This document shows, in pieces, positions 1 through 64,000 of a stretch of 64,000 nt of DNA. Origin of the DNA: Clostridium algifaecis (GTDB taxonomy: Bacteria > Bacillota > Clostridia > Clostridiales > Clostridiaceae). The DNA lies in assembly GCF_017874415.1 (NCBI RefSeq), contig NZ_JAGGLM010000005.1, positions 62,001 through 126,000 on the forward strand, in the 5' to 3' direction. The notes beneath the pieces were generated by a model. The model saw nothing but the letters and a program-made list of their open reading frames with translations, was not told where the DNA came from and did no database searches. Every line of letters starts with the position of its first letter. Within the stretch, counting starts at the first letter, position 1. The translations under genes were made by a program, and so were the position numbers.

Positions 1-52
1 ACATTTTTAATTTTGATAAATTAAAAATGTACCTATTAATATATAAATAGGT
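1..52 (-). promoter_or_regulatory. Two AT-rich hairpins downstream of the leftward riboswitch
   Basis: Two inverted repeats follow the riboswitch aptamer in the leftward direction. Bases 31-37 pair with 46-52 (7 bp), and bases 1-13 pair perfectly with 18-30 (13 bp, 4-base loop). They lie where the expression platform of a leftward c-di-GMP riboswitch would be. The window ends at base 1, so a following T-run or ribosome binding site cannot be seen. Terminator or antiterminator function is an inference. Confidence 0.45.
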
Positions 53-95
53 ACCAGAATATAAGTATAAATATTGATTATTAAAACTATAATTT

Positions 96-177
96 GGTAA
101 CCTGGCAGTCATAGGAAATGAATCCCTTTAGACCCATAGTTTTGCGACTTTATCTTTCGATAAATGTGCTATTATCA
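96..177 (-). promoter_or_regulatory. Cyclic-di-GMP-I (GEMM) riboswitch, leftward
   Basis: Read on the minus strand from about 177 to 96, the sequence has the order of conserved elements of the GEMM-I aptamer: a stem closed by a GAAA tetraloop, then GTCGCAAAACTATGGGTCTAA (consensus GGACGCAAAGCC followed by CCTAA, the tetraloop receptor side), then a second helix ending in CCAGGTTACC. The regulated gene lies left of base 1. The motif is somewhat divergent: the usual GCAAA before the first stem reads GCACA, and GGAC reads AGTC. Clostridia use these switches for motility, surface and adhesion genes, so the missing gene may be of that kind. No other feature is seen between 224 and the ribosome binding site at 444. 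Confidence 0.75.
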
Positions 178-194
178 ATGTAGCAATATAAATT

Positions 195-223
195 ATATTA
201 CACTAAAATTTTACAAAATTCAA
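195..223 (-). promoter_or_regulatory. Promoter for the leftward riboswitch transcript
   Basis: On the minus strand TTGAAT (218-223) and TAATAT (195-200) are separated by 17 bases. This predicts transcription starting near 188, about ten bases before the c-di-GMP aptamer. Spacing and position fit a sigma-A promoter; assigned by eye. Confidence 0.5.
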
Positions 224-455
224 TAGTAATTGCATATTATTGCAATTTATACATGAAATATTTGCATATTTTGTATAAACATTTAATCTTAAAATGTTTT
301 AAATCTGTACTGATATATTAGAGTTTTTTTAAAATTAAATCAAGTTATAAACTAAAGATTATAGTGTTTCATTAAAAATTTTATTAAAATATATTGACTG
401 CATAAATAAAAAATGTGTTACTCTTATTTTAGGATAATTTTATGGAGATGATTTT

Positions 456-1424
456 ATGGAAGCTAAAAAAGATAACATGAAAAATGAATTAAAAAGAAAC
501 TTTTCTGGATTTTTTGGAGAGTATATTATTTTTATTATTTCAGATTATATAATAGATGAAACTCTAGATACTCAAGATAAGAAGGATGCCTGGCAGAGTA
601 TTATTAAAAAGTTAAGTAATGCTGATGGTTTAGAAATAAATGATGATATGAAAAAATATATAGAAGCTGATACTATAAACTGGGATTTAATTGAGAGGTT
701 AGTTGAAAGTAGGAAGAAGCATAATCCAATGATGAATGAGGATAGTGTTTACAATTATACAGATGTACTTAATAATTTTCCAGCTACTGAAGAAGATATG
801 AATTTTTGTGAAATTTTGTTTAAATACATGAGTACTAAGAAAAATATAAAATATAAAAATTACATATGTTCGCTTATAAGTGGCGATTTAAAAATAATCA
901 GTGAAAAATATAGAAAAATTGAAGAAGAAAATACTAAATCTAAAAAGGGTATGGTTAGTTTGCCTGAAATGACTTTTGTTGCTTGTGAATATAGAAGGAT
1001 AATACCATTTGGAAGTGTTAATTATCTTATTGATGATTTTAAATCTAAAATTAATAAGATAAAAAATACTATAAATGCAGATAATATATATGTCATTAAA
1101 GGAATTAATGCCCTGCCTGAATATAAAGAGCCTAGATTTTCTATAAAAAATTTAGGGTTTTCATTTGTTGTAGGTGTGCAGGTTTCAAATGCCGAGAGTA
1201 TACCACAAGATATGAAGGTGTTTAAAGTTCCTCAGCATAGATACATATGTTATTCTTCAAAAGAAAGCGAAAATATACAAAAGTTGATTATGGATGATTT
1301 ATCCGAAATAAATTCTTTAAATGAAAAGTATAGATTATCAAATTTTCCTCTTTTAGAATTGTATGATAAGGATTATAAAGGTGAAGAAAACTCAAAATTT
1401 TATACTTATATGCCGATAGAATAG
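456..1424 (+). CDS. GyrI-like effector-binding domain protein with an unrecognised N-terminal region
   Basis: The C-terminal half, from about residue 165 (LPEMTFVACEYRRI) to the end, reads as a GyrI-like / AraC effector-binding fold: a FVVGVQVSNAESIPQDM segment, then VFKVPQHRYICYSS, and a closing Y-x-P-I strand. In this family the fold binds small molecules in regulators or drug-binding proteins. The first 160 residues are charged, helical and unrecognised; I see no clear helix-turn-helix. No signal peptide or membrane span, so probably cytoplasmic. The ATG follows GGAGATG at 444. It precedes a glycine-rich protein by 47 bases and the two may be co-transcribed. Ligand and role are unknown. 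Confidence 0.6.
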   Translation: MEAKKDNMKNELKRNFSGFFGEYIIFIISDYIIDETLDTQDKKDAWQSIIKKLSNADGLEINDDMKKYIEADTINWDLIERLVESRKKHNPMMNEDSVYNYTDVLNNFPATEEDMNFCEILFKYMSTKKNIKYKNYICSLISGDLKIISEKYRKIEEENTKSKKGMVSLPEMTFVACEYRRIIPFGSVNYLIDDFKSKINKIKNTINADNIYVIKGINALPEYKEPRFSIKNLGFSFVVGVQVSNAESIPQDMKVFKVPQHRYICYSSKESENIQKLIMDDLSEINSLNEKYRLSNFPLLELYDKDYKGEENSKFYTYMPIE

Positions 1425-1471
1425 ATAATAATATTGATGTATAAATTCAAATTATAAGGAGGCAAGTGTTA

Positions 1472-1948
1472 ATGGGATTTTTAGGCGGTGCAATTAAGAT
1501 TACAGGGAAGGTTGTAGGGAAAACTGCAGAATTTAGTATAAGGACTGTAGGAAAAACTATATCGATTGGAGTGAAGTGTGCACATAAACCAAAAATAGCT
1601 GAAAAATCAGATAAAGTTTCAAAAGGTTTGGGAAAAGTCATGTGCAAAACTGCTGAATTATCAGGAAATGAACTTGGAATTGCTATGGACAAAGTTGTTG
1701 AATATGGATCTAAAGCTGGAGGTAGTATAGGTAAATATATTGCGGAAACTAAAGGTGCAGATGAAGATCAAATAAAGAGAGCAAAGATTATAGGAAATAT
1801 TATAGGTGGCGGTGCAGTTGGACTATGCTTAGGAGATTTGGTAGGAACTGCACTTACCGGGATCTCAGCATCATCGGCTCTACATGGATTGGTGGCTGCA
1901 AAAATAGCTGTTGCAGGTGGGATAGATGGAGCTAAGAATAAAAAGTAA
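1472..1948 (+). CDS. Hypothetical glycine/alanine-rich protein
   Basis: I do not recognise this 158-residue protein. The ATG at 1472 sits nine bases after AAGGAGG (1457-1462); a GTG two codons upstream is too close to that site. The N-terminal half is basic and repetitive in character (GKVVGKTAEFSIRTVGKTIS, later GKVMCKTAELSG). The last 50 residues form two hydrophobic, glycine-rich stretches (IIGNIIGGGAVGLCLGDLVG and ALHGLVAAKIAVAGG) that could insert in or lie on a membrane, as glycine-zipper proteins do. There is no signal peptide. It follows the GyrI-like gene closely. Confidence 0.6.
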   Translation: MGFLGGAIKITGKVVGKTAEFSIRTVGKTISIGVKCAHKPKIAEKSDKVSKGLGKVMCKTAELSGNELGIAMDKVVEYGSKAGGSIGKYIAETKGADEDQIKRAKIIGNIIGGGAVGLCLGDLVGTALTGISASSALHGLVAAKIAVAGGIDGAKNKK

Positions 1949-2048
1949 ATTTCAAATAGACATAATCTAAGAAAGTGTAACTTTTAAAAGAGTTGACAAT
2001 ATAGTATGAGATTTATAGAGTTTTTTACTATTTATGGGAGGACTGTTA

Positions 2049-2789
2049 ATGAAAAAAGTTATAGCTTTAGTTATGGGAGTTTCTATAATGCTAGGAACAG
2101 GAGGCTCAGCACAGGCTAAATCAAGATATTCAGTAAATAGAATATCGGAATTAAGCAGATATGAAACTTCAATTAATATAGCAAATAATTTTACTAGTGA
2201 TAAACTCAAAAGTGTGATTATTGCAAATGAAAAAAATTTTCCTGATGCTTTATCGGGAAGTGCTTTAGCTGCAAAGGAAAACTGTCCTGTAATACTTACA
2301 GACGGAGATAGTATATCAGAACAAAATAAACCAGTAATATCTAATGCTGATATTAAAAAGTTAATGATTAGTGGAGATGAATCTTTTCAGAAAATGCTTA
2401 AAACTAATGTGGATGGAGATTCTTATATTGATTTATCAGGTATAAGTTATGCTAAAGTAAAAGATTATACTGGTTTTTATAAGTCTGTTCAGGAATATTT
2501 AAATAAAAAGTATGGGTTCAGTAATTATTATACTGATAGATTTATAAATAGTACTGTTGATTTTGCATTTACTTATGTAAATGGTGAACTTTATATGAGA
2601 TATGGAAATCCCGAACCGGCAATTATTGTGAAAAATGCTCAGATAGTATCCAAGAAATATGATGGAAATAAAGTATGTGTTAAAATAAAAGGATACTATG
2701 GTGGTGATGAGTCTACTATTGATGCTGCATTAATTTATAATGGAAATAGATGGCTTGTAGATGAGTTTAATAACTGGGGAGTAGAATAA
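2049..2789 (+). CDS. Secreted protein with one cell-wall-binding repeat 2 (CWB2)
   Basis: Start ATG at 2049 follows GGGAGG (2036-2041); an in-frame ATG at 2034 lies on top of that site and is rejected. Residues 1-24 are a typical signal peptide (MKKVIALVMGVSIMLG, cleavage near AQAKS). Residues about 30-110 match a single CWB2 unit: RISELSRYETSINIAN, then VIIANEKNFPDALSGSALAA and PVILTDGDSI. CWB2 domains anchor clostridial surface proteins to wall polymers and normally come in threes, so a single unit is unusual. The remaining roughly 135 residues look like a small lumazine-binding or NTF2-type extracellular fold by their strand pattern, but I cannot name it. Likely exported. Confidence 0.75.
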   Translation: MKKVIALVMGVSIMLGTGGSAQAKSRYSVNRISELSRYETSINIANNFTSDKLKSVIIANEKNFPDALSGSALAAKENCPVILTDGDSISEQNKPVISNADIKKLMISGDESFQKMLKTNVDGDSYIDLSGISYAKVKDYTGFYKSVQEYLNKKYGFSNYYTDRFINSTVDFAFTYVNGELYMRYGNPEPAIIVKNAQIVSKKYDGNKVCVKIKGYYGGDESTIDAALIYNGNRWLVDEFNNWGVE

Positions 2790-2873
2790 ATACTAAAAAA
2801 TTTCCACAAAAATAGATATATGTGTATAATAGTATAAAATAGTGTCCATAATATTCAAATAAGGAGGGATATT

Positions 2874-3458
2874 ATGGATATAATAAAATTACGTAAAGCT
2901 TTATTAGCAATTTTAACTATTTTAGTTTTTACGGTAAGTTGCTATATATGTATAACTAAACTTAAGAATTATAATACAAAAAAAAGTACTTATCAAGTTA
3001 GTAATGCAATAAATACAAATTCAAATTTAAATAAGACTGTTTCTGCAAAAGGAAATTTGGTATTTAAAGTTAAATACAGCAAAAGTGGAGATATTCAAAC
3101 GGAAAATGAAGAATCTGCATCAAAATTGGCTGGAAAAACTAAAAGTGAAATTGAAAGCATATACGAAAAATCAGGGTATAATGTAGATAGTTTCAACTCA
3201 CTTCAGGTAGTACTCATAAGGAATGTAGATAAATATGCTCCAAATAAATATGTAGTTGGGATAAAGGATGGTTTCATAGCCATATATAAAACAGATAAAA
3301 ATGGAAATATGTTTATAGAAGATTCTACAAGAGATGTAACTGACATAAAGACAAGCAGATTGAAACAAAAAGATATAGAACTTTTGACAAATGGAGATAA
3401 ATATTTTGAGTGTGATACACTAGAAGATGCAAAAGCACGCCTTGAAGACTATGAATAA
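2874..3458 (+). CDS. BofC-like membrane-anchored protein
   Basis: A 194-residue protein with one N-terminal membrane span (residues about 8-28, ALLAILTILVFTVSCYICI) and an exported domain. The C-terminal part carries the pattern of the BofC C-terminal domain: YVVGIKDGFIAIYK followed by DKNGNMFIEDS, then a segment ending in TLEDAKARLEDYE. In Bacillus BofC restrains the SpoIVB protease during sporulation; clostridial members lie near ruvA, as here. Strong AGGAGGG ribosome binding site before the ATG. Gene-level similarity is by motif reading only, so a different extracellular role is possible. Confidence 0.65.
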   Translation: MDIIKLRKALLAILTILVFTVSCYICITKLKNYNTKKSTYQVSNAINTNSNLNKTVSAKGNLVFKVKYSKSGDIQTENEESASKLAGKTKSEIESIYEKSGYNVDSFNSLQVVLIRNVDKYAPNKYVVGIKDGFIAIYKTDKNGNMFIEDSTRDVTDIKTSRLKQKDIELLTNGDKYFECDTLEDAKARLEDYE

Positions 3459-3477
3459 TAGCCTTTAAGGTTTTTTT
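3440..3477 (+). terminator. Terminator overlapping the end of the BofC-like gene
   Basis: CCTTGAAG (3440-3447) inside the last codons pairs with CTTTAAGG (3463-3470, one G-U), followed at once by seven T (3471-3477). The hairpin spans the stop codon of the BofC-like gene and separates it from ruvA. Confidence 0.65.
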
Positions 3478-3591
3478 ACAGTTCTATTAAATATTGCTTA
3501 CTTGAATAAAGATTTTTAAAATGATAAAGTATATTATGTTATAATATGATTATTGTGTAAAATATCATTACAATTATGGAGGAAATCTTTA

Positions 3592-4185
3592 GTGTATGAG
3601 TATATAAAGGGAACTTATGAAGGAATGAATAAAGATTATATAGTAATTGAAAACAATGGCATTGGATATAAGATAAATACATCAGGAAGTACTCTTGCTC
3701 ATATTCCTAAAGTTGGTGATGCTGTAAAGATATATATAATTCAAATAGTTAGAGAAGACTTTATTGGTTTATATGGATTTTTGACTAAGGAAGAGCTTAA
3801 TATGTTTAATTTGCTGCTTGGAGTAAATGGTATAGGAGCAAAAGCTGCACTGTCTTTATTGTCAATAACTAATGTAAATAATCTAAAGTATTCCATAATA
3901 ACTGAAGATGAAAAAACTATAATTAAAGCTCCAGGAATAGGTAAAAAAACTGCACAGAGAATTATACTTGAACTTAAGGATAAGATAGATTCAACGGAAA
4001 TAGCTGGATTTGATAAAGAATTAAATGCAGAAGAAAATAATTCTGATAATATTTCAGAAGCACTTGAGGCACTTGAGGCGCTCGGGTATTCTGAAAAAGA
4101 GGCATCTAAAGCTTTAGCTTCAATAAAAATAGGAGATTCTATTGAAGCTATAATCAAAGATGCACTTAAATTTTTAATGGGTTAG
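3592..4185 (+). CDS. ruvA: Holliday junction branch migration protein RuvA
   Basis: RuvA binds four-way DNA junctions and loads RuvB for branch migration. The protein (197 residues, normal length) starts VYEYIKGTYEGMNKDYIVIE, the conserved N-terminal OB-fold strand. I therefore choose GTG at 3592, eight bases after GGAGGAAAT, over an upstream in-frame start that adds 13 unconserved residues. Two helix-hairpin-helix segments are visible (LLGVNGIGAKAALSLL and IKAPGIGKKTAQRIILELKDK). The C-terminal RuvB-contacting domain begins near SEALEALEALGYSEKEA. ruvB follows after 16 bases, so the two form an operon that continues into queA-tgt. An extended -10 (TGTTATAAT) ending at 3545 probably drives it. 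Confidence 0.95.
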   Translation: MYEYIKGTYEGMNKDYIVIENNGIGYKINTSGSTLAHIPKVGDAVKIYIIQIVREDFIGLYGFLTKEELNMFNLLLGVNGIGAKAALSLLSITNVNNLKYSIITEDEKTIIKAPGIGKKTAQRIILELKDKIDSTEIAGFDKELNAEENNSDNISEALEALEALGYSEKEASKALASIKIGDSIEAIIKDALKFLMG

Positions 4186-4201
4186 GTTAGGTGATTAATA
4201 T

Positions 4202-5233
4202 ATGGAAGATAGAATTGTAACCCCAACTATACTAGATGGTGAAGGGCAGGGCGAGTATAGTTTAAGACCTAAAAAACTCAATGAATATATAGGACAGGAA
4301 AATGTAAAGAATAAGCTTAAAATATTTATAGAAGCTGCAAAGAATAGAAAAGAAGCCCTTGACCATGTATTACTTTATGGACCTCCGGGACTCGGCAAGA
4401 CTACACTTGCAAATATAATTGCAAATGAAATGGGTGGAAATTTAAAAGTTACATCAGGTCCTGCTATAGAAAAAGCAGGTGATTTGGCTGCAATACTTAC
4501 AAATTTAAATGATATGGATGTACTTTTTATAGATGAAATTCACAGATTAAATAGAAGTGTTGAGGAAATATTATATCCTGCTATGGAGGATTATGCTCTG
4601 GATATAGTAATAGGAAAGGGTGCTTCAGCAAAATCTATACGTCTGGATTTGCCTAAATTTACTTTAATAGGGGCAACTACTAGAGTAGGACTTTTAACAT
4701 CACCTCTAAGAGATAGATTTGGAATGCTGTGTCCTATGGAATTCTATAGTGAAAATGAATTGAGTGAAATCATAGTTAGATCAGCGGATATACTTAATGT
4801 TAAAATAGAGAAAGAGGCATCAAAGGAAATAGGGAGAAGATCTAGGGGGACACCTAGAATCGCAAATAGACTTTTAAAGAGAGTACGTGATTACTCAGAA
4901 GTTAAAGGAAATGGAACTATAGATATAGAAACCAGTAAGGCTGCATTAAAATTACTTGAAGTTGATAATGAAGGTTTTGACAGTATAGATAATAAGATAC
5001 TTAAAGCTATAATTGACAATTTTAAAGGAGGGCCTGTTGGACTTGAAACTCTTGCTTATTTTATAGGTGAAGAATTAGATACTATACAGGATGTATATGA
5101 GCCATATCTTCTTCAAAAAGGTTTCATAATAAGAACTCCAAGGGGAAGGATAGCATCAGATAGTGCATACAGGCATTTAAACAGAACTAAATCAGGTAAA
5201 AATTTAAAGCAGTCATCATTGTTTTACAAATAA
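4202..5233 (+). CDS. ruvB: Holliday junction branch migration ATPase RuvB
   Basis: Hexameric AAA+ motor that pulls DNA through the RuvA-bound junction. The 343-residue length is typical. Walker A GPPGLGKT lies at residues 60-67, Walker B LFIDEIH at 108-114, and the sensor/arginine-finger region reads [18 protein letters not shown]. The C-terminal winged-helix DNA-binding domain includes [16 protein letters not shown] and ends [15 protein letters not shown]. It sits 16 bases behind ruvA and 43 bases before queA. Confidence 0.97.
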
Positions 5234-5276
5234 GAGTTAAAAGACATCATGAATCAAACGAAATGGAGTGAACAAT

Positions 5277-6302
5277 TTGAAAATTACAGAATTTGATTAT
5301 TACCTACCAAAAGAATTAATTGCTCAATACCCTCTCCAAAAGAGAGATGAAGCGAGACTTATGGTACTTGATAAGAAAACAGGAAATATAGAACATAAGG
5401 TATTTAAGGATGTAATAGATTATATTGAGCCTGGAGATTGTCTTGTGTTAAATGATACCAGGGTTTTACCGGCAAGGCTTATAGGATCTAAAGAGGGCAG
5501 TGGCGGTAAAATGGAAATATTACTTCTTAAAAGGCTGCCAGACGGTACATGGGAAACTTTAGTTAAACCCGGAAAAAGAGCAAAAGTTGGAAGTAGGTTT
5601 GATTTTGGAGACGGAGAGTTAAAGGCAGAAATAGTTGAAGTTAAAGAGGATGGAAATAGGATAGTTAAATTTGAATATGAAGGAATATTTGAGGAAGTTC
5701 TTGACAGGCTTGGACAAATGCCGCTTCCACCTTATATAAAGGAAAAACTAGAAGATAAGGAAATGTATCAGACAGTATATTCAAAAGAAGAGGGATCGGC
5801 AGCAGCACCTACAGCAGGTCTACATTTTACAAAAGAACTGCTAAAAAAAATAGAAGATAAAGGAGTTATAATAGCATTTTTGACTCTACATGTTGGACTT
5901 GGAACTTTCAGACCAGTTAAGGTTGAAAATATAGAAGATCACGATATGCATTCAGAGTATTATTCCATGACAAAAGAAACGGCAGACAAGATAAATAAGG
6001 CTAAAGAAAGCGGCCACAGGATAATTTCAGTAGGCACTACATCATGCAGGACACTTGAGACTATTGGATATGAAAATGGAAGAGTAAAGGAGCAATCGGG
6101 TTGGACGGATATATTCATATATCCTGGATATAAATACAAAGTTGTAGATAATCTTATAACAAATTTTCATTTACCTGAATCTACACTAATAATGCTGGTA
6201 AGTGCACTTTGTGGAAGAGATAAAATAATGAATGCTTATAAAATTGCAGTCGATGAAAAATATAGATTTTTTAGCTTTGGAGATGCTATGTTCATAAAGT
6301 AA
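5277..6302 (+). CDS. queA: S-adenosylmethionine:tRNA ribosyltransferase-isomerase QueA
   Basis: QueA transfers the ribosyl part of SAM to preQ1 in tRNA, giving epoxyqueuosine. The protein begins [19 protein letters not shown] when translation starts at TTG 5277, eight bases after GGAG (5265-5268); a GTG at 5268 overlaps that ribosome binding site and is less likely. Characteristic segments are [36 protein letters not shown] and the C-terminal [19 protein letters not shown]. Length 341 is normal. tgt, which acts one step earlier, follows after 15 bases, so these two queuosine genes are translated together. Confidence 0.95.
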
Positions 6303-7448
<1,146 letters not shown>

Positions 7449-7464
7449 TGAGGAGGTATAATTA

Positions 7465-7746
7465 ATGAAAAATTTAGGATCGTTTTTACCACTTTTAGTT
7501 GTGATTGTAGTTTGCTATCTTTTTATGTTTTTGCCTGAAAGTAAGAGAAGAAAGAAATATAATAAGATGATTAGCGAGCTTAAAGTTAATGATCAAATTG
7601 TAACAAAGGGTGGCATGATTGGAAAAATAATAAACATACAGGAAAAGGAAATTACAGTTCAGACTGGTCCTGACAGAGTTAAAATAAAGCTTACTAAAAA
7701 TAGTATATTCAACGTGTTATCTGATAAAACAAAAGAAGATAAATAA
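7465..7746 (+). CDS. yajC: Preprotein translocase subunit YajC
   Basis: Small single-span membrane protein that associates with SecDF at the Sec translocon. Residues about 5-22 are the membrane span (SFLPLLVVIVVCYLFMFL), followed by the family pattern PESKRRKKYNKMISELKVNDQIVTKGGMIGKI. Length 93 is normal. secD and secF lie 2.2 kb downstream, separated by the SCIFF cassette. Confidence 0.93.
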   Translation: MKNLGSFLPLLVVIVVCYLFMFLPESKRRKKYNKMISELKVNDQIVTKGGMIGKIINIQEKEITVQTGPDRVKIKLTKNSIFNVLSDKTKEDK

Positions 7747-7754
7747 TAAGTAAT

Positions 7755-7800
7755 AAAGCACCTTTTATCTACATAGATACTATTAGATGGGAGGTGTTTT
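7755..7800 (+). promoter_or_regulatory. Hairpin enclosing the ribosome binding site of the next gene
   Basis: Bases 7755-7767 can pair completely with 7788-7800 (13 bp including several G-U pairs), and four further pairs extend it inward (7768-7771 with 7784-7787). The right arm contains GGGAGG, the ribosome binding site of the gene starting at 7804, and ends in TTTT followed by ATTA. It may be a weak terminator after yajC, a translational lock on the next gene, or both. Confidence 0.5.
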
Positions 7801-7803
7801 ATT

Positions 7804-8172
7804 ATGGAAAAGTACAATAATTATATTCCTACTGCAGAAGGGGTACTTAGGAGTTTCATAGTTACCGTACTTATGCTTTTAATATTTGCTGTAGTTATGA
7901 CATTTATTGAAGTAAATGAATATATAAGTTCTATCTTTTATATCGTTACAACTATTTTAAGTATAATGTATGGAGCCATATATGCAGCGGAAAAAATAAA
8001 AAGAAAAGGGTGGCTTGTGGGGATTATAGTTGCAATTATGTATATAACTATACTTTATATGGTTTCTATTATTTCTGGAAATTCATTTGTTATAGGGGCA
8101 GATGGTATTAAAAGGTTTGCACTTGCAATTGTAGTAGGCAGTATATCCGGTATGATTGGTGTGAACTTATAG
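7804..8172 (+). CDS. TIGR04086-like four-span membrane protein
   Basis: A 122-residue integral membrane protein with four predicted spans: residues about 14-32 (FIVTVLMLLIFAVVMTFI), 38-60, 70-90 and 100-122. The short EKIKRKGWLVGI cytoplasmic loop and the final glycine-rich span GIKRFALAIVVGSISGMIG resemble the TIGR04086 family found beside yajC and SCIFF genes in clostridia. No function is known to me. Its ribosome binding site lies inside the hairpin at 7755-7800. Confidence 0.7.
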   Translation: MEKYNNYIPTAEGVLRSFIVTVLMLLIFAVVMTFIEVNEYISSIFYIVTTILSIMYGAIYAAEKIKRKGWLVGIIVAIMYITILYMVSIISGNSFVIGADGIKRFALAIVVGSISGMIGVNL

Positions 8173-8233
8173 TTAAAAGTATGTGAACACACAGTATATC
8201 TTGCTTTATAAACTTTATTTTACATGCAATTTA

Positions 8234-8242
8234 TGTTATAAT
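8234..8242 (+). promoter_or_regulatory. Extended -10 promoter for the SCIFF gene
   Basis: TGTTATAAT (8234-8242) is an extended -10 element 33 bases before the scfA start codon. The matching -35 region (TTTATT near 8214-8219) is weak, which is usual for extended -10 promoters. Confidence 0.5.
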
Positions 8243-8274
8243 CAAACAGAAATCTTATGAATGGGGGAAATTAA

Positions 8275-8412
8275 ATGAAACATATAAGAACTATAAATGA
8301 TTCTAATATAAAAGATAGTTTAAAAAAACCAGGCTGCAAAGAATGTGCTAATTCTTGCCAATCAGCATGTAAGACTTCTTGCACAGTTGCTAATTTAGCA
8401 TGTGAAAACTAG
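8275..8412 (+). CDS. scfA: Six-cysteine SCIFF ribosomal peptide precursor
   Basis: A 45-residue peptide matching the 'six cysteines in forty-five residues' family. It starts MKHIRTINDSNIKDSLKKPG and has Cys at 21, 24, 28, 32, 36 and 43. The leader (about residues 1-20) is bound by the maturase, which crosslinks a cysteine to a downstream residue by a thioether bond. A good GGGG ribosome binding site precedes the ATG. The maturase is the next gene. The final product and its function are not known; conservation across Clostridia suggests a basic role rather than an antibiotic. Confidence 0.95.
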   Translation: MKHIRTINDSNIKDSLKKPGCKECANSCQSACKTSCTVANLACEN

Positions 8413-8460
8413 CATAAACTTAAGGCAGTAACTTATGTTACTGCCTTAAGTTTATGTTTT
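8413..8460 (+). terminator. Strong hairpin between SCIFF peptide and maturase genes
   Basis: Bases 8413-8432 pair perfectly with 8437-8456: a 20-bp stem with a 4-base loop (TTAT), followed by TTTT. It begins directly after the scfA stop codon. Such a hairpin should stop most transcripts and stabilise the short scfA mRNA, making peptide in excess over enzyme. Confidence 0.85.
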
Positions 8461-8490
8461 AAACAAATATTATTCTAGGAGGAAAAAATT

Positions 8491-9858
8491 TTGGCTAACA
8501 TTCACAAATTTATTCAGGGTGGAGAATACTATGTAATAGATGTTAACTCTGGAACTGTACATTTAATAGATGAATTAGTATATGATATTTTGGAAGATGA
8601 TAAATTAAGAAGTTTAGAGGATACAATAGAATTACTTAAAGCTAAATATAAAGAAGAAGATATAAAAGAAGCTTATTCTGAAATTGAGCAGCTTGTAGGA
8701 AAAGATATTTTATATTCTAAAGATTTATATAAAGAAGCAGCTGCTAAAAATGACAAAACGCCATCTTTTATAAAGGCACTTTGCTTAAATATAGCTCATG
8801 ACTGTAATTTAAGATGTAAATATTGTTTTGCAGATGAAGGCGAATATAAGGGAGAAAGAAAACTTATGTCACCTGAAGTAGGCAAAAAAGCTATAGATTT
8901 TGTCATAGAAAAATCAGGACCAAGAAAAAATATAGAAGTAGATTTATTTGGTGGAGAGCCACTTATGGCTTTTGATAGTGTAAAAGAGATAGTAGAATAC
9001 GCAAAAAAACAGGAAAAAATACATAATAAGAACATAAGATTTACAATGACTACTAATGCTACTTTATTAAATGATGATATAATGAAGTACTTAGATGAGA
9101 ATATGGGAAATATAGTTTTAAGCATTGATGGAAGAAAAGAAGTAAATGACAAAGTCAGGGTACGAGTAGATGGAAGTGGTTCATTTGATTCAATACTTCC
9201 AAAGATAAAGAAAATGGTTGAAATGAGAGATAAATCAAAACAATATTATGCAAGAGGAACTTTTACAAGAGAAAATACAGATTTTTTTGAAGATATAAAA
9301 TTTATGGCGGATGAGGGATTTGATGAAATATCTGTAGAGCCTGTAGTGCTTCCAAAAGAAAATCCACTTTCATTAAGGGAAGAGGATCTTCCTACTATTT
9401 TTGAACAATATGATAAGCTTTATGATGAAATGATAAAGAGAAATAAAGAAGGAAATTCATTTAAATTCTATCATTTTAATATAGACTTAAATGGTGGACC
9501 ATGTGTATATAAAAGAATATCTGGGTGCGGTGCAGGACATGAATATGTAGCTATAACACCTGATGGGGATATATATCCATGCCATCAGTTTGTAGGTAAT
9601 GAAGCTTTTAAGATGGGAAATCTAAGCAATTCTAATGACATAAAAGAAAATATAGGAAATGAATTTAAAGCTGCACATATATATAATAAGCCTGAGTGTA
9701 TGAAGTGCTGGGCAAGATTTTATTGCAGCGGAGGATGTCAGGCAAATAATTACAACTTTAATGGCGATATGAAAATACCATATTCACTAGGCTGTAAAAT
9801 GCAGAAAAAGAGAATAGAATGTGCTATTGCACTTAAAGCTAAAATTATGCAGAACTAA
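8491..9858 (+). CDS. scfB: Radical SAM SCIFF maturase
   Basis: Radical SAM/SPASM enzyme that installs thioether links in the SCIFF peptide. The start is TTG 8491 after AGGAGG (8477-8482). Residues 1-75 resemble the PqqD-like leader-binding domain (IDVNSGTVHLIDELVYDILE). The [4Fe-4S] motif CNLRCKYC occupies residues 105-112. The later SPASM region holds the auxiliary-cluster cysteines: GGPCVYKRISGCGAG, YPCHQF, CMKCWARFYCSGGCQ and GCKMQKKRIEC. Length 455 is typical. It relies on read-through of the hairpin at 8413-8460 or its own weak promoter. Confidence 0.94.
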   Translation: MANIHKFIQGGEYYVIDVNSGTVHLIDELVYDILEDDKLRSLEDTIELLKAKYKEEDIKEAYSEIEQLVGKDILYSKDLYKEAAAKNDKTPSFIKALCLNIAHDCNLRCKYCFADEGEYKGERKLMSPEVGKKAIDFVIEKSGPRKNIEVDLFGGEPLMAFDSVKEIVEYAKKQEKIHNKNIRFTMTTNATLLNDDIMKYLDENMGNIVLSIDGRKEVNDKVRVRVDGSGSFDSILPKIKKMVEMRDKSKQYYARGTFTRENTDFFEDIKFMADEGFDEISVEPVVLPKENPLSLREEDLPTIFEQYDKLYDEMIKRNKEGNSFKFYHFNIDLNGGPCVYKRISGCGAGHEYVAITPDGDIYPCHQFVGNEAFKMGNLSNSNDIKENIGNEFKAAHIYNKPECMKCWARFYCSGGCQANNYNFNGDMKIPYSLGCKMQKKRIECAIALKAKIMQN

Positions 9859-9864
9859 AATGTA

Positions 9865-9893
9865 TTGACTGAAAAATTTTTAAGTAATATAAT
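9865..9893 (+). promoter_or_regulatory. Promoter of secDF
   Basis: TTGACT (9865-9870), 17 bases, TATAAT (9888-9893): a near-consensus sigma-A promoter 57 bases before the secD start codon. Confidence 0.75.
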
Positions 9894-9949
9894 TCTAATG
9901 TATATATTTGAGAGAAAAAGTAGTTATGTACATATGAAGGAGGATAAAA

Positions 9950-11248
9950 ATGAGATCTAAGGCAAAAAGTGGCACTAGGGTAAAAAGTACTATAATTCTA
10001 GTATTATGTCTTTTTTTAATAGGATTTTTAGCATATTCTGGTGCATATGGAGTTAAACTTGGTGACTATAAACTAAAGCCTTTTACTGAAGTGATAAATA
10101 GAGGACTTGATCTTCAGGGAGGAGTTTCAATATTAGAAGAAATTCAATCAAAAAATGTAGATCAGAAAACAGTAGATAGAACAGTAGACCTCCTATCCAT
10201 GAGAGTTAATAAATTAGGAGTAAGTGAAACAGTAGTAAATAAAGAGGGAAAAAATAGAATAAGAATTGAAATACCAGGAAAGTTTGATGCCAAAGAAGTA
10301 GTAGATGGTGTAGCAAAGACAGGACAGCTTAAATTTGTAGGTCCTGATAATAAGACAATATTAACTGGTAAAGATGTAAAAGATGCATCTGCTTATTTGG
10401 ATTCACAAAATAATCAACCTATGATAGGACTTGAATTAAATGATAGTGGTGCTAAAAAGTTTTCAGATGCCACCCAAAAATTTTTAGGGCAGAAGATTGC
10501 CATATATTTGGACGATCAGATGCTTACAAATCCTCAAGTTGATGCACATATAACTAATGGAAAAGCTGAAATAAACGGAAGTAAAACTCTTCAAGAGGCA
10601 CAAAGACAGGCTAATCTTATAAAATCTGGTGCTTTACCTGTAGAAGTAAAACCTGTACAAGTAACAACTATAGGTGCATCTCTTGGTGCTAATGCATTGC
10701 CACTTAGTATACTTGCAGGTAAGATTGGTATAGGACTTGTAATGATATTCATGATTTTATATTATAGATTGCCTGGATTAATTGCAGATGTTGCTTTGAC
10801 ACTATACATATATATAGTATTGGCTGCATTTGTAAATGTAAATGTAACTTTAACCTTATCTGGTATAGCAGCATTCCTTTTAACTGTAGGTATGGCAGTA
10901 GATGCTAATATACTTATATTTGAGAGAACTAAGGAAGAACTTAAAAGCGGCAGATCTATAAAAGCATCTATAGATGCTGGATTTAAAAGGGCAATGAGTT
11001 CAATACTTGATTCAAATATAACATCAATTATTTCAGGAATTGTACTATATAGTATAGGTACTGGGTCTGTTAAAGGTTTTGCACTTACACTTATAATAGG
11101 TGTAGTATTGAGTATGTTTACAGCTATAACTGTTACAAGAACACTAATGAAGTTAGTTGCAAACATAGGTCTTTTCAGTCATAAGGGAACAATTGGGACA
11201 TTTGGTGTTCATGACTTTAGAAAAGGTGTAAGGGGGATAGCAAAATAA
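9950..11248 (+). CDS. secD: Protein translocase subunit SecD
   Basis: Proton-motive-force-driven partner of SecYEG that helps release exported proteins. One N-terminal span (residues about 11-30) precedes the P1 head domain, which includes INRGLDLQGGVSILEE. Five membrane spans follow in the C-terminal half, with the family segments VGMAVDANILIFERTKEELKSG and AGFKRAMSSILDSNITSIISG. At 432 residues it has a short head domain compared with E. coli SecD. secF begins one base after the stop codon, so the two are translationally coupled. Confidence 0.95.
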   Translation: MRSKAKSGTRVKSTIILVLCLFLIGFLAYSGAYGVKLGDYKLKPFTEVINRGLDLQGGVSILEEIQSKNVDQKTVDRTVDLLSMRVNKLGVSETVVNKEGKNRIRIEIPGKFDAKEVVDGVAKTGQLKFVGPDNKTILTGKDVKDASAYLDSQNNQPMIGLELNDSGAKKFSDATQKFLGQKIAIYLDDQMLTNPQVDAHITNGKAEINGSKTLQEAQRQANLIKSGALPVEVKPVQVTTIGASLGANALPLSILAGKIGIGLVMIFMILYYRLPGLIADVALTLYIYIVLAAFVNVNVTLTLSGIAAFLLTVGMAVDANILIFERTKEELKSGRSIKASIDAGFKRAMSSILDSNITSIISGIVLYSIGTGSVKGFALTLIIGVVLSMFTAITVTRTLMKLVANIGLFSHKGTIGTFGVHDFRKGVRGIAK

Positions 11249-11249
11249 T

Positions 11250-12140
11250 ATGAATGGAATATATAAAATTATAGAAAAAAGAAAAATATGGTTTACAATA
11301 TCCCTCATAATAATTGCAGTAGGTATTTTTACTATGGCTACTAAAGGACTTGAGTATGGACTTGACTTTAAAGGTGGAACTGTAGTGGAAATAAATATTG
11401 GTGGAACCTTTAACAAAAATGATGTGGATAGTATAATAAAAAAATATTCAGATAACTTTCAATCAACTAAAACAAATGAACACTCTGTAACTATAAAAAG
11501 TACTAACTTAAGTAATAATAATGTAAGCAGTATTGTTAAAGCTATAAAATCAAAATATAAAAAGAGCAGTCTTACAAGTCAAAATAATATAGGTGCTTCC
11601 ATAGGAAAAGAAGCAAGGGTTAATGCCATTGAGGCTATAATTGTTGCCATATGTGCTATGTTTATATACATAGGTATAAGATTTGAACTGAGTTTTGGTA
11701 TAGCAGCTATTATAGGACTTATTCACAATGTACTTGTAATGCTTTCTGTATATGCAGTGCTTAGGGTATCTATAGATTCGAGTTTTATAGCAGCGGCACT
11801 TACAGTTATAGGTTATTCTGTTCATGATACTATAGTTGTTTTTGATAGAATAAGAGAAAATCAAAAATATATGAGAAGAGAAGATCCTGAACTTATAGCA
11901 GATGCGAGTGTAACTCAGACACTTGCCAGATCAATAAATACAGTGCTTACCGTTGTAATAACGCTAACCTCCGTATATATACTTGTTCCATCTGTTAGAA
12001 ACTTCTCAGAACCTATTCTAGTGGGAATTATTTCAGGATGTTATTCGTCTATATGTATAGCTAGTCCATCGTGGGTCTTAATAAAAAAACATTTAGCTAA
12101 ATCTAAAAAATTAAAAGCTGTAGAAGATAAAACAAATTAG
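11250..12140 (+). CDS. secF: Protein translocase subunit SecF
   Basis: Partner of SecD in the RND-type accessory complex. The N terminus has a span and the pattern GLEYGLDFKGGTVVEIN; the membrane part includes GYSVHDTIVVFDRIREN and RSINTVLTVVITLTSVYIL. Length 296 is normal. The operon ends at the hairpin 33 bases downstream. Confidence 0.95.
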   Translation: MNGIYKIIEKRKIWFTISLIIIAVGIFTMATKGLEYGLDFKGGTVVEINIGGTFNKNDVDSIIKKYSDNFQSTKTNEHSVTIKSTNLSNNNVSSIVKAIKSKYKKSSLTSQNNIGASIGKEARVNAIEAIIVAICAMFIYIGIRFELSFGIAAIIGLIHNVLVMLSVYAVLRVSIDSSFIAAALTVIGYSVHDTIVVFDRIRENQKYMRREDPELIADASVTQTLARSINTVLTVVITLTSVYILVPSVRNFSEPILVGIISGCYSSICIASPSWVLIKKHLAKSKKLKAVEDKTN

Positions 12141-12172
12141 ATATTTAAATTATTATTTAAATATGATACAAT

Positions 12173-12208
12173 AAAAAATCCAGAGTATATTGAAACTCTG
12201 GATTTTTT
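12173..12208. terminator. Terminator after secF
   Basis: Bases 12173-12186 pair perfectly with 12195-12208 (14 bp, 8-base loop). The stem carries A6 on the left and T6 on the right, so it can work in both directions; here it ends secDF. Confidence 0.85.
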
Positions 12209-12235
12209 ATTGTATGAAATCTGCTTATATTATGT

Positions 12236-12264
12236 TTGTAAAAAATGATAATATAATTTATAAT
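12236..12264 (+). promoter_or_regulatory. Promoter of the DHH-family gene
   Basis: TTGTAA (12236-12241), 17 bases, TATAAT (12259-12264), 35 bases before the start codon. Confidence 0.6.
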
Positions 12265-12298
12265 ATAAGTGCTTTCGATAAATTTGGAGGATTTTATT

Positions 12299-13153
12299 AT
12301 GGAGATAAGACAGGACAATGCTAATAATTTGAATTTTTTGGGTATCCATGATCCATTTCGTTTGAAAAATATGGGACATGCTTTAAAAAGAATAATTAAG
12401 GCAGTAAATGAAAGAGAAAAAATTGTATTATACGGTAATTGCGATTTGGATGGAGTAACTGCAGTTTCTTTATTATTTCTAGTTTTGAAATATTTAAATG
12501 CAGATGTAGAATATCTTATTTCTGATGATATAAATGACAAACTTAATATAAATTCCGGGCTGATAAAGAATCATATAAAATTTTTGGGCGCTAAACTTAT
12601 TATAACTACAGGATGTGGAAGTCAATCAGTATCTCAGGTAGAACTATGTAAAAAACTTGGAATGGATATCATAGTAACAGATTATCATAAATGTAACAAT
12701 GTCATTTCTGAAGCAGTTGTTATAAATCCTAATCAAAAAGGATGTAATTATGCATTTAAAGAGTTAACTGCTGTTGGAGTTGCATTTAAGCTTTCTCAAG
12801 CTATATCCATGTATTATGAGATGAAATCCATAAGTAAATATTTGGACTTGGTTGTACTTGGTACATTATCGAAGGAAATTAAGATAACTGGAGAAAACAA
12901 AGAAATGGTGGATCAGGGGATATATCATCTAACCTACACAAATAATTATGGATTTAAGGCATTATTAAAGGTTTATGGCATAAAAACAATAAACAGGGAA
13001 AGTATATTTAAACTTTCAATGAATATGACACCTTCAAGTGTAAGTAACAGATACATAGATAATTCAAGAATAGCTGTAGAACTTTTTACTACTGAAAATA
13101 TGGATAGAGCAGTGCAGATAGCAAAATATTTAAAGAATGAGATTGTGGAATAG
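12299..13153 (+). CDS. RecJ-like DHH-family protein with degraded catalytic motifs
   Basis: The 284-residue protein is colinear with the N-terminal DHH domain of RecJ exonucleases, including the conserved scaffold KELTAVGVAFKLSQAI. All four metal-binding motifs are altered. Motif I, DxDxDG, reads NCDLDG (47-52). Motif II, TVDCG, reads TTGCG, with Gly105 for Asp. Motif III, DHH, reads DYH (128-130). Motif IV, GTIAD, reads GTLSK, with Lys192 for Asp. The DHHA1 and OB domains of RecJ (about 560 residues or more) are absent. Nuclease or phosphoesterase activity is unlikely; a binding or scaffold role is an inference. The start at 12299 follows TTTGGAGG; an earlier start adds ten unconserved residues. 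It occupies the place of recJ upstream of apt in many clostridia. Confidence 0.8.
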   Translation: MEIRQDNANNLNFLGIHDPFRLKNMGHALKRIIKAVNEREKIVLYGNCDLDGVTAVSLLFLVLKYLNADVEYLISDDINDKLNINSGLIKNHIKFLGAKLIITTGCGSQSVSQVELCKKLGMDIIVTDYHKCNNVISEAVVINPNQKGCNYAFKELTAVGVAFKLSQAISMYYEMKSISKYLDLVVLGTLSKEIKITGENKEMVDQGIYHLTYTNNYGFKALLKVYGIKTINRESIFKLSMNMTPSSVSNRYIDNSRIAVELFTTENMDRAVQIAKYLKNEIVE

Positions 13154-13245
13154 AAGAATGTGTATTAATGGTAATTTTAATACATTTATGATAATATATT
13201 AAGTTGTAATAGATTTTGTAGTTTTAAGTTTAAGGGGGTATATTA

Positions 13246-13764
13246 GTGGATTTAAAAGATAAGATAAGGGTTATAGAAGGATTTCCAAAAGAAGGTATAA
13301 GCTTTAAAGATGTAACTACAATTCTTGAAGATAAGAGAGTTTTTAAATATACAGTAGATAAAATGGCTGAATATCTAAAAAATAAAGATATTGACGTAGT
13401 TGTAGGTCCAGAGGCGAGGGGATTTTTATTTGGAGCACCAGTAGCATATGCTATAGGAGCTGGGTTTGTTCCCGTAAGAAAACCAGGAAAATTACCATGT
13501 GAAACAGTAAAGATAACCTATGATCTTGAATATGGAAATGATGCACTTGAAATTCATAAGGATGCTATAAAACAAGGACAGAGAGTTGCCTTGATAGATG
13601 ATCTTTTAGCAACAGGAGGTACTATGTCATCAGTTGCTAAACTTGTAGAAAAATTGGGAGGAAAAGTTGTAACGGTTGATTTTGTTATAGAGTTGACTGA
13701 TTTGAAAGGAAGAGAAAAACTAGAGGATTATGATGTAATTTCTCTAGTCAAATATAATGTTTGA
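13246..13764 (+). CDS. apt: Adenine phosphoribosyltransferase
   Basis: Salvages adenine to AMP using PRPP. The PRPP-binding loop reads [15 protein letters not shown], preceded by [31 protein letters not shown], split here into two known family blocks (substrate site and hood). Length 172 is normal. GTG start after GGGGG. apt directly upstream of rel is a conserved Firmicute arrangement linking purine salvage to ppGpp metabolism. Confidence 0.96.
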
Positions 13765-13884
13765 TTTGTAATCTTTTATCCTCAACTTATATGAGCTTAT
13801 GTGGTATAACTTGATATTGTATGATTTTAGTGAAATTTTAAATTGAAAGTTTATACGGTATATAATATAATGGTAATAAAAAAT

Positions 13885-13911
13885 AATGGCTGGTTTGTGA
13901 AACCAGCCATT
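13885..13911 (+). promoter_or_regulatory. Tight hairpin just upstream of the rel ribosome binding site
   Basis: Bases 13885-13896 pair perfectly with 13900-13911 (12 bp, 3-base loop GTG). The right arm ends six bases before AGGGAG, the rel ribosome binding site. There is only a short T-run (TTGATTTT) after it, so it is either a weak terminator after apt or a stabilising 5' hairpin on the rel mRNA. Confidence 0.55.
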
Positions 13912-13930
13912 GATTTTAGGGAGTAAGAGT

Positions 13931-16108
13931 ATGCTGGAAAAATTAATTGAAAAGATAGATAAGAGCTGTACAAATGTAAATAAAGAGATGATAAAAAAAG
14001 CATATTATTTTGCTGAAAATGCCCATAAAAAACAGAAAAGAAAATCAGGAGAACCGTATATAATACACCCTGTAGATGTAGCTTGTATACTTGCAGATAT
14101 GGGCATGGACACTAATACTATAATAGCTGGACTTCTTCATGATGTTGTAGAAGATACAGAATATACCCATCAGGATATAGCAAAGGAATTTGGCAGTGAA
14201 GTAGCTAATTTAGTAGAAGGTGTAACTAAGCTTGGACGGCTAGAATATAAAAGCAAAGAAGAACAGCAGGCGGATAATGTCAGAAAAATGCTCCTTGCTA
14301 TGGCAAAGGATATCAGGGTTATAATAATAAAATTAGCAGATAGACTTCATAATATGAGAACATTGAGATATATGTCTGTGGAAAAACAGAAGGAAAAATC
14401 TAAAGAAACTCTTGATATATATGCTCCCTTAGCACATAGGCTTGGAATGTCAAAGGTTAAATGGGAATTGGAAGATCTGGCACTTAGATATATAAACCCA
14501 AATGAATACTATTTTATAGTTAGAAAAATAGCGGAAAAAAGGGCGGAACGGGAAAAATACATAGAAAATATAATAAATCAATTAAAGAAAAGTCTTGATG
14601 ATGCGAAAATAAGTTCAGATATAGAAGGAAGACCAAAACATTTCTACAGTATATATATAAAAATGGTAAAAAAGAATAAAACTATAGACCAGATATTTGA
14701 CCTAACGGCAGTAAGGGTACTTGTAAATACAGTGAAGGATTGTTACGCAGCACTTGGAATAGCACATACTATGTATAAGCCGATACCAGGGAGATTTAAA
14801 GACTATATAGCAATGCCTAAACCTAATATGTATCAATCACTTCATTCAACTGTAATAGGACCTCAGGGGAAACCATTTGAAATTCAAATAAGAACTTTTG
14901 AAATGCACAGAACTGCTGAGTATGGTATAGCTGCACACTGGAAGTACAAAGAAGGTGTGGAAACTGAGGATACTATAGATAAAAAACTGACATGGATAAG
15001 AGAAATGCTTGAATGGCAGACTGAAACTTCTGATGCAGAAGAGTTTATGGAAGGCTTTAAAATAGATTTATTCTCGGATGAAGTATTTGTATTTACGCCT
15101 AAAGGCATAGTTATAAATTTACCTTATGGGGCTACACCAATAGATTTTGCCTATAAGATACATACGGATATAGGGAATAAATGCACAGGTGCCAAAGTAA
15201 GCGGGAAAATGGTTCCACTTGATTACAAACTTAAGACTGGAGAGATAGTTGAAATACTTGTATCGGGTAACTCAAAGGGTCCCAGTATAGATTGGTTAAA
15301 TATTGTAAAGAGCAATCAGGCCAAGAGCAAAATAAAATCATGGTTCAAAAAAGCAAAGAAAGAAGAAAACATAATAAAAGGCAAGGAACTTTTGGAAAAA
15401 GAAACTAAAAAGCAGGGATATAATTTTGGAGAAGCACTAAAAAGTGAAGCAATAGGCACCATACTTAAAAAATATAAAATGAATTCCATGGATGATTTAT
15501 ATGCTGCAGTTGGAGTAGGTGCCCTAAATTTGTCTACTGTAGTATGCAGATTAAGAGAAGTTTACATCAAGGATTTGAAAAATGATGGAGATAATCTGGA
15601 AGCAGTACAGGATCAAATAAGTAAATCAAATAATAGATTAGGTAAAAGAAAAAATAAATCACCCGGCGTAATAGTAAAGGGTGAAAGCAATGTTCTTGTT
15701 AGATTTGCCAAATGCTGCAATCCTGTGCCAGGTGATGATATTATTGGGTACATAACTAAAGGAAGAGGTGTATCCATCCATAGAAGTGACTGTAAAAATA
15801 TAGATTATTTATTGAAAAATAAAGAAAATCACGTAGTTGAAGTTGGTTGGGGAAAACCAAAGGGAGTAGAATATATTACTGAAATACAGCTTAAAGGAGA
15901 AGATAGGCCGGGACTTTTGAAAGATTCTATTGAGGTAATAAGTGATAGCAACACTTCACTTTATGCAATAGATGCAAAGCCTGTAAAAAATAGTATATGT
16001 ATCATAAGAATGAAGCTTAAAATAACAGAAGTAAATGATCTTAGGGATGTCATGAAAAAGCTTAGAAGGATTAAAAATGTAACTGAAGTTTTTAGAACAA
16101 ATAATTAG
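13931..16108 (+). CDS. rel: Bifunctional (p)ppGpp synthetase/hydrolase Rel
   Basis: Makes and degrades the stringent-response alarmone. Domains in order: HD hydrolase with LLHDVVEDT (His70-Asp71 and Glu74-Asp75 intact, so hydrolase probably active), synthetase domain (FYSIYIKM through [24 protein letters not shown], in two parts), TGS ([24 protein letters not shown] region), zinc-finger/helical region with [17 protein letters not shown], and a C-terminal ACT domain. Length 725 is typical of a Rel enzyme. ATG 13931 lies seven bases after AGGGAG; an upstream in-frame TTG falls inside the preceding hairpin. dtd follows after 11 bases. Confidence 0.95.
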
Positions 16109-16119
16109 AGGTGTATTAT

Positions 16120-16569
16120 ATGAGAGCTGTAGTCCAAAGAGTTAAAAGCTCTAGCGTTAAAGTTGACGGCAATGTTATAGGAAAAATTGGTAAAGGATTG
16201 AATGTCCTTATAGGAATAACAAAGGATGATACAATTTCAGATATAACATATTTAAAAGACAAGATAATTAATCTTAGAATATTTGAAGATGAGAATGGAA
16301 AATTAAACAAATCACTTATGGATGTAGGAGGAGAACTTCTTTTGATATCTCAGTTTACTTTGTATGGAGACTGTAGAAAAGGCAGAAGACCTAGTTTTAT
16401 ACAAGCACTTTCAGGTGATGAGTCGGAGAAGTTATATAATGAATTTGTAGTACAGTGTAAGGTTTCAGTAAAAAAAGTCGAAACTGGAAAATTTGGAGCA
16501 GATATGCTTGTTTCTATAGAAAATGATGGACCTGTTACTATGCTTTTAGATAGTAAAAAGAACTTTTAA
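16120..16569 (+). CDS. dtd: D-aminoacyl-tRNA deacylase
   Basis: Proofreading enzyme that removes D-amino acids, and glycine from tRNA-Ala, wrongly attached to tRNA. The family start [17 protein letters not shown] supports ATG 16120 rather than a GTG three codons earlier. Catalytic-pocket motifs [17 protein letters not shown] and the C-terminal [11 protein letters not shown] are both present (the SQxT and NxGP signatures). Length 149 is normal. Standard neighbour of rel in Firmicutes. Confidence 0.95.
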
Positions 16570-16596
16570 AAATTATTATTGAAGAGAGGTGCTGTT

Positions 16597-17199
16597 ATGA
16601 AAATAAAGAGAATGCCAGTTGGCATGTATTTAGCTAATTGTTATATACTTTTAGATGAAGATTCAAATGAATGTGCAGTAATTGATCCAGGTGGTAATAC
16701 AGAAATTATAAAAAGTGCTATGGATGATTTGAAAATTAATAAAGTAAAATACATATTGTTAACTCATGGTCATGCTGATCACACAGAATCAGTAGTGGAT
16801 ATAAAAAATTTGTACGGTGCAGAAGTATACATAAATGAACAGGATTATAATATGATGAAACGAAGATCTTATATGTATGGAAATGTTGATGAAGCCGTAG
16901 ATAATTTCATAAATGATGGAGACGTATTTAATGTTGGAAAGCTTAAAGTGAAAGCACTATATACTCCAGGGCATACTCCAGGAGGAGTGAGCTTTTTAGT
17001 AGATGACATAGTTTTTACTGGAGATACTTTATTCTGTCAGAGTGTAGGAAGGACAGATATTGAAGGCGGAGATTTTGATACTATAATAAAAAGCATTAAA
17101 GAGAAATTAATGGTACTTCCAGAATATACAATAGTACTGCCAGGACATGGAGATAAGACATCTATTGAAAGGGAGAAAATTTCAAATCCATTTTTGTAA
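16597..17199 (+). CDS. Metallo-beta-lactamase fold hydrolase (glyoxalase II-like)
   Basis: A 200-residue MBL-fold enzyme with the zinc motif THGHADH (residues about 60-66), GHTPGG, FTGDTLF and a final LPGHGDKT. The overall plan is that of the short YqgX/hydroxyacylglutathione hydrolase-like group; the true substrate in bacteria is often undefined. ATG 16597 follows GAGAGGTG. It lies between dtd and hisS, as in many clostridia. Confidence 0.88.
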   Translation: MKIKRMPVGMYLANCYILLDEDSNECAVIDPGGNTEIIKSAMDDLKINKVKYILLTHGHADHTESVVDIKNLYGAEVYINEQDYNMMKRRSYMYGNVDEAVDNFINDGDVFNVGKLKVKALYTPGHTPGGVSFLVDDIVFTGDTLFCQSVGRTDIEGGDFDTIIKSIKEKLMVLPEYTIVLPGHGDKTSIEREKISNPFL

Positions 17200-17291
17200 A
17201 CTTGATATTTTGAATTTGAAAAAATAACAAATGGAATATATAATGGTTTTATGCTTAAAGTATTAAACTAAATGAGAGGAAGTAATTATTT

Positions 17292-18539
17292 ATGGCTATT
17301 CAAGCACCTAAGGGTACTAAAGATGTACTACCTGATGAAATATATAAATGGCAATACTTAGAAAATAAATTTAGAAATATAGCGGCAGCTTATGGACATA
17401 GAGAAATAAGAACTCCTGTATTTGAACATACTGAGTTATTTCAAAGAGGAGTTGGAGAAACTACGGATGTAGTTCAGAAGGAAATGTATACATTCAAGGA
17501 TAAGGCAGGAAGGAGCATTACATTAAAACCTGAGGGTACATCACCTGCTGTTAGGGCTTTTGTAGAGGGAAGCCTTTATAATGAAGTTCAGCCTACAAAA
17601 TTATTTTATTTTACTCCAGCTCTTAGATATGAAAATGTTCAAAAAGGAAGATTAAGAGAACATCATCAATTTGGAATAGAGGCTTTTGGTTCAAAAGGAC
17701 CATCAATTGATGCAGAGGTAATAAGTCTTGCTATGAGAGTTTACAGGGAATTGGGAGTTAATAACATAGAGCTCAACATAAATAGTATAGGATGTGAAAA
17801 GTGTAGAAAAAAATACAATGATGCACTTAAAAAGTACTTATTGGATAGATATGATGAACTCTGTGATACCTGCAAAACTAGATTTGAAAAAAATCCTTTA
17901 AGAATATTGGATTGCAAAATAGATGGAAAGAAAGATATAATTAAAAATGCACCAAAGATATTAGATTATTTGTGTGATGACTGCAGGGAGCATTTTGAAG
18001 GACTAAAAAAATATTTGACAGCTCTTGGAATAGAGTTTAAAGTCGACCCACTTATCGTAAGGGGATTAGATTATTATACTAAAACTGTATTTGAGATAAT
18101 AAACAATGACATAACAATATGTGCAGGTGGAAGATATGACTATCTTATAGAGGAAGTAGGAGGACCATCTATTCCTGCTATGGGATTTGGAATGGGAATT
18201 GAAAGAACACTGCTTACACTTAAAGAAAATGGAATAGAGATACCAAAGAAGCCTTATATAGATTTATATATAGGTTCTATGGGCAATGATGCAAGAGTAG
18301 GATCATTAAAATTTGCAAACACACTTAGAGAAAAAAATTTGAGATGCGAATGTGATCATACAGATAGAAGTGTAAAAGCTGAGATGAAATATGCAAATAA
18401 AATTAGTGCTAGATTTACAGTAGTACTTGGAGAAAATGAATTACAAACTGGAAAAGCTAGATTTAAGAGAATGAGTGATGGCGAACAGTTTGAATTAAAG
18501 TTAGATGATTTAGATGAAATAGTCAATTTAATAAAATAA
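17292..18539 (+). CDS. hisS: Histidyl-tRNA synthetase
   Basis: Class II synthetase of 415 residues. Motif 1 region is [18 protein letters not shown], motif 2 [19 protein letters not shown], the histidine-specific stretch is [13 protein letters not shown], and motif 3 ends [12 protein letters not shown]. The C-terminal anticodon-binding domain starts near [11 protein letters not shown] cysteine-rich insert ([24 protein letters not shown]) as in other clostridial enzymes. No T-box is visible in the 92-base leader. aspS follows. Confidence 0.96.
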
Positions 18540-18578
18540 TTACGAGACATAATATTTATAATGGGAGTTGAAAAAACA

Positions 18579-20363
18579 ATGGGAGAATCTTTACAAGGAC
18601 TAAAAAGAACTTCTATGTGTGGTGTGCTTAGAGAAACAAACATAGGACAGGAATTTACAGTAATGGGATGGGTTCAAAGAAAACGAAACCTCGGAGGACT
18701 TATATTTGTAGATTTGAGAGACAGAACAGGAATAATCCAGGCTGTATTTGGAGAAAAAATAAATGAAGAAGCTTTTAAAAAAGCTGATACGGTAAAATCA
18801 GAATATTGTATAGCAATAAAGGGAACGTTAGTCAAAAGACAGTCAGTAAATAATGAAATTCCAACAGGTCAGGTTGAATTAAAAGGTGAGTACATAAATA
18901 TATTCTCAGAATCTGAAACACCACCTATATATATAAAAGAAAATTTGGATGCAGCTGAAAATATAAGATTAAAATATAGATATCTTGATTTAAGAAGACC
19001 GGATATGCAGAGAATATTTAAAATAAGGCATAAAACTGCAAAAGTAATAAGAGACTTTTTGGATAAAGAAGGCTTTTTAGAAATGGAAACACCTGTACTC
19101 ACAAAAAGCACTCCAGAAGGTGCAAGGGATTATCTCGTACCTAGTAGAAATTATCCGGGAAAATTTTATGCGCTTCCACAATCACCACAGCTTTTTAAGC
19201 AGCTTCTAATGGTGTCTGGATATGATAGATATTTTCAAATTGCAAAATGTTTTAGGGATGAGGATTTGAGGGCCAATAGACAGCCTGAATTTACACAGGT
19301 GGATATGGAATTGTCTTTTGTAGAAGCAGAAGATATAATGTCATTGAATGAAAGGCTTATAAAAAAGGTATTTAAAGAAATAGCAGATGTGGATGTCAAA
19401 CTTCCAATTGAGAGAATGCCATACAAAGTTGCTATGGAGAAATACGGAAGTGATAAACCTGATTTAAGATTTGGCATGGAAATAAATGATATAACAGATG
19501 AAGTACGTGATATGGACTTTAAAGTTTTTAAGAACGCTATTGATGCAGGCGGTTCTGTTAGGGCTATTAAAGTACCTGATTGTGCAACTATGGGAAGAAA
19601 ACAGATAGATAAATTAGTTGAATTTGTAAAAGACTATGGTGCAAAAGGACTTGTATGGATACAAAATAGAGAAGATGGCATAAAATCTTCTATATCTAAA
19701 TTTTTAAAACAGGAAACAATTGATAAAATATTTACAAAAATTAAAGCTGAAGTTGGAGATTTGATTTTAATAGCAGCTGATAAAAATAAAGTTGTATTTC
19801 AAAGCCTTGGTGCACTTAGAGTCCATATGGCTAAGGAAACAGGTATTCTTGAAAACAACCATGAGTTTAGATTTGTATGGATAACAGAATTCCCACTTTT
19901 ATCCTATAATGAAGAAGAAGGAAGATTTGAAGCAGAACATCACCCATTTACTATGCCAATGGATGAAGATATACAATATCTAGAAAGTGATCCTGGCAGA
20001 GTTAGGGCAAAGGCTTATGATATAGTATTGAATGGTGAAGAGATGGGTGGAGGAAGTATAAGAATACATGATACTAAACTTCAGGAAAAAATGTTTGAAG
20101 TTTTAGGATTTACGGAAGAATCTGCATGGGAGAGATTCGGATTTTTGCTCCAGGCATTTAAATTTGGACCACCACCACACGGTGGACTCGCTTATGGATT
20201 TGACAGAATGGTAATGTTCTTAGCTGGAACAGATAACATAAAGGATGTAATTGCATTCCCTAAGAATCAAAATGCATTTTGTCCATTAACGGAAGCACCA
20301 AATGTTGTAGATGATATTCAATTAAAAGAACTCAGCATAGAAGTAAAAGAAAAAGACAAATAG
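18579..20363 (+). CDS. aspS: Aspartyl-tRNA synthetase
   Basis: Class IIb bacterial-type enzyme. The N-terminal OB anticodon-binding domain (VMGWVQRKRNLGGLIFVDLRD) is followed by the catalytic core (MVSGYDRYFQIAKCFRDEDLRANRQPEF, given in part), the GAD insertion domain, and motif 3 GGLAYGFDRMVMFLAG. I choose ATG 18579 (MGESLQGLKRT), 11 bases after GGGAG; a start 18 bases upstream lacks a ribosome binding site. Length 594 is normal. 6S RNA follows. Confidence 0.96.
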   Translation: MGESLQGLKRTSMCGVLRETNIGQEFTVMGWVQRKRNLGGLIFVDLRDRTGIIQAVFGEKINEEAFKKADTVKSEYCIAIKGTLVKRQSVNNEIPTGQVELKGEYINIFSESETPPIYIKENLDAAENIRLKYRYLDLRRPDMQRIFKIRHKTAKVIRDFLDKEGFLEMETPVLTKSTPEGARDYLVPSRNYPGKFYALPQSPQLFKQLLMVSGYDRYFQIAKCFRDEDLRANRQPEFTQVDMELSFVEAEDIMSLNERLIKKVFKEIADVDVKLPIERMPYKVAMEKYGSDKPDLRFGMEINDITDEVRDMDFKVFKNAIDAGGSVRAIKVPDCATMGRKQIDKLVEFVKDYGAKGLVWIQNREDGIKSSISKFLKQETIDKIFTKIKAEVGDLILIAADKNKVVFQSLGALRVHMAKETGILENNHEFRFVWITEFPLLSYNEEEGRFEAEHHPFTMPMDEDIQYLESDPGRVRAKAYDIVLNGEEMGGGSIRIHDTKLQEKMFEVLGFTEESAWERFGFLLQAFKFGPPPHGGLAYGFDRMVMFLAGTDNIKDVIAFPKNQNAFCPLTEAPNVVDDIQLKELSIEVKEKDK

Positions 20364-20407
20364 TGAAATTTATCGTATTATTTTAGAATAAATCAAAAAT
20401 TGTGTAG

Positions 20408-20413
20408 TATAAT
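20408..20413 (+). promoter_or_regulatory. -10 box of the 6S RNA promoter
   Basis: A perfect TATAAT lies 12-17 bases before the inferred 5' end of the 6S RNA. The -35 region is not obvious. Confidence 0.5.
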
Positions 20414-20424
20414 AAAGTTAAATA

Positions 20425-20606
20425 ATAAGTTCTGCTGTGTACGTAAATTTAAGTTCATATTGACCCAACACATTTTGAAAGGGAACTTAAGCTCTTTTTG
20501 TGGAATGATTTCAAATAATTGATAACATGAAGCAATAAAGGCGGTGCCCACCTGTTTAGGAACGGGATCAAATAACTTAGGCTTACGGCATGGCGGACTT
20601 TGTATT
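20425..20606 (+). ncRNA. ssrS: 6S RNA
   Basis: 6S RNA imitates an open promoter and sequesters the sigma-A RNA polymerase holoenzyme in stationary phase. The 5' end AAGTTC (20427-20432) pairs with GGACTT (20595-20600) to close the molecule, and a T-run follows. Internal family features are CATATTGACCCAAC, then GGGAACTTAAGCTCTTT, and the 3' side GGCGGTGCCCACCTG ... AACTTAGGCTTACGGCATGG. The RNA is about 180 bases, as expected. It lies just downstream of aspS, the same place as bsrA in Bacillus subtilis. Exact ends are estimates. Confidence 0.87.
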
Positions 20607-20651
20607 TTTTTAGTATGCCCAGATTATTATTTTAAGGGAGATGTTGTACAA

Positions 20652-21587
20652 TTGGGTTATGCATATATTATTTTGGCTGCCGTAATTTTCAGTACAATGG
20701 AAATTACAGGTAAATTAGCAGTGGGACTAAATCCTCTCCAATTAAATTTCCTTAGATTCCTAATAGGAGGATTAATTTTAATGCCATTTGCTGTAAAAGA
20801 ACTGAAAAAGAAAGATGTTAAATTAAAAAAAGATGATATTTACTATTTTTTATGTACAGGACTTTTCTGTGTGGTTATAAGTATGTCACTTTTTCAACTT
20901 GCCATTGTTTATACAAAGGCATCAACAGTGGCCATAATTTTTAGCTCCAATCCTGTGTTTGTAATTTTATTTGCTTATCTTTTTTTACAGGAGAAATTGA
21001 CAAGAAACACCATTATATCTATTTTACTAAGCTTGATAGGCATAGTTTTTATATTAAATCCTTTTGGGACAAGCGGGGATATGAAAGGTATAGTGCTTTC
21101 AATTCTTTCTGCAATAACTTTTTCAGTATATAGTGTTATGGGAAAGAAAAGATCTTCAAAGTATGGAAGTATAGCTTTAAATTGCATTACCTTCCTTGTT
21201 GGCGATGTTATTATGCTTGTAATTATATTAATATCAAAACTTTCCGCAATTAGAAGCATGATAAATCCAAAAGGCAGCTTTGAATTTATGTCAAATATAC
21301 CAATTTTAGCTGGAATAAATCATTCAAATGTAGTTGCTTTAATCTATTTAGGAATTGTAGTAACAGGTTTCGGATATATGTTTTATTTTCTAGCTATGGA
21401 TAAAACTTCAGCAGCCATGGCATCTGTAGTATTTTTTATCAAACCGGCACTTGCACCTATTCTTGCACTTATTATTTTAGGTGAGCAAATACCACTTAAT
21501 ACGGTTGCAGGAATATGCTTAATGCTTATTGGTTCTTATTTTTCACTTACAGCTAAGAGTAAATCTTATAGTAAGCAGGTAGAATAG
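20652..21587 (+). CDS. EamA/DMT-family transporter
   Basis: Ten-span inner-membrane permease made of two EamA halves of about 140 residues (first half begins AYIILAAVIFSTMEITGKL; second MKGIVLSILSAITFSVYSVMG). These export or import small metabolites; the substrate cannot be told. I place the start at TTG 20652, 11 bases after AAGGGAG. The longer reading frame that begins at 20544 runs through the 6S RNA and adds a non-membrane, unconserved segment, so it is rejected. 311 residues is the usual size. Confidence 0.85.
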   Translation: MGYAYIILAAVIFSTMEITGKLAVGLNPLQLNFLRFLIGGLILMPFAVKELKKKDVKLKKDDIYYFLCTGLFCVVISMSLFQLAIVYTKASTVAIIFSSNPVFVILFAYLFLQEKLTRNTIISILLSLIGIVFILNPFGTSGDMKGIVLSILSAITFSVYSVMGKKRSSKYGSIALNCITFLVGDVIMLVIILISKLSAIRSMINPKGSFEFMSNIPILAGINHSNVVALIYLGIVVTGFGYMFYFLAMDKTSAAMASVVFFIKPALAPILALIILGEQIPLNTVAGICLMLIGSYFSLTAKSKSYSKQVE

Positions 21588-21599
21588 TAAAATAATTGT

Positions 21600-21652
21600 G
21601 GCAGTATACGAGTTGATGATTATATAAATATCAGCTGATATACTGTCATTTA
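21600..21652. terminator. Imperfect terminator hairpin between convergent genes
   Basis: GGCAGTATA near 21600 pairs with TATACTGTC near 21640-21648, with a further partly paired inner stem (GAGTTGAT with ATCAGCTG), and T-rich sequence on the right. It lies between the convergent EamA and DUF6483-like genes. Confidence 0.5.
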
Positions 21653-21660
21653 ATTTCTAG

Positions 21661-22320
21661 CTATAGTCTTGACTTTAATTCATTTATAGATTCTTTAATT
21701 TCAGATTTTGTAATTCCGCCAGATTCCAAAATTGAATTCTCTTTTAGTAAAATCTTATTATAAAAATCCAATGAATCTTTTATTAAATTTTCATTATAAT
21801 CATTTTGTTCTAATATATCATATACTACATTATCAGCATTGCTGTATTTATTTGAAATTACATAATAGTCCCTTATTTTAGTCTCAAGAGAAACTGGAAG
21901 TTTGTATTCATAAACGTTATCTATTATAGGTTGTATATCATCAAAATATTTATCTAGGGTACAAGTGCTATTTTCATCCATATAGGCATATAAAAATATA
22001 TCTAAGGATTTTTGATTTATGTAAAAGGCCTCATCAAGTTTATTTTGTGCTTCTAGTATAATAGCTTCTTCCTCCAGTAGTTTTGCCATCATTACGCACT
22101 TGTCAATGCTTATTCCTCCTTTTGTACTGGCCATATCTATAAGATTTTTAGTGGAAAATGAACTAAAAAATTTTCCATCAAGTTTGAATATGTCTTTAAA
22201 AGCTGTATCTATTAAATTTAAAGCTTCATTATAATTTTTATTATTTTTCTCTTTGTCCAATTCGTTTAAATAGTTAATGAAGTTTTGTGCTAGTTCATTT
22301 GTAATACTTCTTTTTAACAT
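21661..22320 (-). CDS. DUF6483-like helical protein
   Basis: A 219-residue soluble protein of almost only helices, with a tetratricopeptide-like arrangement. The block ALNLIDTAFKDIFKLDGKFF, then STKNLIDMASTKGGISIDK and LLEEEAIILEAQNKLDEAF resemble the DUF6483 family of clostridia, whose role is unknown. No signal peptide or membrane span. It is the only leftward gene in this part of the window and faces away from the hemolysin III-like gene. Confidence 0.6.
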   Translation of the reverse strand: MLKRSITNELAQNFINYLNELDKEKNNKNYNEALNLIDTAFKDIFKLDGKFFSSFSTKNLIDMASTKGGISIDKCVMMAKLLEEEAIILEAQNKLDEAFYINQKSLDIFLYAYMDENSTCTLDKYFDDIQPIIDNVYEYKLPVSLETKIRDYYVISNKYSNADNVVYDILEQNDYNENLIKDSLDFYNKILLKENSILESGGITKSEIKESINELKSRL

Positions 22321-22452
22321 CTTATTACCTCATTCCATTGAAAATTATTCAATATTTATTATACAATACATTTTAAATAAAAAATATAAATATTTAGTAT
22401 ATGAAATATGAAATATTGAACATAATATTTATATATAAATTTAATATAAATA

Positions 22453-22481
22453 TTGAACACTTGTATATATTGTGATATTAT
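22453..22481 (+). promoter_or_regulatory. Promoter of the hemolysin III-like gene
   Basis: TTGAAC (22453-22458), 17 bases, TATTAT (22476-22481), predicting a start near 22488, directly before the palindrome at 22491. The rest of 22321-22452 is AT-rich with nothing else recognised. Confidence 0.55.
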
Positions 22482-22490
22482 AATAAATAT

Positions 22491-22517
22491 AACACATAGT
22501 TTTTAAAACTATGTGTT
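22491..22517 (+). promoter_or_regulatory. 27-base palindrome in the hemolysin III-like leader
   Basis: Perfect inverted repeat: 22491-22503 is the complement of 22505-22517 around a single T. It lies immediately after the predicted transcription start and 36 bases before the start codon. It could be an operator for a dimeric repressor or a 5' mRNA hairpin. Confidence 0.5.
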
Positions 22518-22552
22518 GAAATATAATCAAATTATTTCAGGAAGTGATTTGT

Positions 22553-23203
22553 TTGGAAGGGAATCTAAAATTTTACACACGAAAAGAAGAAATTGCAAAT
22601 GTTATAACTCATGGAATTGGGGCGCTTCTATCAATTGCAGCATTAGTACTTTTAATTGTATTTGCAGAAGAAAAAGGGGATAAGTGGTATGTTATAAGTT
22701 ATACTATTTATGGAATTTCACTCTTTATGCTTTATCTGGAATCTACTCTGTATCATAGTATAACCAATATGAGAGTGAAAAAGCTATTTAGAATATTTGA
22801 CCATTCTTCAATTTATCTTCTTATAGCAGGTACATATACTCCATTTACATTGACAGTATTAAGACCTACAATAGGATGGCTGATATTTGGAATAATATGG
22901 GGCCTGGCTCTTGTCGGCATAATAATGAAAGTGTTCTGGATAGGAAAATTTAATGTGCTTTCTACAATGATATATATTGGAATGGGATGGATTATAGTTT
23001 TTGCTATGAAAACTCTTGTTCAGCTGCTTCCAACATCAGGGATAGTACTATTATTTGCAGGTGGAATTATTTACACATTAGGTGCAGTTCTATATCTGTT
23101 TGATAAGATACCATATAATCATGCAATATGGCATTTGTTTGTAATTGGGGGAAGTGCATGCCACTTTTTATGTATACTTCTGTATCTTTTTCCACGTGGA
23201 TAA
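22553..23203 (+). CDS. Hemolysin III / PAQR-family membrane protein
   Basis: Seven-span membrane protein of the HlyIII/PAQR superfamily. Family marks are EEIANVITHGIGA at the start, the metal-binding-type YHS in STLYHSI with FDHSSIYLLIAGTYTPF, and NHAIWHLFVIGGSACHF at the end: the H, D, H, H set thought to hold zinc. Start TTG 22553 follows AGGAAG with good spacing; a GTG at 22544 overlaps that site. Haemolytic activity is not implied by the family name; bacterial roles are poorly known. Confidence 0.9.
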   Translation: MEGNLKFYTRKEEIANVITHGIGALLSIAALVLLIVFAEEKGDKWYVISYTIYGISLFMLYLESTLYHSITNMRVKKLFRIFDHSSIYLLIAGTYTPFTLTVLRPTIGWLIFGIIWGLALVGIIMKVFWIGKFNVLSTMIYIGMGWIIVFAMKTLVQLLPTSGIVLLFAGGIIYTLGAVLYLFDKIPYNHAIWHLFVIGGSACHFLCILLYLFPRG

Positions 23204-23233
23204 TTTTAAAATATATAAATAATGAAAATAAAG

Positions 23234-23271
23234 ACGTTACTACATGAAATCCATTCTGTAGTAACGTTTTT
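23234..23271 (+). terminator. Terminator after the hemolysin III-like gene
   Basis: ACGTTACTACA (23234-23244) pairs perfectly with TGTAGTAACGT (23257-23267), followed by a run of T. Confidence 0.85.
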
Positions 23272-23276
23272 GTATA

Positions 23277-23316
23277 TTGTTAAAAAATAAAAAATAGTAT
23301 ATACTTGTGTATATAC
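23277..23316 (+). promoter_or_regulatory. nadABC promoter with overlapping palindromic repeat
   Basis: TTGTTA (23277-23282), 17 bases, TATACT (23300-23305). GTATATAC occurs twice, at 23297-23304 and 23309-23316; each copy is itself a palindrome and the pair forms a larger inverted repeat covering the -10 box. This is the position of a repressor operator. A niacin-responsive repressor such as NiaR is a reasonable guess for this operon, but I cannot match its motif with certainty. Confidence 0.55.
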
Positions 23317-23350
23317 ATTAATCAAAAAATATTGTTTTAGGGGTGTAAAA

Positions 23351-24262
23351 ATGGACAAGTCATCTTTAATAAATGAAATAAATAAATTGAAAATAAAAAG
23401 GGATGCCTGCATATTGGCACATAATTATCAGGTACCCGAAGTTCAAGATATAGCTGATATTGTAGGAGATTCTTTTGCACTTAGCAAGGCTGCAGCAAAA
23501 ATAAATAAAAAAGTACTTGTTTTCTGTGGAGTAAGATTTATGGCAGAGAGTGCAAAAATTCTATCACCTGACAAGGTGGTTTTACTTCCTTCAAAATCTG
23601 CAGGATGTCCCCTTGCAGATGCAATAACCAGAGAACAGCTGCAAGTTGAGAAAAATAAATATCCATATGCAAAGGTTGTGTGCTATGTTAACTCATCAGC
23701 CGGGGTTAAAGCTATAAGTGATATATGTTGTACATCGTCAAATGCAGTTAAAGTTGTGGAAAATATAAGTTCTAAAGAAATAATATTTGTACCTGATCAA
23801 AATCTTGCAGGTTATGTAGCAGAAAAAGTTCCGGAAAAGAAGATAATTTCATGGCCGGGTAATTGTATTACACATGCTAGGATAACTGTGGAAGATGTTT
23901 TTAGAGCAAAAGAGGAACATACAGATGCTGAGTTTCTTGTACACCCTGAAGTTTCAGCAGATATAAGAGAAAGTGCAGATTTTGTGGGAAGTACTGCACA
24001 GATAATTGACCATGCGGACAAATCAGATAAAATGAAATTTATAATAGGTACTGAAATTGGGGTTCTCCATAAAATGAAAAAAGATAATCCACAAAAGAAA
24101 TTTTATCTGCTAAGTCCCAGGCTCGTATGTGAAAACATGAAAATGACGTCACTTGAGGATGTCTATAATTCTCTTTTGAATATGGAAAATGAAATATTTA
24201 TCTCAGAAGATATTAGGATAAATGCACTTGAGTCTATGAAGAAAATGTTATGTTTTGAATAA
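23351..24262 (+). CDS. nadA: Quinolinate synthase A
   Basis: Condenses iminoaspartate with dihydroxyacetone phosphate to quinolinate; needs a [4Fe-4S] cluster. The three cluster cysteines of the family can be placed in FCGVRFMAE, WPGNCITHA and LSPRLVCENM. Other conserved pieces are LAHNYQVPEVQDIADIVGDS and SAGCPLADAI. Length 303 is normal. First gene of nadA-nadB-nadC. Confidence 0.96.
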   Translation: MDKSSLINEINKLKIKRDACILAHNYQVPEVQDIADIVGDSFALSKAAAKINKKVLVFCGVRFMAESAKILSPDKVVLLPSKSAGCPLADAITREQLQVEKNKYPYAKVVCYVNSSAGVKAISDICCTSSNAVKVVENISSKEIIFVPDQNLAGYVAEKVPEKKIISWPGNCITHARITVEDVFRAKEEHTDAEFLVHPEVSADIRESADFVGSTAQIIDHADKSDKMKFIIGTEIGVLHKMKKDNPQKKFYLLSPRLVCENMKMTSLEDVYNSLLNMENEIFISEDIRINALESMKKMLCFE

Positions 24263-24283
24263 ATTAAGGCAGGGTGATATGAA

Positions 24284-25855
24284 TTGAAAAGATATTTAGC
24301 TTATTATAATGAAAATCATTGTGAAAATAGAAATTATGATGTAGTTATAGTTGGAGCTGGAATAGGTGGCCTTTATACATCATTAATGCTGCCTAAAAAC
24401 TTAAAAATAGCTGTTTTAAGTAAAAAGGACATATATGATTCGGATTCATGTATGGCTCAGGGAGGGATTGCAGCTAGCATACAAGATGATAACAGGAAGC
24501 TCCATGTTGAAGATACTATAAATGCAGGTTGTTATGTTAATAATTTAGAAGCTGTAAATACGCTTGTGGATGAGTCTGAAGAAGCAATAGAAAGTTTAAT
24601 AAAATTAGGTGTTAATTTTGACAGGGATTTAAAAGGCAATTTTTATAGATCTTTTGAGGGAAATCATTCTATTCCAAGAATTCTTCATGTAAATGGTGAT
24701 TCTACTGGTAAAGGAATAATGGATGCACTTATAAAAGAAGTTAAAAATGCTCCTAACATAGAAGTAATACCGAATGTTTTTGCACTGGATATTATTGAAG
24801 AGGACAATAAATGCAACGGAATAGTGGCATATTATAAAGATAAATTTGTATATTTCAAATCAAGGCAGTGTGTAATGGCGTCAGGTGGAATTGGGCAACT
24901 TTTTTCAAAAACAACAAATGCTGACATTCTTACAGGAGACGGAATTGCCATGGCAATTAGAGCAAATGTAGAATTGGATAATATGGAGTACATTCAATTT
25001 CATCCTACAGCTTTTTATTCACAAGATTTTGATAATAAACTATTTTTAATATCAGAGGCAGTAAGAGGAGAAGGGGCAATGCTAAGAAATTCATCAGGGA
25101 AAAGATTTATGAAAAAATATGATAATAGGATGGAATTAGCTCCGAGAGACATTGTAGCAAGAGCTATAAGTCACGAGATTGATAAAAGTAATTCAAATTG
25201 TGTTTATTTAGATGCAACTATGTATAATAGAGATTTCCTCAAGAATAGATTTAATAAAATTTATTCTGAATGTAAAAATAATGGTCTTCAAATAGAAAAG
25301 GATTATATTCCTGTAATTCCTGCCGAACATTATTTCATGGGTGGAATTAAAGTAGATTTGTATAGTAGAACTAATATGACAAATCTTTATGCTGTAGGAG
25401 AATGTGCCTGTACTGGAGTACATGGAGCAAACAGGCTGGCTAGCAATTCTCTCATAGAGGCAGTAGTTTTTGGAAAGAGAGCAGCCGGGGATATTTCAAA
25501 AAGAATTAATTATGATTTTGAAGATAATATAAGCACTATAAATACAAGAAATAATCCGCCTAATAAAGGCAGACAGGAATTTGATGTTGATTTTTTAAAA
25601 CTCAGAATAGATTTGAAAAAATTAATGGATAGCAGTGTAGGCATAATTAGAAATATAGATAAACTTCAAAATGCATTGAATTTTGTAGATGAAGTTTTAT
25701 TTAAAATTGAAAACTTAAAGTTTAATAGTGTACTTGATGCGGAAGTTTATAATATGTATCTGGTAGCAAGAAGTATTATTGAATCTATTTTAAATACAAA
25801 GGATTCCATAGGAAGCAATTATGTTGAAGAATATTCAAGACATAGTGTAGTTTGA
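24284..25855 (+). CDS. nadB: L-aspartate oxidase
   Basis: Flavoprotein that oxidises aspartate to iminoaspartate for NadA; in anaerobes fumarate can replace oxygen. FAD-binding VIVGAGIGGLYTSLMLP lies near the N terminus, followed by DSCMAQGGIAASIQDD, the active-site part GEGAMLRNSSGKRFM and the C-terminal GVHGANRLASNSLIEAVVFG. The 523-residue length fits. TTG start after AGGGTGAT. Gap to nadC is 16 bases. Confidence 0.96.
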   Translation: MKRYLAYYNENHCENRNYDVVIVGAGIGGLYTSLMLPKNLKIAVLSKKDIYDSDSCMAQGGIAASIQDDNRKLHVEDTINAGCYVNNLEAVNTLVDESEEAIESLIKLGVNFDRDLKGNFYRSFEGNHSIPRILHVNGDSTGKGIMDALIKEVKNAPNIEVIPNVFALDIIEEDNKCNGIVAYYKDKFVYFKSRQCVMASGGIGQLFSKTTNADILTGDGIAMAIRANVELDNMEYIQFHPTAFYSQDFDNKLFLISEAVRGEGAMLRNSSGKRFMKKYDNRMELAPRDIVARAISHEIDKSNSNCVYLDATMYNRDFLKNRFNKIYSECKNNGLQIEKDYIPVIPAEHYFMGGIKVDLYSRTNMTNLYAVGECACTGVHGANRLASNSLIEAVVFGKRAAGDISKRINYDFEDNISTINTRNNPPNKGRQEFDVDFLKLRIDLKKLMDSSVGIIRNIDKLQNALNFVDEVLFKIENLKFNSVLDAEVYNMYLVARSIIESILNTKDSIGSNYVEEYSRHSVV

Positions 25856-25871
25856 TGTGAGGTGATTTTAT

Positions 25872-26702
25872 TTGAATTATTTAATAGTAGATAAACTTAT
25901 TAAAGATGCTCTTATAGAAGATGTAAATTATGGGGATGTTACTACAGATAATTTACTTTCTGAAAGTGAAATGTCAAATGGAAAATTTATTGCAAAAGAG
26001 TACGGTGTTATTGCGGGAATTGACGTGTTAAAGAGAGTGTTTGAAATTGTAGACAGTGATATAAAGTTTAAAAGTGAATTAAAAGATGGTTGTGAAGTTC
26101 AGAAAGGTAGTATTATTGGAGAAATAGATGGCAGCTCTAAATCAATACTTAAGGGTGAGAGGGCAGCTCTAAACATAACTCAGAGAATGTCTGGTATTGC
26201 AACTAAAACACATGAAATAGTCAATTTAGTAAAAGATTATGATGTGAAAATAGTAGATACAAGAAAAACACTTCCTGGATTTAGAATTTTAGATAAGTAT
26301 TCTGTAACTGTAGGCGGTGGATATAATCATAGAATGAATTTATCTGATTTTGCGATGATTAAGGATAATCATATAAAGGCAGTAGGATCTATAAAAGAAG
26401 CTGTTAAAAGAATAAAAAGCAAACTTTCTTTTACTACTAAAATTGAAGTGGAAGTAGAAAACCTGGAACAGCTTAAAGAAGCAATGTCTGCGGAAGTTGA
26501 TGTTATTATGCTTGATAACATGGATATTCATACTATGGAGAAAGCTGTTAAAATGGTTAATAAAAAATTTATTTTAGAGGCATCTGGAAATGTTACAGAG
26601 AACAATATAAAAAATATTGCAGCTACTGGAGTAGACATAATATCAATAGGTGCTCTTACTCATTCTGTAAAAGCATTGGATATAAGCTTGAAATTTGTAT
26701 AA
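25872..26702 (+). CDS. nadC: Nicotinate-nucleotide pyrophosphorylase (carboxylating)
   Basis: Converts quinolinate and PRPP to nicotinate mononucleotide, completing de novo NAD entry. Family motifs are EDVNYGDVTTDNL, ALNITQRMSGIAT, VDTRKTLPGFRILDKYSV, GGGYNHRMNLSD and the phosphate-binding EASGNVTENNI. 276 residues; TTG start with GAGGTGAT upstream. The operon ends at the hairpin 19 bases later. Confidence 0.96.
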   Translation: MNYLIVDKLIKDALIEDVNYGDVTTDNLLSESEMSNGKFIAKEYGVIAGIDVLKRVFEIVDSDIKFKSELKDGCEVQKGSIIGEIDGSSKSILKGERAALNITQRMSGIATKTHEIVNLVKDYDVKIVDTRKTLPGFRILDKYSVTVGGGYNHRMNLSDFAMIKDNHIKAVGSIKEAVKRIKSKLSFTTKIEVEVENLEQLKEAMSAEVDVIMLDNMDIHTMEKAVKMVNKKFILEASGNVTENNIKNIAATGVDIISIGALTHSVKALDISLKFV

Positions 26703-26720
26703 ATAATAGAATTATATAAT

Positions 26721-26761
26721 AAAAATAGTAGATTGTTTTTATATGCAATCTACTATTTTTT
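26721..26761. terminator. Bidirectional terminator between nadC and the chemoreceptor gene
   Basis: Bases 26721-26735 pair perfectly with 26746-26760 (15 bp). A-rich left flank and T-rich right flank let it end both convergent genes. Confidence 0.85.
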
Positions 26762-26765
26762 ACAT

Positions 26766-28766
26766 TTACAAATTAAACTTATTTACTATTTTGTTCAAAT
26801 CAGAAGAAATGACTTTAAGCTTTTTCATACGATCAGTTATATTTTCTACAGAGTTATTTTGTTCTTCGACAGAAGCAGCTAATTCCTCATTCCCGGCGGA
26901 AGCTTCCTGTGAGATAGAAGATATAGTTTCTATGGATTCTATAACGGAATTTTTATTTGAGTTCACTTCGTTAATCTTTGGAACGAGATTTTCTATATTA
27001 GAAAGCATTTTATTTACAGCCTTTTCTATCATACTAAAAGATTCGTTTGACTTTATTATGCTCTCATTAGCTTCATGATTTGTTTTATCGGCAGCATCTG
27101 AATTTAATTTACCAAGTTCTATTTCTTTTTGTATTTCATCTAACACATTTGAAATTTTGTTTACAGCTGCGGTAGTTTGATCCGATAATACTCTAACTTC
27201 ATTTGCAACAACAGAAAAGCCTTTTCCTGCTTCTCCAGCGCTTGCAGCTTCAATAGCAGCATTTAATGCAAGTAAATTAGTTTGTTCTGCAACTGACTCT
27301 ATAGTATTTACTATATCACTTATTGAACCTGAATTCTTTGATAGATTTTCAATACTCGATGACAATTTATTACAAGCATTGCTATTGTCTTTTAATTTTG
27401 TATTCAGTAATTGTATTGATTTTATACCATTTGAATTAACATCTTTTGTATTGTAAGAGTAATTTTTAATACTTTCAGCCATAATTGAAATTTCATTTAT
27501 TTGAGAAGACAGCTCATTTAATTTCTCCAATCCATTTTGAGATTCATTTGCTTGACTTATAGAGCCTTCTGCCATTTGCTCTGTAGTCTTTGATACTTCA
27601 TATATGGATTTTGATGTTTCATTTAGCGATTTGGATATACTTGCTGAATGATTAAGTACATCAGAGGAAATAGATTGTATATCCTTTATTATTTCAATTA
27701 ATGTATTAGAAAGTTCGCTTATGTCTTTTCCGATGGCTCCAACTTCATCATTATTTTTAATTACAGAATTTAATTTTTGACTATTGTAATTAAAATTTAG
27801 TTCTTTTAAATTTGATATAATATCTCTTATGTCTTTTATAGGATCAGATATAGTTCTGGCAATTTTAAGAGAAATTAATATGGCAATAATTATACATACA
27901 GCAAGAATTATGAGATTTAATACTATAAGTGAATTAAGGTCTTTGGTAAATTCATTTTTAGAAACTGAAAAGCCTACAATCCAGTTTGTTAATTTTACTT
28001 TACAAGGGAAAAAATATTTATCTTTTTCATCATAATCATTTAGGCTAATCAAATTATTATTTATAGACGTAATTGATTTATATTTTCCACCCATGAAATT
28101 ATTTAAATTTTTTAGCTTGTCGCCAAGAGGCTTTAAGGATTTATTTGGATGAACAAGTACATTACCCTTGTCATCTACTAAATAACCGTAGCTATCACTT
28201 GATGGCTTTTCTTTTTCAATGGCATCTGTTATGGAATTCATTTTTATATCTTCAGATATTACTCCTATGAATTTGCCATTTTTATATATAGGCATTGATA
28301 TTGATACTACCATTTTTTTAGTTACTAGATCATAATATGGAACATATACTAAACTGTTTTTTTCAACTGCATTTTTATACCAATCCCTTTTAGTAGTTTC
28401 ATACCCGGATGGTGGTGTCCATCCAGAGCCATCTAAAATAGTATTATCAGGAAGGCCCATGTATAAATCGGAAATATTCGTATTTGAGCTAAGTTCTTGT
28501 TTAAAATAAGTGAGAGATTTATTATTATCACCTATAATATTATTAGCTTCCATATTATTTATAATTCCATTAAATATAGTGGTCTGATTATTAATCCAAC
28601 CATTTATAATTTCTGAGTATTTTTGTGATTCCAACTCCATTTTACTACTATATTGATTCATAAGAATATTTTTTGATAAAAAATAACTGCCGCAGGATGA
28701 AAATAGTAATAAAATTAAAGTTAAAGATAATACTGAAATAATAATTCTATTCTTGATGCTTTTCAT
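26766..28766 (-). CDS. Methyl-accepting chemotaxis protein with a dCache-type sensor
   Basis: Transmembrane chemoreceptor of 666 residues. N-terminal span at about 8-30; extracellular region of roughly 245 residues with dCache features ([60 protein letters not shown]); second span near 280-300 ([18 protein letters not shown]); HAMP; then a long coiled-coil signalling domain with the hairpin tip [19 protein letters not shown] and [18 protein letters not shown]. The dCache type commonly senses amino acids or organic acids. It reports to a CheA/CheW array not present in this window. Confidence 0.93.
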
Positions 28767-28871
28767 GATATCACCTTGTCTCTCTCTAAAATATAAAGTA
28801 GATTTTAAATATATAATTAAAATTATTAATAATTACACCTCTATTTTAACATATTATCGTATTTTTAACAT

Positions 28872-28904
28872 AAAAAATAATACATTTTTAAAAAATGTAT
28901 TATT
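28872..28904 (-). terminator. Terminator of the symporter gene
   Basis: Bases 28876-28889 pair perfectly with 28891-28904; on the minus strand the hairpin is followed by a run of T (A at 28872-28877). It lies 13 bases after the symporter stop codon. The rest of 28767-28916 is AT-rich and holds the leader of the chemoreceptor gene. Confidence 0.65.
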
Positions 28905-28916
28905 CTGTAATCTAAT

Positions 28917-30305
28917 TTATATTGTAATATATTTTTTATCAATTATTGAAATTAATAAAAATGTTATGAGACATACAAGCCACTCCATAAATATTACATG
29001 GGGAAATATTCTGAATGAAGGTACTATCTCCCACATAAATAAAACTATTATTCCGGCTAAAGTAGTATAGAATGCCGAACTTTTTCTACATAATTTAGGA
29101 AGAAATATTGTAAATAAAAATACAATAGTAAATGCGGTAGAGAGACTTAAACCTATTGATATAGTTTTTAGAATTCCTGACATTGATAAGGCAAGAATAA
29201 AAGTCAATATACCAAGTAAAATTACAACTGCTTTATTTATTATAAGAAGTTTTTTATCTTTTATTGTTGAATCTATAAATCTTTTATATATATCATTTGT
29301 AAATAATGTAGATGCTCCTAAAAGTAAATTGCAGGCAGTTGATACATCTGCGGCCCAAAGTGCAGCAAGTGTTATTCCTGCAACTACAGGATTAAGAGAT
29401 AGTATCATCTTAGGCAATGCTAAAGTGGCACTTACATTTGGAAATGACACTTTGGCAGTTATTCCAATTATCGCACATAAAAATCCTATTGGAATCATCA
29501 GCAATCCAGCAATTACAAAACTTCTTTTGGCAACTTTAGGACTCTTAGATGCAAATGCAAGTTGTACAGGACCTTGCATTGACATAACTTGTGTAGTCAT
29601 AACCAGCATCCAGCTTAAAATCACCCATATTCCAACACCCTTTATCGGACTGAAATAAGGTATATTTTGTGGAAGATGTATTTTTACATTTTGAATTCCG
29701 CCGCTTTTGATTACAGCCATTATGGTACATAATATTATTCCGGTATATTTTAAAGGGACATTGAATAAATTTGATAAACCTGAAGACCACATTCCACCTA
29801 TAAAAGTTATACTTACGAATACGCAGGCACTTACAATCATACCTGTTTTTATTGTAAATATTTCAGGTAAAAGAGATGAAAGCATTGCACCACCTGCAAT
29901 ATATTGCAATGAAACTATTACAATTAAAATAATTATTTGACATACTACACAGATAATTCTACCTTTTTCGTCGTAGAATTTACCAAATAGCTCAGGAACT
30001 GTAGATACATTAAATTGTCTATATTTACTAGCGGTTACAAGTCCCATAATTATAGCAGAAATACCCCAGGCAACATTGTACCAGCCTGCTGAAAGACCTA
30101 AATCATAGGCTTGTTCTGCAACTCCTATAGTCGAAGCACCGCCTATAGCAAGTCCTATTAGTGAGCAGGTTACAAGAGGGGTGGTAAGTTGTCTTCCAGC
30201 TAAAGTGTAGCTTTCGCCGCCTTCTTTAGCTTTTTTACTTGCAAAAAAACTTATTACAAAAAGCATAGATATATAAATTATGATTATTATTAAAGATATA
30301 TTCAT
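28917..30305 (-). CDS. Sodium:solute symporter family protein
   Basis: A 462-residue permease of the SSS family with about 12-13 spans. Recognisable pieces are SFFASKKAKEGGESYTLAGR at the first loop, TCSLIGLAIGGASTIGVAEQAY, and AALWAADVSTACNLLLGAS, which fits the sodium-site helix 8. The substrate is not evident from sequence. A T-box leader upstream makes an amino acid or related compound likely. ATG 30305 follows GGAGGAT on the minus strand. Confidence 0.88.
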   Translation of the reverse strand: MNISLIIIIIYISMLFVISFFASKKAKEGGESYTLAGRQLTTPLVTCSLIGLAIGGASTIGVAEQAYDLGLSAGWYNVAWGISAIIMGLVTASKYRQFNVSTVPELFGKFYDEKGRIICVVCQIIILIVIVSLQYIAGGAMLSSLLPEIFTIKTGMIVSACVFVSITFIGGMWSSGLSNLFNVPLKYTGIILCTIMAVIKSGGIQNVKIHLPQNIPYFSPIKGVGIWVILSWMLVMTTQVMSMQGPVQLAFASKSPKVAKRSFVIAGLLMIPIGFLCAIIGITAKVSFPNVSATLALPKMILSLNPVVAGITLAALWAADVSTACNLLLGASTLFTNDIYKRFIDSTIKDKKLLIINKAVVILLGILTFILALSMSGILKTISIGLSLSTAFTIVFLFTIFLPKLCRKSSAFYTTLAGIIVLFMWEIVPSFRIFPHVIFMEWLVCLITFLLISIIDKKYITI

Positions 30306-30330
30306 TTCTGATATCCTCCATTCATTTTAG

Positions 30331-30397
30331 TTGATAGTTAATAATTAATAGTTCATGATATTTTACACTTTACACAATTACAGTGTATAGTGTAAAA
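30331..30397. repeat. Short interspersed repeat plus imperfect hairpin
   Basis: The 17-base sequence at 30337-30353 (GTTAATAATTAATAGTT) recurs exactly at 56048-56064 in the cobalamin operon. Next to it, TTTTACACT (30361-30369) pairs with AGTGTAAAA (30389-30397), with a second inner 5-bp stem. The whole lies between the T-box terminator and the symporter start codon and looks like a small inserted repeat. Confidence 0.5.
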
Positions 30398-30419
30398 GTA
30401 AGAGATTATAAAATTACAT

Positions 30420-30735
30420 AAAAAAAACGCCCCTGAAAAGGGACGAAATGCTCGTGGTACCACCCTAATTTAAACAACGATTGTTTCCTGAAATTATTAA
30501 AATTAAAATTAAAAATAAAAAAAGCACCTATATTTAAGGGACGACTTAATGTCGTGGTACCACCCTATTTCAGAAACCAATATTGTTCATCTCTTATCCG
30601 TAACGTGGATTAATCGGCTCAGCCTACTTTAAAAATTTCAACCTGCGATTCAGGAATGTATTTCATAAAGTATATCAAATAGTTTACACCATGCACTATC
30701 TCTCTTTGTGATTTACTTAATTACTTATTTCCATC
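30420..30735 (-). promoter_or_regulatory. T-box leader with a duplicated antiterminator/terminator module
   Basis: On the minus strand the leader shows a Stem I region (AGAGAG bulge and GGTGTAA distal loop near 30680-30705; CCTGAATCGCAGG near 30640-30655). The T-box AGGGTGGTACCAC appears twice, at 30566-30554 and 30466-30454, exactly 100 bases apart. Each copy has its own terminator. The first (T-run 30523-30517) has a mismatched stem; the second (30445-30428, then eight T) is well formed. There is only one Stem I. Both T-boxes read TGGT, pairing with a tRNA ending ACCA. The specifier is not certain: TAC (Tyr) or an Ile codon are candidates. Uncharged tRNA should allow symporter expression. 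Confidence 0.88.
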
Positions 30736-30756
30736 TTTACCTTTAATATAAAGATC

Positions 30757-30785
30757 ATTATAATTTAAAATTTTAATAAATACAA
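30757..30785 (-). promoter_or_regulatory. Promoter of the T-box leader
   Basis: On the minus strand TTGTAT (30785-30780), 17 bases, TATAAT (30762-30757), placing the start near 30750, just ahead of Stem I. Bases 30786-30920 are the short divergent region before the beta-CASP gene; nothing else is recognised there. Confidence 0.65.
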
Positions 30786-30933
30786 AGTATAAAATTGCAG
30801 TTATACAGTAAATAAAGTGTATTTACTGCGCTTAGCTTGATATATTAATATATTACTGCTTATTTTATTAATGTATGCTATAATGTAAAAATATAGTTAA
30901 TAATAATGTAATTTGGACAGAAGGTGGCATTAA

Positions 30934-33438
30934 TTGAAAGTTTCTTTTTTGGGAGGAGCCTTAGAAGTAGGTGGAAGTTGTATACTTTTAAAGGTTGATA
31001 ATAAAAATCTACTTTTAGATTGCGGAATAAGACAGAGTTCTTCAAAAGATCCTATTCCAGATTTTAAAATTATTCAAGAAAATGGTGGAGTAGATGCTAT
31101 AATTATAAGTCATGCCCATATGGATCATATAGGGTGTCTCCCTATAATAAGCAAAGAATATCCTATGGCAAGAATATATACTAATGTAATGACAAAGGAC
31201 TTAATGAGAGTACTTCTCTATGATAGTTTGAAAATAATGAATAATAGAGAAGCTGAAATACCTCTTTATGCAGAAAAAGATGTAATAGCAATGTTAACAC
31301 GTGTATTCCCTATAAATTACATGGTGGAGTTTCCTATATTTGAAGATATAAAAATATGTTTTTACATGGCAGGTCATATAGCAGGTGCTTCATGTGTATA
31401 TATAAAATCACCTGAAGGGTCTGTATTTTATTCTGGAGATTTTTCTGTATTTTCACAGAAGACTGTTGAAGGGTTAAAGTTGCCTAAATTAAGACCGGAT
31501 ATTGGTATATTTGAAACTACATATGGCGATAGACTTCATTCAAATAGAGAAGTTGAAGAACAAAAATTAATTGAAATTATAAGAGATTGTATTGAAAACA
31601 AAGGAAAAATGTTAATACCTGCATTTGCCCTTGGAAGGGCACAAGAAGTAATACTTATAATGAAAAAGGCCATTAATAAAGGAATTATTAAGAATATAAA
31701 AATATATGTTGATGGTATGATAAGGGACATAAACAGAGTGTATAAGCTAAATCCACTTTATCTTAAGAATTCTCTCGGGAAAAAAATATTAAGAGGAATA
31801 GAACCATTCTATGATGATAATATAACAGCGGTGAAGGACAAAAAAGTTAGAGAAGATATACTGGAGAGCGAAGAAAGCTGCATTATAATTTCGAGCTCGG
31901 GAATGCTTACTGGTGGTTTTAGTCAGTATTATGCAGAAAAAATAGCTCCAATGGAAAATTCATATATAGTTATAACAGGCTATCAGGATGAAGAATCACC
32001 TGGCAGAAAACTTTTGAACTTACTTGACGAAGATGAGAAAGACAAAAAAATAGAATTAAATGGAAGAACAATTCCAGTAAAATGCAGGGTGGAAAGAGTT
32101 GGACTTTCAGCTCATAGTGACAAAGAGGAGATAAAGTCTGTTATAAAGATGCTGAGTCCGAGAAATATATTTATGGTACATGGAAATGAGGAAGTAATTA
32201 AAAAATTCTCAAGGGAAATTTCATATGATGTAAGGGCAAGGATATATTCTCCTGGTTGTGGTGAAAGCTATAGTATATATATAAATAATCCAAGAAAACA
32301 GTTGAATAGAAATATATATAAGTGTCTATTCAAAAAAGAAGAATTAAATAAAGAAAATTTGAAAGAACTCTGGAAATTTGTAAATATTAATTATAATCAG
32401 AGATTTTTTACTGTAGAAGAACTTATATATATATGGAATGGAGTGTGGAATGGAGATAAAAATTCGAATTATATACTTGACTTTGAAAAAAATATACTAA
32501 ATTCCATTTATTTTGAAAACAATACTAAGAGACTTTTTTTATTTAAAGCAAAATCCAGCGAAGAAGTAGAGAAAGAATTGAAACCAAGAGAGTTAAAACC
32601 AAATGAATTGAATGATTTTATAAATAAATATTTTGGAGAATTCAAATTCAAGAAGGCCAGTCTCATTTATGAAGAAAAAAAAGTAATTTTAAGCTTTAAT
32701 TTTCCATCTATAGTAGATAATAAAATATATGATGTAATTAAAAATTTTAAAAGTGATACTAAATGGAATGTAGAAATTTCAGATTCTGTAAATATAAATG
32801 AATGTTCCAGAATTATAAAAGAAATTATGAATGGTGCTGATATTAAAAAAATTTCCTATAGATTGGACAAAAATGAAGTTGAAGTTAGCTTGGATTCAAA
32901 AACTGATGTAAATGATGAAATTATGAAAAAATTTATTAATAGTACAGGTATGAAGCTTTTTATTAAATTTTCAGGTAACGGTATAAATAATGATGAATTA
33001 ACTCATATTATAGAAAGTGATAATTCAAATATTATGGAACAAAATAAAGCTTTGGATCTAATTGATGATGAATTTAAATATATGGACTTTAAGCCTTATA
33101 AAAAAAGTATAAAATCTTATGCTAATGGAAAATACATAGAGCTTAGTTTTATAACTCCTGTAATTGGACAAAAATATGAAAAAAATATAGAGCATATTTC
33201 AAAAAAAACAGGGTGGAATATAAAAATATCGGATAGCGTAAATCAAAATGAAATAATAAATATGGCAATTTTGCTGTGTAATTTAGAAAATATAAAGCTT
33301 AAAAAAAATCCTTCTTTTAATAGAAATGATTTAACATTATTATTGAAGCTTGAAAAATCTGAAGAAATAACAAAGATGGATAATATAAAGCATAAATTTG
33401 AACAAAATACAGGCTGCAGTCTCATATTCAAGTCATAG
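30934..33438 (+). CDS. Beta-CASP metallo-beta-lactamase RNase-like protein with a long C-terminal extension
   Basis: The first 450 residues are an MBL/beta-CASP nuclease of the archaeal-CPSF/RNase J superfamily. Motif II is HAHMDHIG; later motifs are YSGDFS, the beta-CASP stretch ISSSGMLTGGFSQYY and GLSAHSDKEE. Such enzymes cut or trim RNA. The remaining 380 residues are unusual. They contain two related segments, about residues 590-635 and 730-775, each ending WN-[VI]-[EK]-ISDSVN-x-NE, so an internal duplication of an unnamed domain is likely. TTG start after AAGGTGG. It stands alone, transcribed away from the T-box leader. Confidence 0.85.
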   Translation: MKVSFLGGALEVGGSCILLKVDNKNLLLDCGIRQSSSKDPIPDFKIIQENGGVDAIIISHAHMDHIGCLPIISKEYPMARIYTNVMTKDLMRVLLYDSLKIMNNREAEIPLYAEKDVIAMLTRVFPINYMVEFPIFEDIKICFYMAGHIAGASCVYIKSPEGSVFYSGDFSVFSQKTVEGLKLPKLRPDIGIFETTYGDRLHSNREVEEQKLIEIIRDCIENKGKMLIPAFALGRAQEVILIMKKAINKGIIKNIKIYVDGMIRDINRVYKLNPLYLKNSLGKKILRGIEPFYDDNITAVKDKKVREDILESEESCIIISSSGMLTGGFSQYYAEKIAPMENSYIVITGYQDEESPGRKLLNLLDEDEKDKKIELNGRTIPVKCRVERVGLSAHSDKEEIKSVIKMLSPRNIFMVHGNEEVIKKFSREISYDVRARIYSPGCGESYSIYINNPRKQLNRNIYKCLFKKEELNKENLKELWKFVNINYNQRFFTVEELIYIWNGVWNGDKNSNYILDFEKNILNSIYFENNTKRLFLFKAKSSEEVEKELKPRELKPNELNDFINKYFGEFKFKKASLIYEEKKVILSFNFPSIVDNKIYDVIKNFKSDTKWNVEISDSVNINECSRIIKEIMNGADIKKISYRLDKNEVEVSLDSKTDVNDEIMKKFINSTGMKLFIKFSGNGINNDELTHIIESDNSNIMEQNKALDLIDDEFKYMDFKPYKKSIKSYANGKYIELSFITPVIGQKYEKNIEHISKKTGWNIKISDSVNQNEIINMAILLCNLENIKLKKNPSFNRNDLTLLLKLEKSEEITKMDNIKHKFEQNTGCSLIFKS

Positions 33439-33510
33439 TTATATTTTAGTATTTTCCTGTACGATTTATATAAATAAAAAGTTATTTAATTGTATGCTGA
33501 AAATTGTGTA

Positions 33511-33539
33511 TTGAATATAATACAAAACTTTTGTACAAT
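33511..33539 (+). promoter_or_regulatory. Transketolase promoter with a spacer palindrome
   Basis: TTGAAT (33511-33516), 17 bases, TACAAT (33534-33539). The spacer contains TACAAAA-C-TTTTGTA (33521-33535), a perfect palindrome in an operator position. Start of transcription would be near 33546, leaving a leader of about 78 bases in which I see no structure of note. Confidence 0.5.
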
Positions 33540-33623
33540 ATAGTAGATATCTTAAGTAAGAGTTTACATCACGTTGTTAAAAGTGTATTGATAGTTTTAA
33601 ACAAAAAGAGGAGTGAAAGGTAT

Positions 33624-35609
33624 ATGAAAAATTTGGATAATTTAGTTGTAAATAATATAAGAATACTTTCAGCAGAAATGGTAGAAAAAGCCAAATCGGG
33701 ACACCCGGGACTTCCAATGGGTGCTGCTCCGGAAGCATATGCAATTTGGGCTAAAAATATGAAACACAATCCTAAAGATCCAAAATGGCTAGGCAGAGAC
33801 AGATTTGTACTTTCAGCCGGTCATGGTTCTGCTATGCTCTATTCCCTGCTTCACTTATTTAACTATGGTTTAACTGCGGAGGATTTAAAGAATTTCCGTC
33901 AATGGCAAAGCAAAACACCTGGTCATCCAGAGTATGGTCATACAACAGGTGTTGAAACTACTACAGGACCACTTGGACAAGGAGTGGCAAACGCTGTTGG
34001 AATGGCTGCTGCTGAAGAGTTTATGGCAGCTAAATTTAACAAACCGGGATTTAATATAATAGATAATTATACGTTTGTTTTAACAGGTGATGGCTGCTTG
34101 ATGGAAGGTATAGCATTAGAGGCAATATCACTTGCAGGGAAATTAGGACTTGGAAAACTTATACTTGTGTATGATTGTAATGATATAACTATAGAGGGAA
34201 GTACAGATATTGCATTTACAGAGAATATTCCAAAAAAATTTGAAGCGTGTGGATGGCAGACAATTAAAGTTGAAGAAGGAAATAATGTAGATAAAATAGA
34301 TGAAGCTATAAAGAAAGCTAAAGCTGAAAAGAATAAACCAAGTCTTGTTATGGTAAAGACTTTAATAGGATATGGAGCTCCAAACAAACAGGGCAAGGCA
34401 TCAGCTCATGGTTCACCACTTGGAGAAGAAGAATTAAAGGCTACAAAGAAATTTTTAGGATGGAATTATGACAAAGATTTTTATGTACCGGATGAAGTAA
34501 GAAATTATTTAGATAATAGAATAGAGGAATTAGCCGGCGAAGAAGATGCGTGGAAAAAATTAAAAGCAGAATACGATAAAAAATATCCAGAGCTTTCCAA
34601 AGAACTTGAGATGTGGTTAAGTGGAAAAGTTTCAGTTGATTTGGATACTAAAAAGGATTTGTGGGATTTTGACGGACCAATGGCTACAAGGGCATCTTCA
34701 GGTAAACTTTTAAATAAACTTGATAAACTGGTTCCTAATTTAGTAGGTGGTTCAGCAGATCTTGCTCCATCAAACAAAACTTATTTAGATGGAGAAGGAG
34801 ACTTTTCAGCAAAGGATAGATCGGGAAGAAATTTCCATTTTGGAATAAGAGAACATGCTATGGCAGCTATGGCAAATGGAATGACACTTTACGGAGGACT
34901 CAAAGTATATGTAGGTACCTTCTTTGTATTTTCAGATTATATGAAAGGTGCTATTAGATTATCAGCACTTATGAAACTTCCTGTTACATACGTACTTACA
35001 CATGATAGTATAGGTGTAGGTGAAGACGGACCAACTCATGAACCAGTTGAACAGCTTGCAGCACTTAGAAGTATTCCTAATATGACAGTGTTTAGACCAG
35101 CAGATTCAAAAGAAACAGCAGCAGCGTGGGATTATGCACTTACCAAGGCTCAAGGACCAACTTGCCTTGTACTTACAAGACAGAATCTTCCACTTTACAA
35201 TGAGACAGGTATTGATGCTCTTAAAGGTGCATATATACTAAAAGATTCAAAAAAACCAGTTCCAGATATAATACTTATGGCTACAGGTTCAGAAGTAGAA
35301 CTTGTTTATAAGGCAGCAGATGAACTTGCTAAAAAGAATATAGATGCAAGAGTAGTAAGTATGCCTTCATTTGAATTATTTGAGAAGCAGAGTGAAGAAT
35401 ATAAGGAAAAAATTCTTCCAAAACAGGTAAGAAAGAGAGTTGCAGTTGAAGCAGCAGTATCGTTTGGATGGCACAAGTATGTAGGTCTAGATGGAGCAGT
35501 TATATCAATTGATCATTTTGGAGCATCTGCACCAGCTAAAGTATTATTTAAAGAATTTGGATTCACAGTAGAAAATGTAGTAAATAAAGCACTGGAAATT
35601 TTAAAATAG
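33624..35609 (+). CDS. tkt: Transketolase
   Basis: Thiamine diphosphate enzyme that moves two-carbon units in the pentose phosphate pathway. The N terminus MKNLDNLVVNNIRILSAEMV with KSGHPGLPMGAA supports ATG 33624, after GAGGAGTGAAAGG; a longer in-frame start adds 40 unconserved residues. Visible pieces include the diphosphate-binding TGDGCLMEGI, FGIREHAMAAMANGM, DSIGVGEDGPTHEP and the C-terminal GWHKYVGLDGAVISIDHFG. Length 661 is typical of the single-chain enzyme. Confidence 0.96.
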   Translation: MKNLDNLVVNNIRILSAEMVEKAKSGHPGLPMGAAPEAYAIWAKNMKHNPKDPKWLGRDRFVLSAGHGSAMLYSLLHLFNYGLTAEDLKNFRQWQSKTPGHPEYGHTTGVETTTGPLGQGVANAVGMAAAEEFMAAKFNKPGFNIIDNYTFVLTGDGCLMEGIALEAISLAGKLGLGKLILVYDCNDITIEGSTDIAFTENIPKKFEACGWQTIKVEEGNNVDKIDEAIKKAKAEKNKPSLVMVKTLIGYGAPNKQGKASAHGSPLGEEELKATKKFLGWNYDKDFYVPDEVRNYLDNRIEELAGEEDAWKKLKAEYDKKYPELSKELEMWLSGKVSVDLDTKKDLWDFDGPMATRASSGKLLNKLDKLVPNLVGGSADLAPSNKTYLDGEGDFSAKDRSGRNFHFGIREHAMAAMANGMTLYGGLKVYVGTFFVFSDYMKGAIRLSALMKLPVTYVLTHDSIGVGEDGPTHEPVEQLAALRSIPNMTVFRPADSKETAAAWDYALTKAQGPTCLVLTRQNLPLYNETGIDALKGAYILKDSKKPVPDIILMATGSEVELVYKAADELAKKNIDARVVSMPSFELFEKQSEEYKEKILPKQVRKRVAVEAAVSFGWHKYVGLDGAVISIDHFGASAPAKVLFKEFGFTVENVVNKALEILK

Positions 35610-35636
35610 ATATATTGAGTTACAATCAAGATTCAT

Positions 35637-35668
35637 AGTAACCATAAGTATTTGCACTTATGGTTACT
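35637..35668 (+). terminator. Hairpin after transketolase
   Basis: Bases 35637-35649 pair perfectly with 35656-35668 (13 bp, 6-base loop). The T-rich tail is weak, so termination may be partial. Confidence 0.6.
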
Positions 35669-35716
35669 TCTGCATATTAAATAGGTATGAATATATTTTT
35701 AGGGAGATGTTTAAAG

Positions 35717-36880
35717 TTGTTTAATTTCGATTACTCAATTCCAACCCAGGTTTTTTTTGGAAAAGACCAGATAAGCGTTTTAGGAAAACAGATAAAAAGA
35801 TATGGTTCTAAAGTGCTTATTGTTTATGGTGGAGGAAGCATAAAGAAAAATGGAATATACGATAAAGCCGTTAAAATTTTAAAGGAAAATAAGATAAGAT
35901 TCTGGGAATTATCAGGTGTAGATCCAAATCCAAGAATATCAAGTGTAAGATGTGGTATTCACATTTGCAGGGAAAATAGACTGGACTTTATACTTGCCAT
36001 TGGTGGTGGGAGCGTAATTGACTGTTCAAAAGCAATAGCTGCAGGATTTTACTATGGAGGAGATCCATGGGATATTGTAGTTGATTCATCTAAAATAAAA
36101 AAAGCACTTCCTATTGCAAGTATACTGACATTAGCAGCTACAGGTTCTGAAATGGATAAATTTGCAGTAATTACAAATGAAGAAACAAAAGAAAAGCTTG
36201 GAACAGGAAGCAAATGCTTGATTCCTGTATTTTCTATATTAGATCCATCATATACATTTACAGTACCTAAAGGCCAAACGGCTGCTGGAACAGCTGATAT
36301 AATGAGCCATATACTTGAAAATTATTTTAATAATACTAAAGGAGCATTCATTCAAAATAGAATGGCGGAAGCCCTATTAAAGACATGTATAAAATATGGC
36401 CCTATAGCTATTGGAGAACCAGATAACTATGATGCAAGGGCAAATTTGATGTGGACTTCAAGTCTTGCTATTAACGGACTTATTGAATATGGAAAAAAGA
36501 AAGGATGGTCTGTACATGGCATGGAGCACGAATTAAGTGCATTTTATGATATTACTCATGGAGTAGGGCTTGCCATACTTACACCTAACTGGATGGAATA
36601 TGTTCTTGACGAGAATACAGTTAATAATTTTGCGGAATATGGAGTTAATGTGTGGGATATTGATAAAGGCAAGGATAAATTTCATATAGCGCATGAAGCT
36701 ATAGATAAAACTAAAGAATTTTTCAAACTTTTAGGACTTCCATCTAAACTCAGTGAGTTGAATATTGGAGATGAAAATTTTGAAAAGATGGCAGAAGGTG
36801 CAACAAGACATGGAAAACTGGGAGAATTCAAACCACTTTCTAAAGAAGATGTAGTAAATATATATAAAGCATCATTATAG
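35717..36880 (+). CDS. Iron-containing alcohol dehydrogenase (butanol dehydrogenase-like)
   Basis: Group III iron-dependent alcohol dehydrogenase reducing aldehydes with NAD(P)H. The N terminus FNFDYSIPTQVFFGKDQI closely follows the clostridial butanol dehydrogenase pattern. The nucleotide site is AIGGGSVIDCSKAIA; the metal ligands lie in GTADIMSHILENYF (Asp, His), HGMEHELSAFY and ITHGVGLAILTP (His). I choose TTG 35717, ten bases after AGGGAG; an ATG 30 bases upstream starts before that site. 387 residues. Physiological substrate (butyraldehyde, acetaldehyde or other) is undecided. Confidence 0.88.
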   Translation: MFNFDYSIPTQVFFGKDQISVLGKQIKRYGSKVLIVYGGGSIKKNGIYDKAVKILKENKIRFWELSGVDPNPRISSVRCGIHICRENRLDFILAIGGGSVIDCSKAIAAGFYYGGDPWDIVVDSSKIKKALPIASILTLAATGSEMDKFAVITNEETKEKLGTGSKCLIPVFSILDPSYTFTVPKGQTAAGTADIMSHILENYFNNTKGAFIQNRMAEALLKTCIKYGPIAIGEPDNYDARANLMWTSSLAINGLIEYGKKKGWSVHGMEHELSAFYDITHGVGLAILTPNWMEYVLDENTVNNFAEYGVNVWDIDKGKDKFHIAHEAIDKTKEFFKLLGLPSKLSELNIGDENFEKMAEGATRHGKLGEFKPLSKEDVVNIYKASL

Positions 36881-36886
36881 TTTTTG

Positions 36887-36916
36887 CCCCTTGCTAGTGT
36901 AAGTAAGGGGTTTATT
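36887..36916 (+). terminator. Terminator after the alcohol dehydrogenase gene
   Basis: CCCCTTGCT (36887-36895) pairs with AGTAAGGGG (36902-36910, one G-U) and is followed by TTTATTTTA. Confidence 0.75.
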
Positions 36917-36946
36917 TTATAGTAGATTAAGAAGGTGTGAAATTAA

Positions 36947-37873
36947 ATGATTATTACATGTGATGAACTATTGAATAATTATAGAAACAAGAAATGTAAG
37001 AAAAAATCAAAAAAGATGAATTTTATAGGCATATTTAACAAGAATGTTTATAATATAACTGCTCCTTTTTATAATAAAGGAAAAGTGGTTATAGCAGGAA
37101 GAGTTGAGTCAAGGAGAACCAATGATTCTATGGTATTATTCTTTGAAGAATATAAAGATGCATGGTGCCATATAATAGAATCACCTGTTATAAATCTTGA
37201 AGATCCATTTTTTACAAGGATAGGCAATGAAATGGTAATAGGTGGAGTAGAAGTATTTAAAGACATAAATAATCCAAATGATCTCATATGGAGAACAATA
37301 ATGTATAAAGGTAGTGACATCTTTAACTTAAAGCTTTTCTTTGTGGGTCCGGATGGAATGAAGGATTTACGTATAACGGAGTTAAAAGATGGAACAATAG
37401 GAGTATTTACCCGACCACAGGGAAGTAAAGGTGGAAGAGGAAAAATAGGTTTCACGAAAATTAAGAGATTAAATGATTTAAGCATAGGGGTAATTCAAGA
37501 TGCACCTATATTAAATGATTTTTTTAATGACGACGAATGGGGTGGAATCAATAGTATATATCCTATTGATAATGACAATATAGGACTTTTAGGACATATA
37601 GCCAAGATGGATGAATCTGGAATAAAACATTATTATCCAATGACATTTGTTTTAGATATTAATTCCTTAAAATACAAGGACGTACAGATAATTGCAGAGC
37701 GAGAAGATTTCCTCCCAGGTCCAAGCAAGGACGTGAGCTTGTATGATGTAGTATTTAGCGGAGGACTTGAATTTAAAGATAAAAAAGCAATTTTGTTTGC
37801 GGGCATAAGTGATATTGAGGCACAGACAATTGAAATAGACAATCCATTTTATGAATATATGCATGAAAATTAA
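36947..37873 (+). CDS. DUF1861 family protein (GH130-like beta-propeller)
   Basis: A 308-residue protein matching DUF1861 by the blocks YNITAPFYNKGKVVIAGRVE, DPFFTRIGNEMVIGGVEVF, GMKDLRITELKDGTIGVFTR, GGRGKIGFT, EWGGINSIY and DVVFSGGLEF. The repeated strand pattern suggests a five-bladed propeller related to GH130 phosphorylases. No function is established to my knowledge; pairing with a GH130 gene 21 bases downstream suggests mannoside or other oligosaccharide handling. No signal peptide, so intracellular. Confidence 0.75.
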   Translation: MIITCDELLNNYRNKKCKKKSKKMNFIGIFNKNVYNITAPFYNKGKVVIAGRVESRRTNDSMVLFFEEYKDAWCHIIESPVINLEDPFFTRIGNEMVIGGVEVFKDINNPNDLIWRTIMYKGSDIFNLKLFFVGPDGMKDLRITELKDGTIGVFTRPQGSKGGRGKIGFTKIKRLNDLSIGVIQDAPILNDFFNDDEWGGINSIYPIDNDNIGLLGHIAKMDESGIKHYYPMTFVLDINSLKYKDVQIIAEREDFLPGPSKDVSLYDVVFSGGLEFKDKKAILFAGISDIEAQTIEIDNPFYEYMHEN

Positions 37874-37894
37874 ATATAGTGGGGGAACACCAAT

Positions 37895-38941
37895 ATGAAA
37901 AGATATGAGAATAATCCTATTATAACTTTTAAAGACGTGAAACCATCAAATAAAAATTTTCAGGTTATAGGAGCATTTAACCCGGGAGCAGCTGAATATA
38001 ATGGTGAAATAATACTTGCCGTAAGAACAGCTGAAAGGGTAAGAGAATCAAATGATGATTGTATTAAAGTACCAGTTTTAGATGAAAATAGCCAGTCCAT
38101 AAAGATTGTTGAATTAAATACTAATGATAAAAAGTATGATTTTAGCGACTCAAGAGTAGTTAAAGAAGTGGGCAGTGATTCGGATTTTAAATATCTTACT
38201 TCAATGTCACATATAAGACTTGCAAGGAGCAGAGATGGCATAAATTTTAAGGTAGATGAAAAACCTTTTATCTTTCCTGGAAATAAATATGAAGGTTTTG
38301 GTATTGAAGATCCTAGAATAAGCAAAATAGATGATATTTATTATATTACGTATAGTGCTGTATCAAAATATGGTATAGTAGTAAGTTTGGCTGCAACCAG
38401 TGATTTCAAAAGTTATAGAAGATTAGGCAATATTTTTAGTACCGAGAATAAGGATGCAGTTCTTTTTCCAGAGAAGATTAATGGAAAGTATTTTGCATTA
38501 AACAGACCTGTATCTAAAAGTTCAGGAAAACCTGTAATATGGATATCAGAATCTAAAAATTTAATTGATTGGGGAAATCATAAGGTATTAGCCTGTACTA
38601 GGGAAAGGTATTGGGATTCAAGTAAAATAGGGGCGGGAATACCACCTATAAAAACTGAAAGAGGATGGCTTGAACTTTATCATGGAGTGGATGAGAATGA
38701 ACACTATTATATGGGAGCACTGCTGCTTGATATTAATGATCCGTCTAAAGTGATTTCAAGAAGTGAAAAGCCAATACTTGAACCAAAGGAAAATTATGAA
38801 ACAGAAGGATTTTTCAAGAATGTAGTTTTTCCTTGTGGTGCTGTTAAAAAGAATGATGAAATTTATATATATTATGGAATATCTGATAATTCTGTTGCAT
38901 TAGCCATGACAAAAACAGAAGATATTTTAAGAAATCTTTAA
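37895..38941 (+). CDS. Glycoside hydrolase family 130 protein (mannoside phosphorylase-like)
   Basis: GH130 enzymes act mostly as phosphorylases on beta-mannosides, releasing mannose 1-phosphate. The family start NNPIITFKDV and GAFNPGAAEYNGEIILAVRTAER, in part, are present, as are ARSRDGINF, the catalytic-Asp region GIEDPRISKIDDIYYITYS and GAGIPPIKTERGWLELYHGVD. Length 348 is normal. It is cytoplasmic. Its stop lies 15 bases before the sigma-54 activator start, so both belong to one transcript with DUF1861. Confidence 0.87.
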   Translation: MKRYENNPIITFKDVKPSNKNFQVIGAFNPGAAEYNGEIILAVRTAERVRESNDDCIKVPVLDENSQSIKIVELNTNDKKYDFSDSRVVKEVGSDSDFKYLTSMSHIRLARSRDGINFKVDEKPFIFPGNKYEGFGIEDPRISKIDDIYYITYSAVSKYGIVVSLAATSDFKSYRRLGNIFSTENKDAVLFPEKINGKYFALNRPVSKSSGKPVIWISESKNLIDWGNHKVLACTRERYWDSSKIGAGIPPIKTERGWLELYHGVDENEHYYMGALLLDINDPSKVISRSEKPILEPKENYETEGFFKNVVFPCGAVKKNDEIYIYYGISDNSVALAMTKTEDILRNL

Positions 38942-38956
38942 TGGAGAGTGAATTTG

Positions 38957-41059
38957 TTGATTGAAAAAACTATTGTGATTAATCACGGAAAAGGAATTCA
39001 TGCCAGGGCTGCGGCTTCCATAGTTCATAGGACTAATGATATACAAGGAAAATATGGTGTAGAAATTTTTATAAGTGCTAAAGATAGAAAAAAGGTATCT
39101 GCAACAAGCTTGATGCCGCTTGTAAATTTAAAAATCAAAGATAAGGAAAAAATAATTATTCAGGTACAGGGCAAGGATGAAACAGCTGCACTGGATGATG
39201 TAGTAGATTTTTTCAAGAAGGATTTTGGACTAAATGATAATAATACCATAAATCAAATTGATAATATCATAGATAATAGTGTCATTACTATGGGACAAAT
39301 ATTTCAGAATATAGTAAATGGAATTATAGTAACTGATGAAAAAGACAATATAATAATTTTTAATTCTATTGCGGAAAAATTTTTTGGTATACAGGAAAAC
39401 GCGGCTATAGGTAAAAAAATAAATGAGGTTATAGAAAATTCAAGGCTTAATGTAGTAAATAACACGGGAAAATCTGAACTCATGATAAAACAAGTTATAG
39501 GGGAAAGAATTGTTCTTATAAACAGGACTCCTGTTGTAATTGATGGAAAAGTAAAAGGGGCAATTGGAATATTTCAAGATATATCAAGCTTTGAAAAAGT
39601 AAAATTTGAATTGGATGAAGTAAAGGAGCTTCAAAAAAGACTACAGCTAATACTTCAATCTGTACAGGATGGTATATGTTTTATAGATGCAAAAGGAAAT
39701 ATAAACTATGTAAATGATGCCTATATAAATATACTTGGTATCAGCAGAAATGATATACTTGAAAAGAATATCAGGGAAATATCTCCAAATGGAGCAAGGC
39801 ATAAAGTATTAGTTAGTGGAAAAAGTATAAATAATGCCATAATTAAAAAAGAAAATGGAATAACTGTAATTTCTAATATAAATCCTGTAGTTGTAGATAA
39901 TAAAATTATAGGAGTTGTGTCTGTAGTAAAAAATTTAAAGCAGGTTGAAAAATTAACTGAAAAACTCAGTAAGGTATCGGCTAAAGCTGAATATTTAGAA
40001 GAGGAACTTATAAGAACCAAGAAGCCTGAAATGGTGTTTTCGAATTTTATTGGCAAAAGTGGCAAAATAATTGATGCACTTTCGATTGCATTAAAGGCTG
40101 CCCAAAGTAATGCCACTATTTTAATAAGAGGTGAAAGCGGTACAGGAAAAGAACTTATTGCAGAAGGAATCCATTATGCAAGTACAAACTATAAGGGACC
40201 TTTTATAAGAGTGAATTGTGCAGCTATACCTAAAAATCTCTTAGAAAGTGAGCTATTTGGACATGAAAAAGGTGCATTTACGGGTGCTATAAAGAGAAAA
40301 CTTGGTAAATTTGAATTAGCACAAAATGGTACTATGTTTTTGGATGAGATAGGCGAGCTGGAAAAAGATATGCAATCTAAGATTTTAAGGGCTATACAGG
40401 AAAAAGAATTCCAAAGAGTTGGAGGAGAAAAGACAATAAAAATAAATGTTAGAATAATAGCTGCAACAAATAGAAATTTAGAGGAAATGGTAAAGAAGGG
40501 TGAATTTAGAGAAGACCTATATTATAGATTAAATGTAATTCCAATATTTTTGCCGCCTCTTAGAGATAGAAAACAGGATATAGCACTGCTTGTGGAACAT
40601 TTTATGAACAAGTTTAAGAATTTTAGGAATAAAAAGATACGTGGAATTACAAATGAGGCTATGGAAGCTATTCTCAGCTATCCATGGCCTGGCAATGTGC
40701 GTGAACTTGAAAACTTGTTTGAGAGATTATATGCTCTAGTAGATGGTGAATATATTACAATAGATGATATGCCACCTTATATATGTGGAACAAAGCTAAA
40801 TAATAAATGCAAGATTGAAGATAGAAAAAATGTATGCAGCGAGGAAAAAATAGATTCAATAAGCAGGAGAATTTTAGATGAAGACGATGTACTGGCAATG
40901 AAAGATTATGAAAAACTTATAATAGAAAAAGCACTTAAAAAGTATGGAAGCTATAATGCAGCAGGAAAAGCGCTTGGACTGACACATAAAACTATAGCAT
41001 CTAAGGCAAGAAAATATAACTTGGAGAAAAAAATAAGCTGGGAAAAAGTATCAAGGTAA
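38957..41059 (+). CDS. Sigma-54 activator with N-terminal HPr domain and two PAS domains (DhaR-like)
   Basis: Four modules are visible in 700 residues. Residues 1-85 are an HPr domain: GKGIHARAAASI with His15 and Arg17 intact (Pro18 of classic HPr is Ala) and a Ser46-like region TSLMPLVNL. Two PAS domains follow (about 110-215 and 230-325). The AAA+ domain has Walker A GESGTGKE, the sigma-54-contacting GAFTGA and Walker B MFLDEIGE. A Fis-type helix-turn-helix (NAAGKALGLTHKTIASKARK) ends the protein. TTG 38957 puts the HPr histidine at residue 15. It lies directly before a -24/-12 promoter and dhaKLM, so it is probably their activator; E. coli DhaR has PAS and AAA+ but, as I know it, no HPr part. 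Confidence 0.88.
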   Translation: MIEKTIVINHGKGIHARAAASIVHRTNDIQGKYGVEIFISAKDRKKVSATSLMPLVNLKIKDKEKIIIQVQGKDETAALDDVVDFFKKDFGLNDNNTINQIDNIIDNSVITMGQIFQNIVNGIIVTDEKDNIIIFNSIAEKFFGIQENAAIGKKINEVIENSRLNVVNNTGKSELMIKQVIGERIVLINRTPVVIDGKVKGAIGIFQDISSFEKVKFELDEVKELQKRLQLILQSVQDGICFIDAKGNINYVNDAYINILGISRNDILEKNIREISPNGARHKVLVSGKSINNAIIKKENGITVISNINPVVVDNKIIGVVSVVKNLKQVEKLTEKLSKVSAKAEYLEEELIRTKKPEMVFSNFIGKSGKIIDALSIALKAAQSNATILIRGESGTGKELIAEGIHYASTNYKGPFIRVNCAAIPKNLLESELFGHEKGAFTGAIKRKLGKFELAQNGTMFLDEIGELEKDMQSKILRAIQEKEFQRVGGEKTIKINVRIIAATNRNLEEMVKKGEFREDLYYRLNVIPIFLPPLRDRKQDIALLVEHFMNKFKNFRNKKIRGITNEAMEAILSYPWPGNVRELENLFERLYALVDGEYITIDDMPPYICGTKLNNKCKIEDRKNVCSEEKIDSISRRILDEDDVLAMKDYEKLIIEKALKKYGSYNAAGKALGLTHKTIASKARKYNLEKKISWEKVSR

Positions 41060-41082
41060 AAAATATCATATTGATACTTTTT
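41043..41082 (+). terminator. Inverted repeat over the activator stop codon
   Basis: Bases 41043-41054 pair perfectly with 41071-41082 (12 bp, 16-base loop) and the right arm ends in a short T-run. The stop codon lies in the loop. It may be a terminator; as it lies about 50-90 bases upstream of the sigma-54 promoter, the two arms could instead be activator-binding half-sites. Confidence 0.5.
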
Positions 41083-41127
41083 ACTATAGCTGTTTTTAAG
41101 AATATCCTATAAATAAGGTATTAATCC

Positions 41128-41143
41128 TGGCATGAATTTTGCT
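41128..41143 (+). promoter_or_regulatory. Sigma-54 (-24/-12) promoter of dhaKLM
   Basis: TGGCATGAATTTTGCT matches the consensus TGGCAC-N5-TTGCW with one change; the GG (41129-41130) and GC (41141-41142) are 12 bases apart as required. Transcription would start near 41154, 72 bases before dhaK. The preceding gene is a sigma-54 activator. Confidence 0.85.
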
Positions 41144-41225
41144 TAAATATATTTGTGTTAATAAACTTGATTTTAATTTATAAGATTATTTTTAATAGAA
41201 TTATTAAAACTGGAGGAATTTTATA

Positions 41226-42224
41226 ATGAAAAAAATGATTAATAATCCTGAAAATGTTTTAAGTGAAATGCTTGAAGGCATAGCAAAGGCACATCCTGAA
41301 TATTTAAAGAAACTTGAAAATGCAAATGTACTGGTGAGAACTGACTTGAGTAAAAATAAAGTTGCTCTTGTAAGTGGTGGAGGAAGCGGACATGAGCCTG
41401 CTCATGGTGGATATGTGGGGGAAGGAATGCTTGATGCAGCAGTTGCAGGAGAAGTATTTACATCTCCAACTCCAGATCAGGTTTATGAGGCAGTAAAAGC
41501 AGTTGATAGAGGGAAAGGCGTTCTTCTGGTTATTAAAAATTACAGCGGAGATGTAATGAATTTTGATATGGCAAAAGATATGGCTGAAATGGATGGAATA
41601 AAAGTAGAATCAGTAGTTGTAAATGATGATGTTGCTGTAGAGAATAGTACATTTACAACAGGAAGAAGAGGAATTTGTGGTACTGTTTTTGTTCACAAGA
41701 TTGCAGGAGCTGCAGCTGAAGCCGGACTTGAACTTGAAGATGTAAAAAGAGTAGCTGAAAAAGTAATATCAAATGTTAGAAGTATGGGTATGGCACTTAG
41801 TTCCTGTACTGTTCCAGCAGCAGGAAAACCAAATTTTAAACTTCCTGAAGATGAAGTAGAAATTGGTATGGGCATACATGGAGAACCAGGTACTCACAGA
41901 GAAAAAATTAAAACTGCAGACGAAACTACAGAACATATGTTAGATAAAATATTAAAAGATATGCCATTAAATTCAGGAGATGAAGTTGCAGTAATGGTGA
42001 ATGGAATGTGCTCTACTCCACTAATGGAACTTTATATTGTAAATAGAAAAGTAAATGAAATTTTAAGTGCTTTAGGTGTTAAAATTCATAAGACATTTGT
42101 GGGTGAATATATGACTTCACTTGAAATGGCTGGATTTTCTATAAGTGTATTGAAATTGGATTCAGAGCTTAAAAAGTTTTTGGGGGATACTGCAAATACA
42201 CCTGCATTTAAATTAATAAAGTAA
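41226..42224 (+). CDS. dhaK: Dihydroxyacetone kinase subunit DhaK
   Basis: Binds dihydroxyacetone covalently through a histidine and receives phosphate from DhaL-ADP. Family marks are NVLVRTDLSKNKVALVSGGGSGHEPAHGGYVG, given here in two parts (start and glycine loop), VLLVIKNYSGDVMNF, and GMGIHGEPGTHRE near residue 215, which contains the substrate-binding histidine. Length 332 matches PTS-type DhaK rather than the ATP-dependent fused kinase. First gene behind the sigma-54 promoter; dhaL follows after 22 bases. Confidence 0.96.
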   Translation: MKKMINNPENVLSEMLEGIAKAHPEYLKKLENANVLVRTDLSKNKVALVSGGGSGHEPAHGGYVGEGMLDAAVAGEVFTSPTPDQVYEAVKAVDRGKGVLLVIKNYSGDVMNFDMAKDMAEMDGIKVESVVVNDDVAVENSTFTTGRRGICGTVFVHKIAGAAAEAGLELEDVKRVAEKVISNVRSMGMALSSCTVPAAGKPNFKLPEDEVEIGMGIHGEPGTHREKIKTADETTEHMLDKILKDMPLNSGDEVAVMVNGMCSTPLMELYIVNRKVNEILSALGVKIHKTFVGEYMTSLEMAGFSISVLKLDSELKKFLGDTANTPAFKLIK

Positions 42225-42246
42225 ATTGTAAAGGGAGCCTATTATT

Positions 42247-42873
42247 ATGATATCTGGAGAAAAAGTAATTCAAATAATAAATGAAATAGCAGATAAAATT
42301 GAAGAAAATAAATCTTATTTAACGGAACTTGATGCTGCAATAGGAGATGGAGACCATGGTCTTAATATGAGTAAGGGATTCAGAGCAGTTAAAGAAAAGT
42401 TAAAAGATGATGATGGTAAAAATATAGGAAATATATTTAAAAAAACTGGAATGGCCCTTGTATCGAATGTAGGCGGTGCATCAGGACCGCTTTATGGAAC
42501 TGCTTTTATGAAGGCAGCTGTCGTAGTTTCTGGAAAAGATAATATGGACATTGATGATTTTATAAATGTACTTAAAGCATCAATTGATGGTGTTGTAATG
42601 AGAGGAAAAGCACAAGCAGGAGACAAGACTATGTTGGATTCATTGATACCAGCATACGATGCAGCAAAAAAGGCAAAAGATGATGGAAAAGATGAAAAAG
42701 AAATATTAAAAGAAGTAAGTACAGCTGCAATTAATGGAGCTGAAGACACTAAAAAGATAGCAGCAAGAAAAGGAAGGGCAAGTTACCTTGGAGATAGAAG
42801 CATAGGGCATAAAGATCCAGGAGCAACTTCGAGTGCTATTATACTTGAAACTGTTTATAATTTTATAAAATAA
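42247..42873 (+). CDS. dhaL: Dihydroxyacetone kinase subunit DhaL
   Basis: Nucleotide-binding subunit carrying permanently bound ADP, which is rephosphorylated by DhaM. The metal/ADP site is visible as LDAAIGDGDHGLNMSKGF (Asp cluster and His) and GGASGPLYGTAFM; GDKTMLDSLIPA and GRASYLGDRSIGHKDPGA complete the pattern. 208 residues. In E. coli DhaL-ADP also stimulates DhaR, so it could signal here to the linked activator. Confidence 0.96.
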   Translation: MISGEKVIQIINEIADKIEENKSYLTELDAAIGDGDHGLNMSKGFRAVKEKLKDDDGKNIGNIFKKTGMALVSNVGGASGPLYGTAFMKAAVVVSGKDNMDIDDFINVLKASIDGVVMRGKAQAGDKTMLDSLIPAYDAAKKAKDDGKDEKEILKEVSTAAINGAEDTKKIAARKGRASYLGDRSIGHKDPGATSSAIILETVYNFIK

Positions 42874-42903
42874 TGACTTTAAACTAGAAAGGAGAGATTT
42901 ATA

Positions 42904-43293
42904 ATGGTAGGTATAGTTTTAGTTTCACATAGTCCAAAGGTTGCAGAAGGAATAAAAGAACTTTCTCTCCCTATGGCAGGTGATGTAAAAATTGAAGCGG
43001 CAGGAGGAACTGAAGATGGAAGGCTTGGAACTGATGTAAATAAGATTGTTGAAGCTATAGAAAAGGTATATTCCGATGATGGGGTTATAATATTATTTGA
43101 TCTTGGAAGTTCCTATATGAATGCGCAGATGGCAATAGAATTTTTGGATGAGAGTAAGCAAAAAAATGTTGAAATAGTTGATTGTGCTTTTGTAGAAGGA
43201 GCTATTACAGCAGCTGTTGAAAGTAGTTTAGATAAAAGCATGGAGGAAGTAAAAAATTCAGTTAAAAGCATGGAGCTTGGAAAAATGCCGTGA
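42904..43293 (+). CDS. dhaM: PTS-dependent dihydroxyacetone kinase phosphotransferase DhaM
   Basis: EIIA-mannose-type domain of 129 residues that passes phosphate from HPr to DhaL-ADP. The active-site histidine is His9 in VLVSHSPKVAEG; GGTEDGRLGTDV and VIILFDLGSSYMNA are family blocks. It lacks the HPr and EI-like domains fused to E. coli DhaM, so phosphate must come from a separate HPr. The HPr domain of the linked activator is a possible exchange partner. Confidence 0.94.
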   Translation: MVGIVLVSHSPKVAEGIKELSLPMAGDVKIEAAGGTEDGRLGTDVNKIVEAIEKVYSDDGVIILFDLGSSYMNAQMAIEFLDESKQKNVEIVDCAFVEGAITAAVESSLDKSMEEVKNSVKSMELGKMP

Positions 43294-43315
43294 AAGTAGA
43301 AAAATGAATTTTATT

Positions 43316-43360
43316 GAGAACCACCTTATATATAAATTGTATGTAAGGTGGCTCTTTCTT
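43316..43360 (+). terminator. Terminator after dhaKLM
   Basis: CCACCTTA (43321-43328) pairs with TAAGGTGG (43344-43351), extended outward by AGAG/CTCT-type pairs past one mismatch, then a T-rich tail. Confidence 0.75.
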
Positions 43361-43417
43361 TATTTGAATTATTGTATAAAATATAATATATAATCAGTAG
43401 TTTATGGAGGAATATAT

Positions 43418-44335
43418 ATGAAAATAGGAGTAGTTATGGGAGGAATATCCTCTGAAAGAGAAATATCATTGCAATCAGGAAAAGAAATAATGAATTGTTT
43501 CGACAAAGATAAGTATGAAATAGTTCCTGTAGTTATAGATAAAAAAGAAGACATAATAACAAAGACAAAAGATATAGATTTTGCGTTTCTTGCACTTCAT
43601 GGAAAATTTGGAGAAGATGGAACGGTTCAATCTGTGCTTGATACTTTAGATATACCTTATTCGGGATGCAGTCCTATTACAAGTGCAATATGTATGGATA
43701 AGGATATGACAAAAAAAGTTCTTAAAAGCAAAGATATTAATACTGCAAGGTGGATGTGTGTAAAATCTATAGATGAAATAGATTATGATTATTTAGATAA
43801 AATCGGATATCCTGTATTTGTAAAACCTAATTCAGGTGGCTCAAGTGTTGCAACTAATTTAATTAAAAGAAGAGAAGATATAGAAAATGCTGTCAAAGAG
43901 GCACTTGAATATGATGAAGAAGTTATGATTGAGGAATATATAAAAGGAGAAGAAGTTACCTGTTGTGTTCTAAATGGGAAAACTCTCCCAATAATTACTA
44001 TAAAACCTAAAACGGAATTCTTCGATTATAAAGCAAAATATACAGATGGCGGCTCGGATGAAGTAGTAATTAAACTTCCGGATGAACTTGAAGAAAAAAT
44101 TCAAAAAATTTCACTTGACTGCTGGAAAGCATTGAAATGTAGAGTTTATGTAAGAGTGGATTTAATTGTAAAAGATAATATACCATATGTACTTGAATTG
44201 AATACTTTGTCTGGAATGACAAAAAATAGTCTATTCCCTAAAAGTGCAAAAGCTGTAGGAATATCTTATAGTCAGCTTCTTGATAAAATAGTTGAATATT
44301 CACTGAAGGAAGCAAAAAAAGTTTGTGCTGAATAA
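43418..44335 (+). CDS. ddl: D-alanine--D-alanine ligase
   Basis: ATP-grasp enzyme making the D-Ala-D-Ala dipeptide for peptidoglycan. Visible features are [32 protein letters not shown], the PYSGC segment, [12 protein letters not shown] (ATP site) and [21 protein letters not shown] in two parts at the C-terminal metal site. 305 residues. Stands alone between terminators. Confidence 0.95.
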
Positions 44336-44419
44336 TTAACTAAAAATATATTAAAAAAATATGATATTTGCAATATATAAGGCATTTTTATTATATATTA
44401 TGAATATTGAAAGCTGGCG

Positions 44420-44448
44420 TTGACATCTTATATTGCTAATGCTATACT
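44420..44448 (+). promoter_or_regulatory. Promoter of the SAM riboswitch transcript
   Basis: Perfect TTGACA (44420-44425), 17 bases, TATACT (44443-44448), 32 bases before the aptamer. Bases 44336-44419 hold nothing else I recognise. Confidence 0.85.
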
Positions 44449-44479
44449 TTCTCTAAAGTAAAATTTAATATTAAGTTAA

Positions 44480-44575
44480 CTTATCAAGAGAGGTGGAGGG
44501 ATTGGCCCTATGAAACCCAGCAACCAGTATTTATACATGGTGCTAACTCCAGCAGCGAAAGCTGAAAGATGAGAA
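44480..44575 (+). promoter_or_regulatory. SAM-I riboswitch (S box)
   Basis: The canonical S-box order is visible: CTTATCAAGAGAGGTGGAGG, then GGCCCTATGAAACCC and GCAACC (P2/kink-turn and SAM pocket), ending AGCTGAAAGATGAG. With SAM bound, the following terminator should form and shut off metQ. Confidence 0.96.
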
Positions 44576-44591
44576 AATCAGTGAGTCTTTT

Positions 44592-44618
44592 TACTCGAGG
44601 ATTTCCTCGAGTTTTATT
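44592..44618 (+). terminator. Riboswitch-controlled terminator
   Basis: ACTCGAGGA (44592-44600) pairs perfectly with TCCTCGAGT (44603-44611), followed by TTTTATTTATTTTATTTTT. It lies 17 bases after the SAM-I aptamer and 40 before metQ. Confidence 0.92.
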
Positions 44619-44651
44619 TATTTTATTTTTAATTTATGAGGAGGACTTATT

Positions 44652-45476
44652 ATGAAAAACATAAAAAAAATACTAGCAGCTGTGTTTTCTTCAGTACTTA
44701 TTGTAGCCTTAGTAGGCTGTGGAACACAAAGCAGCAGCACTGGGAATACAGCAAAGGATGACAAAAAGGTAATAACAATAGGTGCAACACCAAAACCACA
44801 TGCTGAAATACTTGAGAAAGTAAAGCCAATACTTAAAAAAGAAGGATATGATCTGAAAATCCAACAATTTACAGATTTTGTTACTCCAAACAAGGCGCTT
44901 GCGTCTAAAGATATAGATGCAAATTTCTTTCAACATATACCATATTTAGATGAATATAATAAAAAGAATAGTACAGATTTGGTATATGTAGCAAAAGTTC
45001 ATCTTGAACCAATGGGAGTATATTCAAAGAAAATCAAGAACTTAAAGGAACTTAAAAATGGTGCTGAGATTGCCGTACCTAATGATCCTACTAATGAAGC
45101 AAGAGCATTAAAGCTTTTAGCACGTGAAGGTGTAATAAAAGTTAAATCAGGAGAACTCATTTCAAAACTTGATATAACTGAAAATAAAAAGAATTTGAAG
45201 TTTCAGGAACTAGATGCACCACAGCTTCCTAGAGTTTTAGGAGATGTAGATGCAGCAGTTATAAATACAAATTTTGCACTTGAAGCAAAATTAAATCCAC
45301 TTAAAGATGCTATTGCAATAGAATCAAAGGAATCACCTTATTCAAATGTAATTGTAGTAAGAAAAGAAGATAAGGATAAGCCTTATGTTAAGGCACTTGT
45401 AAAGGCTGTAAATTCTCCTGAAATAAAAAAATATATACAGGATAACTACAAAGGGAGTATAATACCAGCATTTTAA
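44652..45476 (+). CDS. metQ: Methionine ABC transporter substrate-binding lipoprotein
   Basis: NlpA/MetQ-type binding lipoprotein. Signal peptide with lipobox LVGC (Cys23). Mature part begins with the family pattern ITIGATPKPHAEILEKVKP and holds FQHIPYLDEYNKKN and IAVPNDPTNEARALKLLA. The SAM riboswitch supports methionine as ligand. metN (ATPase) and metI (permease) are not next to it, so it must use a transporter encoded elsewhere or act alone. Ribosome binding site GAGGAGG. A terminator follows. Confidence 0.93.
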   Translation: MKNIKKILAAVFSSVLIVALVGCGTQSSSTGNTAKDDKKVITIGATPKPHAEILEKVKPILKKEGYDLKIQQFTDFVTPNKALASKDIDANFFQHIPYLDEYNKKNSTDLVYVAKVHLEPMGVYSKKIKNLKELKNGAEIAVPNDPTNEARALKLLAREGVIKVKSGELISKLDITENKKNLKFQELDAPQLPRVLGDVDAAVINTNFALEAKLNPLKDAIAIESKESPYSNVIVVRKEDKDKPYVKALVKAVNSPEIKKYIQDNYKGSIIPAF

Positions 45477-45497
45477 TGAATTACAGTGTTTGTGGAG

Positions 45498-45538
45498 AAA
45501 CTGAGATACTTTTTAAAATAAGTGTTCTCAGTTTTTTT
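45498..45538 (+). terminator. Terminator after metQ
   Basis: AAACTGAGA (45498-45506) pairs with TCTCAGTTT (45526-45534), then a run of T to 45538. Confidence 0.8.
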
Positions 45539-45651
45539 ATGTTATATTTGAAATATGAACTAAATATTAATTATATATCTATGCTTGTGAACATAACTAA
45601 TTTTATGCAAAAATATAAGTATGGATATCAAATGGTAATGGGAGTGAAATT

Positions 45652-47091
45652 ATGTTTTTTGATATAAAACTTGATAAGAAGAGACCTGTATATATACAAC
45701 TGAAAGATTATATAAAAAATATGATACTTAGAGGAATGCTTACAGCTGGTGAAAAGTTACCATCCACACGTGAATTGGCTCTCATGCTAAAGATAAGTAG
45801 AAATACAATAATTTATACTTATGATTTTCTGCAGGATGAAGGTCTCATTTATATAAAAAGGGGCAGAGGGGCTTTTGTTTCCGATGTAAAGGTTGATTTT
45901 CAGAAAAAATGGGATATAAACTGGGATGAAAGAATAAATAATTATGCACGTGAAGCTGAAAAACTTGATATAATTAAAAGTGAAATTAAATGGGAAAAAG
46001 GAATGATATCCTTTAAGAGCATAGCTCCTGACGATAAATTGTTTGACGTTGAGAATTTTAAAAAGTCATTTTTGAATTGTATTTCAAGAGAAGGCGGCAA
46101 GATATTAAATTATGGATACGCTCAAGGGTATAAACCTTTAATTGAATATCTCCTTAAATATATGGGAAATAAGGGAGTTGATACATCAGGAAAAGATATA
46201 CTCATAACAAATGGCTTTACAGAAGGATTTGATTTAATACTTTCATGTCTTACAAACGAAGGAGACAAAGTTATATGCGAGAACCCAACACATAATACTG
46301 CTATAAAAATTATGAGGCTGCATAAGTTGAATATAACAGGGATAGACATGGAAAGTACAGGAATTAACTTAAATGATTTATCACAAAAACTTGACCGGGA
46401 TAAATTTAAGCTTTCTTATTTCATACCTTCTTATCACAATCCTACAGGAATTGTAATGTCTCCTAAAAAAAGAACTGAACTCTATAATATTCTTAGAAAA
46501 CATAATGTTCCTATAGTTGAAGACGGATTCAACGAAGAACTTAGATATTTAAGCGATCATGTATCCCCAATTGCAGCATTAAGTGGAAGCGGAAATAGTG
46601 TTTTATATATAGGAAGTTTTTCAAAAATACTTTTTCCTGGACTTAGAATAGGATGGATACTGGCAGATAAAAATCTCATAGGATACCTGGAAAGTGCAAA
46701 GAGAAGCAGAAATATACATACATCTTTTCTTGACCAGGCAGTATTCTGTGATTACCTTAGAGAAGGCAATTTTGAAAAGTACATTAAGAAAGCTAGAAAA
46801 TTTTATAAAGATAAATATGAAGTGGCAATAAAGCTTGCTGAAAAATATATTATAAGGAGCAGGATATATGGTGAGGGAGGCCTTCACATATTTGTAAAAC
46901 TTGATAATATTAATTCAAGAAAGCTTCTTGAAAATTGCTGCAGCAGGGGAGTTATATTTACTCCTGGAGATATATTTTATACGGATGGCGGCGGAAAAGA
47001 TACCTTCAGACTTGGATTTCCAAGGGTCAGCAATGAAGATATAGAAAAAGGTTTTAAAATAATTGGAGAAGAAATTAAAAAATTATATTAA
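45652..47091 (+). CDS. MocR-type regulator (GntR winged helix plus aminotransferase domain)
   Basis: Residues 1-75 form a GntR DNA-binding domain (AGEKLPSTRELALMLKISRN, YDFLQDEGLIYIKRGRGAFV). Residues about 110-479 are a fold-type I aminotransferase: ILITNGFTEGFDLILSCL, SYHNPTGIVMSPKKR, VEDGFNEELRY, and the PLP lysine in GSFSKILFPGLRIGW. MocR proteins such as GabR and PdxR sense PLP or an amino compound and usually control neighbouring genes. The NUDIX gene starts 19 bases downstream. ATG 45652 follows GGGAGTG. Confidence 0.9.
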   Translation: MFFDIKLDKKRPVYIQLKDYIKNMILRGMLTAGEKLPSTRELALMLKISRNTIIYTYDFLQDEGLIYIKRGRGAFVSDVKVDFQKKWDINWDERINNYAREAEKLDIIKSEIKWEKGMISFKSIAPDDKLFDVENFKKSFLNCISREGGKILNYGYAQGYKPLIEYLLKYMGNKGVDTSGKDILITNGFTEGFDLILSCLTNEGDKVICENPTHNTAIKIMRLHKLNITGIDMESTGINLNDLSQKLDRDKFKLSYFIPSYHNPTGIVMSPKKRTELYNILRKHNVPIVEDGFNEELRYLSDHVSPIAALSGSGNSVLYIGSFSKILFPGLRIGWILADKNLIGYLESAKRSRNIHTSFLDQAVFCDYLREGNFEKYIKKARKFYKDKYEVAIKLAEKYIIRSRIYGEGGLHIFVKLDNINSRKLLENCCSRGVIFTPGDIFYTDGGGKDTFRLGFPRVSNEDIEKGFKIIGEEIKKLY

Positions 47092-47110
47092 TAATAATGG
47101 AGGCTTTTAT

Positions 47111-47665
47111 ATGAAAAAAATACGTGAAAATATATTGTATAAAGGTGACTGGATAGCTCTTAAAGAAATAACTTATTCAGGAAAAAAGAATGAAGAATTA
47201 AAGTGGGAGAGTATAGAAAGGACAAATACTGTAAATACTGTAGTAATGCTGGCTAAACTTTGTCCGTCAAATAGATATGTACTTATAAAACAGTACAGGG
47301 CACCTATTGATAATTATATTATTGGATTTCCAGCAGGACTTATGGAAGACAGTGATCCAGCAAAAAATGCACTAAGGGAATTAAAAGAAGAAACAGGCTA
47401 TACTGGAAAAGTTAAATCAATAAGCCCTGTTCTTTATTCTAATGCAGCTTTGCTGTCGGATACGGTTACGTTAGTCAATGTTGAAATAGATGAGAATTTG
47501 CCGCAAAATTTAAATCCAGAACAAAATCTGGAGGATTCCGAGGACATAGAGGTTATATTAATTGATAAGAATAAAATACTTGATTTTTTAATGGAAGAAC
47601 AGAAAAATGGAGTCGGTGTTGGAATTGGTGTGTGGTATATTTTTGGAGGATTACAGCACAATTAA
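47111..47665 (+). CDS. NUDIX hydrolase (ADP-ribose pyrophosphatase-like)
   Basis: A 184-residue NUDIX enzyme. The box reads GLMEDSDPAKNALRELKEETGY: the REL-x-EE-x-GY part is intact, but the left spacer is one residue shorter than the consensus G-x5-E-x7. The preceding FPAG and the segment VVMLAKLCPSNRYVLIKQYR fit the ADP-ribose pyrophosphatase group. ATG 47111 follows GGAGG; an upstream start overlaps the MocR gene and adds 16 unconserved residues. Probably in one transcript with the MocR gene. Confidence 0.85.
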   Translation: MKKIRENILYKGDWIALKEITYSGKKNEELKWESIERTNTVNTVVMLAKLCPSNRYVLIKQYRAPIDNYIIGFPAGLMEDSDPAKNALRELKEETGYTGKVKSISPVLYSNAALLSDTVTLVNVEIDENLPQNLNPEQNLEDSEDIEVILIDKNKILDFLMEEQKNGVGVGIGVWYIFGGLQHN

Positions 47666-47698
47666 TAATTGTATGTAATCATTGGAGATGATTAATAA

Positions 47699-47800
47699 AT
47701 GATAATGGATTTAATCATTATTTGTAGTATAATTAGTGCTGGTGGTGTTATAGTAGTAATAATTGTACTTTATACGTTGTTTTCACACAAGAATAAATAA
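47699..47800 (+). CDS. Small single-span membrane peptide
   Basis: A 33-residue open frame with a TGGAGATG ribosome binding site 11 bases upstream. Residues 4-28 form one long hydrophobic span (LIIICSIISAGGVIVVIIVL within it), followed by the basic tail FSHKNK. It lies 45 bases before cbiQ. It resembles no family I can name; it is shorter than CbiN, which has two spans. It could be an accessory subunit of the cobalt transporter or an unrelated small protein. Confidence 0.5.
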   Translation: MIMDLIIICSIISAGGVIVVIIVLYTLFSHKNK

Positions 47801-47845
47801 TACCTTATAAAAATGCGATAAGAGTGTCTGACAGGGGGGTCGAAT

Positions 47846-48649
47846 TTGAAAGATTGGCTTTTAAAAAAAGATGATTACATACCTGAAAAAGATTCGGACA
47901 AGTTTATAGACAAAAGTATATTCTCTATTTTAAAGGTTTTGTCACTTATCAAAAGAAGAAATAAATTAAAAAGTGGGTTTATATATAAAATAAATCCAGT
48001 TATAAAACTTATATTTATGATTTTAAATATAGTATTTTTATCTGTATCTAGAAATTTTATGTATGTAATTGCTGTGGATATATATTTTTTATTACTCCTC
48101 AGTTCTTTGGATGCAGATGAAATAAAAAATATACTTATTTTAAGCATGATTGTACCAATCTTTACTCTTATAATGCTTATACCTTCAATATTAACGGGAA
48201 ATATTATAAATAGTTTTATTCTTATATCTAAGATATTTGGAACTATAATGATTGTAAATATATTTTCTTGTACCACGAAGTGGAGTTATATAACAAGATC
48301 TTTAAAAGTATTTTTTATACCGGATATATTTATATTGGTATTTGATATAACTATAAAATACATTTATATTTTGGGCCAATTTGCGTTAAATATGTTTTAT
48401 TCTTTAAAACTTAAATCAGTTGGAAAGAATAATAAAAAATATTCTTCAGTACCTAAAATAATTGGAACTCTATTTTTAAAGTCAAATGAAATGGGTGAAG
48501 AAATGTATTCTGCTATGGAATGCAGGGGATTTACCGGAGAATATAAAAATTTTTCTAAATTTAAGTTTACAATGTCGGATTTATTATATTGTATAATCAG
48601 TATACTTGTTATAGCGTTGTATTTTTACATGGCAGGAGTGAAGGTTTAA
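47846..48649 (+). CDS. cbiQ: Cobalt ECF transporter transmembrane subunit CbiQ
   Basis: Energy-coupling membrane component linking the ATPase to the metal-binding subunit. Five or so spans lie between residues 50 and 265. The helical coupling region carries the family motif EMGEEMYSAMECRGFTGEY (an A-[ML]-x-x-RG variant that contacts CbiO). TTG start after AGGGGGG. cbiO begins right after the stop codon. The metal-binding CbiM and CbiN are not in this window. Confidence 0.87.
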   Translation: MKDWLLKKDDYIPEKDSDKFIDKSIFSILKVLSLIKRRNKLKSGFIYKINPVIKLIFMILNIVFLSVSRNFMYVIAVDIYFLLLLSSLDADEIKNILILSMIVPIFTLIMLIPSILTGNIINSFILISKIFGTIMIVNIFSCTTKWSYITRSLKVFFIPDIFILVFDITIKYIYILGQFALNMFYSLKLKSVGKNNKKYSSVPKIIGTLFLKSNEMGEEMYSAMECRGFTGEYKNFSKFKFTMSDLLYCIISILVIALYFYMAGVKV

Positions 48650-49375
48650 ATGATAGAGTTTAAAGATGTCTGTTTTAATTATAATGATCTTCAAGTAATT
48701 AAGAATATAGATATAGATATAAAAGAAGGGGAATCAGTTGCACTTATAGGAGCTAATGGAAGTGGGAAATCAACATTTCTAAAACTTGTAAATGGAATTA
48801 TATTCCCTTCAAGTGGAAATTATTTGTTTGATAATATAAATATATGTAAAAAAAAGCTTGATGATTCAAAGTATTCCAAATCATTTCATAAAAGAGTTGG
48901 ATTTGTATTTCAAAATTCAGATTCTCAGCTATTTTGTCAGAATGTATATGAAGAAATTGCATTCGGTCCAAGGCAGATGGGAATGGATGAAAAAGAGGTT
49001 AGGATGAGAGTAGATGATTGCCTGAATTTACTTGACATATATGATTTGAAGCATAGACAGCCATATAATTTGAGCGGCGGTGAAAAGAAGAAAGTAGCTA
49101 TTGCATCTGTACTTGCACTTAATCCAGAGGTACTTACTTTAGATGAACCTATGAATGGAATAGATCCTAAGGGAAAGAAATTTCTGAGAGAGCTTTTTAT
49201 AAAATTAAATAATGCAGGAAAGACTATAATATGTTCAACTCATGATTTTGAATATGTAAAAGGTGTTTTTAAAAGGGCACTTGTGTTTTCAGAAGATCAC
49301 AGGATAATAAGAGATGATAGTTATGATGCTGTGATAAATGATGATAAATTTTTAATAGAGAATAATATAAAGTAA
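48650..49375 (+). CDS. cbiO: Cobalt ECF transporter ATPase CbiO
   Basis: ABC ATPase of 241 residues. Walker A GANGSGKS (34-41), Q-loop QNSDSQLFCQNVYEEIAFGP typical of ECF ATPases, signature LSGGEKKKVAIA, Walker B VLTLDEPMNGID, and switch His in STHD. Immediately follows cbiQ, so both are translated together. A generic ECF ATPase is possible, but the position at the head of the cobalamin operon points to cobalt. Confidence 0.9.
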   Translation: MIEFKDVCFNYNDLQVIKNIDIDIKEGESVALIGANGSGKSTFLKLVNGIIFPSSGNYLFDNINICKKKLDDSKYSKSFHKRVGFVFQNSDSQLFCQNVYEEIAFGPRQMGMDEKEVRMRVDDCLNLLDIYDLKHRQPYNLSGGEKKKVAIASVLALNPEVLTLDEPMNGIDPKGKKFLRELFIKLNNAGKTIICSTHDFEYVKGVFKRALVFSEDHRIIRDDSYDAVINDDKFLIENNIK

Positions 49376-49402
49376 ATAACTTTGTAATTTTGGAGGGCTT
49401 TT

Positions 49403-50890
49403 ATGGGTAAAATTATGATTCAAGGAACGGGATCGTCCGTAGGAAAAAGTATAATTGTTACAGCTCTTTGCAGGATATTTAAACAGGACGGATATTCTGT
49501 AGCACCTTTTAAGTCCCAAAATATGTCTTTGAATTCATACATAACTTTAGATGGAAAAGAAATGGGACGGGCTCAGGTACTTCAGGCATATGCATGTGGT
49601 CTTGAGCCAGAGGTTTATATGAATCCAATACTTTTAAAGCCTACTTCTGATAAAAAAAGCCAAATAATATTAAATGGTGAGGTTTATGGTAATGCTAGTG
49701 CATTAGAATATCATAATATGAAGACTAAATTTGGAGATATGCTAAAGGAGCATTTTTCAAATTTGGAGAGTAAATTTGACATAGTTGTAATGGAGGGCGC
49801 AGGAAGCCCGGCGGAGATAAATTTAAGGGATAGAGATATTGTAAATATGGGAATGGCAGAGATTGCAGATGCTCCAGTAGTTTTGGTAGGAGATATAGAT
49901 AAGGGCGGCGTATTTGCATCTCTTGCAGGAACCATGCTTCTTTTAAGAGATGATGAAAGGAAAAGAGTACGTGGGACTATAATAAATAAATTCAGAGGTG
50001 ATATAGAAATATTAAAACCAGGGCTGAGTATGTTAGAGGACATAATTAAAGTGCCATGTATGGGAGTTGTACCTTACTTCAATCTTAAGCTGGAGGATGA
50101 AGATGGAGCAATTTCATTTAATAGTAAATGTACAGCTAAACCAATAGATATAGCTGTCATAAAACTTCCACATATATCAAATTTTACAGACTTTGACGCA
50201 TTTAAACAGGAAGATGATGTATCAGTTAGATTTGTCAGCTCTGAGGATGAACTTGGAAGACCTGACATTCTTATAATTCCAGGAAGTAAGAATACTATAG
50301 ATGATTTAATAAAGTTAAGGGAGTGCGGCCTTGAGGACAGTATAAAAGAATATAGTAAAAATGGAATTTTAATAGGAATATGCGGCGGATACCAGATGAT
50401 GGGTACTTCTATAAAAGATCCATATGAAGTCGAAAGCAGTACATTGTATACATATGGAATGGGACTTTTAAACGTGGATACTGTACTTGAAAAAGATAAA
50501 GTTACATCTAGAGTAAAAGGTGAAAGCAAAAATTGTATGGATGGTAATTCAGAAGTATATGGTTATGAAATTCATATGGGGAGTTCGAAATATGGAAAAG
50601 GATCAAAGTCGTTATTTAGTATAAACAGCAAGAATGGAGAAAAGGTGTCCATGGAAGATGGTGCTGTAAATGATAAAAATAATATAATGGGAACTTATAT
50701 TCACGGCGTTTTTGATGGCATAAATTTTAGACAGTACATATTGAATAAAGTAAGAAAAAGCAAAGGCATGTGTACTAGAAAATCAAAAAATTATGAAAAT
50801 TTTAGAGATAAAGAGCTGGATAAACTCGCTGATATAGTTAGAAATAATATAGATATGGATATTATATATGATATAGTTTCAGGAAAATAA
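49403..50890 (+). CDS. cbiP: Cobyric acid synthase
   Basis: Amidates side chains b, d, e and g of adenosyl-cobyrinate a,c-diamide using glutamine and ATP. The N-terminal synthetase domain has [20 protein letters not shown] and [36 protein letters not shown] follows. The C-terminal type-1 glutaminase has the nucleophile Cys in [10 protein letters not shown] and the partner His in YIHGVFD. Length 495 is normal. Also called CobQ. Confidence 0.95.
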
Positions 50891-50906
50891 GGAAGAGGTA
50901 ATTTAT

Positions 50907-51887
50907 TTGGCTCAGTCTTTTATAATTATGAATTTAATAGATGTTGTAGCAGCGGTCTTGCTGGATTTAATAATAGGAGATCCTACATGGTTTCCACATC
51001 CTGTGATTTTTATGGGAAAGTTAGTATCTTTCTTGGAAAAGAGAGGCAGACAATTATTTAAGAGTGAAATAGCGATTAAAACTTTTGGAGGAATTATAGT
51101 TTTAATTATGATTTCAATTAGTTTTTCAATCCCATTTGCAGTCCTATATATATTTAAAACAAATATTTTGGCTTTTAATATAATAAATACTGTGCTGCTT
51201 TGCACTGCTCTTTCTGCAAGGTGCCTTAGCAAAGAGGCAAAAAAGGTATACTGTTCTTTGGAAAAAAATGATATAGAGGATGCAAGGGTAAAACTTTCTT
51301 ATATAGTAGGAAGAGATACTCAAAATTTAAATAAAGATGAGATAACAAGGGCAGTAGTTGAAACTGTAGCTGAAAATACTTCAGATGGAGTTATAGCACC
51401 ACTTTTTTATGGAATTATTTTTGGAGCCCCTCTTGCAATGATGTATAAGGCAGTAAATACAATGGACTCTATGCTTGGCTATATGAATGAAAAGTACAGA
51501 CATATAGGATTTTTTCCTGCTAAAGTAGATGACATTTTTAACTTAATACCAGCAAGAATAACAGGTGTTTTAATGTGCATTGCAGCTCCTGCAGTTGGAG
51601 GAAATATTTTAGAAACTGTAAAAATAATGGTGAGGGACAGAAAAAACCACAAAAGTCCTAACTGTGCATATCCTGAGGCAGCGGCAGCAGGTGCCATGGG
51701 AGTAAAATTGGGTGGAACAAATATTTATTTTGGAGAGATTGTCTATAAGCCAACATTGGGAGATGAAAAAGTAAAACTTGATTTCTCACATATAAATAAT
51801 TGTATAAAGCTTATGTATTTATCAGAAACTATTATGGTCATTGCAGCGGCTGTTTTAACGTATGGAATATTCAAAGAAGTACTATAA
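50907..51887 (+). CDS. cbiB: Adenosylcobinamide-phosphate synthase CbiB
   Basis: Membrane enzyme that attaches aminopropanol phosphate to cobyric acid. Family features are LLDLIIGDPTWFPHPVIFMG, AVVETVAENTSDGVIAPLFYG in two parts, and MYKAVNTMDSMLGYMNEKY; several spans. Starts at TTG 50907. It overlaps nothing of cobD when the latter is started at 51904 (16-base gap). Together with CobD it makes the nucleotide-loop linker. Confidence 0.93.
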   Translation: MAQSFIIMNLIDVVAAVLLDLIIGDPTWFPHPVIFMGKLVSFLEKRGRQLFKSEIAIKTFGGIIVLIMISISFSIPFAVLYIFKTNILAFNIINTVLLCTALSARCLSKEAKKVYCSLEKNDIEDARVKLSYIVGRDTQNLNKDEITRAVVETVAENTSDGVIAPLFYGIIFGAPLAMMYKAVNTMDSMLGYMNEKYRHIGFFPAKVDDIFNLIPARITGVLMCIAAPAVGGNILETVKIMVRDRKNHKSPNCAYPEAAAAGAMGVKLGGTNIYFGEIVYKPTLGDEKVKLDFSHINNCIKLMYLSETIMVIAAAVLTYGIFKEVL

Positions 51888-51903
51888 AATAGGATGTGAT
51901 TAT

Positions 51904-52968
51904 ATGGAACATGGGGGAGATATATATACAGATGGAATTTTAAAAGGGAAAAAACTTCTTGATTTTAGTTCGAATATAAATCCACTTGGGGTACCAAAAA
52001 GTTTTATTGACAACATATATGAAGCAGTTAAACTTTCAGATGTATATCCAGATGCAGAATATAGAGAACTTAAAACAAATATAAGAGATTATTTAAATGC
52101 AGATTCTATTGAAGAAAAAAATATAATTGTCGGAAATGGGGCAGCTGAAATAATAGATCTCTCTATAGGCTGTTTTAAAAGTATATGTATAGTTGTTCCT
52201 TCTTTTATTGAATATGAAAAAAATTCAGTAAAGTGGGGTTTAGATATAAAATATTCCTTTCTTAACGAGAATATGGATTTTGATTACAAGGACATTATAA
52301 AAAAGCTGGAAGATTCTGAAGCACTTATAATAGGAAATCCAAACAATCCTAATGGAAGAATTATAGATAAGAAAAATTTCAAGAATATACTGGACTATTG
52401 TGAGAGATATAATAAAACTATAATAATAGATGAAGCTTTTGTTGAGTTTACGGGAAAGACGGAAAATAGTTTTATTGATGAATTGAAAAATTATAAATGT
52501 CTATTTATAGTAAGAGCTATTACAAAATTTTTTGGAATGCCAGGTGTAAGATTTGGTTATGGAATTTCAAAGAATAAATTGATTTTGGAAAACATCGGGA
52601 GTAGGCAAAATCCATGGAACATAAATTGTTTTGCAGAAATGGCAGCTAAATACATATTTAAAGATGAAGAATACATAAAAAATTCTCTAAGATGGATAAG
52701 CATTGAGAGAGAAATTATGCTTAATCAGCTGAATAAAATTGATATAATAGATAAAACATATAAAACTTATGCAAATTTTGTGCTTTGCCATCTTAAAAAT
52801 ATAACGTGTGATGTGTTGTACAAAAAATGTCTTGATAGTGGATTGGTGATAAGGCAGTGTGACAATTACAGGGGACTTTCCAAAGAATATATTAGACTTG
52901 CTATAAAGGATAGAGATAAAAATAATCGCGCTATAAAAATACTTCAAGGTTTAAAAATTAATAGTTAA
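51904..52968 (+). CDS. cobD: L-threonine-O-3-phosphate decarboxylase CobD
   Basis: PLP enzyme making (R)-1-amino-2-propanol phosphate for CbiB. Starts MEHGGDIYTDG, then LDFSSNINPLGVP; the PLP lysine is in TKFFGMPGVRFGYGI, and IIGNPNNPNGRI is the aminotransferase signature. ATG 51904 follows AGGATGTGAT; a start 42 bases upstream overlaps cbiB and is not conserved. The final residues KINS and the stop lie within an interspersed repeat (52957-52987). Confidence 0.92.
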   Translation: MEHGGDIYTDGILKGKKLLDFSSNINPLGVPKSFIDNIYEAVKLSDVYPDAEYRELKTNIRDYLNADSIEEKNIIVGNGAAEIIDLSIGCFKSICIVVPSFIEYEKNSVKWGLDIKYSFLNENMDFDYKDIIKKLEDSEALIIGNPNNPNGRIIDKKNFKNILDYCERYNKTIIIDEAFVEFTGKTENSFIDELKNYKCLFIVRAITKFFGMPGVRFGYGISKNKLILENIGSRQNPWNINCFAEMAAKYIFKDEEYIKNSLRWISIEREIMLNQLNKIDIIDKTYKTYANFVLCHLKNITCDVLYKKCLDSGLVIRQCDNYRGLSKEYIRLAIKDRDKNNRAIKILQGLKINS

Positions 52969-52987
52969 GAGTTAATAGTTATGATAT
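52957..52987. repeat. Short repeat at the cobD 3' end
   Basis: AATTAATAGTTAAGAGTTAATAGTT and following bases: tandem variants of a TTAATAGTT unit. The unit supplies the cobD stop codon. Related copies lie at 30331, 56034 and 61183. Confidence 0.55.
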
Positions 52988-53008
52988 AACTGTACTGAGG
53001 TGTTTAAA

Positions 53009-53629
53009 TTGGATGAAAAATTATTTCTTACACTTTTATCGGATAAAATAAAAATTATTATAATAGGTGGTGGAAGAGCTGCCTGTATAAAATTAAAAAC
53101 TTTTCTAAGCAGAAAGTGCAGCGTTTGGATTTTATCAAAAGAATTTTCAGATGAGTTTAATGAATTTAAGGACAATATAAGTGTACACAGTTTAATAGGA
53201 GAATATGATAAAAAGTACATATATGATAAGCATATTGTAGTAATTGCTACAAATGATAAAAGGGTAAACTCTATTATAAGAAAAGATTGCAGGGAGTTAC
53301 ACAAAATATATATAGATTCTTCTGATGTCAATGGGGGAAACTGTATTGTTCCATGTCAGAGAAATACAGAAAATATCCATTTTGCTGTAAACACTAGAAA
53401 AGCATCTCCAAAGACTTCTGTTTTTATTGCAGATATCATAAAAGAACATATAGAAAAATATGATGATTTTGTGAATTTTACATCTCATATTAGAAATAAA
53501 CTTTCTAAAGGAGTAAAGAGAAAGCAGGTAATGGAATTTTTGTGTTCCAGGGATTTTTATTTTTTTTACAGCAAAAAAAAGGCTCAAATTATAATAGATA
53601 TGTTCTACGGTGATATTTTTAAAAATTAG
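53009..53629 (+). CDS. Precorrin-2 dehydrogenase/sirohydrochlorin ferrochelatase-like protein
   Basis: A 206-residue relative of the Met8p/CysG N-terminal domain: NAD-binding IIIIGGGRAACIKLKTFL, then VVIATNDKRVN and the IHFAVNTRKASPKTSVFIAD strand-helix. It should oxidise precorrin-2 to sirohydrochlorin, the substrate for cobalt insertion in the anaerobic route, and might also insert the metal since no CbiK or CbiX is in view. The glycine motif is GGGRAA rather than the common GGGKVA. TTG 53009 is eight bases after GAGG; the GTG at 53000 overlaps it. Confidence 0.85.
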   Translation: MDEKLFLTLLSDKIKIIIIGGGRAACIKLKTFLSRKCSVWILSKEFSDEFNEFKDNISVHSLIGEYDKKYIYDKHIVVIATNDKRVNSIIRKDCRELHKIYIDSSDVNGGNCIVPCQRNTENIHFAVNTRKASPKTSVFIADIIKEHIEKYDDFVNFTSHIRNKLSKGVKRKQVMEFLCSRDFYFFYSKKKAQIIIDMFYGDIFKN

Positions 53630-53675
53630 ATATACTTTGTTGTGTTGAATTCAATTGTATGGATGGTGATATTAT

Positions 53676-54548
53676 TTGAAATTAAAAATTGGAACCAGAA
53701 AGAGCAAGCTTGCCCAAATTCAGACTGAAATAGTTATGGATTTGCTTGAAAAAAAATGTAGCGTCAAAAGTGAAAAAGTTTTGATAGAAACCACAGGCGA
53801 CAAAAGATTAAATATAGCTTTAAATAAAATTGGAGGAAAAGGGTTATTTATAAAGGAAATAGAAAATGAACTTTTAAAAGGGAAAATAGATGCAGCTGTA
53901 CACAGTATGAAGGATGTTCCTTTTGATATTCCATGTGAATTTGAAATGACTGCCATCTTAAAAAGAGAAGATGCACGAGATGTATTTGTATCAAATGAAG
54001 GGATACATTTTAAGGATCTTAAAATTGGAGCAAAAATAGGTACTAGCAGTAACAGGAGAGCTTTTCAAATTAAAAAAATAAGAAAAGATTTAAAAATAGT
54101 TCCAATAAGGGGAAATATTCAAACCAGAATTGATAAAATGAAAAAAGAGAATTTAGATGGAATAGTTTTAGCGCTGGCAGGTGTTAAAAGGCTCAAATTG
54201 GAAAGAATTATAACTGATTATTTTAGTGTAGAGGATATTGTACCTGCTATTGGTCAGGGTGCCATTGGAGTTGAGATAAAAAAAGGATGCTTAAATTCAA
54301 ATATATTTAAAAAATTGAATGATGAAGATACAAGAATATGTGTTGAAGCTGAAAGAAGTTTTATGAGAACTCTAAATGGAGATTGCCACTCTACTATAGG
54401 GGCTTACGCTGAGATTTCAAAGAATAGTATGAATATTACAGGTGTATTTCAGGTAAAAGGCAGACTTATAAAGAAAAGTATAAGCGGTTATAAACAAGAT
54501 TATATCAGTTTGGGAGAAATACTGGCAGAAAATATTTTAGAAAGTTGA
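53676..54548 (+). CDS. hemC: Hydroxymethylbilane synthase
   Basis: Polymerises four porphobilinogens. Family marks: [39 protein letters not shown] (catalytic Asp nearby), [11 protein letters not shown] and the cofactor-binding Cys237 in [12 protein letters not shown]. 290 residues, slightly short at the C terminus. TTG start with GGTGAT upstream. Confidence 0.95.
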
Positions 54549-54585
54549 CTCTTATAGTTTTACAGTATGGTAAGGAGAGATTTTG

Positions 54586-56052
54586 ATGGGCAAAGGCAAA
54601 GTATATCTTATAGGTGCAGGACCTGGTGATGAAGGACTCTTAACCTTGGAATCAGTTAAGAAACTTAAAGAATGTAACGTAGTTATGTATGATAGGTTAG
54701 CGGGAACAGAGGTGCTTAACTATTTAAATGAAAACTGCAGCATATATTATTGCGGCAAAGAGCCGGATTGTCATTATAAAACTCAAGATGAGATAAACAA
54801 AATGCTGGCTGAATTTGCAAAGCAGGGAAATATAGTTGGAAGAATAAAGGGTGGAGATCCCTATGTATTCGGAAGAGGTGGAGAGGAAGCACTGGAGCTT
54901 TCAAAGGAAAATATTGAATTTGAAGTTGTTCCAGGCATAACATCACCTATTGCTGTTTTGAATTATGCAGGAATACCTGTTACCCACAGATCTATTGCAC
55001 AGAGCTTTCATGTATTTACTGGAAGATCTGCAGAAAAACTTAATATAGACTGGAAGGCAGCTGCTAATATTTCAGGAACACTTATTTTTATGATGAGTTT
55101 TGGAAGTATGGATATTATATCAAAAAAACTGATTGAAAATGGATTAAATGAAGATACACCTTGTGCCGTAGTTATGAGTGGTACTACTTCAAAACAGAGA
55201 AAGATCATTTCAACTTTAAAAGATATATATTTAAAATCTAAAGCTGAAGGACTTCACTCTCCATGTATTTTTGTAATAGGCGAGGTGGTTAAGTTTAGCG
55301 ATAAATTTAACTGGTATGAAAAGAAGCCTCTCTTTGGAAAAAATATATGCATAACAAGAGCAAAAAATCAATCTCAAGAAATGAGAAACAAGCTTCTTCA
55401 GCTTGGAGCCCAGGTTACTGAAATACATTCAATTAAGATAAATTATACTTCGGAAAATTTATTAAAGTATATAGATAAACTTCATGAGTACGACTATATA
55501 GTCTTTACAAGTGTAAATGGAGTCAATAGTTTTTTTGACAGATTGCTTCAGGAAAATTATGACATTAGAAATATACGAGGAAAGTTTGCAGCTATAGGAC
55601 CGGCTACTGAAAGGGAGATAAAAAAGAGAGGAATTATACCACAGATAATCGCAAAAGAATTTGTAGCTGAAAGTCTTTTCCGTGAGCTTAAGAATTTCAT
55701 AAAAAAAGGGGACAGAGTATTTATTCCAAGGTCTAAAAATTCAAGACCGTATCTTAAAGAAGCCCTTAGAAATGAAGGATGTATTGTAGATGAATGTTAT
55801 ACTTATGAAACTCTAACAGGAGATTTGCCGGATAAAAGGTGTTTTGAAGATGTAGATATAGTGGTATTTACAAGCCCAACTACAGTTAAAAACATGATAA
55901 AGCTTGTTGGACTTCCTGTTGTAGCCGGGAAACGGATTATAGCTATAGGACCAATAACGGGCAGGGAGCTTGAAAAATATGATTTAAAATATGAAATGTC
56001 AGAAAATTACACAACAGATGGAATTATAGGTAAGTTAATAGTTAAGAGTTAA
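54586..56052 (+). CDS. cobA-hemD: Fused uroporphyrinogen-III methyltransferase and uroporphyrinogen-III synthase
   Basis: Two enzymes in one 488-residue chain. Residues 1-240 are the SAM-dependent methyltransferase making precorrin-2: VYLIGAGPGDEGLLTLE, GRIKGGDPYVFGRGGEEA, VVPGITSPIAV. Residues about 250-488 are uroporphyrinogen-III synthase (NICITRAKNQSQEM, DYIVFTSVNGVNSFF, VDIVVFTSPTTVKNM). The fusion is common in clostridia. Acts after HemC. The C-terminal KS and stop codon lie in an interspersed repeat. Confidence 0.94.
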   Translation: MGKGKVYLIGAGPGDEGLLTLESVKKLKECNVVMYDRLAGTEVLNYLNENCSIYYCGKEPDCHYKTQDEINKMLAEFAKQGNIVGRIKGGDPYVFGRGGEEALELSKENIEFEVVPGITSPIAVLNYAGIPVTHRSIAQSFHVFTGRSAEKLNIDWKAAANISGTLIFMMSFGSMDIISKKLIENGLNEDTPCAVVMSGTTSKQRKIISTLKDIYLKSKAEGLHSPCIFVIGEVVKFSDKFNWYEKKPLFGKNICITRAKNQSQEMRNKLLQLGAQVTEIHSIKINYTSENLLKYIDKLHEYDYIVFTSVNGVNSFFDRLLQENYDIRNIRGKFAAIGPATEREIKKRGIIPQIIAKEFVAESLFRELKNFIKKGDRVFIPRSKNSRPYLKEALRNEGCIVDECYTYETLTGDLPDKRCFEDVDIVVFTSPTTVKNMIKLVGLPVVAGKRIIAIGPITGRELEKYDLKYEMSENYTTDGIIGKLIVKS

Positions 56053-56068
56053 TAATTAATAGTTATAT
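56034..56068. repeat. Short repeat at the cobA-hemD 3' end
   Basis: Three TTAATAGTT-like units in a row covering the last codons and stop of cobA-hemD and the gap to hemB. Bases 56048-56064 are identical to 30337-30353. Confidence 0.6.
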
Positions 56069-56086
56069 AAAATTGGAGGGACAGAG

Positions 56087-57058
56087 ATGTTTAGAAGACA
56101 TAGAAGACTTAGAAAAAATAGTGTAATAAGAGATATGGTTAGAGAGACTGTTTTAAATAGAAATGATTTTATATACCCTATATTTGTTACTGATGGGGAC
56201 AATATAAAAAGAGAAATTCCATCACTTGATGGCAATTATCATTATTCTGTAGACAGACTTCATGAGATAGTTGATGAGATAAAAGAAGCAGGAGTTAAGA
56301 GTGTAATAGTTTTTGGACTTCCAGAGCATAAAGATGAATTAGGTTCTTCTGCTTATGCTGAAGATGGAATAGTTCAGAGAGGAGTTAGAAAATTAAAGGA
56401 ACTTTATCCTGAACTATTTGTAATAACTGATGTTTGTATGTGTGAGTATACAAGCCATGGACACTGCGGCATAATACATGATAATGAAGTTGACAATGAT
56501 GAAACACTTAAATACATAGCAGAAATTGCACTTTCCCATGCAAAAGCTGGGGCAGATATGGTGGCACCATCTGATATGATGGATGGAAGAGTTTCTGCAA
56601 TTAGAAAAAAACTTGATGAAAATGGCTATAAGAATGTATCTATAATGGCTTATAGTGCAAAATATTGTTCTGCTTTTTATGGACCATTTAGAGAAGCTGC
56701 AAATTCTGCACCTAAATTTGGAAATAGGAAGAGCTATCAAATGGACCCTGCAAATGTGAGAGAGGCAATGCTTGAAATAGAAGATGATATAGAAGAAGGA
56801 GCAGATATTGTAATGGTAAAACCTGCACTTCCATATCTTGATGTAATAAGACTGGCAAGAGATAAATTTGATTATCCACTGGCAGCTTATAATGTAAGCG
56901 GAGAATTTGCTATGGTAAAGGCTGCTGCTAAAGCAGGACTTATAGATGAGAGGGCTGTTGCAATGGAGATGCTCACATCAATAAAAAGAGCTGGAGCAGG
57001 TATGATAATTACATATTATGCTGTTGATATATGCAGATGGCTTAAAGAAGAAATGTAA
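56087..57058 (+). CDS. hemB: Delta-aminolevulinic acid dehydratase (porphobilinogen synthase)
   Basis: Condenses two 5-aminolevulinates to porphobilinogen. Features: NDFIYPIFV, the metal-cysteine loop [16 protein letters not shown], the Schiff-base lysines in [16 protein letters not shown] and [10 protein letters not shown], and [13 protein letters not shown]. 323 residues. hemA and hemL, needed to make its substrate, are not in the window. Confidence 0.96.
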
Positions 57059-57075
57059 TTTAGGATGTGCATTTT

Positions 57076-58398
57076 ATGAGAAGTATAATTATATCTGCTG
57101 AAGGCAGCAGCAGCGGCAAAACCACAATTACCCTTGGAATTATGAAGGCACTTATTAAAAAAGGCTACGAAGTTCAGGGGTATAAGGTGGGTCCTGATTA
57201 TATAGACCCTGCATTTCACAGAAGGGTAACAGGAAAACCTTCAAGAAATCTGGACATCTTTCTCATGGGGGAAGCTGGAGTAAAAGCTTCTTACATGAGA
57301 GGATGTGGTGATATTGGAATCATTGAAGGGGTTATGGGACTTTATGATGGAAAGGGAATAGATACTGATTATTCTACAGCTCATCTTTCAAAACTTCTTG
57401 GACTTCCAGTGATTTTAGTTATAAGTCCTAAGGGAAGAAGCACCACCGTTTGTGCTGAAATAAATGGTATGGTGAATTTTGATGATGTAAATATAGCTGG
57501 AATTGTATTTAATAATATAAGCGAAAGTTACTATAAACTCTTAAAGGCAGCTGTAAAGAAAAATTGCAGTGTGCAGGTATTTGGATATATTCCCAAGGAT
57601 GAAAGATTATCTTTAAAGAATAGACATCTAGGGCTTATCCAAAGCAGTGAAATTAGTGATCTGGATAATAAGATAGAAATTGCAAGTGAACTGGTATTAA
57701 AAAATATAGATATAGATAATATGCTAAAATACTTTAAAAATGCAGGTACATTTAAAGATGGATTTCATGTTGAAAATAGAAAAATTAAAATAGCTGCAGC
57801 TTATGACAAAGCCTTTAGTTTCTATTATGAGGAAAATTTAGAGATTTTAAAAGAAATGGGACAAGTTGTATTTTTCAGCCCAATTAAAGATAAAAAATTA
57901 CCGGATGATATTGATTTCCTCTATATAGGTGGAGGATATCCAGAGGTCTTTATAGAAGAACTTTCAAAAAATAAATCCATGCTCCATAGTATAAGAGAAA
58001 AATTAAATTCTGGATTAAAATGTTATGCAGAGTGCGGCGGGCTTATGTATTTAATGGAAAATATAGATGGATTTGAAACTGTGGGATTTTTTAATGGATG
58101 TGCTAAAATGACAGATAGACTTCAGAACTTTGGATATGCAAGCTTGGAAGTTACAGATAACAACCATATCTTCAAAAAAGGACTTAAAATAAATTGTCAT
58201 GAGTTTCATAAATCTTGTGTTGAATCAAGAGAGAAAAAAATATACAGTTTGACTAAGGAACTTTATGATGGAAGCACAAAAAAATGGAAGTGCGGTTATT
58301 TGAAAAAGAATACCATTGGAGGATATGCACACGTCCATTTTTTTTCAAATATGAGTTTTATAAATAGCATGGTTAATAGCAATGATGGAGGAGAATAA
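57076..58398 (+). CDS. cbiA: Cobyrinic acid a,c-diamide synthase
   Basis: Amidates the a and c acetates of cobyrinate. Walker-type SAEGSSSGKTTITLGIM at the N terminus, KVGPDYIDPAFHR and IEGVMGLYDG; C-terminal glutaminase with Cys in YAECGGLMYLME and the final GGYAHVHFFSN. ATG 57076 follows AGGATG. Overlaps cobT by one base (TAATG). Confidence 0.94.
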   Translation: MRSIIISAEGSSSGKTTITLGIMKALIKKGYEVQGYKVGPDYIDPAFHRRVTGKPSRNLDIFLMGEAGVKASYMRGCGDIGIIEGVMGLYDGKGIDTDYSTAHLSKLLGLPVILVISPKGRSTTVCAEINGMVNFDDVNIAGIVFNNISESYYKLLKAAVKKNCSVQVFGYIPKDERLSLKNRHLGLIQSSEISDLDNKIEIASELVLKNIDIDNMLKYFKNAGTFKDGFHVENRKIKIAAAYDKAFSFYYEENLEILKEMGQVVFFSPIKDKKLPDDIDFLYIGGGYPEVFIEELSKNKSMLHSIREKLNSGLKCYAECGGLMYLMENIDGFETVGFFNGCAKMTDRLQNFGYASLEVTDNNHIFKKGLKINCHEFHKSCVESREKKIYSLTKELYDGSTKKWKCGYLKKNTIGGYAHVHFFSNMSFINSMVNSNDGGE

Positions 58399-59480
58399 TG
58401 GAACTGTTAAAAAAAACCTTGAATAGTATAGAGAAAAAAGATGAAGAGGCAATAAAGGATGCCTGGAATAGAATCGACAATTTGACTAAACCAATAGGAA
58501 GTCTTGGAGAACTTGAAAAAATAGCGGTTAAAATGGCTGGAATTACAGGCAAGGTAAAGAATAAAATACATAAGAAAAATATTGTAATAATGTGTGCGGA
58601 CAATGGAATATGGGAGGAAGGTATAAGCAGTTGTGGTCAGGATTTAACTGCAATTGTAACCAATAATTTTACAAGGGGAATTACAGGAGTTTGTGTTTTG
58701 GCAGATTTTTATAATTCTGATACAACTGTAGTTGATATTGGTGTTAAAGTTGACATGAATAATCCTAAAATAATTAACAGGAAAGTTAATTATGGAACAA
58801 AGGATATAGCAAAAGGACCTGCTATGACTAGTGATGAAGCAGTAAAAGCTATTGAAGCAGGCATAGAGACAGTAGACAAACTTGCAAAGGATGGCTATGA
58901 TCTCATTGGAACTGGAGAAATGGGAGTTTGCAATACCGCTACAAGTGCAGCTGTTTTAGGAGGACTCACAGGACTTGAAATCGACCAAGTAGCCGGTAAA
59001 GGTTCTGGAATAACAGATGAGCAGCTTTATTTAAAAAGAGAAGCAATAAAAAAGGCACTTGAAGTAAATAAACCTGATAAAAATGATGTTATAGATGTTT
59101 TGTCTAAAGTTGGAGGCTTTGATATATGCGGTTTATGCGGCTGCTTCCTGGGAGCAGCTAAAAATAGAATTCCTATAGTAATTGATGGATTTATATCATC
59201 TGTAGCGGCACTTTGTGCAGTTAGATTAAATGGAGATGTAGGAGATTATATATTTCCATCTCACCTTTCAGCAGAACCAGGTGCCAAATATATAATGAAC
59301 GAACTTAATTTAAAACCTATGCTAAATCTTGATATGAGACTTGGAGAAGGGTCAGGCTGTCCACTTGCTTTTGGAATAATAGAATCTGCACTATATACTA
59401 TGAACAATATGGCTACTTTTGAAGAAGCTAAAATTGACAGCAGTAACCTTGTAGATATCAGAGAGGATGAGAATAAATAG
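58398..59480 (+). CDS. cobT: Nicotinate-nucleotide--dimethylbenzimidazole phosphoribosyltransferase
   Basis: Activates the lower-ligand base as its alpha-ribotide. Start region DNLTKPIGSLGELEKIA, then ADNGIWEEGISSCGQDLT, GTGEMGVCNTATSAA and the ending SAEPGAKYIMNEL with LDMRLGEGSGCPLAFG. The catalytic glutamate of the family falls in the last block. 360 residues. Start codon overlaps the cbiA stop and its own stop overlaps cbiC, so the three are translationally coupled. Confidence 0.95.
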   Translation: MELLKKTLNSIEKKDEEAIKDAWNRIDNLTKPIGSLGELEKIAVKMAGITGKVKNKIHKKNIVIMCADNGIWEEGISSCGQDLTAIVTNNFTRGITGVCVLADFYNSDTTVVDIGVKVDMNNPKIINRKVNYGTKDIAKGPAMTSDEAVKAIEAGIETVDKLAKDGYDLIGTGEMGVCNTATSAAVLGGLTGLEIDQVAGKGSGITDEQLYLKREAIKKALEVNKPDKNDVIDVLSKVGGFDICGLCGCFLGAAKNRIPIVIDGFISSVAALCAVRLNGDVGDYIFPSHLSAEPGAKYIMNELNLKPMLNLDMRLGEGSGCPLAFGIIESALYTMNNMATFEEAKIDSSNLVDIREDENK

Positions 59481-60100
59481 TGAATTACATTAAAATCCCC
59501 ATGGATATAGAAAAGAAAAGCTTTCAGATAATAGGGGAGGAAATGGGCAGTCATAACTTCACGGAAAGAGAGCTTGCTATAGTAAAGAGAGTTATACATA
59601 CCACGGCAGATTTTAAATATAAAGATATAATTTATATAAGGGAAGGTGCTATAGATAGTGCACTTTCTCTTCTGAAAAAAGGAACAACCATATATACGGA
59701 TACAAATATGGCACTTGCAGGAATAAATAAAAAAGCACTTTCAAAACTGAACTGCAGGGTAGAATGTTTTGTAGCAAGAGAAGATGTAGCAAAAATAGCT
59801 AAAGATAGAGAAATAACCAGGTCTATGGCAGCAGTAGAAAAGGCAGTAGAGGAAGGCGTTGAATTTTTTGTATTTGGAAATGCACCAACTGCACTTTTTA
59901 AGCTTAAGGAGCTTACCCTTTTAAATAAAGCAAAACCTAAGTTTATAGTAGGAGCACCTGTAGGATTTGTAGGTGCTGAGGAGTCAAAAAAGGAAATAGA
60001 AAAGCTTGATATTCCAATGATAACTATAAGGGGCAGAAAGGGAGGCAGCAATGTTTCAGCTGCTATAGTAAATGCACTTATGTATATGATTACCAGATAG
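59480..60100 (+). CDS. cbiC: Cobalt-precorrin-8 methylmutase
   Basis: Moves the C11 methyl to C12, giving cobyrinate. Family blocks: IVKRVIHTTADFKY with the active-site histidine, TDTNMALAGINKKAL, SMAAVEKAVEEG and FGNAPTALFKL, VGAPVGFVGAEESK, TIRGRKGGSNVSAA. GTG start one base into the cobT stop codon. 206 residues. Confidence 0.95.
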   Translation: MNYIKIPMDIEKKSFQIIGEEMGSHNFTERELAIVKRVIHTTADFKYKDIIYIREGAIDSALSLLKKGTTIYTDTNMALAGINKKALSKLNCRVECFVAREDVAKIAKDREITRSMAAVEKAVEEGVEFFVFGNAPTALFKLKELTLLNKAKPKFIVGAPVGFVGAEESKKEIEKLDIPMITIRGRKGGSNVSAAIVNALMYMITR

Positions 60101-60121
60101 ATTAATTTTGAGGTGGTATCT

Positions 60122-61195
60122 TTGCTGGATATGTACGTTAATTGTGATGGAAAAAAACTGCGATGCGGTTACACTACAGGTTCCTGTGCTGCTGCAGCTT
60201 CAAAAGCGGCAGTATACATGCTCTATTTCAATAAAAAATTAAGTGAAATAACAATTGATACCCTAGCTGGAGTAGAGCTTTTAATACCCATAGCAAAGAC
60301 AAACATAAAAGAAAATTATGTAGAGTGCTGTGTGTTTAAGGATTCAGGAGATGACCCTGATATAACAGAGGGCATGGAGATATGGGCAAGAGCAATTAAA
60401 CTTTCAAGTGGATATAGTCTTAAAGCTGGAGTTGGAATTGGAGTAGTTCAGGGAGAAGGCCTTTATGTAGAAAAAGGAGAAATGGCAATTAATCCTGTAC
60501 CAAGGAGCATGATTGAAAAAGAAGTAAAGGAAGCTCTCCCTGAAAATTCAGGAGTGGAAATAACAATATTTGCACCGGAAGGAGCTAAAATTGCTAAAAA
60601 GACCTTCAATCCAAGACTTAATATATTTGGAGGAATATCTATCCTTGGAACTACAGGAATTGTAATGCCCATGTCTGAGGAAGCTCTTATAAAGTCCATA
60701 GAAATTGAGCTTAACCAAAGAGTTTCAAAGGGCAACAGAGATATAATACTTCTCTTTGGAAACATGGGTGAGAATATGGCTAGAAAACTGAAGCTTGATG
60801 AGAGCAAAATGGTTATTATGTCTAATTACGTTGGAAAGACATTATCTATGTGTATGTCAAGAAAAGTGGAGCATGTGCTTGTGGTAGGACATATTGGAAA
60901 GCTGTGTAAGGTAGCCTCCGGGTGTTTCAATACCCACAGCAGAGTATCAGATGTAAGACTTGAAACCATAGCATTGGAGCTTGCACTCATGGGAGAAAGT
61001 ACGGAACTTGTGAGAAAGATATACTCTGAGAAAACTACAGAAGGTGCAGTAAATTTACTTGGAGATGGATATAATGAACTATATGAAAGAATAGGCAGAA
61101 AAATAAAGAAGAGAATAGAGGAATACACTAATAACACTATAAAAGCAGATGTTATAATGTATTCTATGAAAAAAGGAATCCTGTTTAAGAGTTAA
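60122..61195 (+). CDS. cbiD: Cobalt-precorrin-5B C1-methyltransferase CbiD
   Basis: Marker of the anaerobic (early cobalt insertion) route. [17 protein letters not shown] near residue 15, then [11 protein letters not shown] and [14 protein letters not shown], and [14 protein letters not shown] 60122 follows GAGGTGG; a GTG at 60113 falls within that site. Ends LFKS, with the stop inside an interspersed repeat. 357 residues. Confidence 0.94.
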
Positions 61196-61204
61196 TAGTA
61201 AATA
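61183..61204. repeat. Short repeat at the cbiD 3' end
   Basis: TTTAAGAGTTAATAGTAAATA shares AAGAGTTAATA with the copies at 52966 and 56044 and again supplies the stop codon. Confidence 0.45.
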
Positions 61205-61220
61205 AAGGGGGTGCTTTAAG

Positions 61221-61829
61221 TTGAAAAAGGTTTTTGTGGTTGGTATTGGACCTGGACATAGGGACTATATACTGCCCAGGGCTGTTAAAGTCATGGAGGA
61301 ATCTGATGTTATAGTTGGATTTTCAAGGGCAATTAAAAGCTTGAATTTTATAAATTCTACTAAAATTGAAGTTCCAAAGCTTCAATCCATACTAGAAATA
61401 ATAAACTCGGATAAATATAATAAGATAACTGCAGCAGCTTCTGGAGACCCTTTATTTTATGGAATAACTGAATATATAAACAAAAATTATGAGGGTGAAT
61501 TAGAAGTTGTACCAGGAATTAGCTCTTTTCAATATATGATGTCAGTGCTTAAGAAGAGCTGGAATAATGCTTATACTGGCAGTGTTCATGGAAGAAATGA
61601 AGAAATCTTTGATATAGTAAATAATTATAGAGTTTCTATCTGGCTTACGGACAGCAAAAATTCACCAGATTTTATATGTAAAATTTTATATGAAAATCAT
61701 ATTGAAGCTTTAGTATATGTTGGGGAAAATCTTTCATATGAAGATGAAAAAATTATAATAGGTACACCAGAAGAATTGAAAAATGCAAGTTTTGAAAATT
61801 TGTCAGTAGTAGTAATAGAAAGGGTGTAA
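61221..61829 (+). CDS. cbiE: Cobalt-precorrin-7 C5-methyltransferase CbiE
   Basis: Tetrapyrrole methylase fold: VVGIGPGHRDYILPRA, SDVIVGFSRA, AAASGDPLFYGITEYI, VVPGISSFQYM. Acts with CbiT, which is a separate gene 7 bases downstream (fused as CobL in aerobic species). TTG start after GGGGGTG. 202 residues. Confidence 0.92.
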   Translation: MKKVFVVGIGPGHRDYILPRAVKVMEESDVIVGFSRAIKSLNFINSTKIEVPKLQSILEIINSDKYNKITAAASGDPLFYGITEYINKNYEGELEVVPGISSFQYMMSVLKKSWNNAYTGSVHGRNEEIFDIVNNYRVSIWLTDSKNSPDFICKILYENHIEALVYVGENLSYEDEKIIIGTPEELKNASFENLSVVVIERV

Positions 61830-61835
61830 ATTTCT

Positions 61836-62414
61836 ATGTACATAGAAGATAGTGATTTTATAAGAGGAAATATTCCCATGACAAAAGAAGAAATTAGGAT
61901 TATAACTACAGCTAAGCTTGACATTAAAGAGAACTCTAGAATGCTTGATATTGGTGCAGGGACAGGTTCTATAAGTATTCAAATGGCAAAGATGTGTCCT
62001 AAAGGACAGGTTGTAGCTATTGAAAAAAATGAAGAGGCTATAGAACTCATACACAAAAATAAAAATAAATTTAATGTGGATAATTTAAGTATAATATCCG
62101 GAGAGGCATTAGAGGTAAAAGACAGTATAGAGCCATATTTCGATGGAATATTTATAGGCGGAAACGGTGGAAATTTAGATGAAATAATAAGGTGTTATGG
62201 AAGTAAACTCAAGTCAAATGGAAAAATGGTTTTAAACTTTATAACTCTTAAAAATTTGAATATAGCACTTCAAACTCTTGAATCTATGAAATATGCAGTG
62301 GAATGTATTCAGGTTTCTGTAAATAAGATTAAGGGAAAAAGCTATATGATATCTTCAAATAACAGTGTGTTTATAATAACTGCTGTCAAAATAATTAAGG
62401 ACGTGATTGTTTGA
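61836..62414 (+). CDS. cbiT: Cobalt-precorrin-6B C15-methyltransferase (decarboxylating) CbiT
   Basis: Rossmann-type methyltransferase: the opening IPMTKEEIRIITTAKLDI, SAM loop LDIGAGTGSISIQMA, VVAIEKNEEAI and FIGGNGGNLDEII. Removes the C12 acetate carboxylate and methylates C15. 192 residues. Its stop codon overlaps the cbiL start. Confidence 0.93.
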   Translation: MYIEDSDFIRGNIPMTKEEIRIITTAKLDIKENSRMLDIGAGTGSISIQMAKMCPKGQVVAIEKNEEAIELIHKNKNKFNVDNLSIISGEALEVKDSIEPYFDGIFIGGNGGNLDEIIRCYGSKLKSNGKMVLNFITLKNLNIALQTLESMKYAVECIQVSVNKIKGKSYMISSNNSVFIITAVKIIKDVIV

Positions 62415-63097
62415 ATAATGGTACTTCTGAATTTGGAACTTTATATGGAATTGGTGTAGGACCTGGAGATGAGGAACTCCTTACAATTAAAGCCGTAAAT
62501 ACAATAAAAAAGTGCAGTGTTATAATGGCACCTTCTGCAAGAGAAGGAGGAAAAAGTACGGCACTTTCAATAGCAAAAAATTTTATTGATAAAGATAAGG
62601 AAATAATTATAAAGCACTTTCCAATGGGCGGAGATGAGCAGGAAAAGAAGATATTTGATGCCTTTAAAGATGTGGAGAAAAGACTTAGCAATGGAGAAAA
62701 TGTAGCTTTTTTAACTATAGGAGATCCATTTGTATATAGTACATATATATACTTATTGAATTACGTAAAAAAAGGAGGATATAATGCTGAAACTGTACCT
62801 GGAATAACTTCTTTTTGTGCAGCAGCAAGTCTTGCTGGAGAGACTCTGGTAATTGGGAATGAGAGAGTTTCTATTATGCCTGCTTCGCAACTTCATAAAA
62901 TAACAGATGAAAAATTTGTAGTTGTAATGAAGGTGTATGGAAAGGAAAAGGAAATAGTTGACTTTCTGGAAAGAAACAATTTTAAATATGTGTACGTAAA
63001 AAGAGCTTACAGAGAAGGACAGGAGATTATAAGAGACAGAAATGAAATACTCAAAAATAGAGATTATATGTCACTTATAATAGCACACAGAAAATAA
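62411..63097 (+). CDS. cbiL: Cobalt-factor II C20-methyltransferase CbiL
   Basis: First ring-modifying methylation after cobalt insertion. GIGVGPGDEELLTIKAV at the N terminus, then VIMAPSAREGGKSTALSIA, AFLTIGDPFVYSTYIYL and TVPGITSFCAAAS. 228 residues. TTG start overlapping the cbiT stop by four bases. It could also be annotated CobI by homology. Confidence 0.92.
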   Translation: MNNGTSEFGTLYGIGVGPGDEELLTIKAVNTIKKCSVIMAPSAREGGKSTALSIAKNFIDKDKEIIIKHFPMGGDEQEKKIFDAFKDVEKRLSNGENVAFLTIGDPFVYSTYIYLLNYVKKGGYNAETVPGITSFCAAASLAGETLVIGNERVSIMPASQLHKITDEKFVVVMKVYGKEKEIVDFLERNNFKYVYVKRAYREGQEIIRDRNEILKNRDYMSLIIAHRK

Positions 63098-63118
63098 GCT
63101 TTAATTAGGGAGGATTAT

Positions 63119-63895
63119 ATGGAAAATAAAGTTTACTTTATAGGAGCAGGTCCTGGAGATCCAGATTTGATAACAGTTAAAGGAAGAAAGATACTTGAAG
63201 GGGCAGATGTAGTTATATATGCAGGTTCACTTGTTTCAAAAGAACACCTTAACTTTTGCAGGAAAACTGCAGAAATATACAATTCTGCTTCAATGACTTT
63301 AAAAGAAGTAATGGAAGTTATGAAGGATTCTTATAGTGATGGTAAAGTGATAGTAAGGCTACATACCGGCGATCCATCTATATATGGAGCTATAAAGGAA
63401 CAGATGGATGAACTTTCAAAACTTAATATACCATATGAGGTTGTCCCTGGTGTAAGTTCATTTACGGCGGCAGCAGCAGCTATAAAGAAAGAATTTACCC
63501 TTCCTGGTGTAAGTCAGACCGTAATTCTTACAAGAGTTCAGGGAAGGACACCTGTACCTCAAACAGAAGATTTAGAGAATCTGGCCAGGATAGGAGCTTC
63601 TATGGCTATATTTCTTTCTGTGAGCATGATGGACAGGGTAGTTCAAAAGTTAAAGGCAGGTTATGGAAGAAATGTACCTATTGCAGTTATAAAGATGGCT
63701 ACCTGGGAAGATGAAAAATGTATCATAGGAACTTTAAATGATATTTTAGATAAGGTAAAATCTGAAAATATAACAAAAACAGCACAAATACTTGTAGGAG
63801 ATTTTATAGACTGCAATTATAAAAATAGTCTTTTGTATGATGAAAACTTTAGTCATGGCTACAGAAAGGGAAAGAATGAAAATAGGAGTAATTAG
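63119..63895 (+). CDS. cbiF: Cobalt-precorrin-4 C11-methyltransferase CbiF
   Basis: VYFIGAGPGDPDLITVKG, VVIYAGSLVS, VVRLHTGDPSIYGAI-like block (IVRLHTGDPSIYGAI), EVVPGVSSFTAAAAA and the family-specific TLPGVSQTVILTR with GRTPVP. 258 residues. The last 20 bases overlap the start of cbiG. Confidence 0.95.
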   Translation: MENKVYFIGAGPGDPDLITVKGRKILEGADVVIYAGSLVSKEHLNFCRKTAEIYNSASMTLKEVMEVMKDSYSDGKVIVRLHTGDPSIYGAIKEQMDELSKLNIPYEVVPGVSSFTAAAAAIKKEFTLPGVSQTVILTRVQGRTPVPQTEDLENLARIGASMAIFLSVSMMDRVVQKLKAGYGRNVPIAVIKMATWEDEKCIIGTLNDILDKVKSENITKTAQILVGDFIDCNYKNSLLYDENFSHGYRKGKNENRSN

Positions 63896-64000
63896 TGTAA
63901 CTAAAGCAGGTGACATTATAGCAGACAAATTAAAATCCTACTATGATATAGACTTTTATTCTAAAAACAATACTGAAAATTTCAACTTAAAAAAGATAAC
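63876..64000 (+). CDS. cbiG: Cobalt-precorrin-5A hydrolase CbiG (5' part only)
   Basis: An open frame starts at ATG 63876, inside the end of cbiF, eight bases or less after GAAAGGGAAAG, and runs off the window. The 41 visible residues begin MKIGVISVTKAGDIIADKL, the usual CbiG start. CbiG opens the delta-lactone ring before CbiD acts, and its place after cbiF is the standard order. Confidence 0.8.
   Translation, partial: MKIGVISVTKAGDIIADKLKSYYDIDFYSKNNTENFNLKKI

Follow-up and report, generated by a model that had tools for sequence, protein, structure and literature searches.

The PTS is known to control transcription by way of regulators that carry fused PRD and EII domains, and in activators of the LevR/CelR type these domains take phosphate from HPr. 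Crh lacks His15 and is not known to occur as part of a transcription factor. In E. coli, DhaR responds to direct contact with DhaK and DhaL and is not known to carry an HPr domain. LevR has been described as a sigma-54 AAA+ activator tied to PTS phosphate (PMC6510779). For the Clostridiales, the text of Nie et al. 2019 available to us (PMC6615313) lists PTS-HPr among the regulatory domains of enhancer-binding proteins (EBPs), describes EBPs without receiver domains as binders of small effectors, and predicts a 'DhaQ' sigma-54 regulon formed by dhaKLM and ptsI. Passages of PMC2405797 make no mention of sigma-54 activators with a fused HPr, and our literature search found no bench test of phosphate sensing by HPr-bearing activators.

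The locus analysed here lies in a 64,000-nucleotide stretch of Clostridium algifaecis DNA (the window). It encodes an activator that probably reads sugar-phosphate traffic directly, since it has an HPr domain of its own and its neighbours are enzymes that load or drain the phosphate relay. Its features, in window positions, are as follows.

38957..41059, + strand: sigma-54 activator, HPr-PAS-PAS-AAA+-HTH, 700 aa from TTG 38957
38960..39217, + strand: HPr domain (Pfam PF00381, 1.2e-15; a profile of such domains matches solved HPr and Crh chains)
38999-39001 and 39005-39007, + strand: codons of His15 and Arg17, numbered from TTG 38957
39299..39937, + strand: two PAS domains, limits approximate (Pfam)
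40049..40546, + strand: AAA+ sigma-54 interaction domain (PF00158, Sigma54_activat, 2.7e-71)
40271-40288, + strand: GAFTGA (sequence)
40901..41023, + strand: C-terminal HTH (HTH_50, Pfam 1.4e-9)
41052..41068, - strand: operator-like site TGATATTTTTTACCTTG, reaching into the end of the regulator gene, an inexact near copy of TGATA-N5-TACCA
41071..41087, + strand: second operator-like site TTGATACTTTTTACTAT, in opposite orientation to the first (sequence)
41127..41143, + strand: -24/-12 promoter CTGGCATGAATTTTGCT (perfect pattern match, genome scan, comparison of loci)
41226..42224, + strand: dhaK (TIGR02363, 511.9 bits, cut-off 406.25)
42247..42873, + strand: dhaL (TIGR02365, 261.7 bits, cut-off 138.3)
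42904..43293, + strand: dhaM, EIIA-man domain only (PF03610; TIGR02364, 142.8 bits, cut-off 98.25)

The regulator start was chosen from the sequence; the mechanical open reading frame begins at GTG 38948, and counted from there the PTS-HPr match covers residues 5-90 with 57.8 bits against a cut-off of 23, a score that rules out a spurious or chance match. The first-pass annotation had staked its reading on a significant N-terminal HPr match and described His15 and Arg17 as kept; the match was found, with Arg at residue 17 and His15 as the phospho-acceptor, together with the PAS pair and the GAFTGA-bearing AAA+ motor that it had also described. Its Fis-type HTH must be reassigned, as HTH_8 scored 10.6 bits against a cut-off of 22 and HTH_50 was matched instead. 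With this C-terminal HTH and a Sigma54_activat AAA+ domain carrying GAFTGA, the protein is a bacterial EBP, in which AAA_lid_14 was also matched; no PRD was found among 24 Pfam families with E up to 1. Identity as a plain DhaR was ruled out by score, the model NF008485 giving 247.6 bits over residues 205-622 against a cut-off of 551. A profile of 17 HPr domains from such activators matched 33 distinct solved sequences (best 1.4e-14), all of them named HPr, HPr-related, Crh, NPr, histidine-containing or phosphocarrier proteins. In AlphaFold models, based on an alignment of 4, the HPr part was of low confidence (block means 25-60).

The three downstream genes all passed their NCBIfam cut-offs and thus encode a PTS-dependent dihydroxyacetone kinase, DhaKLM, whose DhaM is EIIA-man alone by Pfam, as earlier proposed. 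The sigma-54 promoter previously placed at 41128-41143 was likewise borne out: the window contains a single match to TGGCANNNNNNTTGC without any mismatch, TGGCATGAATTTTGC at 41128-41142, and a scan of the complete genome gave 13 matches to TGGCAYNNNNNTTGCW and 0 to the reversed pattern. RpoN is present in the host genome which, with the -24/-12 site at the target, places the regulator among sigma-54 activators. The same genome has a single gene taken for ptsI, and adjoining it a paralogue of the window regulator, 45% identical; it also encodes a free ptsH, an HPr kinase and a pair of LevR-like frames in which PRD and EIIA domains were matched. The paralogue had gone unnoticed in the first-pass annotation, and its ptsI type forms the larger half of the family.

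The window regulator is one of many family members and not a one-off. A profile search of 206 genomes of the host's family (Clostridiaceae) identified at least 90 HPr-bearing sigma-54 activators of two types, 20 of the window's own type (dha-type) and 70 ptsI-type, the latter in at least 69 of the 206 genomes. These counts are biased and members may have been missed, because every row of the search profile bore His15 and scoring was confined to the top 10 or 20 first-look candidates of each genome. The 90 were taken as the set because of a gap in E-value, among the matches listed, after the last long frame (1.6e-21); the next entries were a fragment in a 65-aa frame in genome G175 (3.8e-12) and free HPr genes, starting at 7.8e-11. 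The rows listed for another search were all frames of free-HPr size and were excluded from the counts. All 20 dha-type genes precede dhaKLM. Among the ptsI-type, 66 of 70, including the host genome's copy, stand divergently and directly beside ptsI (enzyme I, EI) at 191-736 bp, and EI lies on the other strand of the fetched stretch in 67 of 70; in one locus (L167) an HPr gene intervenes and the distance is 2.4 kb. A scan of genome contigs gave six loci, three with the HPr part. Furthermore, a set of 391 genomes from the class, which as listed included 19 from the host's own family, gave at least five long-frame matches outside the family, all five with dha genes: four directly before dhaM-dhaK-dhaL, and one in the order dhaK-dhaL-dhaM-EI-HPr-regulator. 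The tree held 67 ptsI-type and 20 dha-type rows, the five from outside the family and four without HPr, its outgroups being few and distant. Left out of it were L143, whose frame is broken, L180 and L181, where the cut had no GAFTGA as its anchor, and the L230 EBP.

Across the 90 members His15, Gly13 and Ala20 are invariant, Arg17 is kept in 89 (Thr in L174) and the Ser46 equivalent in 88, while none of the 90 retains Pro18 and five extra residues lengthen the loop that precedes Ser46. Pairwise identity of the HPr domain averages 51% in one branch, 50% in the other and 30% across branches, and identity to the host's own HPr is 19% for the window regulator and 29% for its paralogue. The proposal of the first-pass annotation that phosphate flux is sensed through the regulator's own HPr domain fits this comparison, with His15 in all 90 members and the neighbouring dhaKLM or EI genes, but is strained by one orthologue (G002), missed by the profile and outside the 90, which has Asp at place 15 and Glu at 17, lacks Pfam matches to HPr and PAS and still has a strict sigma-54 site before glpF-dhaKLM. 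The conservation also bears on a reading in which the HPr domain is only a docking surface, bound by DhaM, DhaK/DhaL or EI without phosphotransfer, much like the contact sensing of E. coli DhaR. The neighbouring genes would supply such partners, and the columns facing EI and EIIA exceed the remaining ones in conservation, also when His15 and Arg17 are left aside (an equally low value arose in 461 of 10,000 random sets); yet docking would not require the His15 kept throughout, and Crh, a paralogue acting by contact, does without it. We consider docking alone unlikely.

The two branches carry different operator-like motifs. TGATA-N5-TATCA occurs in 67/67 ptsI regions (shuffled mean 0.22) and 2/20 dha regions, and TGATA-N5-TACCA in 11/20 dha regions, one of 67 ptsI regions and no shuffle; TGATA-N5-TA[CT]C is present in 14 of the 20 dha regions, and six have neither operator form. 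The window's two sites, at 41052-41068 and 41071-41087, are both inexact and were absent from the first-pass annotation; TTGATACTTTTTA, the first 13 bases of the second, recurs in 7/20 dha-type and 23/67 ptsI-type regions. Sigma-54 sites lie between regulator and dhaK in 20/20 dha loci (15 strict, five with one mismatch) and before ptsI in 65/67 (59 strict, six with one mismatch); no strict site arose in shuffled or reversed sequence, and every one-mismatch site scored above the 99% point of the best shuffled scores. As a control, 14 genomes with only the ptsI-type were fetched, two without dhaK in the stretch; in the remaining 12 of 12, dhaK had no strict site or operator within 1.5 kb, and a looser promoter pattern on the nearest 350 bases gave just two matches, both inside the gene. 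This control therefore argues against one regulator serving both dhaKLM and ptsI in the family. In two genomes (G101 and G102) we found no RpoN match, no GAFTGA in the regulator and no -24/-12 site at ptsI, and their regulators keep His15 and the operator at ptsI.

From these domains, neighbours, motifs, promoter sites and conserved residues, all read from sequence, we infer phosphorylation of His15, its partners and DNA binding at the operator-like motifs. On balance we favour the view that a two-branch family of sigma-54 activators is switched by phosphorylation of the N-terminal HPr domain, and to its dha branch the window regulator would belong; such a putative phosphotransfer switch is well supported by the comparison. 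Phosphorylated enzyme I would load His15, directly or via free HPr, and the phosphate would leave to an EIIA, which at the window locus would be DhaM. When dihydroxyacetone is present, DhaKL would drain phosphorylated DhaM and the regulator's HPr would lose its phosphate; the PAS-PAS linker would relay this loss to the AAA+ ring, which, at sites resembling TTGATA-N5-TACCAA, would open the -24/-12 promoter of dhaKLM. The ptsI-side paralogue would use the same switch at symmetric TTGATA-N5-TATCAA sites and set the level of EI, the very enzyme that would phosphorylate it. That the unphosphorylated regulator is the active form, given such a switch, is a guess at even odds. More tentatively, and on what we judge somewhat short of an even chance, the family may act as a terminal PTS acceptor phosphorylated by EI, the ptsI branch gauging the activity of EI while controlling its gene, in a self-setting EI loop, the dha branch reading the DhaM drain and the sensor outliving sigma-54.

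A second alternative places the main sensor in the PAS domains, which would bind a small ligand (e.g. dihydroxyacetone or a glycolytic intermediate), with HPr adding catabolite control, perhaps through HPr kinase and Ser46. Such a serine switch is conceivable because Ser46 is conserved too and the kinase is present, and 357 of 387 one-component Clostridiales EBPs have PAS domains, read as small-effector binders in the text available to us (PMC6615313). However, regulators of ptsI and of dhaKLM share HPr and PAS and would presumably need different ligands, at least one ptsI-type member, of 555 aa (L097), keeps HPr with a single PAS domain, and six ptsI-type frames span 555-578 aa, so that we rate this account improbable. 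That the HPr domain is instead a phosphocarrier feeding DhaM, fused for co-localisation, is most improbable: although an extra HPr gene in two dha clusters (L107 and L223) means that DhaM may need a dedicated carrier, ptsI-type members have no DhaM alongside, the host has a free ptsH, and a transcription factor would be too scarce for bulk transfer.

If, as the phosphorylation-switch reading holds, the HPr domain is the sensor, enzyme I could signal to RNA polymerase without any EII, and the ptsI branch would explain how clostridia of this family set the amount of the general PTS enzyme. The genomes G101 and G102 would then constitute a natural experiment, in which the sensor has moved from sigma-54 to another promoter type.

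Compared with known systems, E. coli DhaR shares sigma-54-type activation of dhaKLM, the AAA+ domain and the HTH with the window regulator. Crh likewise uses the HPr fold for regulation, and Crh chains are among the solved-structure matches. Activators of the LevR/CelR type are also sigma-54 AAA+ proteins linked to the PTS, a link here proposed for the window regulator, whose putative acceptor is, in contrast, an N-terminal HPr domain with no PRD found. The claim of a distinct signalling design made in the first-pass annotation holds in part: HPr in EBPs and a dhaKLM-ptsI regulon had already been predicted, whereas ligand sensing is assumed in the available text (PMC6615313). The HPr-bearing family shares its predicted targets with the 'DhaQ' group of that text, which lists PTS-HPr among EBP domains and does not equate HPr-bearing EBPs with DhaQ; our dhaK control argues, in the host's family, against one regulator for both targets. 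The two branches, the two operators, the conservation of His15 and phosphotransfer are absent from the available text.

The regulator in the window is a sigma-54 activator whose architecture had been read from the sequence by the first-pass annotation and is largely borne out by Pfam: an N-terminal HPr domain (PTS-HPr, 1.2e-15), in which the motif GIHAR provides His15 and Arg17 as counted from the likely TTG start, precedes a pair of PAS domains, the AAA+ domain of sigma-54 activators and, at the C terminus, an HTH. The last of these, which had been called Fis-type (HTH_8), remains below the HTH_8 cut-off and matches HTH_50 instead. Downstream, on the same strand, lie dhaK, dhaL and dhaM in this order; DhaM is an EIIA-man domain alone, as had been claimed, and the sigma-54 promoter proposed ahead of dhaK corresponds to a perfect -24/-12 site. 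The features concerned are:

38957-41059, sigma-54 activator, HPr-PAS-PAS-AAA+-HTH (Pfam domain search)
41052-41068, near, inexact copy of the operator pattern (sequence)
41071-41087, second near, inexact copy of the operator pattern (sequence)
41127-41143, perfect -24/-12 site in the upstream region of dhaK (pattern match)

The pattern TGGCAYNNNNNTTGCW has 13 matches in the whole genome, against 0 for the backwards pattern. Two further genes, encoding a DUF1861 protein and a GH130 protein near beta-1,2-mannobiose phosphorylase (below the cut-off of that family), occupy 36947-38941; they end 15 bases upstream of the regulator, with which they may share a transcript. CbiQ-like and CobB/CobQ-like genes at 47846-50890 (two proteins tested) possibly mark the start of a cobalamin cluster.

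Elsewhere in this genome (2.96 Mb, 53 contigs), HPr is matched by the free ptsH and by a second HPr-PAS-PAS-AAA+-HTH protein, 45% identical to the window regulator and divergent to the enzyme I (EI) gene, giving with that regulator three matches in all. The ptsI gene also carries a perfect -24/-12 site, and the only other match of the enzyme I family search falls in a 900-aa frame which we take to be pyruvate phosphate dikinase. Besides DhaM, EIIA-man was found only in a frame of contig 3 (L228:8045-10953) matching PRD, EIIA-man and EIIA_2; from its domains and those of an adjoining 272-aa frame with Sigma54_activat and Sigma54_DBD matches, the pair is a LevR-like regulator split over two frames. 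The genome also has seven PTS_EIIA_2 matches, HPr kinase and RpoN.

We built a profile from the HPr part and the linker and searched it against 206 genomes of the same family. It recovered 90 proteins at E <= 1.6e-21 in 77 genomes, although members may be missed because scoring was confined to no more than 20 first-look candidates in each genome. Their frames measure 559-713 aa, bar one broken at 185, and are followed in the ranking by one short fragment and then by free HPr genes. All 88 loci from outside the own genome were retrieved, and BLAST typing assigned 20 proteins to the window's (dha) type and 70 to the ptsI type, both types occurring together in 12 genomes. In a tree built on the AAA+ and HTH portions, one branch (99/93) has the dha type on one side, and another (87/87) sets off the ptsI type. 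Every dha-type gene (20/20) lies ahead of dhaK-dhaL-dhaM on the same strand, whereas EI is found on the opposite strand in 67/70 ptsI-type loci, at 191-736 bp in 66 and at 2.4 kb, behind an HPr gene, in one. Two of the three loci in which no EI was seen start less than 250 bases from a contig end; the third, L155, is a second copy with no EI in the retrieved stretch. In one genome (G098, L103) ptsI is broken into two frames. A glpF-like MIP gene, which would tie the operon to glycerol, is inserted between regulator and dhaK in 4/20 dha-type loci (L146, L150, L154, L182).

The regulatory regions separate along the same lines. A strict sigma-54 site lies between regulator and dhaK in 15/20 dha-type loci (14/20 before the dhaK start of L174 was corrected), with one mismatch in the other five, and ahead of ptsI in 59/67, with one mismatch in six; no strict site was found in shuffled or reversed sequence. 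The inverted repeat TGATA-N5-TATCA is present in 67/67 ptsI regions (shuffled mean 0.22) and in 2/20 dha regions, while the related TGATA-N5-TACCA occurs in 11/20 dha regions as against 1/67 ptsI regions.

Mean pairwise HPr identity is 51% and 50% inside the branches and 30% across them. Gly13, Ala20 and His15 are invariant in all 90 proteins, the count for His15 being biased by a search profile built from His15-bearing rows, and Arg17 is kept in 89/90. The Ser46 equivalent is present in 88/90, and Pro18 is replaced in 90/90. Columns taken to face EI and EIIA have an entropy of 1.17 bits against 1.88 for the rest; random column sets were as low in 59/10,000 draws, and in 461/10,000 once residues 15 and 17 were removed. 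We infer that phosphate is transferred to and from His15 of the regulator's HPr domain. The active form might be the unphosphorylated one, in which case substrate drain would induce in both branches, by dihydroxyacetone in the dha branch or by PTS sugars in the ptsI branch. That partners merely contact the HPr domain, with no phosphate transfer, appears improbable to us beside this active-site conservation. We give no better chance to ligand sensing by the PAS domains with Ser46 control overlaid. Service of the domain as a phosphocarrier is very improbable.

Two genomes of one genus (G101 and G102) gave no RpoN match. In both, other residues stand in place of GAFTGA and ptsI has lost its -24/-12 site; the operator pattern remains, and the regulator beside ptsI (L180, L181) keeps HPr His15 and Arg17, the HPr of L180, the one tested, being over the Pfam cut-off. 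In G175 the regulator is broken over three frames (L143), rpoN is matched over two and the ptsI sigma-54 site has one mismatch; assembly error is possible. A dha-type orthologue of 468 aa in G002 (L249:5435-6841), ahead of glpF-dhaKLM, has no HPr or PAS match, and Asp and Glu replace His15 and Arg17; the strict sigma-54 site ahead of glpF is kept and the operator pattern is absent. Here too a glpF-like gene, with a Pfam MIP match, separates regulator and dhaK. The joint loss of the HPr histidine and the PAS domains would fit a single sensing unit; at the same time it means that such a unit is dispensable to an activator of this lineage. As controls we took all 14 genomes that, by the profile-search lists, have DhaM and a ptsI-type but no dha-type regulator: in 12 of these the retrieved stretch includes dhaK, and a strict promoter or operator within 1.5 kb was found in 0/12. 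DhaM occurs in 73/206 family genomes and the dha-type regulator in 20; most DhaM-bearing genomes must therefore control dhaM by other means.

A search of the class covered 391 genomes, of which 19 are listed in the own family, and scored the best 10 first-look candidates of each; it found only five HPr-bearing regulators outside that family. One (L223, G227) closes the order dhaK-dhaL-dhaM-EI-HPr-regulator on a single strand, which would constitute a self-contained PTS relay with its own HPr-bearing regulator; the other four (L224-L227), from another family of the class, share the order regulator-dhaM-dhaK-dhaL, with dhaM first in 4/4. From the gene neighbours in both searches, the HPr regulators thus adjoin EI or DhaM, one of them at 2.4 kb, when the two contig-edge cases and L155 are set aside. 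EI and DhaM represent the two classes of protein with which an HPr exchanges phosphate.

Among the matches listed from the open-licence literature, no experiment on an HPr-bearing activator was found, and the two-branch structure, the operator split, the active-site conservation and the survival of HPr regulators without RpoN are absent from the portions of text covered. We conclude that the HPr regulators form, with dhaKLM and ptsI, a genuine system that is both widespread and coherent. On the portions covered, its regulon and its list of parts have already been published in part: sigma-54 control of dhaKLM was predicted in C. beijerinckii (PMC6510779), and Nie et al. 2019 (PMC6615313) included PTS-HPr among the domains of EBPs, predicted a 'DhaQ' regulon of dhaKLM and ptsI, and portrayed EBPs without receiver domains as binders of small effectors.
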